A DNA stretch of 28,894 nt from a virus. Below are positions 1 through 28,894 of the stretch, piece by piece (position 1 is the stretch's first letter; each line of letters opens with the position of its first letter). A program made the position numbers and the translations under genes. Below the pieces are notes generated by a model. It saw nothing but the letters and a program-made list of their open reading frames with translations, ran no database searches and was not told where the DNA came from. The stretch lies in IMG/VR virus record IMGVR_UViG_3300045974_000391, positions 1 through 28,894 of that record. One strand, given 5' to 3'.

Positions 1-18
1 GTGCAGAGTGGGGGGTGG

Positions 19-279
19 TTAATTTGACCCCTCCCCCCCGTCTTCTAGCTTTGGGTAGACCATCAAATGAAATGGACTGAAATCTAAAATTAATTTTGTT
101 GCTTGTTGTAATTTATTTTCTATTTCAATATCATTATCACTTGATAGTACGTTTGCAACATTTGCAATAAGTTCGCAAGTAAAATATTGATTACCCTGGT
201 CGTATGCCAGCCACTCTGTCCACTGTGCAAAAGGATCGAATGGATTGTCAGATGTTGTTAATAAGCCTTTATTATCCAT
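19..279 (-). CDS. Hypothetical protein, last gene of the RNA polymerase-like operon
   Basis: I do not recognise this 86-residue protein. It is acidic, has no membrane segment or signal peptide, and its central part (around residues 50-70) looks helical. The start codon overlaps the stop of the RNA polymerase-like gene as TAATG, so translation is probably coupled to that gene, and this chooses the start. Only 18 bases of the window remain after its stop, and they show a C-rich run on the coding strand but no terminator. By position it belongs to the transcript that carries two nucleases and the polymerase-like protein. It could be a small partner of that polymerase, but only position supports this. 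Confidence 0.75.
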   Translation of the reverse strand: MDNKGLLTTSDNPFDPFAQWTEWLAYDQGNQYFTCELIANVANVLSSDNDIEIENKLQQATKLILDFSPFHLMVYPKLEDGGEGSN

Positions 280-3020
280 TAATCACCTTGATTGATACGC
301 ACAACAGAACTAACTGAAATGCCTAAAATACTAGCAATTTCATTATATGTGTAGTCACCACTTAATAATAATTGTTTAGCACGTTGCTTTACGTTATTAG
401 GAATTTCTTTTCCACTATGTGGCATAAAACGATCACGTATTTCTTGACCAGTCAGTGCTAGTAGTATGGTGTTGATAACATTACTTGAAACAGCACCAGT
501 CTCTATTGCTAACCACTCATCCTCACTCAGGTGGATAGCAGGACGTTCTGCTTTGACACGCATGCGTGCTGTTGATACAGCATAACCTTTATATTTCTTA
601 AACTTATCTTTGTTTGCTTTAAGGTTAGGGTCTTTGAGCTTAGCCTCATCAATAATACGATTGGCTAATGTCATGGCTCTACGTTCATGTGGTTTTGCTT
701 GAACAATCAATTGAACTTTAGCAAGCAAGCTTTCAACTGCTGCTTTCAACGCAATCTTAGCATGAGCATCCATCTTTTGAGTAGGTATGTTTACTGCTTC
801 AGCCCTAGCCTTATTAGCCATATCCTTGATTGCATTTGCATGGGCACCATAGATACTCTCCATAAACGTACCACTACTCAGAGCCATAGCGTCTGGAGTC
901 TCATCCATTTTTGTAGACGTCTGCTGTGCTACAGCGATACGTTCTACTAGATTACCATCCTTATCTAGTTCTTTAAAGCGATACTTCCTGTTAGATGGTA
1001 TGTATGATAGCCGCCCAGTCTTAGGATCAATGATAGAACGTTTACGTTCATCTACCCACTCTGTCGATTTTGCACGTGAAACCAATGTGCTAGATCCGCC
1101 GCCTGGTTGACCATTTGGTTTAGGTTGGTACTTATCTTTCAACTCTTGAATGCCATGATCAATCGCAGATTGTTTGTAATTCAGCTTGTGTTTCTCTGCA
1201 TCAATGACAACCATTGAATGTCGTACTGCTCTAACAATTTCAGGTAACTTTGCTTTGCGTAGGGTCATGTCTGTGATCAAGTTAGACACGATGCCCATCT
1301 CAATCTGCTTTCTGTGTTCAGATAATACGGGCATCCCTTCAAAGAATGGATACGACGCCTTGTTATCAAAATTAAGAAGCGCTGGGATGGCTTGTTCTGT
1401 TCTGATAGACCCGTCCCTATTAGGAATAACTATTACACTATCCCCATCAAAGTCAGCACCTGACAGCATTTTGGCTACGTTAGAGTTGATGCCGATAGCA
1501 TCTCGGGCCATACCCGTTGTGTCAAGCCCCTTACCTAGTACGCGTCTAGCATCGCGGTTCCTATTGTTTACAACTAGTTGCGGAATTTCAAATTTGCCAC
1601 CGTGCGGGTGACGTATCAATACAACATGTTCGCCATCTTTATATTTAGGCGCGTAAACTTCATTATCTTGTAATGAGTTAATAGGAACGATAATCGCCTG
1701 TGTTTGCCCTGGCATAGGGGCTGCTTTCAATTCACGGGCAGCAGTGTCGGCTGACTCTGCAAAATTTAATAGCAAGTGCCGACGTACTTCTCCGTTACCC
1801 ACCCCCCGTATTTCTTTTAATTTCTCTTCTTGATGCGTAAGCGCCAAGCCCAACTGTTGTCTCGCTAGTTCGCTTGGTTGCTTGGATAAGAACTGACTTG
1901 ACAGACGGTTAGCCCAGTCATCCCAATCCCCCTCCTCTGAAACAATGTTAATAGGAGATAACTTGGTGACCCCATGGTCATCGTACTTCACCTGTCGGCT
2001 GATGTGAGCGCCAAAGGGGTTCCCCGGGTCATCTTTTATTTTTTTCATTGCTTCTAACGGACCTTTAGCTCTGTCCTTCGATGTATTATATCGAACATCT
2101 ATGCCTGGGGGAAGATCCGGGTTATAAACAGCAACACCCTTCATGAAATGTCCCGGTCCTACTTGAATACGAACTTGTGCATGGTGATTAGCACCAAGCG
2201 ACAAATCTTTTTTGCCAGGTCTAATCTCGATGAGTCCGTCTTTAGTTGCGCCTTCATCATCACTATATGTGAACTGAACACGTTTCATAGCCAGTGGCTC
2301 AGGGGGCTCAATGTCATTGTAAGACATCCCCCCGTTTACACTGTACTGGATCGGTGTTCCGATTTCATAACGATGAGCTATTAGATCCCCCTTGGTTACA
2401 TCCTTGGGAAGTAATACTTTGTACTTTGTTAAATGTCCACTGCCAGGCTGCTTGATCTTGATATATTCAAGATGGGCCCCCTCTTCTTTCAGCTTCTCGA
2501 TAGCTAGGTCTAGTTTTGAGCGAGTGATGCCGAACTGTGTTTCAACGCCAAGCCCAACATCGAGGTACACACGCTCTTTTAATGAAGTACGAAGAGCATC
2601 TGTGGTCTTCTCAAGAATCTGATACTGGCGATCTGTTCTGGGTTTAAGCCATCCTCGGACTGTTCCCGCAGGAACTTTCATACGCTTGGCAATGTTTTCC
2701 TCGCCGTATCCCCGTTCCTTAAGTTGGTTAGCCATAGATACATTGGCTGCTATCTTAGCTTGTTTGTTAAGGCTCAGAATGTTTCGTAGACCCGTAACAT
2801 TCGTTCCAAGATCTGCCGCAATCTCAGTCTGTGCATAACCTTTGGATTTAAAATAACTAACTGCGGCAGAGAAGTTCTCTTCTGATCCGAATGGATCTTC
2901 TACCTCCCCCCAGGGTAATTTGCCCTCTCGGCGGAGGCGCTGATATGGAACTAGACCAGTCCCCCACCCTTGTCTACCGGATCGTTCCCTGACACCACTG
3001 TGTTTCATTGGGATTGTCAT
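279..3020 (-). CDS. DFDGD (two-barrel) RNA polymerase-like protein with helix-turn-helix segments
   Basis: The 913-residue protein carries GADFDGDSV, with DFDGD at residues 523-527. This is the metal-binding signature of the second double-psi barrel of multisubunit-type RNA polymerases and of single-chain relatives such as YonO of SPbeta and the crAss-like phage polymerase. About 45 residues before it lies a strand pattern with RHP (VVLIRHPHGG) that resembles the beta-prime segment preceding the catalytic loop. Residues about 50-125 hold two helix-turn-helix-like segments (AQTEIAADLGTNVTGLRNI and ENIAKRMKVPAGTVRGWLKP). The last 30 residues hold a third (YNEIASILGISVSSVVRI). The start overlaps the upstream nuclease stop as ATGA. 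The DFDGD motif is seen; polymerase activity is inferred. A DNA-dependent RNA polymerase for phage promoters is my leading idea, and an RNA-templated enzyme is the alternative. Confidence 0.72.
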   Translation of the reverse strand: MTIPMKHSGVRERSGRQGWGTGLVPYQRLRREGKLPWGEVEDPFGSEENFSAAVSYFKSKGYAQTEIAADLGTNVTGLRNILSLNKQAKIAANVSMANQLKERGYGEENIAKRMKVPAGTVRGWLKPRTDRQYQILEKTTDALRTSLKERVYLDVGLGVETQFGITRSKLDLAIEKLKEEGAHLEYIKIKQPGSGHLTKYKVLLPKDVTKGDLIAHRYEIGTPIQYSVNGGMSYNDIEPPEPLAMKRVQFTYSDDEGATKDGLIEIRPGKKDLSLGANHHAQVRIQVGPGHFMKGVAVYNPDLPPGIDVRYNTSKDRAKGPLEAMKKIKDDPGNPFGAHISRQVKYDDHGVTKLSPINIVSEEGDWDDWANRLSSQFLSKQPSELARQQLGLALTHQEEKLKEIRGVGNGEVRRHLLLNFAESADTAARELKAAPMPGQTQAIIVPINSLQDNEVYAPKYKDGEHVVLIRHPHGGKFEIPQLVVNNRNRDARRVLGKGLDTTGMARDAIGINSNVAKMLSGADFDGDSVIVIPNRDGSIRTEQAIPALLNFDNKASYPFFEGMPVLSEHRKQIEMGIVSNLITDMTLRKAKLPEIVRAVRHSMVVIDAEKHKLNYKQSAIDHGIQELKDKYQPKPNGQPGGGSSTLVSRAKSTEWVDERKRSIIDPKTGRLSYIPSNRKYRFKELDKDGNLVERIAVAQQTSTKMDETPDAMALSSGTFMESIYGAHANAIKDMANKARAEAVNIPTQKMDAHAKIALKAAVESLLAKVQLIVQAKPHERRAMTLANRIIDEAKLKDPNLKANKDKFKKYKGYAVSTARMRVKAERPAIHLSEDEWLAIETGAVSSNVINTILLALTGQEIRDRFMPHSGKEIPNNVKQRAKQLLLSGDYTYNEIASILGISVSSVVRINQGD

Positions 3021-3571
3021 AGATCATCTTCCTTCATTAGGATGCTTACACTTTCAACGATCCTGACCATTACTTTTCTTACAGCATCTGGCTCAGGGTT
3101 AGCTATATCAACATCTACGCCGTGGTATAAGCGCAAATCAAACTTGATGTTATCTGGATCTATCATATATTGTAAACAGAACAAAGCTGCGTATAGCATC
3201 AGCTGTAACATATTCCCACCAGAATCACCGGTCTTGAGATCGAAGATCCGTAACCACTCCCCGTCGAATGCAATAGAGTCGCACGTTCCGTAACAGTATG
3301 GACTATGGAACAGCACTACCTCTGTAGACATCCTGTAGCCAATAGAGTCGTTGATATATGTATTTATGGCTTGCTTATCTTTGGGCATGTGAACACCCAG
3401 ACGTATCAGTTTAGCTGCCACATCATGGAGCTCAGAACCACGTGCAGCCGAACGATGATTCTTGTACGTACGCTTTAGCTTGTCTATATCGTAACCAAGC
3501 CAATGGTACTTGCTTGGACTAAGGAAGGCGTGCCCGTCGCCGAGTTTCTGATATCTCAGATCGAATTTCAT
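3017..3571 (-). CDS. PD-(D/E)XK nuclease, Cas4/RecB-like phage exonuclease family
   Basis: The 184-residue protein shows the RecB/Cas4-type PD-(D/E)XK layout: GSELH with H49, GTCD with D98, the core IFDLKTG with D111 and K113, then the QLMLYAALF helix with Q123 and Y127. Such proteins cleave DNA with Mg2+ or Mn2+ and in phages serve replication or recombination. The N-terminal segment (SPSKYHWLGYDID, residues 18-30) followed by a basic helix is a pattern I associate with many phage replication-locus nucleases. The chosen ATG lies inside the end of the preceding nuclease gene, in another frame, with a GAAGAGG ribosome site a few bases upstream. The 53-base overlap is long for this genome but is needed to include the N-terminal motif. 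Its stop overlaps the polymerase-like gene start. A function in end processing is inferred. Confidence 0.8.
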   Translation of the reverse strand: MKFDLRYQKLGDGHAFLSPSKYHWLGYDIDKLKRTYKNHRSAARGSELHDVAAKLIRLGVHMPKDKQAINTYINDSIGYRMSTEVVLFHSPYCYGTCDSIAFDGEWLRIFDLKTGDSGGNMLQLMLYAALFCLQYMIDPDNIKFDLRLYHGVDVDIANPEPDAVRKVMVRIVESVSILMKEDDL

Positions 3572-3851
3572 TCATAACCTCTTCACCGTTCTCTGGGCTA
3601 ACAAACAATCCATTCCAAGATACATAGTGTCCTTGGTTAGGTCGTCTGGATGAACGCCGTGTTCGTTTAAACTCAAGATCTTTCCAGTAGGTAGATCCAT
3701 CGTCAAACAAGCAGTTCATTGTTGTATCAGGTATACCCTGTGTCTGTTGTGGATCATTAGCTGTTACTCTGCACACACCGGCGTATTCAGCCAGCAACTG
3801 TGCAATAAATTTTTTCTTAAATGTTTTTTCTAATGGAATTTTATTTTGCAT
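3519..3851 (-). CDS. VRR-NUC-like endonuclease (PD-(D/E)XK superfamily)
   Basis: I start this gene at the ATG at 3851 because a GAGG ribosome site lies just upstream. The longer open frame to 3932 runs into a promoter-like region. The 110-residue product has GIPD (D42), then YWKDLEFKR with E60 and K62, then a Q in PNQGHYV (Q73) and a hydrophobic strand with GLFVSPENGEEV. This is the order expected of VRR-NUC domains, small nucleases of phage replication modules that resemble Holliday-junction resolvases. It is the first protein gene after the candidate structured RNA and heads the nuclease and polymerase-like operon. Substrate and structure specificity cannot be read from the sequence. Confidence 0.7.
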   Translation of the reverse strand: MQNKIPLEKTFKKKFIAQLLAEYAGVCRVTANDPQQTQGIPDTTMNCLFDDGSTYWKDLEFKRTRRSSRRPNQGHYVSWNGLFVSPENGEEVMNEIRSEISETRRRARLP

Positions 3852-3868
3852 ACAGAGTTCCTCAACGA

Positions 3869-3893
3869 AAAAAATATAACATGTTAATATAAT
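3869..3893. promoter_or_regulatory. Palindromic promoter-like site, possibly bidirectional
   Basis: A perfect 10-base palindrome TAACATGTTA (3877-3886) is followed on the plus strand by TATAAT (3888-3893) and on the minus strand by TATATT. Its ATAACATG half matches the conserved upstream block of the minus-strand promoter-like repeats elsewhere in the window, but the spacing to TATAAT is one base longer. A plus-strand start would fall at about 3899, the foot of the closing helix of the candidate RNA. A minus-strand start would serve the nuclease operon. Neither has a recognisable -35 box. Confidence 0.35.
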
Positions 3894-4186
3894 CGAAAGA
3901 GTTACAAGATAGGGACTGCTGTCAGCATACAACGAACCCGAAAACCATGACGGAAACGGGGACGTGAATTAATGGACATTGCTGCATGTGAGGAGCCAGA
4001 TTAATCTGGAACCAGGCTCAACGTCTTGCGACGGAGCGACTCAAGCCTCAAGCACCGAAGTGACGATCAACAAACCGAAGCAGTCGATAGGGCGAGTAAA
4101 GTAACCCGAAGGTTAGGCGCAGTCTCTTCCCGGTAAGGGGAAAGTTGGGTGCACGGCAGCGAACAGTATATCTTGTAACTCTTCCG
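3894..4186. ncRNA. Candidate structured RNA, about 290 nt, family unknown
   Basis: No gene fits this interval. Its two ends pair perfectly over 15 bp (3897-3911 with 4169-4183), with two more pairs beyond a mismatch. Inside are further possible helices: GCTGTC near 3920 with GGCAGC near 4155; CGACT at 4037-4041 with AGTCG at 4082-4086; GACGT at 3961-3965 with ACGTC at 4021-4025; and local hairpins AACC/GGTT and CAC/GTG. Strand is unresolved. Read on the minus strand, the last two hairpins have c(UUCG)g tetraloops, which favours that strand, the direction of all the genes. A TATAAT box just outside the left end favours the plus strand. It lacks the tRNA-like ends of tmRNA and the conserved segments of RNase P RNA, and I cannot match it to group I, group II or HEARO RNAs. 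Confidence 0.5.
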
Positions 4187-4193
4187 AAAATTG

Positions 4194-4226
4194 AAAAAGA
4201 TAACCAATGTTTTAAGTTGGTTATCT
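4194..4226 (-). terminator. Rho-independent terminator after the replication operon
   Basis: Perfect 10-bp inverted repeat AGATAACCAA / TTGGTTATCT (4198-4207 and 4217-4226) with a 9-base loop. On the minus strand it is followed by TTTTTC. It lies about 20 bases past the helicase stop and would end the replication operon. On the plus strand a weaker UCUCUUCU tract follows, so it may work in both directions. The minus-strand loop contains AAAACA, as in the other terminators of the window. Confidence 0.75.
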
Positions 4227-4250
4227 CTTCTACTATATACCATGTTATTT
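4226..4250 (-). promoter_or_regulatory. Promoter-like repeat, copy A
   Basis: On the minus strand this reads ATAACATGG, one base, then ATATAGTAGAA. It matches the seven other copies except for TATAGT in place of TATAAT and loss of the CC after AGAA. It overlaps the stop codon of the helicase gene and abuts the terminator hairpin, so a transcript from it would begin in that hairpin and run into the candidate RNA and the nuclease operon. Confidence 0.5.
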
Positions 4251-5429
4251 CAAAAACTGGCGTTCATTAAAATTCTTTTTGTTTTTCAGGGCTTCAAGTA
4301 TGTGCGTATCTATATCACTACTAGTTTTGAATATGTAGTAATATAATGAAGTGAACGGACTGTCTAGTCGGTCTATGCGGCCTGCAGCTTGCATCATTGC
4401 CCTGTAAGAATAGTTCATACTCCAGAACACTATCGTGTCTGTAGTGGTACAGTTCCATGCTTCTGCGCCCGCAGCGTATTGAACAAGATAAATCCACTCG
4501 TCAGACGTCGGAACTGGATCATGTTTGTGGCCGTTGTATTCGGCTATCTCACTCCAGGGAGCCCAATCACTCTTTATGAAGTCCAACTCGTAGTCGAAGT
4601 TATAAAACACAATTAGTTTTCTGTGCTTTTCTAAAAGATGCATCAGTTCTGCTATTCGACTATCCCGTATATTGCAGGCCTTGCGCATGAGATAACAGGC
4701 TTCTGCTGCATTCTTTATAGGCTCGTCCGTCCAAGGATTCCATCGCTCTTCAGCAATAGTCTTGTATTTGAGTTCGTCATATTCAGTATCGATATGCATA
4801 TAATGTTTAAGTTTTTCCTCTCCGTAATTAGGAATGGGAACTAATAACTGATACCTATGATGTTCCAGCTTCGGTACATTATTATATCTGATTATCTTCG
4901 GGAAGCTAAGATACTGATGATAAACTACATGCTCCAGCAAGAAGCTTCGACGAGAGTCATAGAACCCGTTAGCCAGGAATATGGGTACGTAATCAATCCA
5001 GGCGTCACCAGGAGTTGCTGTGAGCAACAGGAACTGGTTATACTTAGTTACTTTAAGGAACGATTTAACCCAGGCGCCAGACCCTACAATACGTTGCTCG
5101 TCGAACAGAAAGAAAGCATTCTTGACTTTGTCATACTTGTGCAGATTGTTCCAGGAGTCAACCGTGACTTTTACATTCGGCTGCATCCCGATAAGTAGCC
5201 AGGTGAGTTCTTTGTCCCATTCGTGTTTGTCACGCTTAGCTGCTGGCGTGATAATGTATAGATCCATGGGTTTTGTGAATGGGACATGTTCGAACTCAAC
5301 GCCACCACATTTACGGACATAATAGACCAGTGAGGTCAAGGATTTCCCTGACCCCACTGTTCCGTACAATATCGAGCCATTGCGCAGCTTGTCAATAGCT
5401 TCTAACTGTCCTTGCTTAAGCTTGACCAT
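4245..5429 (-). CDS. Superfamily 2 DNA helicase (SNF2/DEAD-like)
   Basis: The 394-residue protein has a Walker A loop GTVGSGKS (K29), a Walker B region LFDEQR (DE at 110-111), motif III LLLTATP (137-140) and motif VI QAAGRIDR (347-354) with its arginine fingers. This is a complete short SF2 helicase resembling SNF2-type phage helicases, which move along or remodel DNA at forks or during recombination. No extra nuclease or zinc domain is visible. The start overlaps the end of the upstream probable ssDNA-binding gene by 14 bases without a strong ribosome site, suggesting translational coupling. It is the last gene of the replication operon, and a terminator follows directly. Its role at the fork or in recombination is inferred from the family and neighbours. 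Confidence 0.87.
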   Translation of the reverse strand: MVKLKQGQLEAIDKLRNGSILYGTVGSGKSLTSLVYYVRKCGGVEFEHVPFTKPMDLYIITPAAKRDKHEWDKELTWLLIGMQPNVKVTVDSWNNLHKYDKVKNAFFLFDEQRIVGSGAWVKSFLKVTKYNQFLLLTATPGDAWIDYVPIFLANGFYDSRRSFLLEHVVYHQYLSFPKIIRYNNVPKLEHHRYQLLVPIPNYGEEKLKHYMHIDTEYDELKYKTIAEERWNPWTDEPIKNAAEACYLMRKACNIRDSRIAELMHLLEKHRKLIVFYNFDYELDFIKSDWAPWSEIAEYNGHKHDPVPTSDEWIYLVQYAAGAEAWNCTTTDTIVFWSMNYSYRAMMQAAGRIDRLDSPFTSLYYYIFKTSSDIDTHILEALKNKKNFNERQFLK

Positions 5430-5886
5430 CTACGGCGAAGTAGCGGTCGCGCAAAGGATCTGGCATGAGTTCGAAGAACCCTTCTTCCAGGAACCCGCTC
5501 ACCTTCTGCGGTTTTTCATTCCAGATGTACTGGTTAATCTTCAGACTAACGCTCTGATACCTGGCGAAGTCCAATATATTGAAATCTTCTGGGGCCATTA
5601 ATTCCGGTCGACGACCATGGCGGATGAGCCACAGGCGCGGAGGAAATTTGGCGTTCATGTTAACTGTAAAGGAAATGAATTTGCCTGGCACAATATCAGG
5701 ATCAGTCGACTTCCCGATGCGAATGTTCCAGCCGATAGCAGCCAGTTGATTAGCCAGGTCATCATCGATCAGAACGCAGGAATTCCTGTCACCAGGCTTG
5801 TTGTACTGAGTAGCGATCCCCGCGAAATTGGGGAACAGGAGCTTAGCATCCTGAATAACAATTGGTTCATAATGTGGTTTAGCCAT
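5416..5886 (-). CDS. Probable single-stranded DNA-binding protein
   Basis: The 156-residue protein begins IVIQDAKLLFPNFAG and continues with alternating strand patterns, including IGWNIRIG, KFISFTVNMNAKFPP, ILDFARYQSVSLKIN and YIWNE. I associate this layout with ssDNA-binding proteins that lie beside polymerase genes in many siphoviruses: an N-terminal FPNF-type segment, a VNMN-type strand and a late IxxYxWxxxGxxG-type strand. An OB-like fold is expected, though no motif is diagnostic by eye. The C-terminus is not the acidic tail of cellular SSB. An AAAGGAG ribosome site lies 8 bases before the ATG, and the gene begins 3 bases after the replicase stop. Placement between polymerase and helicase supports the call. 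Confidence 0.65.
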   Translation of the reverse strand: MAKPHYEPIVIQDAKLLFPNFAGIATQYNKPGDRNSCVLIDDDLANQLAAIGWNIRIGKSTDPDIVPGKFISFTVNMNAKFPPRLWLIRHGRRPELMAPEDFNILDFARYQSVSLKINQYIWNEKPQKVSGFLEEGFFELMPDPLRDRYFAVDGQA

Positions 5887-5888
5887 TT

Positions 5889-8800
5889 TTAATTCTCCTT
5901 TGAAAAGAATAAATCGAAATTGCCCATAGCGCGAATCGGTTCAACAGCTTCGGCTAATAGGTTGTCATAATACGCTTTGTCAATTGGCAAATCTAGTTCT
6001 CTGACCATCGCGGTCGGGAACCAGTCGTGTCCAGTAGTTCCTGCGACATGATAATACTTGCCGTCTTTCAGGCGATAGAGTTCGCCGCCTTCTGCTAGCA
6101 CAGGCATGAACGATCCGGTTCTTCCTTGGAAGATGTACGTATCGTTCTTCTTAAGGTACATAGAAGAACCACCCGTGACTGATTTTATCTCGCCACAGTC
6201 TTCATATGTAATCGGTTTACCAGGCTGGAACAGGTTCTTATAAACCCATGGGTGAGCATATTGGGCTCCAACAGCTTCCCATTTGTCGGTGTCGATCTTC
6301 CTGGCAATATAGACAGCTTTGTTCAGCAAGCAGAACCGATCGTACGTGTCCTCTTCAGAAAACGTATAACCATACTTCTGGCCGAATTCGTGAACGAACG
6401 CGACGTCTTCTTCAGTTGGGTCCATAAGCTTGACACTGTCGGTCTTGACATGCAGAACTCTGGCACCACGTTCCTGTAATGCAATGAGCAGGTCAATCAT
6501 AAACAACGCCCCACGTTTTGCTATAATATTGTCAACATTGCGGGGATCTCTGAACGGACCACCTTTAGCCATGGTCAATCCGTAAACTGAGTTGATGGCA
6601 TGAATCTTCAAGGCGAATGCCATGTCTTTGGCGTTGTCTGGAGTAAGCAGATTCGCCTGTTCAGCTAGTAATTCCTTTGCCAGTTCATAGTCCTTGTGCT
6701 TAATAGCCAGCCGAATATTAACCAATCGTGCAAATCGCTGGGTATATTCATCACCAAACGCATTCAGTTGGATAATGGATCGTGGATGCATACTTTCTAC
6801 ATCCAGCACACGGATCTTTCCCATATACATTCCTGGCTCAGCATAAACAAATCCGCCTTCACCAGCCTCGTGGCCTCGGTAATGGCTGACCTTCCCGTCG
6901 AACTCATACCCTGGGAACATTTCATTGAGATGAGTATAAACAAACTGGGACTTTGGATTAGAATCGGTTCCAAAGATAATGCGGGCGTCATGTTCCATGG
7001 TACTCGCATTAAGGGGAAGACCGCTCATAGCAGCTAGCATCTGTCGAGCCTTATAATCGGCGTCGTAGATTTTGTGAATCTGCTTTAGCGTGACAACATC
7101 ATTTTTACAATATTTCAGGATGCCTGGTATCTCGTTGGGCTTCACATCCTCATTCCACGGCTTGTCTAATTCCATGTGGTTAAGTCCGTGCTCTATCTGG
7201 AGTTTCTTTAATCCTTTCTTGTCCGACAGCATCTCGTAAATATCGAGATAAGACATTCCCACAGCTTCCCGGTAGTACCAGCGCTTGCCGTTGTTGATGA
7301 TATCGTCCGATATCTGATAGATTTTTTCGGGCTTGTGTCCGAGGGAGATACCGTAGAGTATATGATTATCATATCCCTTGTTATTGAACCCGACCAGTTT
7401 CTGCGTTAGTAACCACTCCGCATCTTCTTTGGTTGGATTGGCTATGCTTACCGCTTCGTCGGAAGTTTCTGTTTGGTATACAACGCAATTAAAATTTCGA
7501 TAAACTTCCATATCGAAATACACCATCGGCCTATCATCCACAGCCAATGCAGTCTGAGCATGTTCTACCTCCGTGTGAGCTGATTTCCATTTCATCTTTG
7601 AAACGCACCGCATACCTTCTTTAGCGTGGTTTGTAGAGTTCATGGCGAAATTGAGGATTGTCTGTTGCATATCGGAAACATCATAACGCAGGCCATTCTT
7701 AAAAGCCTCGTCGAGTATCGTTAAAATAAACATAACGCTCGGGTATGTCCCTGCGTGTATTTCTTTTTTTAGATTACGATCTATAAGATCTCGTAACCCT
7801 TTTTCGGTCTGAATTGCTTTCGCTTCAGCCAACTTACGCTCCTTCGTGGGCAGTGGCCCTGTGAGCTTGGTGATAGGATGATTGTTACAAAGAGACAGGC
7901 GACGACGTAAAGCAGAGTGCCCGGTGCTTTTCTTAATTTCAATGCCGGGTCCGAAGTTAGCCTTCAGTTTCTTTATATCGCCGGTATATATATAATGAAG
8001 GTGCAGCGCCTGCCCGCTATTGCTGACCTCTGCATAGGTGGGTGGGAATTCTTTAGCCGCATCCTTAGCTCGGGCCAAGTCTTTCTGACCATTTTCATCT
8101 TTAAGATCGATATCGATCGTGATGTGGTCCGGCGGCAAGACGACGAAGTGTGTTTTTTTCTCATCGATCTCATCTAGTATCATCTCCGATTTGGTAACGT
8201 CGATATGTACTACTCCGTCTCCCTCAGCATAAGCAGCTCGACATTCTCTGCAGACTGTCTTAAGGATTGATTTCGACGGTGCCTGGTTGAGCTCCAAGAA
8301 GTCTTCAAAATCGCCGCATTCTAGATCATTATATTCAATCGTAGGCGAGAGGCGGTGCTTCAAGAATCCGATGAAGACATCAACGAGCCTCTTAGCTCCG
8401 TCCTTATAATTTGAATGGAATTCTTTGAAGTAAACCTTCATCTCTTCTCTGAACTTGTATTTGGGCATTACGCCTTTTATATTTGAGTCAGCGCAATACT
8501 CTTTGTAAAGCGTGTACATTTTGCTGAGAAGAACATACGGCTCGCTTTCTAGCATGTCCGCATAGTTGGCGATGAAGTTAAACGTTGTGTCCGTCTCGAA
8601 CATCATCTGCAGTGGCTTGTATATACTGTAGTAGTCAGCACCAGCCTTCTTGTAAACTTTTAGACAATGATGGGCTATGGCACCAAGCTCTAGCTTGATA
8701 CGCTTTACTAAGATGGCATACTGCATTTCTGGTACTCGTCTGCCTGACGGTTTGATATCAACTAAACGGCGAACAATACCAGACTTGGCATCCGTAATCT

Positions 8801-9635
8801 TCACAGCACGGTTTGATCCTAGAAACAAGGTAGCGTTAATACGCATCGAGAAAGTTGACCGGTTCTTGATATTCATCACGATCTCTTCGTGGGACACGAT
8901 CGCGTTCAGCTTAGCATTATCTGTAACTTCTGATAGATCGACGTCGTGCTGAATACCTACTAATGGGTTGGCTCGCAGGCTCTCGAAAGCGAACGCACTG
9001 TTACCAACAAGAGCCTTAGCATCAAACGCCGTGTAGTAACCAGCAAAGAGATCTTGCATGATGTTCATGGCTGTAGATTTCCCAGAACCGCTCTCGCCAT
9101 AGAAGACATAGAACTTCTGAATGTTAGAACTGTCTCCAGCGATTACAGACCCGATGGCCCATTCAATCTTGTGCAGTTCTTCTGGGTTATATAAGACGCC
9201 CATCAGCTTATCATACGACGGATGTTCACCAGGTTCTAGGGCATAATCTAGTTGTTTGCTTACTAGAGATTCTCTGGTTATTATGTCACCACGGAAACTA
9301 AGTTTCTTGTCAAGATCCTTGTAGTTGTCTCCGAGTTTCGTCATATAGGTTTTGAAGTTAGCCCAGGACCTGGATGAGAAGTTAGTCATAGTGCTTATTG
9401 ACACTTTAGACTTTGTCTTCTTCTCGATCTCTTGCTTCTTAAGGAACAGCGCCTGGTCAATCATCTGGGCCACTCTATACTCGTCAGTAGACCATAGGTT
9501 AGCTTCTTGATCCCAAACAGCGTAGAAACCTCCGCCTCGAATCATAAGGTCTTGACTTCGCATTACTTTGAAATCCGGGACTATATTAACGCCACCGGAC
9601 TTTTTTTTTGTTGCTGTAATCTTTAAGAAGTCCAA
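5889..9635 (-). CDS. Fused SF3/D5-like helicase, AEP-type primase and family B DNA polymerase
   Basis: One reading frame of about 1248 residues carries three replication enzymes. Numbering is from the TTG at 9635, chosen for the AGGAGG site just upstream; an upstream TTG at 9677 is also open. Residues about 140-340 are a D5-like helicase: Walker A FYGESGSGKST (K186), then GIQHDVDLS and FLGSNRAVKITD with a following arginine cluster. Residues about 490-600 resemble an archaeo-eukaryotic primase, with DID at 508-510 and SGQALHLHY (H545, H547). From about 705 on is a family B polymerase: exonuclease FDMEV (D708, E710), GFNNKGYDNH and YCKNDVV; polymerase motif A DVESMHP (D945), motif B KIHAINSVYG (K1010) and motif C KTDS (K1064, D1066). 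Motif C has lysine where DTDS has its first aspartate. The order is the reverse of primase-helicase fusions. Expected role: leading enzyme of phage replication. Confidence 0.85.
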   Translation of the reverse strand: MDFLKITATKKKSGGVNIVPDFKVMRSQDLMIRGGGFYAVWDQEANLWSTDEYRVAQMIDQALFLKKQEIEKKTKSKVSISTMTNFSSRSWANFKTYMTKLGDNYKDLDKKLSFRGDIITRESLVSKQLDYALEPGEHPSYDKLMGVLYNPEELHKIEWAIGSVIAGDSSNIQKFYVFYGESGSGKSTAMNIMQDLFAGYYTAFDAKALVGNSAFAFESLRANPLVGIQHDVDLSEVTDNAKLNAIVSHEEIVMNIKNRSTFSMRINATLFLGSNRAVKITDAKSGIVRRLVDIKPSGRRVPEMQYAILVKRIKLELGAIAHHCLKVYKKAGADYYSIYKPLQMMFETDTTFNFIANYADMLESEPYVLLSKMYTLYKEYCADSNIKGVMPKYKFREEMKVYFKEFHSNYKDGAKRLVDVFIGFLKHRLSPTIEYNDLECGDFEDFLELNQAPSKSILKTVCRECRAAYAEGDGVVHIDVTKSEMILDEIDEKKTHFVVLPPDHITIDIDLKDENGQKDLARAKDAAKEFPPTYAEVSNSGQALHLHYIYTGDIKKLKANFGPGIEIKKSTGHSALRRRLSLCNNHPITKLTGPLPTKERKLAEAKAIQTEKGLRDLIDRNLKKEIHAGTYPSVMFILTILDEAFKNGLRYDVSDMQQTILNFAMNSTNHAKEGMRCVSKMKWKSAHTEVEHAQTALAVDDRPMVYFDMEVYRNFNCVVYQTETSDEAVSIANPTKEDAEWLLTQKLVGFNNKGYDNHILYGISLGHKPEKIYQISDDIINNGKRWYYREAVGMSYLDIYEMLSDKKGLKKLQIEHGLNHMELDKPWNEDVKPNEIPGILKYCKNDVVTLKQIHKIYDADYKARQMLAAMSGLPLNASTMEHDARIIFGTDSNPKSQFVYTHLNEMFPGYEFDGKVSHYRGHEAGEGGFVYAEPGMYMGKIRVLDVESMHPRSIIQLNAFGDEYTQRFARLVNIRLAIKHKDYELAKELLAEQANLLTPDNAKDMAFALKIHAINSVYGLTMAKGGPFRDPRNVDNIIAKRGALFMIDLLIALQERGARVLHVKTDSVKLMDPTEEDVAFVHEFGQKYGYTFSEEDTYDRFCLLNKAVYIARKIDTDKWEAVGAQYAHPWVYKNLFQPGKPITYEDCGEIKSVTGGSSMYLKKNDTYIFQGRTGSFMPVLAEGGELYRLKDGKYYHVAGTTGHDWFPTAMVRELDLPIDKAYYDNLLAEAVEPIRAMGNFDLFFSKEN

Positions 9636-10168
9636 TGTTCCTCCTGTTCGATTAAGTACGCATTCATTTGGAACCAAAGCTCTACAAGTCGCTGATCCGC
9701 AGCCGGATGCTTTAACGGAAACAGCAGTCCGCGTGAACTGTATCTCCGTTTTATTACTTTTTGTAGTACAAGATACACAGCTGAGTCTATTGCGTCGATA
9801 TCCGTATACTCAGCATCGGATACGCATATACTCAAATTGTCCAACAATTCGAAAAAATATGATGGTATGTTATCTTCACGGGAAGTAATTTCTCCCATGT
9901 CATACGCTAATTGTATTAATAGTTCTAGCATAGATATGCGGGCTTCACTGAAGTCGTCAGTGTAAGGTATGCTGTACGTGTGAAAGAATTCTTTGCGCAA
10001 GCCTAACGCATAGGAAACTCGATTAGCATCGAGCGGCGTTCTAGCATCCGCCTGGAATTTCGTTCTGTCAAGTGCTCTGAACAAATATAGAAAAGTTTGC
10101 CCTGGCCGGGCGGATTCGACCAGAGCAAACAACCAGTCCAGATACAAGTTTCTTGTACTGGATAGCAT
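9623..10168 (-). CDS. Conserved phage protein of unknown function, replication operon
   Basis: The 181-residue protein has the pattern LYLDWLFALV near its start, ISMLELLIQLA in the middle, then YFFELLDNLSI, and near the end LLFPLKHP, DQR and VELWFQMNAYL. I have a general memory of this layout in conserved hypothetical proteins next to DNA polymerase genes in many siphoviruses, but I know no assigned activity. It is mostly helical, acidic in the middle, and has no membrane segment. Its last 13 bases overlap the replicase start (TTG), so its translation is probably coupled to replicase synthesis. A structural or regulatory role at the replisome is a guess from position only. Confidence 0.72.
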   Translation of the reverse strand: MLSSTRNLYLDWLFALVESARPGQTFLYLFRALDRTKFQADARTPLDANRVSYALGLRKEFFHTYSIPYTDDFSEARISMLELLIQLAYDMGEITSREDNIPSYFFELLDNLSICVSDAEYTDIDAIDSAVYLVLQKVIKRRYSSRGLLFPLKHPAADQRLVELWFQMNAYLIEQEEHWTS

Positions 10169-10179
10169 ATTGTGTTCTT

Positions 10180-10803
10180 CTACTCCCCGGTGTCGATGGG
10201 GCGGGTCTTCTTGTGCGGGTTGCCACCGCCAGTGTTAGCCGATGGTTGACCACGTGTTGATGAGAATGTTGACACAGCTGGTTTCTCATTCTTGGTAGGC
10301 AGTGGGATCGGCGCGGGGTCCTTCAGCATTGCCATTTTTTCAGGTGCAGTCACTGGTTGAACGGTCGGGGCAACTGCCTTAGCGTGAGTTTCAGCGACGC
10401 GAACTGGCTTCATGTATTTAGGCTTGGGCATAACATGAGCTGCCGCGAGTACCTTGTTAGCAACCGCTTCGCCTTTGAGCGCGTCCGGATTAATCGACAC
10501 GCCTTCGTACTTGACCGGAATAACTGGATCATGCGCTGGTGTATTAATCATTTTTTTGATAGCAGCTGCGGCAGTGGCTGGGTCAGTACCAACGGGTAGT
10601 TCGAACGTTTCACGTATGAATGCGTCTTCCGGAGTGTCATAAGGCGGAATCATTTCCAACTCGGGTTCAGGGAAGAGGTATGGTTCTGTGGTCTTCGCGA
10701 TTGCGTAACCGACTGCGGCCCCAACGACGAACCCGATTGCTATGCGTTGGACTTGCTTGTTCTTCGCGAATTCAATCGCGGACTTGATCAGTGCTGCTTG
10801 CAT
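10180..10803 (-). CDS. Small membrane protein with proline-rich tail
   Basis: I start at the ATG at 10803, seven bases after an AAAAGGAG ribosome site; an in-frame start 24 bases upstream lacks one. The product has 207 residues. Residues about 20-38 form a glycine-rich membrane helix (RIAIGFVVGAAVGYAIA) preceded by lysines and arginines, so the short N-terminus probably stays inside. The rest is a long low-complexity region rich in proline, alanine and lysine with many PxP pairs, probably unfolded. I do not recognise a family. The gene overlaps the end of the preceding small gene by 32 bases. A membrane anchor that holds a replication or lysis partner through the tail is possible, but nothing in the sequence shows it. 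Confidence 0.68.
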   Translation of the reverse strand: MQAALIKSAIEFAKNKQVQRIAIGFVVGAAVGYAIAKTTEPYLFPEPELEMIPPYDTPEDAFIRETFELPVGTDPATAAAAIKKMINTPAHDPVIPVKYEGVSINPDALKGEAVANKVLAAAHVMPKPKYMKPVRVAETHAKAVAPTVQPVTAPEKMAMLKDPAPIPLPTKNEKPAVSTFSSTRGQPSANTGGGNPHKKTRPIDTGE

Positions 10804-11065
10804 TGTTGTTGTTCTCCTTTTGTGCAAGTAATAATAATTTTTGGAATAACTCGGTTACGTGGACCATTGAGTTTATGTCAACTTCGACTACCCACATACC
10901 GTCTGGGAACTGCGGAGATGTTACCACTCCCTTAATAACGCCGAAGTCGTGGTAGCGAACCAGATCAGGCCAGGGGCATTCAAGTACAAACTTAGTTCCA
11001 GTTTCCTCAAGAACGATTACAGTAGTGCCCTTATTATCGTCGTTATATTGAACTATCGTGATCAC
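10772..11065 (-). CDS. Small protein, paralog of the next upstream gene
   Basis: The 97-residue protein starts with GTG, the G of which belongs to a TAGTG overlap with the upstream stop. An AAGGAG site lies seven bases before it. It shares a clear pattern with the upstream gene: M(I/L)TI, Y(N/D), TVI.LEE, G..F.LE near the start, and ELF/Y..LL.LAQK near the end. The two are therefore paralogs from a tandem duplication. The N-terminal half looks like a short beta sheet and the C-terminal part like one helix. This copy is less acidic in the middle than its sister and has an asparagine run (NNNN) at the end. No family is recognised. The position in the replication operon suggests a small accessory factor. 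Confidence 0.7.
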   Translation of the reverse strand: MITIVQYNDDNKGTTVIVLEETGTKFVLECPWPDLVRYHDFGVIKGVVTSPQFPDGMWVVEVDINSMVHVTELFQKLLLLAQKENNNNASSTDQVRD

Positions 11066-11316
11066 TATAAGTCTCCTTTTTGGGCTAGTGATAGTAAACG
11101 GTCATACAGTTCCCGCATGGAACGCAACTCGACAGGGTCAGCGGACACGGTCTCTGATATATTCAGGAACGATGGGGATTCCAGCATGAACAGGATTCCT
11201 TCGTCTCCGTATATGGTGTTCAAGCTGTCACTTTCGAGTCTGAACATTATTCCATTTTCTTCCAGCTCTATAACGGTGCTTTGGTCTTCTGTATCGTACT
11301 TATTTATCGTGAGCAT
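11065..11316 (-). CDS. Small acidic protein, paralog of the downstream gene
   Basis: The 83-residue form starts at the ATG at 11316, where similarity to the downstream paralog begins (M(L/I)TI at both starts), and has AGAGG upstream. The frame stays open to a TTG at 11490 with a better GGAGG site, which would give 141 residues. I prefer the short form because the extra N-terminal residues look unlike coding sequence and the region is coding-like in another frame. The protein is acidic with LEENG and LESPSF segments and a C-terminal helix ending in LLSLAQKGDL. Function is unknown. The gene couples to its paralog by TAGTG. Confidence 0.65.
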   Translation of the reverse strand: MLTINKYDTEDQSTVIELEENGIMFRLESDSLNTIYGDEGILFMLESPSFLNISETVSADPVELRSMRELYDRLLSLAQKGDL

Positions 11317-11521
11317 GGTTCCAACCTCTGGGCCTAGGCGGATCAAACGCTGGTTGGCTCTCGTAACATCCCTGGCCAACAGGTTTTTCATAGAGAAGCT
11401 GTTCTGATAGACGGTCACCAGCCGGGCTGCAATGCACGAACAATTCCGGACGATTAATCCGGTTAATATAGAAGTACCCGTCCTTATCAACGGGTACCTC
11501 CGAGACTAGCCCGTCCGCCTC
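11300..11521 (-). other. Coding-like open frame in register after the DUF6353-like gene stop
   Basis: After the TGA of the DUF6353-like gene (11522-11524), the same frame stays open for 73 codons to a TAA at 11300. It has natural-looking composition, for example DKDGYFYINRINRPELF and RLSEQLLYEKPVGQ. It has no ATG. GTG or TTG codons near the middle lack good ribosome sites. It could be a stop-codon read-through extension, a small gene with an unusual start, or the remnant of a gene lost when the downstream pair duplicated. It overlaps the possible long form of the next gene in another frame. Confidence 0.3.
11474..11497 (-). promoter_or_regulatory. Hairpin over a ribosome binding site
   Basis: A perfect 8-bp inverted repeat GTACCCGT / ACGGGTAC surrounds an 8-base loop. 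On the minus strand the stem abuts GGAGG (11497-11501), and the loop begins with the TTG (11490) that could start the long form of the small acidic protein. It could hide or expose that start. No poly-U follows, so it is not a terminator. Confidence 0.35.
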
Positions 11522-12397
11522 TCAAATAAGTTTGAAAATAACGCCCATGACGTTCGACTCGATCATAACTTCACTGGGCGCGAAATCAGATATTGTACGC
11601 ACAGGAAAGAGCACAATATGGGAATTGGGGTGATTAACATCGCGAACCCAACCGACCACCGCGCCGATGTCAGTTCTTTTAACATCAAACTCATCATGGA
11701 GTTCGTTCAGGAACACGTGTCCCCGCCCAACGAGCAGTTGGTTCAGACGGGTTTCAACCTGCTGAATGTGGAACGCGTTCGCCGCCTGGTCATCCATACG
11801 ATAGTAGCAACTGAATTTGTCCCAAAGGAATCCGAAACCCGTGCCATTGATCTTGATCTTTTCCGTTGGCAAACCAAGTTCTTTCAAATCTTTTTCAAGT
11901 TGACTGTTCACATCTTCTGAGAACGAATGCTCTGGCAGTGTTGCGCCTTTTCCATCTTCGTCGGCAACTGCGCCTGGAAATGCAGCAAGAAGTCCACCAG
12001 TCCGGTCACGATACTCACTGAACGCTTTAGTGACGGATGTCAATGCAGCGGCTGTTGCGGCATAACGACCATTTAAGATCTTGTACGAAGCTGCTGCACA
12101 GGCTGCACTAACGACTGCTGCGGCAACCATGGGAATAGCCGGTACTACCAGTTCGCGAACAGTGTCTAGAATAATATCCTGGCGGATTTGGGCGCTGTTC
12201 TCTACAGGATTCTCGCGAAGGTCAATCAGAGCAGCGCGAGCATTACGAATTGTGCCATTACGTTCGATCTTCTGGCCGTACTTCACAGCCTGGTAAATGG
12301 CGACTCCACCAACGACGATGCTGAGTCCCAGGAAAATCTCTGGTGAACGTTGTTTGGCTACAAAGATAGCTTTTGATACAAATTTGCTAATGTCCAT
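11522..12397 (-). CDS. DUF6353-like phage membrane protein
   Basis: The ATG at 12397 is chosen for its AAAAGGA site 5 bases upstream. The product has 291 residues with two hydrophobic helices, at about residues 17-38 (IFLGLSIVVGGVAIYQAV) and about 85-110 (an Ala/Val-rich stretch before SYKILNGRY). The C-terminal part has an LNELHDEFDV segment, GAVVGWVRD and a terminal strand ending GVIFKLI. This layout (two helices, then a cytoplasmic domain with LNExxDxLGxxRT-GxxVGW and a closing DGxI strand) is that of the DUF6353 family common in phages of gut Firmicutes, whose function is unknown to me. A distant paralog lies at 13605-14255. It is the second gene of the replication operon. Confidence 0.7.
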   Translation of the reverse strand: MDISKFVSKAIFVAKQRSPEIFLGLSIVVGGVAIYQAVKYGQKIERNGTIRNARAALIDLRENPVENSAQIRQDIILDTVRELVVPAIPMVAAAVVSAACAAASYKILNGRYAATAAALTSVTKAFSEYRDRTGGLLAAFPGAVADEDGKGATLPEHSFSEDVNSQLEKDLKELGLPTEKIKINGTGFGFLWDKFSCYYRMDDQAANAFHIQQVETRLNQLLVGRGHVFLNELHDEFDVKRTDIGAVVGWVRDVNHPNSHIVLFPVRTISDFAPSEVMIESNVMGVIFKLI

Positions 12398-12408
12398 GTT
12401 GATCCTTT

Positions 12409-12981
12409 TTAAACAGACAAGGGGAATGGGCGGGGCATAACTAACAGAACACCGCCAGACGGAAGAGTTTTTAATTCGTAGCGACTTAGTTGGATCATAT
12501 TCCAACCGAACTGAACATATGTATAATCTGGTACTTTCAGTCCAACAATTTCGTATAGATCTGCTACGGTTGCGTATGAATACTGCTCTATACGTTCATA
12601 GATTGCATTCACCACTAATGAGGCTTCATGTTCATTCCTAAACGCTAGATCCTCTAGTTGAGGAAACTGTGAACGAACTTGCTGGTATTGCTGAAACCTG
12701 TTGGGCTGCGCTACGGCAGGGAATTTAAGGCTCTGATCAAAGTGTTTTTGATAGGTAACGCGACCAGAACTAAGATTTGTTCCTGGACCCGGAGCACCTT
12801 GATCACCGTATAGCAAACGTTCAACAATGGACAGTACGCTGCCCTTAAACAGGGGAATCACAAATCCCCCGATGATATCCTGCACAATTGGGTTCTCAAA
12901 TAAGCTAGGTGCTCTTTTGACTTTCCCGATAGGCCTTACGATTGTTTTCTGAACTGGTTGTTCTTGAGGAGTGTCAGTCAT
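12409..12981 (-). CDS. Conserved Firmicutes-phage protein of unknown function
   Basis: I start at the ATG at 12981, five bases after AGGA; the frame stays open further up but only through a terminator. The 190-residue product has a hydrophobic, possibly membrane-associated segment at about 30-55 (IIGGFVIPLFKGSVLSIVE), a glutamine-rich linker, then a C-terminal domain with ATVADLYEIVGL, FGW and a last strand ending LLVMPRPFPL. I recall this C-terminal pattern (TVADLYDLVG...YGW...LPxPxPL) from small proteins that neighbour DUF6353-like genes in phages of Clostridia, without a known role. A strong terminator lies ten bases upstream of its ribosome site, so the operon it heads depends on read-through or an unseen promoter. 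Confidence 0.7.
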   Translation of the reverse strand: MTDTPQEQPVQKTIVRPIGKVKRAPSLFENPIVQDIIGGFVIPLFKGSVLSIVERLLYGDQGAPGPGTNLSSGRVTYQKHFDQSLKFPAVAQPNRFQQYQQVRSQFPQLEDLAFRNEHEASLVVNAIYERIEQYSYATVADLYEIVGLKVPDYTYVQFGWNMIQLSRYELKTLPSGGVLLVMPRPFPLSV

Positions 12982-12990
12982 TTTAATCCT

Positions 12991-13035
12991 AAAAAAAAAA
13001 TAAAGAGACCTGTCTTTTAGGGACAAATCTCTTTA
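12991..13035 (-). terminator. Strong terminator at the entry of the replication operon
   Basis: Perfect 8-bp stem TAAAGAGA / TCTCTTTA (13001-13008, 13028-13035) with an inner TGTC/GACA pairing, followed on the minus strand by ten T. It ends the two-gene transcript from promoter copy B, yet the next gene's Shine-Dalgarno begins at the end of the T run. Confidence 0.82.
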
Positions 13036-13046
13036 CATTCTTTTTG

Positions 13047-13355
13047 CTACTTGGGGGTAGCGGCGGGCTTAGCGGCGGGCTTAGCCTTTGGTGCTTGCTG
13101 AGGTGCGGGTTGCGGGATCTCGACCAATTCGGGCGCGGGTGCGTCGATACCATCAAAGGCGTCGATGAGACGGTCTTCGATGTAGGTCATGATTGCATCG
13201 CTGGCGGCGGCCTGGATGATTGCCGTGCCTATGGTGGCGATCGTGTCGCTCTTCAATAAGTCCAAGCTGATGGGCAGGATCTTATTAATGCTTCGTTCAA
13301 CTGCGATTCCTCCGAAGAGGGAAATCGTTCTGAGTACGATCGTTGGGATGATCAT
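13047..13355 (-). CDS. Small protein with proline- and alanine-rich basic tail
   Basis: The 102-residue protein has a mostly hydrophobic N-terminal half (residues 1-55, with ILPISLDLL and TIATIGTAIIQAAASDAI) that may lie in or on the membrane. An acidic stretch with IEDRLIDAFDGID follows, then a low-complexity tail of P, A, K and Q ending in KPAAKPAATPK. The tail is coded by short near-repeats (a GCGGCGGGCTT-type unit, plus strand, near 13060-13083). Its ATG overlaps the upstream stop as TGATG. No family is recognised. It shares the hydrophobic head plus PxP tail plan with the protein at 10180-10803. A terminator follows about ten bases after its stop. Confidence 0.65.
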   Translation of the reverse strand: MIIPTIVLRTISLFGGIAVERSINKILPISLDLLKSDTIATIGTAIIQAAASDAIMTYIEDRLIDAFDGIDAPAPELVEIPQPAPQQAPKAKPAAKPAATPK

Positions 13356-13537
13356 CAGATTGTCTCGTTGACGTTGGTTTCGACGATGGCTTCGACGACC
13401 TGGGGCTGGTCGATCTTGCTGGCGATGAAGCTGCCTGTTACGGCGGCTATCAAGACCATTGCGACCTGGGCGACGTTCTTGCGGAAGGTCTGGTTGCTTG
13501 CTAAAGCTTTGATGCTTTGAGCGGTTGGGAAGTTCAT
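13355..13537 (-). CDS. Single-helix membrane protein
   Basis: The 60-residue protein has a basic N-terminal helix, one membrane segment at about 22-43 (VAQVAMVLIAAVTGSFIASK), and an acidic C-terminal part with repeated VE pairs. The start has an AAGGAGA site about nine bases upstream and sits some 45 bases downstream of the TATAAT box of promoter copy B, the usual distance for this genome. Its stop overlaps the next start. The charge pattern suggests the N-terminus stays inside. Function is unknown; holin-like or lysis-regulator roles are possible for such a small protein but not shown. Confidence 0.68.
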   Translation of the reverse strand: MNFPTAQSIKALASNQTFRKNVAQVAMVLIAAVTGSFIASKIDQPQVVEAIVETNVNETI

Positions 13538-13581
13538 TTTTTGGTTCTCCTTATGTGGGTTGTTTGGTGCGGATAAGATGT

Positions 13582-13606
13582 GGTTCTATTATATCCCATG
13601 TTATTT
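13582..13606 (-). promoter_or_regulatory. Promoter-like repeat, copy B
   Basis: Minus strand: ATAACATGG, one base, then ATATAATAGAACC. TATAAT lies at 13588-13593. It overlaps the stop codon of the upstream gene, with no terminator between, and leads to the two small genes at 13537-13047. Confidence 0.72.
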
Positions 13607-14255
13607 AGAAAATCATTTTAGGCAAAGGATCAACAGAAAGCACCACAACTGGCAACGTATCATCCTTAAGACGGGGGCTGAGCTTAAACACGATAGGGCC
13701 ATACGTCCACCCGATCTGTCCACCGCCACTAATATGCTGCAGACCAAGTTCATCGCAGTAATCGTCCATGGTTGCCATCATCTGCCCGAGGATTTGGTAG
13801 TTCAGGTTCTGACAGACTTTATGAATCTTTTCTACGCTGGAGATAAATGATTGGCCTGTTGTGTTATCTAGGCAGTAAGCGTTCGGCTGGACAAGAAGCT
13901 GCTCACCAGGAGGAATCCTGAAATCATTGTCGACACTGTCCTGCATGATGCGTGCTTCGGCATCTTCTAGAGCCTTCGGCGGTAAAGCCGTACGTAGATC
14001 CTTAAGAGCGCCTTTAGTCATATCGTAAGCTCCAAGAAGGGAATCAAACCGGCGAGCATCTCGCACGTTAGAAATTATGAGCAGTCCACTGGCTACTGTG
14101 AACATGATGACTGCAGGAGTGTAGGCCTGCGCATGCTCTTGCATATTGCCCTCTACAGGCCTATCCTTGAGCCTTCGAGTAGCTAACACAGCGCTAACGA
14201 CCGAACCAGCGTACAGTCCGATCGCGATCGCAGTCGTAACGTTAGATATCCGCAT
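13605..14255 (-). CDS. DUF6353-like membrane protein, distant paralog
   Basis: The ATG at 14255 is chosen for its GAGG site; the frame is open further but without a site. The 216-residue product has two hydrophobic segments, at about 5-28 (TTAIAIGLYAGSVVSAVLA) and 45-65 (TPAVIMFTVASGLLIIS). A cytoplasmic part follows with LGQMMATMDDYCDELGL and GGGQIGWTYG, then a last strand ending PLPKMIF. The same order (two helices, a conserved helix before ELGL or FDV, a GxxxGW turn, a closing strand) is found in the protein at 11522-12397. The two look like diverged copies, though identity is low by eye. It ends the four-gene transcript from promoter copy C, and promoter copy B overlaps its stop codon. 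Confidence 0.65.
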   Translation of the reverse strand: MRISNVTTAIAIGLYAGSVVSAVLATRRLKDRPVEGNMQEHAQAYTPAVIMFTVASGLLIISNVRDARRFDSLLGAYDMTKGALKDLRTALPPKALEDAEARIMQDSVDNDFRIPPGEQLLVQPNAYCLDNTTGQSFISSVEKIHKVCQNLNYQILGQMMATMDDYCDELGLQHISGGGQIGWTYGPIVFKLSPRLKDDTLPVVVLSVDPLPKMIF

Positions 14256-14595
14256 GGGTCCTCTTTTGAATATCTTTAATAAAACCCGTAAGGTAACCCC
14301 GCAGAGCAGTAACGACAATTCCCGGCATTTTCCAGGAGCTAAATGTCTTAAAGCTTTCAGTAGTAACCTTTACAAGCGTGAACGCCCCGTTAGCCTTGTG
14401 CGGGTCCATCGACGCGACGACCACCAAGTTTTCCCGCTCGGAATAGATAACGTACCGATCTGTGCATCCGTGCACAGGTGTAAGGGAATCAAGGAGAAGC
14501 TCAAATGTCCGCTCAAACTCTCCATGGATCTTTTCCATAGTTGTGTCAACAACTTCGAGACTGTCAACATAAGCATCAAACATTTCTTTTGTCAT
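14242..14595 (-). CDS. Hypothetical protein
   Basis: I do not recognise this 117-residue protein. The ATG at 14595 forms a TAATG overlap with the upstream stop, which decides the start in the absence of a good ribosome site. The N-terminal third looks like a long acidic helix (residues 5-40). The rest alternates strands and helices, with RYVIYSERENLVVVASMD and a C-terminal helix ending GYLTGFIKDIQKR. No membrane segment is seen. Fourteen bases at its end overlap the next gene. It shares a transcript with two other unknown soluble proteins and the DUF6353-like protein, which suggests a common, unknown job. Confidence 0.65.
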   Translation of the reverse strand: MTKEMFDAYVDSLEVVDTTMEKIHGEFERTFELLLDSLTPVHGCTDRYVIYSERENLVVVASMDPHKANGAFTLVKVTTESFKTFSSWKMPGIVVTALRGYLTGFIKDIQKRTHADI

Positions 14596-14900
14596 TATTC
14601 TACCCACGCGTCGGAATTTGGGTCGGTCGGATTGTGGCGCTTGCGATCTTTCTTCATTCGGGTGATGTTCACTTTCTTTTTTTGAAGAAGGTCCAGGCGC
14701 TTTTGCAGATGAAGAACCTTAGGGCTGTTAAGAACTTCCAAAAGTGGGTTATCGCCGACAGCCATGAAGATATCCGATTCAACTTCTTCGATAAGGACTT
14801 CGACCTGTTCAGCCGGGGATAGTTTTTCGGACTTGATCGGTTTATACATGGTTTGAACGTTGCTAACAACGCGGACCATCTTACGCGATTTGTGATTCAT
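14595..14900 (-). CDS. Hypothetical basic protein
   Basis: The 101-residue protein is basic at both ends and acidic in the middle (QVEVLIEEVESDIFM, residues 32-46). It then has a long basic helix (LHLQKRLDLLQKKKVNI and following, 63-87) likely to form a coiled coil or bind nucleic acid. The start at 14900 has an AAAGGTG site and overlaps the upstream gene by 20 bases. An internal ATG at 14879 is the alternative. No family is recognised. It contains no cysteine pair or zinc motif. Confidence 0.62.
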   Translation of the reverse strand: MNHKSRKMVRVVSNVQTMYKPIKSEKLSPAEQVEVLIEEVESDIFMAVGDNPLLEVLNSPKVLHLQKRLDLLQKKKVNITRMKKDRKRHNPTDPNSDAWVE

Positions 14901-15549
14901 TTTTCACCTTTTTCACCCGGGTTTTTTTGGCCTTTAGAATTTTGACTTCTGGTTCAGCAGTGAGAGCTTCCATGCGCGAAGGTACGTCGAGCTGGCGTAA
15001 AGCAGCCTGTTCAGGTTTAGAAAGAACACTGTAAGTAGCCAAAGCTTTCTCAATGTCAGCTTCTCCAGATGCTCCGGTGTGAGCGATGTTCACTATTAAT
15101 TCGGATTCGTCTGGAGCATCATTCCGTGCGGTCCTTACTGGCGATGCTACATCAAAGAGGCGATTATCAATGGCACCAAGTTCGATCTGAGCGTCACAAA
15201 GGTTCTTCGCTGCAACCATAGCGTTCTTTAGTTCGATTTCGGCCAAGGTAGCCTTTGCTTCAGAGAAGACATTAACCAGCTTGTCCTGTTCAAATTTTCT
15301 CTTATTTCCTGATGCGCCAGCGATGAAGATAAGAGTCTGACCGGTGGAATTGCGGACCGTTTCAGAGTAGGTGTTTGGGAGGGAATGAAGAACGTCGATG
15401 TGATTGGTAACGCTGATAAGATCGCCATTAGCCTGGCGAGTTGAAACGATAATCTCGACTGTAAAGTTCTTGCTGTCGAGGTCAACATGCTTGCGTTCGC
15501 AAACCGAGCCAACATAAGCTGCGATGATCTTAGTGATACGGTGTAACAT
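14881..15549 (-). CDS. Hypothetical protein, head of a four-gene transcript
   Basis: I start at the ATG at 15549, seven bases after AAGGAG; an ATG six codons upstream would place that site inside the gene. The 222-residue protein has an N-terminal mixed region (residues 1-80) with strands such as FTVEIIVSTRQ and TLIFIAGASG, a central helical part (85-120), and a tail rich in lysine ending in LKAKKTRVKKVKN. I recognise no family. The lysine tail is repetitive (KAKKTRVKKVK) and could bind nucleic acid or a phosphate-rich surface. A long leader of nearly 180 bases separates it from promoter copy C, unlike the 30-60 bases of most other units. Confidence 0.65.
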   Translation of the reverse strand: MLHRITKIIAAYVGSVCERKHVDLDSKNFTVEIIVSTRQANGDLISVTNHIDVLHSLPNTYSETVRNSTGQTLIFIAGASGNKRKFEQDKLVNVFSEAKATLAEIELKNAMVAAKNLCDAQIELGAIDNRLFDVASPVRTARNDAPDESELIVNIAHTGASGEADIEKALATYSVLSKPEQAALRQLDVPSRMEALTAEPEVKILKAKKTRVKKVKNESQIA

Positions 15550-15727
15550 TGGATAACTCCTTGTCATGGTTAGGATATGGTATCTCGTTGGTAATCGAGA
15601 TTTAGTACGGACTATATTACCGTGCGGTATGTAGTATTGTGTTTCTTCTGCGATCCTCCATAGAAAGCCGAAAAAAAAATAGAATCCAAGAGGAGCTCTA
15701 GACTGGTTGTCGAGCTGCTAACTGATG
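15550..15727 (-). promoter_or_regulatory. Long leader with two hairpins and a T run
   Basis: This non-coding leader holds, in transcript order, a 5-bp hairpin AGCTC/GAGCT, a run of nine T (plus-strand A run near 15671-15679), a GGAGG without a start codon, and a perfect 6-bp hairpin ATCTCG/CGAGAT (15582-15601) about 32 bases before the start codon. It could carry an attenuator or a translational control site. The T run lacks a strong stem directly before it, so I do not call a terminator. Confidence 0.35.
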
Positions 15728-15752
15728 GGTTCTATTATATCCCTTGTTATTT
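15728..15752 (-). promoter_or_regulatory. Promoter-like repeat, copy C
   Basis: Minus strand: ATAACAAGG, one base, then ATATAATAGAACC. TATAAT is at 15734-15739. It directly follows a terminator and drives the four-gene unit 15549-13605. Confidence 0.72.
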
Positions 15753-15758
15753 TCGCGG

Positions 15759-15786
15759 AAAAAACAATCCGATGTTTTGGATTGTT
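15759..15786 (-). terminator. Terminator with shared loop
   Basis: AACAATCC / GGATTGTT, 8 bp (15763-15770 and 15779-15786). The minus-strand loop is AAAACATC and six T follow. It ends the 69-residue gene at 15798-16007. The loop and inner stem are the same as at 16960, 17373 and 17693, while the outer stem pairs differ. Confidence 0.8.
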
Positions 15787-15797
15787 GGGATTTTTTG

Positions 15798-16007
15798 TTA
15801 CTGTTTCTCTATGATTAAGAGGGCTGGGCGACAGTTGTTATTCATTTTTCTGATCTTGTTTTTAAGATCGTGAACAAACAGGACTGGTTCTGCTGTACGG
15901 CCGTTTAGTTCGGCTTCGATTAACATTTGAATCTCTTTTGCGGTATCTTCGTTGCGTTTTGCGCTGGCGTGGATAGTGAGCATTTCTTCTCTGGTTAGAG
16001 TGTTCAT
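15798..16007 (-). CDS. Small hypothetical protein
   Basis: The 69-residue protein starts after AAAAGGAG and sits alone between promoter copy D and a terminator. Residues 1-35 are predicted helical and polar (LTREEMLTIHASAKRNEDTA). The rest is basic with a KNKIRKMNNN segment and ends in a hydrophobic strand (PALLIIEKQ). There is no membrane helix. No family is recognised. The isolated promoter-gene-terminator setting suggests it is expressed on its own terms. Confidence 0.65.
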   Translation of the reverse strand: MNTLTREEMLTIHASAKRNEDTAKEIQMLIEAELNGRTAEPVLFVHDLKNKIRKMNNNCRPALLIIEKQ

Positions 16008-16048
16008 TTTGTATTTCTCCTTTTAGTGAGGGTGGCTAGGGTATGTGT

Positions 16049-16073
16049 GGTTCTATTATATCCGGTGTTATTT
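16049..16073 (-). promoter_or_regulatory. Promoter-like repeat, copy D
   Basis: Minus strand: ATAACACCG, one base, then ATATAATAGAACC. TATAAT is at 16055-16060. It starts eight bases after the stop of the microprotein gene and has no terminator before it. Confidence 0.7.
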
Positions 16074-16080
16074 TCGCGGA

Positions 16081-16152
16081 CTAGAATCCCAGCCAGGCCA
16101 TGATCCAGAAGACTAAGGCGATAAGCAACATAATAATCAAAAGTATCCACAT
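16081..16152 (-). CDS. 23-residue single-pass membrane microprotein
   Basis: A short open frame starts with ATG nine bases after AGGAG (in TATAGGAGAAAC), stops with TAG, and codes for 23 residues. Nearly all are hydrophobic: MWILLIIMLLIALVFWI followed by MAW and LGF. The ribosome site overlaps the stop of the upstream holin-like gene, so translation is likely coupled. No charged residue is present. Length and composition fit one membrane helix, as in small lysis or toxin-like peptides or a regulatory partner of the neighbouring membrane protein. The good ribosome site and the tight fit between two features support it as a real gene. Confidence 0.6.
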   Translation of the reverse strand: MWILLIIMLLIALVFWIMAWLGF

Positions 16153-16164
16153 ATTTAGTTTCTC

Positions 16165-16512
16165 CTATAACAACAGTTCAATGAGTCTGTTAATTTTGTC
16201 TTGCAGCTCTTTATTTGTTTTGTCGTACCCGTTGAGATCTTCAATCGTTTTTCTAGCTGCGGCAATCTTCTCGTCTGCTACTACTGGTCCCATCACGTGG
16301 CCGGATGTTTCGATAAGATCAATATATGCATATGTTACTGCTTTTATTGTTTGTATCTTATCGTTTATTACGTACGTTTTTAGTCTTTCTTCCATAGCTT
16401 TTTTGAGGGTTACTTCCCGCAGCCAATTAACTGTGGGGACGAACGCAACAATTATGCATGTGATTCCTGTTGCCGCGATTATTAATAGCAGCATTGTATC
16501 TACAGCGTCCAC
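16165..16512 (-). CDS. Membrane protein resembling LL-H-type holins
   Basis: The 115-residue protein starts with GTG six bases after AAAAGGAG. Residues 6-30 form one membrane helix (MLLLIIAATGITCIIVAF). A basic turn (LREVTLKKAMEERLK) follows, then a soluble helical domain with IKAVTYAYIDLIE, DEKIAAARKTIEDLNG and a final helix INRLIELLL. This order (one N-terminal helix, then AVxxxEq, a K-rich helix and a closing IExxL helix) resembles the LL-H holin family, which accumulates in the membrane and opens it. The match is by layout only. A separate, clearer holin lies at 18631-19125, so this protein may instead be an antiholin or an unrelated anchor. The 23-residue microprotein is coupled to its 3' end. 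Confidence 0.6.
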   Translation of the reverse strand: MDAVDTMLLLIIAATGITCIIVAFVPTVNWLREVTLKKAMEERLKTYVINDKIQTIKAVTYAYIDLIETSGHVMGPVVADEKIAAARKTIEDLNGYDKTNKELQDKINRLIELLL

Positions 16513-16523
16513 GGTTTCTCCTT

Positions 16524-16700
16524 TTAGTGTTGACGGCGGATTATGAAGAAGAGTAGTTCAACAACGAGCTCGACCGACTTGAGCATAATACAATTGAAAG
16601 TTTCTTTCTTTACGTGTTCTCCCTGAAGCATCTTGTACATCTTGATTGAGTCTTTTAGATCTCCATATTTGAACTCTAGATCTTTAAAAGAATTTTCCAT
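16524..16700 (-). CDS. Small hypothetical protein
   Basis: The 58-residue form starts with the ATG at 16700, two bases after the upstream stop; a GTG at 16712 would overlap it. Neither has a strong ribosome site, so coupling is likely. The N-terminal half is acidic and basic in alternation (FKDLEFKYGDLKDSIKMYK). The C-terminal part is a hydrophobic helix (LKSVELVVELLFFIIRR) that could reach the membrane. No family is recognised. It sits in a run of four small genes after the terminator at 16960. Confidence 0.6.
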   Translation of the reverse strand: MENSFKDLEFKYGDLKDSIKMYKMLQGEHVKKETFNCIMLKSVELVVELLFFIIRRQH

Positions 16701-16702
16701 GG

Positions 16703-16924
16703 TTATCGCCACTTTATAAACTGGTCAGGGAATCTCGTTGAGGAGTAACCGTATTTAGTAACTGTTACAGTTCCCCATAGGCCTTCATTATATATGCCTT
16801 CGACAGTTGCCTGGAAATCGACAATAACTTCGTCGGCTGTTCCGCTGTCAACGATTTTGCGAGCGTCCATAATTTCTTTCATGCTGCTTATCATCATCTT
16901 CTTTACAACTTTTTCTGGTGCCAT
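16703..16924 (-). CDS. Small hypothetical protein
   Basis: The ATG at 16924 follows AAAAGGAG; an in-frame ATG upstream lies in the terminator. The 73-residue protein has a basic helical start (PEKVVKKMMISSMKEIMDAR) followed by strands (EVIVDFQATVEGIY and WGTVTVTKYGY). No family is recognised. It is the first gene after a strong terminator with twelve T, with no promoter-like repeat between. The four genes 16924-16081 therefore need read-through from promoter copy E or another start that I cannot see. Confidence 0.62.
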   Translation of the reverse strand: MAPEKVVKKMMISSMKEIMDARKIVDSGTADEVIVDFQATVEGIYNEGLWGTVTVTKYGYSSTRFPDQFIKWR

Positions 16925-16947
16925 TGCGTTTCTCCTTTTAGGGTTAC

Positions 16948-16981
16948 AAAAAAAAAAAACCAATCCGATGTTTTGGATTGG
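16948..16981 (-). terminator. Terminator with shared loop and 12-T run
   Basis: CCAATCC / GGATTGG (16960-16966 and 16975-16981), minus-strand loop AAAACATC, then twelve T. It ends the gene at 17002-17298. Unlike the others in this series, it is not followed by the promoter-like repeat. Confidence 0.82.
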
Positions 16982-17001
16982 GGTTGATATTGCGGGTAGT
17001 G

Positions 17002-17298
17002 CTATATGACGAGGGGTTCGTCGTCGATATTTGGTTCTTGCTGTTTCTTGTTAAAGTTGGCATAGTCGGCGAAGTCGTTGTTGACGATGCTTTCGGCGAA
17101 GGCTGTTCCTTCTTTTTCAAATTCTGCTTGTAATTCTTTGTCGTTGACAAAGTCAAAGAAGCTGCGCATGTACATTCGGGCGATGGGCTTGCGGAATGCG
17201 TACATGATTGCGATGATGAGAGCCTGGGCGATAATAATGCCTAAGGTTTCTCCTATTGCGATTACGATGATGAGGATGAATATGGTGCTTGTGTTCAT
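17002..17298 (-). CDS. Small membrane protein
   Basis: The 98-residue protein starts nine bases after AAAAAGGAG. Residues 5-35 are strongly hydrophobic (FILIIVIAIGETLGIIIAQ and on to IIAIMYAF) and could form one long or two short helices. A basic patch (RKPIARMYMR) follows and then an acidic, soluble, helical tail. Positive charges right after the membrane part suggest that the tail is inside the cell. No family is recognised. It forms its own unit with promoter copy E and the terminator at 16960. Confidence 0.68.
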   Translation of the reverse strand: MNTSTIFILIIVIAIGETLGIIIAQALIIAIMYAFRKPIARMYMRSFFDFVNDKELQAEFEKEGTAFAESIVNNDFADYANFNKKQQEPNIDDEPLVI

Positions 17299-17335
17299 TT
17301 TTATTTCTCCTTTTTAGTGGGTGGGTAGGGTATGT

Positions 17336-17360
17336 GGTTCTATTATATGCCTTGTTATTT
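17336..17360 (-). promoter_or_regulatory. Promoter-like repeat, copy E
   Basis: Minus strand: ATAACAAGG, one base, then ATATAATAGAACC, continuing into ACATACCCTACCCACC. TATAAT is at 17342-17347. Confidence 0.75.
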
Positions 17361-17365
17361 TCGCG

Positions 17366-17394
17366 AAAAAAACTAATCCGATGTTTTGGATTAG
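17366..17394 (-). terminator. Terminator with shared loop
   Basis: CTAATCC / GGATTAG (17373-17379 and 17388-17394), minus-strand loop AAAACATC, then seven T. It ends the gene at 17411-17608 and is directly followed by promoter copy E. Confidence 0.8.
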
Positions 17395-17410
17395 GGGATT
17401 GCGGGTGGTA

Positions 17411-17608
17411 CTATTTGATGTGACTTGTATAGTCTGTGGTGTATTTGCGAATGTTGCGTTTCATGCGGGCGAATTGCCGGGGCGTGATTCCTTTGGGGGT
17501 TGCGAGTTGTCTAATGGTTTCTTGGATTGCTCCATAGATGAATCCGATTGTGAATAATGTTGCGAATGTTATTACGTATGCTTTTAGTAAAGCTTTTATT
17601 AGTTTCAT
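17411..17608 (-). CDS. Small membrane protein with basic tail
   Basis: The 65-residue protein has one membrane segment at about 10-30 (AYVITFATLFTIGFIYGA) and a strongly basic C-terminal half (PRQFARMKRNIRKYTTDY). It follows AAAAAAGGAG and stands alone between promoter copy F and a terminator. The basic tail should lie inside the cell and could bind lipid or nucleic acid. No family is recognised. In plan (short helix plus charged tail) it resembles the products of the neighbouring units, but without visible sequence similarity. Confidence 0.65.
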   Translation of the reverse strand: MKLIKALLKAYVITFATLFTIGFIYGAIQETIRQLATPKGITPRQFARMKRNIRKYTTDYTSHIK

Positions 17609-17655
17609 TGTGTTTTCTCCTTTTTTAGTAGGTGGATATGGTGAGTAGGGTATGT

Positions 17656-17680
17656 GGTTCTATTATATACCTTGTTATTT
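17656..17680 (-). promoter_or_regulatory. Promoter-like repeat, copy F
   Basis: Minus strand: ATAACAAGG, one base, then ATATAATAGAACC, continuing into ACATACCCTACTCACC. TATAAT is at 17662-17667. Confidence 0.75.
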
Positions 17681-17686
17681 TCGCGG

Positions 17687-17714
17687 AAAAAACTAATCCG
17701 ATGTTTTGGATTAG
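17687..17714 (-). terminator. Terminator with shared loop
   Basis: CTAATCC / GGATTAG (17693-17699 and 17708-17714), minus-strand loop AAAACATC, then six T and promoter copy F. Hairpin, loop and the following TTTTCGCG-type stretch are almost identical to the unit at 17366-17394. Confidence 0.8.
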
Positions 17715-17725
17715 GGTGGTTCTTT

Positions 17726-17977
17726 TTACATTTCGAGTTTCTCGAGTTCTTTTTTATGTTTATAGATTTGATCTGCTAAGTCTTTGATCTTCATATCAAT
17801 AACTTTGAGGGTTTCTTTGTAGGCTTCGAGCTGTTCGGCTGGTAGACTGATATGCGGGGCGGCTTCAATTATTGCTGATGCTCCTTTACGGGCATAACAA
17901 TGTTCTAACAAACTTCTTGATAAAATATCTATTTCGTTTAGGTGATAATCTGTTTCTGTGTCAAATATTATTTCCAT
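17726..17977 (-). CDS. Small coiled-coil protein
   Basis: The 83-residue protein is acidic at the start (FDTETDYHLNEIDI) and ends in a long charged helix (QLEAYKETLKVIDMKIKDLA and beyond, residues 49-83) with heptad-like hydrophobic spacing, so it probably forms a coiled coil. It has no membrane segment. Its own ribosome site (AAAGGA) is weaker than that of the 15-codon frame just upstream, which it overlaps by ten bases in another frame. Translation may thus depend on ribosomes ending that short frame. No family is recognised. Confidence 0.65.
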   Translation of the reverse strand: MEIIFDTETDYHLNEIDILSRSLLEHCYARKGASAIIEAAPHISLPAEQLEAYKETLKVIDMKIKDLADQIYKHKKELEKLEM

Positions 17978-18015
17978 TTTAGTTTTCCTTTATATGGGGT
18001 AGATGAGTGGTTCAT
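17968..18015 (-). CDS. 15-residue upstream frame, possible leader peptide
   Basis: An ATG with the strong AAAAAGGAG site used by the other units opens a 15-codon frame (MNHSSTPYKGKLKWK) that ends in TAA inside the next gene, with a ten-base overlap. Leader and first codons (AAAAATGAAC) match the start of the gene at 17002-17298. It may be a coupling leader peptide or the remnant of another unit's start codon left by recombination. Confidence 0.4.
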   Translation of the reverse strand: MNHSSTPYKGKLKWK

Positions 18016-18052
18016 TTTTGTTTCTCCTTTTTAGTGGGTTGGTAGGGTATGT

Positions 18053-18077
18053 GGTTCTATTATATACCATGTTTTTT
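18053..18077 (-). promoter_or_regulatory. Promoter-like repeat, copy G
   Basis: Minus strand: AAAACATGG, one base, then ATATAATAGAACC, continuing into ACATACCC. TATAAT is at 18059-18064. The first bases differ from the other copies (AAAAAACATGG in place of AAATAACATGG). Confidence 0.72.
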
Positions 18078-18113
18078 AAAAAAAATAAAGCCAAGTTATT
18101 TACCTGGCTTTAT
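18078..18113 (-). terminator. Terminator of the 130-residue gene
   Basis: ATAAAGCCA / TGGCTTTAT, 9 bp (18085-18093 and 18105-18113), then a run of T on the minus strand. Its loop differs from the AAAACATC series, so this is a different hairpin in the same position relative to a promoter repeat. Confidence 0.8.
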
Positions 18114-18122
18114 AGTATTAAT

Positions 18123-18515
18123 TTAGTCTCGAATGAGCCCGAAGGCCTTCGATATGATGGCGTGTCCGGAGTGTTCAAACACGAGTATGATGCATACGGT
18201 CGCGATCTTTGCTGCGATCTCTATGTTCTTTGCATCACGGGAAGCTTGGGCTTTTTGGCGTTCAATTCTGATTGCGGCCATCTGCTTAAGATCTTCAACG
18301 ACGATCGTGTGACCGTGCTTGACATCATCCTGAGCATATTCGAGTTCTTTAAGCTCTACTGCTCGAGAATGCGCGTTCAGGGCGGTAATCTGTGCGAGGA
18401 TCTTGGTATAAGAATCTGATCCGGGGTCGACGTTGGAAAGAGCTGCATGTAAGCGCAGTGATTCTTCCTTGCGGAGTGTTTCTGTTGATGGAAACTTTTG
18501 TTTCTTGGGTGTCAT
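18123..18515 (-). CDS. Phage protein with C-terminal membrane helix
   Basis: The ATG at 18515 follows AAAGGA; the frame is open to 18659 but only across promoter copy H. The 130-residue protein is charged and helical for about 100 residues (AAIRIERQKAQASRDAKNIE near the end of that part). It finishes with a membrane segment, ILVFEHSGHAIISKAFGLI. I recall similar small phage proteins in Firmicutes, with a charged helical body and a tail helix containing FExxG and SKAxGxI, but no role is known to me. It forms its own unit between promoter copy H and the terminator at 18085. Confidence 0.66.
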   Translation of the reverse strand: MTPKKQKFPSTETLRKEESLRLHAALSNVDPGSDSYTKILAQITALNAHSRAVELKELEYAQDDVKHGHTIVVEDLKQMAAIRIERQKAQASRDAKNIEIAAKIATVCIILVFEHSGHAIISKAFGLIRD

Positions 18516-18572
18516 GGTTTGTTTTCCTTTTCTTGCTGGTGGATATGATGTATATTGGGGTGGGTATGGTAT

Positions 18573-18597
18573 GGTTCTATTATATCCCATGTTATAG
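18573..18597 (-). promoter_or_regulatory. Promoter-like repeat, copy H
   Basis: Minus strand: ATAACATGG, one base, then ATATAATAGAACC. TATAAT is at 18579-18584. It lies 33 bases after the holin stop and is the first copy after the tail and lysis operon. Confidence 0.72.
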
Positions 18598-18607
18598 TAA
18601 CCACTCC

Positions 18608-18626
18608 AACTATCATTTTGACGGTC
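18608..18626 (-). repeat. 19-base direct repeat, copy 1
   Basis: AACTATCATTTTGACGGTC (plus strand) is identical to 23175-23193, which lies inside a tail gene. This copy is non-coding, between the holin stop and promoter copy H. Confidence 0.6.
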
Positions 18627-18630
18627 GTGA

Positions 18631-19125
18631 CTAGTCCTTAGGCTGACTTGGGAGACCACGGAACTTAGACAGGATGTCTAACAGCTTCTTGCCGACCCAG
18701 TGCTTTAGATCGCCTGTCTGGGTAGAGTACGTGCCTAATATAAGGCCCAGGAAGACTTGAATAATGATCGCAGTCTCTATAGTAGGCATAACATTGTGCA
18801 TGTGTACGAACTGAGACAACACGTAATAGGAAGTAGCGAACGCGGGCAGCCAATACAGGGTTATGTCTTGTATAGTCTTGTATACCTTGACCGGTATAGA
18901 CGGCATGGGAATGTCTGTCTTGCCGCTGATATAATAAATCGTTGAGCTGATGGTCAGTATGATACCAATAGCTGACGAAAAGCTAGTTAAACCGACGATA
19001 AGATCCTGTTCAACTGGGACTGACCATACCTCGCCAATAGCTATAATGGCGCCTGCTAATGTTGGTAAGACAAGAAGGGCTATCCACTTAACGATATCAT
19101 ACACTCTGTTATTTAACGGTTTCAT
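18631..19125 (-). CDS. Holin, apparently a tandem duplication
   Basis: The 164-residue protein starts with VYDIVKWIALLVLPTLAGAI, an opening typical of phage holins of the r1t/Dp-1 kind (a lysine-tryptophan pair, then LPTLA and a second helix after a short W-containing turn). A second unit at about residues 80-140 (VYKTIQDITLYWLPAFATSY and on to FLGLILGTYS) has the same order: VY, a helix with LPxxA, a polar turn, a second helix with LG. The protein thus seems to be two holin modules in one chain with four membrane helices, against two in single-unit family members. The basic tail (KKLLDILSKFRG) fits a cytoplasmic end. ATGA overlap with the upstream gene. Role: membrane permeabilisation for lysin release. 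Confidence 0.75.
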   Translation of the reverse strand: MKPLNNRVYDIVKWIALLVLPTLAGAIIAIGEVWSVPVEQDLIVGLTSFSSAIGIILTISSTIYYISGKTDIPMPSIPVKVYKTIQDITLYWLPAFATSYYVLSQFVHMHNVMPTIETAIIIQVFLGLILGTYSTQTGDLKHWVGKKLLDILSKFRGLPSQPKD

Positions 19126-19439
19126 AATGTTTGATCCTTGATCTCAATCTTTAATTTTGTTACAGCTTCCATCATCCGGGCAATATTACCGTTGCCACCG
19201 ACATCTTTATAAGCTTCGAATAGTTCGTTAATGATACGGAAATCTTCTGGGCTTATATGATCAGCCGATATGTGTTTCTGGACCAAGTATGACAGTCTGT
19301 CATGTAAAAGTCCTTTGACAGCTCGTTCTATTTTTCCGGTTCTTGTGATTCTCGAACCGAAGAAAGTCCAAAAGCCCTGGCTAGCTGCCAAGGCTGTTAA
19401 GATAAGCATCAATTGCTGTATTATGGGATCTATGTTCAT
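19122..19439 (-). CDS. One-helix membrane protein of the lysis module
   Basis: The 105-residue protein has an N-terminal membrane helix (residues 5-28, IIQQLMLILTALAASQGFW) followed by a soluble part. This carries HDRLSYLVQKHI, ISPEDFRIINELFEAY and KDVGGNGNIARMMEAVTKL. I recall this pattern (a helix, then a DRIxYL segment, then an aromatic Y-GGNGT-MEEV motif) from small proteins between tail genes and holin or lysin genes in phages of Firmicutes. Their function is unknown to me and a holin-associated role is often assumed. ATGA overlaps bind it to both neighbours, so it is co-translated with lysin-side genes and holin. Confidence 0.72.
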   Translation of the reverse strand: MNIDPIIQQLMLILTALAASQGFWTFFGSRITRTGKIERAVKGLLHDRLSYLVQKHISADHISPEDFRIINELFEAYKDVGGNGNIARMMEAVTKLKIEIKDQTL

Positions 19440-19717
19440 TCTGTTGGGTCCTTTTCGGTGTATACACTGAACGTGGGAATAATTTTCTCTGAGCCTGGTT
19501 CGAGAGTCATCACAATTTCAACAACTTTTGCCGGACTCATTTTTCCAGATAGTTCATCTTGAATGCCGATCACATCTCCTAGCATGTAATCCGTGCCCAA
19601 CATGAACGGCCCAGTGTTACTAGCGACACCATCAATGAATAGGAACTGTTCGGAATTTTTAAGATAGACACGCGCATCTGTAGCGATCAGAGCTGGGATA
19701 TCGATTTTTGCTGCCAT
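19436..19717 (-). CDS. Small tail-type domain, resembles the C-terminus of Gp37-like tail proteins
   Basis: The 93-residue protein has QFLFIDGVA, DYMLGDVIGIQDE, SPAKVVEIVMTLE and IIPTFSVYT. The order (F-D strand, YxLGDVV, a charged loop, an R or K xxEV strand, then a PTF strand) is that of the last domain of siphovirus ReqiPepy6 Gp37-like proteins. There it forms the C-terminal part of a much larger chain. Here it stands alone downstream of the lysin. The Gp37-like gene at 23749-25854 seems to lack this domain, having other domains in its place. I infer that the domain was split off. Its ATG follows one stop by a few bases and its stop overlaps the next ATG. Confidence 0.62.
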   Translation of the reverse strand: MAAKIDIPALIATDARVYLKNSEQFLFIDGVASNTGPFMLGTDYMLGDVIGIQDELSGKMSPAKVVEIVMTLEPGSEKIIPTFSVYTEKDPTE

Positions 19718-21160
19718 TTATATCTTCCAATCCGTCAAGTTTGAATCATTGTATCGTAAAGCGATCCAACCTTCGGAACATCTGCCCCAAATACCGCCAA
19801 CGCCAATGCGTACTTCATAGATGGTTACAGATTGTAGTGGCAACTTGTAAGTTACTTTTAAAGAACTTACACTTGGTGATTCTCGAATATTAACTCCAAG
19901 ACCAATATTAATCTTCACAGTTTTAGGAAGCAAAGATTTTACTGGAATAAGCCACTTCATCTGGACATAACGCTTAACAAAAGATAGGAGTGGAACAACT
20001 GGAGAGTTACTGAGAACATGCCAAGTCCACTTTGAATTGGAACCATAGACCCTATGCATAATGTCTGGTCTGTTGATATGGTTCACATCTGATTCCGGTA
20101 TCTCGTTAGCATCGAGATATTCTATTTCGCCCCATTGTTGACCATCAAGACCAATCAATAACTTATTGATTTTGACAATGTTCCTGCCCGGATAAATCAG
20201 AGCAACAAGGATCAATTTGTGATTAGCATTGTAACCCTTGCTCGGACCCCAACCTGGATCAATAAGTTTGTCAAAACTTTTTGGATTATCTTTATTCCAA
20301 AATCTGATTCGGTCGACCCAATAGGATGGAGTGATAGTATCTTTCGCACCGCTACTCTTTGGTGTGTCATATGTTGGTGTAACAAGCGGACCACCTGCGG
20401 GCCGTTGCCAGTAAGATTCATTTGAAAAGATGTAAAGACCAGTATCAACAACTACTGGATCTGGCGCAGGTATAGAACTATCTTCTGGATTCGATGCAAA
20501 ATATTTAGCTAGATCTTCAGATGTTCCATAGAAAACATTGGCATCAATTTTATTTGTTGATCCAGGCAGAGTCAGGTAATCCCCAGTGAATTGCCACATC
20601 TTTAATACACCAGGAATCGCAGTTGTATTGAAAGGAACAGTTAAAACTTTCAGATCGTTTCGTAATTGATCCCAAGTTGTTGTACCTTTTAAATAGGTAT
20701 CTGGGTGCGGATACTGCGCCCACCAATATTCTGTATTCGGCCAAACTGAAAGATATGGAAGAAACCAGGCGCCAGTGTATATAATGGTTCGCCAGCCAGC
20801 ATGGTCGCAACGATCTAAGAAATCGACAATATTTTCTGAATAAACCCTCGGGGAATATCCTGATTTAATTACTTCAATGTCGATAGCAATTGTATTAGTA
20901 TTGACCGGCTTATTCGCCTTCAGCCAATTAAAATTCTCCAGGGAAGTAGCCCAGGGATTATAAACAAAATAGGGCGCCCTCACTATTCCCGCTTCGCCAG
21001 CTTCGGTCCACGCTTCAGTAAACCGTTTGTCCAAGTGATGCCCACCGTTCATATCGTTAAGTCGAAGAATAACAGCTCCAACGCCATTATCTTTTAACAT
21101 TGTGGCGTCTATATCATTCCCTTCCCAAGCATCTACGACCAAACATGTATTAGGATTCAT
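19718..21160 (-). CDS. Endolysin: GH25 lysozyme with C-terminal SH3-like domain
   Basis: Residues 1-225 are a GH25 lysozyme-type domain: VVDAWEGND (D10) on the first strand, ILRLND, and AIDIEV with D94 and E96, the usual DxE catalytic pair. WQFTGDYL near 190 and IDANVF near 208 close the barrel. These enzymes cut the beta-1,4 bond between MurNAc and GlcNAc. Residues about 415-475 look like a bacterial SH3 domain (INIGLGVNIRESPS, then WGRCSEGWIALRY), a wall-binding unit. The middle (240-410) is a domain I do not recognise. The start follows GGAGA by six bases. The enzyme ends the infection together with the holin and points to a Gram-positive wall. At 480 residues it is longer than simple two-domain lysins. 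Confidence 0.85.
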   Translation of the reverse strand: MNPNTCLVVDAWEGNDIDATMLKDNGVGAVILRLNDMNGGHHLDKRFTEAWTEAGEAGIVRAPYFVYNPWATSLENFNWLKANKPVNTNTIAIDIEVIKSGYSPRVYSENIVDFLDRCDHAGWRTIIYTGAWFLPYLSVWPNTEYWWAQYPHPDTYLKGTTTWDQLRNDLKVLTVPFNTTAIPGVLKMWQFTGDYLTLPGSTNKIDANVFYGTSEDLAKYFASNPEDSSIPAPDPVVVDTGLYIFSNESYWQRPAGGPLVTPTYDTPKSSGAKDTITPSYWVDRIRFWNKDNPKSFDKLIDPGWGPSKGYNANHKLILVALIYPGRNIVKINKLLIGLDGQQWGEIEYLDANEIPESDVNHINRPDIMHRVYGSNSKWTWHVLSNSPVVPLLSFVKRYVQMKWLIPVKSLLPKTVKINIGLGVNIRESPSVSSLKVTYKLPLQSVTIYEVRIGVGGIWGRCSEGWIALRYNDSNLTDWKI

Positions 21161-21178
21161 TATTATTCTCCATTATGT

Positions 21179-22894
21179 TTAAGCTACCCTGCGGAACCAG
21201 TCAGCTGTGCAGATATTAGGAGTAAGACCTGTGGTAAAAGGATGCATAAGTATGCCTACCTGGTCAAATCCGCTAATAGTAGAAAGATCCAAGCTGTATA
21301 GATCTCCATAGGTGCCTGGCTTCCCCGATAGAGATATTCGCCAAATTATACTAGTGGCATCTTTTTCGATTTCGAAATAAACGGTGTACTGATGAACAAC
21401 TCCTTTGTTGCTCTCACCACCAGCAGATCCTGTGTAATCAAGAAGTAATAGGGCATTATTTCCGTGTGAGGCATGCGACATGAGATAAATGCATAAAGTA
21501 TGATTGGAAGTCGAATTTCGAATACCTAAACCTATTCCTGCGAAATATGCATTGTAGTTTTCACGCGCAACTTTGCTTCTGAATTTCCACGTACTGTCTG
21601 CAGGCATAGACTGCAAAATATCACAATGAACAGCGCCAGTGTTTATTTCCCTGGTGGTGTGGCCAAATATAGCTAGCCCTTCGTTAAGCGAAATTGTAGA
21701 TACAGAACCAGCCGTATGGATCTCAGTCCACTTGGGATCTAAAGTTGTCCCATCGAATTCGTCATCCATGGCGTCTGGAGTTGCTGGTGGATTATCTGGG
21801 TGATTTGCTAACCACGCTGGAAGAGTTGCACTACCTGAACCGCCGCTTGTTGAAGGCTCATTAGATATGCCGTATATGCGGATGGAACCAGAGGCGATAT
21901 TGCCTGATGTAAACATGAATTTTATTCCGTCTACTGCGCCGGTGTTAACCCATCGTCCATCAAATATTGTGTTGATGAGATTACTGTCAGTTCCCCATAA
22001 AATATTTCCTCCCATACGCTTGAGAGACGTTGTACTATGGGCATCGTACAGTTTTAATGTACCATTTGAGGCATTCAACGGATTGTTTGACATTTCGCTG
22101 GCATTACGTGTACGGAATGATGTAACTGCAGTGCAAACTCCAACATTCCCGCTAATCGCTTGGAGTAACGAGTTTATCACATAATGAACAGCATCGTCAT
22201 ATACCCCACCAGTAGATAATTGCCATACGAAATCGACCATGTTCACTACTGGAAGTATCCCATTTATTTCGATCACATACGTGTCATATTTCGGGTCAAC
22301 GAATGACGTAAAATCTAATGATGGGGAATCAGATGCAATTAATTCTTGCAATAACACTAGTGCACCACCAGAACCTCCTGAACCGCCGCTACCGCCAGAT
22401 CCTCCAGCAGCGATTGTGACGACTGTGGCGTCATTAACGGAATCATCAGTGAGATCCGCGCCAACGATCTTAAGATTAGCACGTTGAGGAAGTGTCGCGC
22501 TTGAACTCTTAATAGTATGTCCACCACCGGGATCACCACCCCCGCCGCCGATGATCGTCGCTAAGCCCAAGGGATTCCCGGTTGTGCCATCGCCGATAAG
22601 AGATGTATCGGTAACCACTGCTTGAATATATACGTTCGTATCTGGTACTACGGCTAGAGGATTCCCTGTTGTACCATTGCCTGTAAGAGATGTATCGGTA
22701 ACTACTGCAGCAAGATATGTTCCTGCTGGAATATCAGGTGAAAGCGGTACAGCTTCCCAGGTTGTTCCGTTATCGCGATACATAGTGTTTGTATCCGTTG
22801 TAAAATATAGTCTGCCCGCTGTCAAAACAGAATTGTCGGTCGGCCGGTCAGCGAAGAGTCCCGGCGACAAAATAGCTTGTGCTAAGGTTGACAT
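21179..22894 (-). CDS. Tail fibre / receptor-binding protein with lectin-like C-terminus
   Basis: The 571-residue protein opens with a segment common in phage fibres (AGRLYFTTDTNTMYRDNGTT, residues 27-46), then two tandem copies of AVVTDTSLxGxGTTGNPL (about 63-110), a glycine-rich hinge, and GGSGGSGGSGG (about 165-177). Residues about 180-345 form a strand-rich domain. The last 200 residues (from AMDDEFDGTTLDPKWTE) look like a concanavalin A-like beta sandwich, as in carbohydrate-binding fibres. The order, shaft repeats then hinge then binding domain, suggests that the C-terminus touches the host surface. The stop of the next upstream gene is two bases away, and a GGAGG site lies inside that gene. 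Trimerisation is expected from the fibre class. The receptor is unknown. Confidence 0.75.
   Translation of the reverse strand: MSTLAQAILSPGLFADRPTDNSVLTAGRLYFTTDTNTMYRDNGTTWEAVPLSPDIPAGTYLAAVVTDTSLTGNGTTGNPLAVVPDTNVYIQAVVTDTSLIGDGTTGNPLGLATIIGGGGGDPGGGHTIKSSSATLPQRANLKIVGADLTDDSVNDATVVTIAAGGSGGSGGSGGSGGALVLLQELIASDSPSLDFTSFVDPKYDTYVIEINGILPVVNMVDFVWQLSTGGVYDDAVHYVINSLLQAISGNVGVCTAVTSFRTRNASEMSNNPLNASNGTLKLYDAHSTTSLKRMGGNILWGTDSNLINTIFDGRWVNTGAVDGIKFMFTSGNIASGSIRIYGISNEPSTSGGSGSATLPAWLANHPDNPPATPDAMDDEFDGTTLDPKWTEIHTAGSVSTISLNEGLAIFGHTTREINTGAVHCDILQSMPADSTWKFRSKVARENYNAYFAGIGLGIRNSTSNHTLCIYLMSHASHGNNALLLLDYTGSAGGESNKGVVHQYTVYFEIEKDATSIIWRISLSGKPGTYGDLYSLDLSTISGFDQVGILMHPFTTGLTPNICTADWFRRVA
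22571..22709 (-). repeat. Two-copy repeat in the tail fibre gene
   Basis: Two tandem units of about 50 bases (22571-22621 and 22659-22709), similar in DNA as well as in protein, encode VVTDTSLxGxGTTGNPL. They are the only visible direct repeat within the fibre and may mark variation in shaft length by recombination. Confidence 0.7.
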
Positions 22895-22895
22895 A

Positions 22896-23744
22896 TTAGT
22901 TTAATACCTCCATTACGACGATGTCGCCATTGCAGAATAGTAATTCGCCATTAAAAACTATCGGCTCAGTATGATTGTTTGATTGATTATTGCCGGAAGA
23001 CCCTCCAAACGCGCCAGTGCTAAGACGTAGGTCATAGATATCCCCATCAACTTGTTTGTCTTGGAGCTTTGCTCGTTTCTTACTGGCTCTTACCACACAT
23101 ATGGGGGCAGTTCCTTCTGGTATTTTAGGAAAGTCGTCCGGAACGATAGGTGTATCCTTGTCAAGACCGGGTGTAACTATCATTTTGACGGTCATAATAC
23201 CTTCGACAAGCTCAAGACCGATCGACAGAAGGACGAACCTGGCTCCTAGGGATGGTCTGTACTCCTTGATGTCCACAGTCTCGCCAGCGAACCAGTATGG
23301 CTGATTATCGAACACTGCCCAACCTGATTTGATCCCGATGCCCCAAGCGCCTGACACATATGGTTGGAATGGTAGGAAGGACCTGGTCTGAATATGGATA
23401 GGATCAACACCATAGATGCCGTGATTAGCTCCATGGTTCTTCACGAATGAGAACAGTAGATCTTTGACCTGGTAACCTTTAGATTGGTGCCTTGCTCGAA
23501 GTAAACCATCGAGACCTTTATAGACGTAAACCTGAATACCGAGCATTAGCGGTACGGATTCATTATATACTTCGACTTCTGAATTATCTTCGTAAAAGCG
23601 AACCTTGATAAAGTTCGGACGATTAGCGGTTGACAATGACCCGTCGGACCATCCGGTTATAGCCACCATCGGCTTTTCTACTATGAGATCTGATTGCAAA
23701 ATAAATTGCCGTATCGATTCCCAACTTAGCGGTTGATTTATCAT
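22896..23744 (-). CDS. Tail protein of unknown fold, between Gp37-like protein and fibre
   Basis: The 282-residue protein is strand-rich, with VRFYEDNSEVEVYNES, LMLGIQVYVYKGLDG and WGIGIKSGWAVFDNQPYW. A late segment PEGTAPICVVRASKKRAKLQ is followed by IYDLRLSTG and a glycine/serine/asparagine-rich linker (GGSSGNNQSNNH). The last 20 residues form a strand. No family is clear to me. Position between the Gp37-like tail protein and the fibre, plus the linker, suggest a baseplate component or fibre adaptor. It starts four bases after the upstream stop. The 19-base repeat shared with 18608-18626 lies in its 3' half. Confidence 0.68.
   Translation of the reverse strand: MINQPLSWESIRQFILQSDLIVEKPMVAITGWSDGSLSTANRPNFIKVRFYEDNSEVEVYNESVPLMLGIQVYVYKGLDGLLRARHQSKGYQVKDLLFSFVKNHGANHGIYGVDPIHIQTRSFLPFQPYVSGAWGIGIKSGWAVFDNQPYWFAGETVDIKEYRPSLGARFVLLSIGLELVEGIMTVKMIVTPGLDKDTPIVPDDFPKIPEGTAPICVVRASKKRAKLQDKQVDGDIYDLRLSTGAFGGSSGNNQSNNHTEPIVFNGELLFCNGDIVVMEVLN
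23175..23193 (-). repeat. 19-base direct repeat, copy 2
   Basis: Identical to 18608-18626. Here it encodes part of the strand MTVKMIVTPG of the tail protein. Confidence 0.6.
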
Positions 23745-23748
23745 TTTG

Positions 23749-25854
23749 TTATCCCAGGATGGGCCAAGCAGCTATAGGCCACTCGGCTAGCAGACCATCA
23801 CCAAGCAAACCGTATGGTCCGAGACTAAGATATGTTTTCAGCAATGGAGTCATGTTTATCACACCACTGAAATCTGAGTTACTGCTGACATAATACGCCG
23901 GTGATCTTAAGTTTATTTCTAGATTCTCAGTGTCTGGAGCTCTGCCGCTGATTAAATAACCCCATTGCTGTTTTCCTGTTCCTAGTTCCGTTCCAGCGGA
24001 AGACAAGCCCAGGCAGTTGCCAGTGTTAGGCGTTGTCACTACTGTTGAAACGGTTAGATCATCTGGCGCGAACGTCACTACATGCATGGCTCTATTAGAA
24101 CCCATGACGGCCATAGACTTTCCGTCCACTGAAAAAGCTCCCTCTCTCATGTTGAAACCTGTAGGAGATACTTCAAAAGTTTCTATAGGACCTTCTCCAA
24201 ACAGATCTTTACTCCTGTGTATCTGTGTGACATACCAATCGAGTTCAGAGACAAAATAGGTAATATTGTTACCATATTCCGGACGGAAATGTAAACCCGC
24301 GTTGAACGCACCTGGCACGTTTAATATGAAATCCCACTGTGATCCTGTGAACTCTTCTACTCTGGTTCCTCCAGTGGAGTTAATACCAGAAAGCGTTACA
24401 CGATCGTTATTAAGTTCTAGTCTTCTAACATTTCCCGGGTAGCTCATATTAAGGTACAACGGTATGGTAGGAACAGCCACATCGTAAGCTGTGCCATCAA
24501 AAAGTCTGGCAAAATGATATGGACCATAAGCGAAGGTGCCATAATCAGGACTGGTCATCCATGGGTTGACGACCGTACCCGCAACTCGGCCAGTGTACAT
24601 ATCTACACCTAAGGCTCCAATAATATTGTCGACACTTTCAATCCGAGGAAATTGCACAGTGGGATAGCTGAAGTATACAGTTGCGACATCAAAGAACGGT
24701 TCGGCTTTAAGAAAATATCGTACTCCAAACCAACCGCCAACCATCGATGCCCGATAAAGTTTCTTACGGTCTTTGGATACATAGACAAGATCACCTGTTC
24801 CCATCGTGACCCTTGCAGAGTATGCTGATGACATTGAAACAGGGACACCATCAACCGGATCGGGAGTAACATCAAGCCAAAGTTCTGGAACTTGCAGCCC
24901 TGGGTAAAACGCACAGGCTAGTAATCTGTCCTTGTTTGTCAATATGTACAAACCAAGTAGATTTGATTCTGGTAAATTCTCTGGAATTGGTATTTCAGGA
25001 GGAAGTTCGGGAAATTCTGGAAGTCTTGGCAATGGTAGTTCTGGCAGCAGAAGTCCATCGCCGTACCCGGTCGACAGGTAACCCTCACGAAGATTGATCC
25101 CGGTTTTTGTAGTTCCCCGATTGAATATTTTGAGGTTGTCAAAATTCTGTATGTAAACACGAGTCTTGTAAGGGGCTAGGTCGACAATTGATTTAACATC
25201 TTTAAGTGTCTCCGACCTGCTAGATAAGGTTACTACCTGAGGCAGATGGGCGCCATGTATTACAGATGTGAAACCATCGCATAAGTTGCGTCCGGCCAGA
25301 ATTTTGAACGTCAGTAATTTTGTGTTAAGATCGTACGTTGCTTTATATCCTAGGTTTTTAGACTCTAACAGAGATGTTACAGCACTCATAACGCTAACAC
25401 CGCTCACAAGTCCTTTCACGTGTTGGGCTAGCACAATAGGATCAGTAGAATTTTCAAACCTGAAGAAATCTACTTTCCTCGTAATATCTGTGGGATTGAT
25501 AATGCTTTGATCTATCAAAGACTTTATGGATATTTGAAGATCCGCGTCTTCTAGCAGTTTGTCTTTGAAAACTACCCGCTGTTCTAGGAATCCTTCCATC
25601 GAATTCCCTTTGACAATAACCGCTTTGGAATCCGTGAGAATAGTGTCACGTTGTATATAATCTATGAGGAACAGTGTTTTAGTCTCGACGTGATAAACGT
25701 ACATAAGTTCTTCGATGACTCCACTGATGTCGGATGTCTCAGAGATTTGCATGTCTATCAAGCTCGGCTGCGAAAAGCGAATGCTTATCGTAACGGAGAG
25801 ATAGTCCATAATTTCAGCAACTGGTGTTCGGTCGTGGTCCAATAACAATAACAT
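23749..25854 (-). CDS. Gp37-like siphovirus tail protein (tail tip / tail-associated)
   Basis: The 701-residue protein starts with a domain resembling the N-terminal half of ReqiPepy6 Gp37-like tail proteins. It shows paired strands near MDYLSVTISIRFSQPSLIDM, an oxidoreductase-free core with KAVIVKGNSMEGFLEQRVV, then DGFTSVIHGAHL, TRVYIQNFD and GINLREGYLSTG (about residues 250-262). A proline-rich hinge (PELPLPRLPEFPELPPEIPI, 270-290) leads to a second half of about 400 residues with repeated strand blocks, perhaps a propeller. That half replaces the usual short C-terminal domain, which seems to be encoded separately at 19436-19717. Members sit at the tail tip with the distal tail protein. 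The start overlaps the upstream stop as TAATG with GGAGG nearby. Confidence 0.74.
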   Translation of the reverse strand: MLLLLDHDRTPVAEIMDYLSVTISIRFSQPSLIDMQISETSDISGVIEELMYVYHVETKTLFLIDYIQRDTILTDSKAVIVKGNSMEGFLEQRVVFKDKLLEDADLQISIKSLIDQSIINPTDITRKVDFFRFENSTDPIVLAQHVKGLVSGVSVMSAVTSLLESKNLGYKATYDLNTKLLTFKILAGRNLCDGFTSVIHGAHLPQVVTLSSRSETLKDVKSIVDLAPYKTRVYIQNFDNLKIFNRGTTKTGINLREGYLSTGYGDGLLLPELPLPRLPEFPELPPEIPIPENLPESNLLGLYILTNKDRLLACAFYPGLQVPELWLDVTPDPVDGVPVSMSSAYSARVTMGTGDLVYVSKDRKKLYRASMVGGWFGVRYFLKAEPFFDVATVYFSYPTVQFPRIESVDNIIGALGVDMYTGRVAGTVVNPWMTSPDYGTFAYGPYHFARLFDGTAYDVAVPTIPLYLNMSYPGNVRRLELNNDRVTLSGINSTGGTRVEEFTGSQWDFILNVPGAFNAGLHFRPEYGNNITYFVSELDWYVTQIHRSKDLFGEGPIETFEVSPTGFNMREGAFSVDGKSMAVMGSNRAMHVVTFAPDDLTVSTVVTTPNTGNCLGLSSAGTELGTGKQQWGYLISGRAPDTENLEINLRSPAYYVSSNSDFSGVINMTPLLKTYLSLGPYGLLGDGLLAEWPIAAWPILG

Positions 25855-26657
25855 TATAGACCTCCGTAACCAGGTAAATATGATAATACCGATTCAGCAC
25901 TATCAAGTCCGGTAATTGTTACATCGTTAGCACCTGGATCTATCCGAATCCAGTTATAGGGAATCGAGACTGCAGAGAAAATATTGTATACAGTAGCGCC
26001 CCTTGCTAACGTGCATCGTTTCTTAATACCAGTTTCAATTACAATAATATCATTTGCTTGCAGAGCTCCAGTTATCGCAATAATTTTTGTGATATCCAGA
26101 CTCATTGCCGTTGCGTTAGACGCATTCGTTACTGTGATTGTTCCAGATGCGATGGGACCTGGGATAATTGAAGATATGCCGCATCCTGACGCTATGTCTC
26201 CAGGGTTTGTGAACGGTTCACTCGCGCTGTCGATCGTGCTCATGACAGATGCAGCCGTGAAAGCTGAATCCGGACATATGATTGTGACCGTCATCGTGGA
26301 TTCTTTAGTAAATACAGGAGTATTACAGGACTCCACAACTCCACTTATTGAACGCAGCAAAACATTATCCGTTTCGAAGGCGAGTAGTACATTGTTCCCA
26401 GGGGCAAACACACTCGTAAGCGATTTGCGCTTGGTTTCAACATCGACATCTGTAATACGTATTGTCAGCACTATAATGCGCTGTTTTGGCGCTATACTGG
26501 AAATCACGGTCCTGTTAGGGAGTTTATCTACCGTGACTTCTCTACTGTCTTCGGCGATACCAGTAATATCGAATATGAGTGCCCCATCAGATTCTGAAGC
26601 ACTCATATCCAACACAAACTGGTAACTGCCTGAATAAGCAGTTACTTTTTTTAACAC
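25854..26657 (-). CDS. Distal tail protein (Dit) / phage tail family protein
   Basis: The 267-residue protein has the beta-rich N-terminal half of siphovirus distal tail proteins: SDGALIFDITGIAED, a strand ending LPNRTVIS, QRIIVLTIRI, a helix KRKSLTSVFAPGNN, then LLAFETDNV, SISGVVESCN and VTIICPDSAF (about residues 20-130). Residues 150-267 form a second beta domain with GTITVTNASNATAMS and VIETGIKKRCTL, as in Dit proteins with a galectin-like C-terminus. Dit hexamers join tail tube and tip. The gene lies between the tape measure and Gp37-like genes, the standard siphovirus order. Its stop overlaps the next start. Confidence 0.85.
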   Translation of the reverse strand: MLKKVTAYSGSYQFVLDMSASESDGALIFDITGIAEDSREVTVDKLPNRTVISSIAPKQRIIVLTIRITDVDVETKRKSLTSVFAPGNNVLLAFETDNVLLRSISGVVESCNTPVFTKESTMTVTIICPDSAFTAASVMSTIDSASEPFTNPGDIASGCGISSIIPGPIASGTITVTNASNATAMSLDITKIIAITGALQANDIIVIETGIKKRCTLARGATVYNIFSAVSIPYNWIRIDPGANDVTITGLDSAESVLSYLPGYGGL

Positions 26658-28894
26658 TTACTGCCTCCTGTTCTGTCCGATTAAACTGTGAGTACGTCTC
26701 GCCACTTCTTCAACAGAAAGTGGGGACGCCGATGTATTATACTGGTTATAAACAGTTTGCGCCTGGTATGGTCCTGGTGCAACTAAACCTGCTGGACTTC
26801 TAGCCAAACTAAACCCGGGCGACATGCCTAGATCGAACTGCTGCGGACCGAAGGCGCTCGAGATAGTTTTCTCGATCGAGGACATAGCGCCCATGTCCAG
26901 CACTGGCGAAAGCGTTGGCTGGAAATTGAGATTGGTTGCTAGAGACCCATCCATGAAACTTAGCATAGCCTCTTTTACCGAATCCAATTTTGTTTTCACC
27001 TTTGACGGATCAATACCGTCAGCTACACTCTGCACGTAACTTGCGCCGATCTGCGAACCTTGCTGTGTTGAAGAGTTTCCGGCGACACCGTTTCGCAGTC
27101 TGTTTAGCATCCAAGTGATGAAACTGTCAAGAGCGGTACCCATATTAATGAAACCAGTTGGATCAAGCAGGCCCATTATTAGTCCTGCAACCACATACTT
27201 GCCTATCTGTATGAAGTCTTTAAATCTGGCTACTGTTTCTTTGCCCAGGCCTCCCGCGATATACTTGACTATTGTATACAAAGTTTTGTCTATTTCTATA
27301 ACTGCCTCTGCAAAACCGTCAAGAAGGAACTTGATCATCGATTTAGCCAGACGGTTCATATTGGCTCGGAGTTTACCACCATCTTTGTCGATCGTGTCGG
27401 CTAATCCTCCGGTGATAGTTATAAAGTAATTGAACCACGCTTTTACCACTGGGACAGCAGTTTTGCTCATTGCATTCAAGAGTTTGATTTGTATTCTGTT
27501 AAAGAGATTTGCGTAAGTCCCAATATTCTTTTCCAGATCTACAAGAATGGTCATGAGAAATAAAGCCACCGTGTTATATAATTTAGGACCGAGTACATAC
27601 AGCGTATCCAGAATGGCGCCAACGATAACTATGAATGCTTTCGTTATGTATGGAACAGCGGCTATAATGGCCGTGCACATAGTGACGATCATCACAGTTC
27701 CTATATAGTATAACGTTGGATAGATCCTTACTATGGCTTTTGGCATGGCGAGCGCAAAAGCGACAATAGCATCTCCTAACTTCGGAATGCTCTTAATGAA
27801 GGAGTCTATCATTTTAGTTCCGCCTTCGGCTAGTAGAACCAGACCTTCAGCAAACAGTCTAACACCAGTGCCAGCGAATAGTACGCCAGTTCCGAATGCC
27901 ATAAAGCCTACTCCGGCTATCAGCAAAGTCGCAGCAACAGCTAGAAGCGCAGCTTCCAATGGAGGGAATGCAACCACTAAGGCGCCGAGTGCGAGTAGAA
28001 TAACAACAAGTACGCCCAACGCTGCCCCGCCAAGTAACACAGCTTTGAAGTCTACATTCTTGAACAAAGATAGCGCTAGGGCAAACGCGGCAAGACCTGC
28101 AGACAGCACTAAGAACGCGCCTATATTGTCGATAATGTCGGGCTTTATAAGTGATACAGCCCCGTATAAGATAGCTACGCTTAAACCGATAGCTGTAGAT
28201 GCTAACAGTACCTTACCGGCGTCTATTTGTGCTATAATCAAGAATGCTGCACCTAGTCCAGCGACTGCCAGTGCCATAAGAGCCAGCTTACCTATACCAG
28301 CAAGTTTTATTCCACCACCAACGAAATTGGCGAAATATATAGCCCCTAGCATAACTAGAACATTTGCTAAACCAGTTGCGATGGTAGAAAAGTCTATCGC
28401 GCCGAGATATTTGAATGCAAGGGCGAGCACGACAAGACTAGCAGCTATGCCTGTGATCGATATTCCAAGAATCAGCATCTGCGGGCCAATCGATTTGGCT
28501 TTAGACAGAAGTCCTACTATTAGCAGTAAACCTCCAACAGCACCGGCGGCTTTTCCCATGGTACCCAGTTCTATGTCTGAAAACATAGATATAGCTTTAG
28601 CCAATATCGTGAGAGATATCGCTATCGCAACCATTCCAAGACCACTGGTGAGAGACATTCCACCTAGATGCTTGTCTATGATCATAAAGATCTGTAGTGC
28701 ACCGAGAATACCTAGCAAAGCTCCGAATCCCTGTATGATCTGCTTCATCGGAAGTTCCCCGAGTTTAGCAAGTGCGTAACCCATAATCACCACAGAACCA
28801 GCCAGCGCGATAAGAACGGGCGGTAACAGAGCCAGCTTTAGCGCACCGGCAGCCATATTCGGAATTGAGTCAGGTCCGTTTAGGATTGCGTTCA
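26658..28894 (-). CDS. Tape measure protein, 5' end outside the window
   Basis: The frame stays open to the window edge, so this is the C-terminal part only, about 745 residues. An ATG at 28856 is internal, as the codons before it (NAILNGPDSIPN) fit coding sequence. The visible part is rich in alanine, leucine, glycine and isoleucine, with many hydrophobic segments over the first 400 residues (for example LVVILLALGALVVAFPPLEA) and then helical polar stretches. It ends in VYNQYNTSASPLSVEEVARR, a typical tape-measure C-terminus. It sets tail length and probably forms part of the DNA channel through the membrane. No lysozyme or peptidase motif is seen in this part. Confidence 0.85.
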   Translation of the reverse strand, partial: NAILNGPDSIPNMAAGALKLALLPPVLIALAGSVVIMGYALAKLGELPMKQIIQGFGALLGILGALQIFMIIDKHLGGMSLTSGLGMVAIAISLTILAKAISMFSDIELGTMGKAAGAVGGLLLIVGLLSKAKSIGPQMLILGISITGIAASLVVLALAFKYLGAIDFSTIATGLANVLVMLGAIYFANFVGGGIKLAGIGKLALMALAVAGLGAAFLIIAQIDAGKVLLASTAIGLSVAILYGAVSLIKPDIIDNIGAFLVLSAGLAAFALALSLFKNVDFKAVLLGGAALGVLVVILLALGALVVAFPPLEAALLAVAATLLIAGVGFMAFGTGVLFAGTGVRLFAEGLVLLAEGGTKMIDSFIKSIPKLGDAIVAFALAMPKAIVRIYPTLYYIGTVMIVTMCTAIIAAVPYITKAFIVIVGAILDTLYVLGPKLYNTVALFLMTILVDLEKNIGTYANLFNRIQIKLLNAMSKTAVPVVKAWFNYFITITGGLADTIDKDGGKLRANMNRLAKSMIKFLLDGFAEAVIEIDKTLYTIVKYIAGGLGKETVARFKDFIQIGKYVVAGLIMGLLDPTGFINMGTALDSFITWMLNRLRNGVAGNSSTQQGSQIGASYVQSVADGIDPSKVKTKLDSVKEAMLSFMDGSLATNLNFQPTLSPVLDMGAMSSIEKTISSAFGPQQFDLGMSPGFSLARSPAGLVAPGPYQAQTVYNQYNTSASPLSVEEVARRTHSLIGQNRRQ

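Follow-up and report, generated by a model that had tools for sequence, protein, structure and literature searches.

GOLLD and ROOL are large, folded, phage-borne RNAs of elaborate secondary structure and unknown function (PMC12286853). In phage SPbeta, the phage RNA polymerase YonO is reported to start transcription ahead of a non-coding RNA that carries no annotation and is followed by yonK and the yonJ exonuclease gene, and the sequence of the YonO promoter was left open (PMC5467207). The locus described here lies in a viral DNA stretch of 28,894 nt (IMG/VR record IMGVR_UViG_3300045974_000391, positions 1 to 28,894), the whole of which is referred to as the window. It resembles GOLLD and ROOL in that a large RNA with an elaborate secondary structure appears to be carried by a phage, and it provides a candidate for a new RNA family in phages that possess their own two-barrel RNA polymerase.

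The gene-free gap and its covarying fold

The gap between the end of the helicase gene (4245) and the likely start ATG of the following gene (3851) measures 393 nt and is the longest of the window, as the initial annotation had noted; the second-longest is about 230 nt. The accompanying remark that no protein frame fits there held in part: the mechanical ORF 3519-3932 enters the 3′ end of the RNA, and the start of the gene is most likely at 3851, which is preceded by the ribosome-binding site GAGGAA. Within the gap, the segments 3897-3911 (AAGAGTTACAAGATA) and 4169-4183 (TATCTTGTAACTCTT) are perfect reverse complements, in agreement with the 15-bp closing helix proposed earlier, and simple counting gives an inverted repeat of 15 perfect pairs, with both arms inside 400 nt, a chance expectation of about 0.01 over the whole window. 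On the minus strand, this helix (P1) extends to 19 bp (4187-4169 with 3911-3893) with a mean pair probability of 0.98. The minimum free energy of the 301-nt stretch was -102.2 kcal/mol on the minus strand (z -4.7 against shuffles) and -99.1 on the plus strand (z -4.6), and on both strands none of the shuffles folded as well as the real stretch. Because the z values are so similar, fold energy alone does not decide the strand.

A helicase-based scan of viral contigs yielded a close relative, IMGVR_UViG_3300049483_000059 (L002), whose helicase is 84% identical; like the window, it is a contig fragment. At the equivalent genomic place it carries a homologous RNA (L002:5264-5576) that is 73% identical, and this RNA, folded alone, adopted the same architecture on the gene strand with a z of about -4.7, as in the window. 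In the two-sequence alignment all 77 consensus pairs were kept, and 14 of them showed compensatory changes on both sides, whereas shuffles gave an expectation of 7 and slid partners yielded no more than 4. The combination of 100% of cells paired and 14 double changes was reached by 0 of 500 shuffles and by no slid structure; the scoring was carried out on a structure derived from the same two sequences, which favours that structure somewhat. P1 was proposed from the window alone and yet shows changes of its own relative to L002: in a check of its covariation that had been set beforehand, every P1 pair was kept, with three double and two single-side changes. Several of the inner helices covary as well. 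Because there are two sequences at 73% identity, many conserved pairs are invariant, and P1 is better established than the inner arms.

According to the consensus fold, the energy is better on the minus strand (-86.3) than on the plus strand (-76.2), and the U-G and G-U pairs (for example, alignment columns 5-311 and 11-305) would become A-C on the opposite strand; for these two reasons the RNA was assigned to the minus strand, where all window genes of known family are also found. Pairs are kept by compensatory change between homologs, here two sequences, as in conserved structured RNAs, and these compensating mutations show that the fold has been maintained. A real structured RNA on the minus strand is therefore highly probable from the two sequences, and the earlier view that the gap is unlikely to be filler is upheld.

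The structured domain comprises about 295 nt (3893-4187, minus strand). Its ends are joined by P1 (5′ strand, 19 nt, 4169-4187; 3′ strand, 3893-3911), inside which P2 pairs ACUGU (4163-4167) with GCAGU (3915-3919) and has an invariant CCC bulge beside its 3′ strand. P3 pairs GCUGC (4156-4160) with GCAGC (3981-3985) and closes a multi-branched core (3986-4155), whose hairpin arms number about five or six and include the block GUCACUUCGGUGCUUGAGGCUUGAGUCGCUCCGUCGC, identical in L002. The 3′ arm (3920-3978) contains the invariant CCGUUUCCGUCAUGGUUUUCGG and shows compensatory changes at its base. The cUUCGg loops annotated on the minus strand are present, with three motifs instead of the two first counted; one hairpin loop reads UUCG in the window and UUAUU in L002.

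The operon, its leader and the promoter-like motifs

The genes bordering the RNA all lie on the minus strand. The operon opens with the gene of a VRR-Nuc-like nuclease (3519-3851), which shows 30% identity (E 3e-13) to the VRR-Nuc protein of Microbacterium phage Count, whose own match to PF08774 falls slightly short of the cutoff. It is followed by a Cas4-like exonuclease gene (3017-3571; phrog_3953, E 1e-55) and the gene of a two-barrel (QDE-1/YonO-type) RNA polymerase (279-3020; phrog_4291, E 5e-278), whose SGADFDGD motif is invariant across 15 aligned relatives; the PDB, searched by sequence with the aligned polymerases, returned short matches only, at helix-turn-helix positions. Upstream lies a DNA helicase gene (4245-5429; phrog_62), the 3′ end of which overlaps a promoter-like motif. 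Streptomyces, Gordonia, Rhodococcus, Microbacterium and other phages share, with some variation, the order helicase, gap, VRR-Nuc, exonuclease and polymerase.

The promoter-like motif ahead of the RNA, ATAACATGGTATATAGTAGAAGAGAT (4223-4248, minus strand), is identical in L002. A terminator-like 14-bp hairpin with a U-tract was found in the predicted leader (4194-4230, minus strand), and its counterpart in L002 forms with an internal insertion and one mismatch. The U-tract, located between the motif and the RNA, could stop transcription before the RNA. On the other side of the domain, the linker AACATGTTATATTTTTTTC, conserved in L002, and the ribosome-binding site occupy 3858-3886 (minus strand). 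When the leaders of both phages were folded, the predicted partner of the linker and ribosome-binding site was the opening part of the coding region and not the RNA, and the ribosome-binding site fell within a local hairpin. The RNA formed a separate domain, without pairs to the ribosome-binding site above a probability of 0.1; this predicted absence of a cis effect comes from one thermodynamic calculation, which covers secondary structure.

A promoter-like motif, AACATGG.ATATAATAGAAGG, was found just before VRR-Nuc in many related phages, as exemplified by AACATGGTATATAATAGAAGGGATAGAAT in Rhodococcus phage ReqiPoco6 compared with AACATGGTATATAGTAGAAGAGATAACC in the window, and it is a candidate for a promoter motif common to this whole family of phages. 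Using a weight matrix built from four seeds, which are included among the 81 loci, the best match in the expected stretch exceeded all ten shuffles in 63 of the 81. In the relatives (L112-L191, L100-L111) the motif lies mostly 870-980 bases ahead of the RNA polymerase match, and it is commonly followed by a hairpin at the predicted 5′ end of the transcript and by a U-tract that immediately adjoins the ribosome-binding site; this terminator-like arrangement stands between the putative promoter and the gene. When the motif and the start codon were placed automatically in 55 loci, 52 leaders measured 7-95 nt (usually 40-95 nt), the very short ones probably being wrong start calls; the value of 193 for Caudovirus D_HF4_2 arose because an earlier TATAAT-like site was taken. 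A T4 run is present in 45 of the 55 leaders. The 5′-end hairpin occurs in many of the relatives' leaders and also in the window and L002, where the leaders reach 380 and 426 nt, respectively, because the RNA is inserted between the U-tract and the ribosome-binding site.

Since the window shares its motif and hairpin with the relatives, the gap is best read as an operon leader that carries a lineage-specific RNA domain, and not as free space. Synteny and the motif comparison make it quite likely that the RNA belongs to the leader of the nuclease/exonuclease/RNA polymerase operon, that is, to the 5′ leader of a coding operon, the location typical of riboswitches and cis-acting leaders. The initial annotation had placed the element in a gap between operons; its helicase upstream and nuclease and polymerase downstream are found as stated, and what changes is the gap, which is now read as the inside of an operon leader behind a family-wide promoter-like motif.

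Ahead of small genes in the interval 13.6-18.6 kb, the minus strand carries seven near-identical copies of a 26-base motif, ATAACAWGGNATATAATAGAACCACA (starts at 13604, 15750, 16071, 17358, 17678, 18075 and 18595; span 13578-18603), as a rule with a ribosome-binding site after them. An eighth, weaker copy stands in front of the RNA and scored 20.1 bits, behind the seven early-gene copies; next came a copy of 14.7 bits within the DNA polymerase gene and the best unrelated site at 10.9, and the highest of 20 shuffle maxima was 18.3. A similar set, CTATAATGAGAACC, is present in D_HF4_2, intergenic and on the coding strand only. We infer that the early-gene copies are candidate promoters. The phage two-barrel RNA polymerase might in turn read them, which is put forward more guardedly because the motifs also contain a TATAAT box, with the host enzyme as the alternative. 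The same part of the window contains four near-identical terminator-like hairpins (15758-15795, 16954-16991, 17367-17404 and 17687-17724), for example CTAATCC-AAAACAT-CGGATTAG with a T-run, three of the four directly upstream of the early promoter copies.

Searches for known families and further homologs

No Rfam family reached the threshold anywhere in the window, a permissive search of the RNA region gave only two weak matches, both to unrelated families, and ARAGORN found no tRNA or tmRNA in the window. The earlier statement that the element matches no group I or II intron, HEARO, tmRNA or RNase P RNA is in line with these searches. For group I and group II introns there was no model match, and the element lies between genes and is not inserted in one; a tmRNA, with tRNA-like ends and a tag frame, was not found by ARAGORN. 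RNase P RNA and HEARO/omega RNA were discarded for want of an Rfam match, with no IscB/IsrB-like gene among the neighbours scanned, and the Rfam covariance models of GOLLD and ROOL did not match either. For riboswitches, too, Rfam gave no match, and no alternative pairing with the ribosome-binding site rose above 0.1 in either phage.

DNA similarity to the element was not detected in the phage and plasmid collections. Exact-pattern scans of viral contigs with the conserved blocks returned L002 and chance matches only; most of the chance matches inspected were in open reading frames, and none had the remainder of the RNA. One scan of genome contigs gave 67 matches, 0 of which were confirmed by the covariance model, and model R1, run on loci of relatives amounting to about 1.7 Mb, on 105 complete records, of which a few were repeats, and on about 800 genomes, revealed no third homolog. 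Because the covariance model is narrow, being built from two sequences, these negative searches say little about distant relatives.

Candidate equivalents and further features of other phages were also considered. Long inverted repeats in the relatives' gaps were rejected, as most of those read were inverted short repeats. The gap of one helicase relative (L055:5910-6142) has a 27-bp inverted repeat around about 180 nt, with a fold z of -7.2 and a promoter-like TTATAGAAGGGA in both arms. The leaders of Lactococcus phages P092, P162 and CHPC971 were rejected for lack of a sequence match to the RNA. These leaders (L104:715-995, L312:720-1002 and L105:815-1048) exceed 200 nt, carry a promoter-like TATAATAGA and a 5′ hairpin with a U-tract, and precede a single-strand annealing protein gene; the 5′ strand of the hairpin could alternatively pair with a distal segment. 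In SPbeta (L307:4154-5834, minus strand), a 1.7-kb non-coding stretch between yonN and yonK has a match to DUF3800-VIII RNA (47.5 bits) and a sub-threshold match to skipping-rope. Origin-like regions with TGGCCAA, AAGTGGCA or GGGACA repeats and AT-rich tracts, absent from the window, lie upstream of VRR-Nuc in several relatives (L101:5442-6108, L103:5184-5621, L108:6212-6663, L111:4761-5474 and others).

Possible roles of the RNA and comparison with known systems

Our leading proposal, to which we give about an even chance, is that an autonomously folding RNA domain of ~295 nt was acquired inside the operon leader and serves as an accessory RNA, most likely in trans; for action in trans rather than in cis, taken by itself, the scales are equally balanced. 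Transcription would start at the phage promoter-like motif (4248-4223, minus strand), and the transcript would pass the 5′ hairpin and U-tract before the RNA domain is made ahead of the coding region. By joining both ends, the 19-bp P1 would let the domain fold on its own beside the ribosome-binding site, and processing, by host RNase III for instance, could plausibly take place at P1 and would perhaps release the RNA, leaving the remaining transcript to be translated. Two points favour action in trans as an accessory RNA: the RNA is predicted to fold apart from the ribosome-binding site, and the relatives run the operon without it. The position of the RNA would allow action in trans and in cis to be separated, by deleting the RNA and following the operon and the polymerase.

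The main rival, control of the nuclease/exonuclease/RNA polymerase operon by a cis-acting leader, is kept as a possible, though distinctly less probable, explanation; a control role in general had been suggested in the initial annotation. With similar reserve, the RNA may bind the polymerase, the nuclease or a ligand and thereby alter termination at the U-tract, mRNA stability or translation. Such a role fits its location, downstream of the operon's promoter-like motif and ahead of the first start codon, control at the leader is plausible because a hairpin with a U-tract beside the motif is common in the family, and the ribosome-binding site is itself predicted in a local hairpin in both phages. 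These points are offset by relatives in which the same operon works with leaders of about 40-95 nt that lack the RNA, and by a predicted ensemble in which the RNA and the ribosome-binding site do not pair. Replication, also suggested earlier, is retained as an unlikely, minor rival, in the form of an origin RNA or primer, or of structured origin DNA beside the origin-like region of the relatives. In many relatives the helicase/VRR-Nuc stretch is AT-rich with the short repeats named above, and in 7 of the 11 named relatives the commonest 7-mer had a higher count than in most Markov resamples (p below 0.04). These repeats, however, lie upstream of the promoter-like motif whereas the RNA lies downstream of it, and neither the window nor L002 has them; the cumulative GC-skew minimum is about 9 kb from the gap in Scap1 and D_HF4_2, and the G-U pairs and strand bias point to RNA and not DNA. 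It is the unsupportive GC skew and the lack of a repeat-rich stretch in the window that keep replication minor, and nothing points to the packaging role that had also been proposed.

A mobile or selfish insertion, either terminal inverted repeats with filler or an ORF-less intron or ribozyme, appears very improbable. The insert is lineage-specific with inverted ends, and HNH genes often adjoin the equivalent site in relatives, but the arms differ between the two phages and yet covary, as do several inner helices, which terminal inverted repeats need not do; moreover, no intron model matched, no gene is interrupted and the element is present as a single copy in the window.

Alongside the accessory RNA favoured here, a more specific role is conceivable but doubtful, in which the RNA, produced from the leader of the very operon in which the phage two-barrel polymerase is encoded, would be a dedicated partner of this polymerase and, on binding, would tune its activity or its choice of promoters. 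6S-like RNAs occupy an RNA polymerase where promoter DNA would otherwise bind, and such a partner would be a viral counterpart of 6S RNA, with the YonO-linked non-coding RNA of SPbeta as a possible parallel; the RNA itself has no Rfam 6S match.

In comparison with described systems, GOLLD and ROOL measure several hundred nt (659 nt for a ROOL, over 800 for many GOLLD), often occur near tRNA islands and are represented in Rfam, whereas the RNA of the window has 295 nt, no tRNA nearby and no match to an Rfam model. Structured 5′ leaders and riboswitches share its location, with a promoter-like motif ahead and the first start codon of the operon behind; unlike riboswitches, it has no Rfam match, no predicted switch at the ribosome-binding site and no metabolic gene in its operon. 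The non-coding stretch of SPbeta, about 1.7 kb with its DUF3800-VIII match, does not match the model of the window RNA, and the likeness to SPbeta, a two-barrel phage RNA polymerase together with a non-coding RNA ahead of an exonuclease gene, is one of arrangement and not of sequence.
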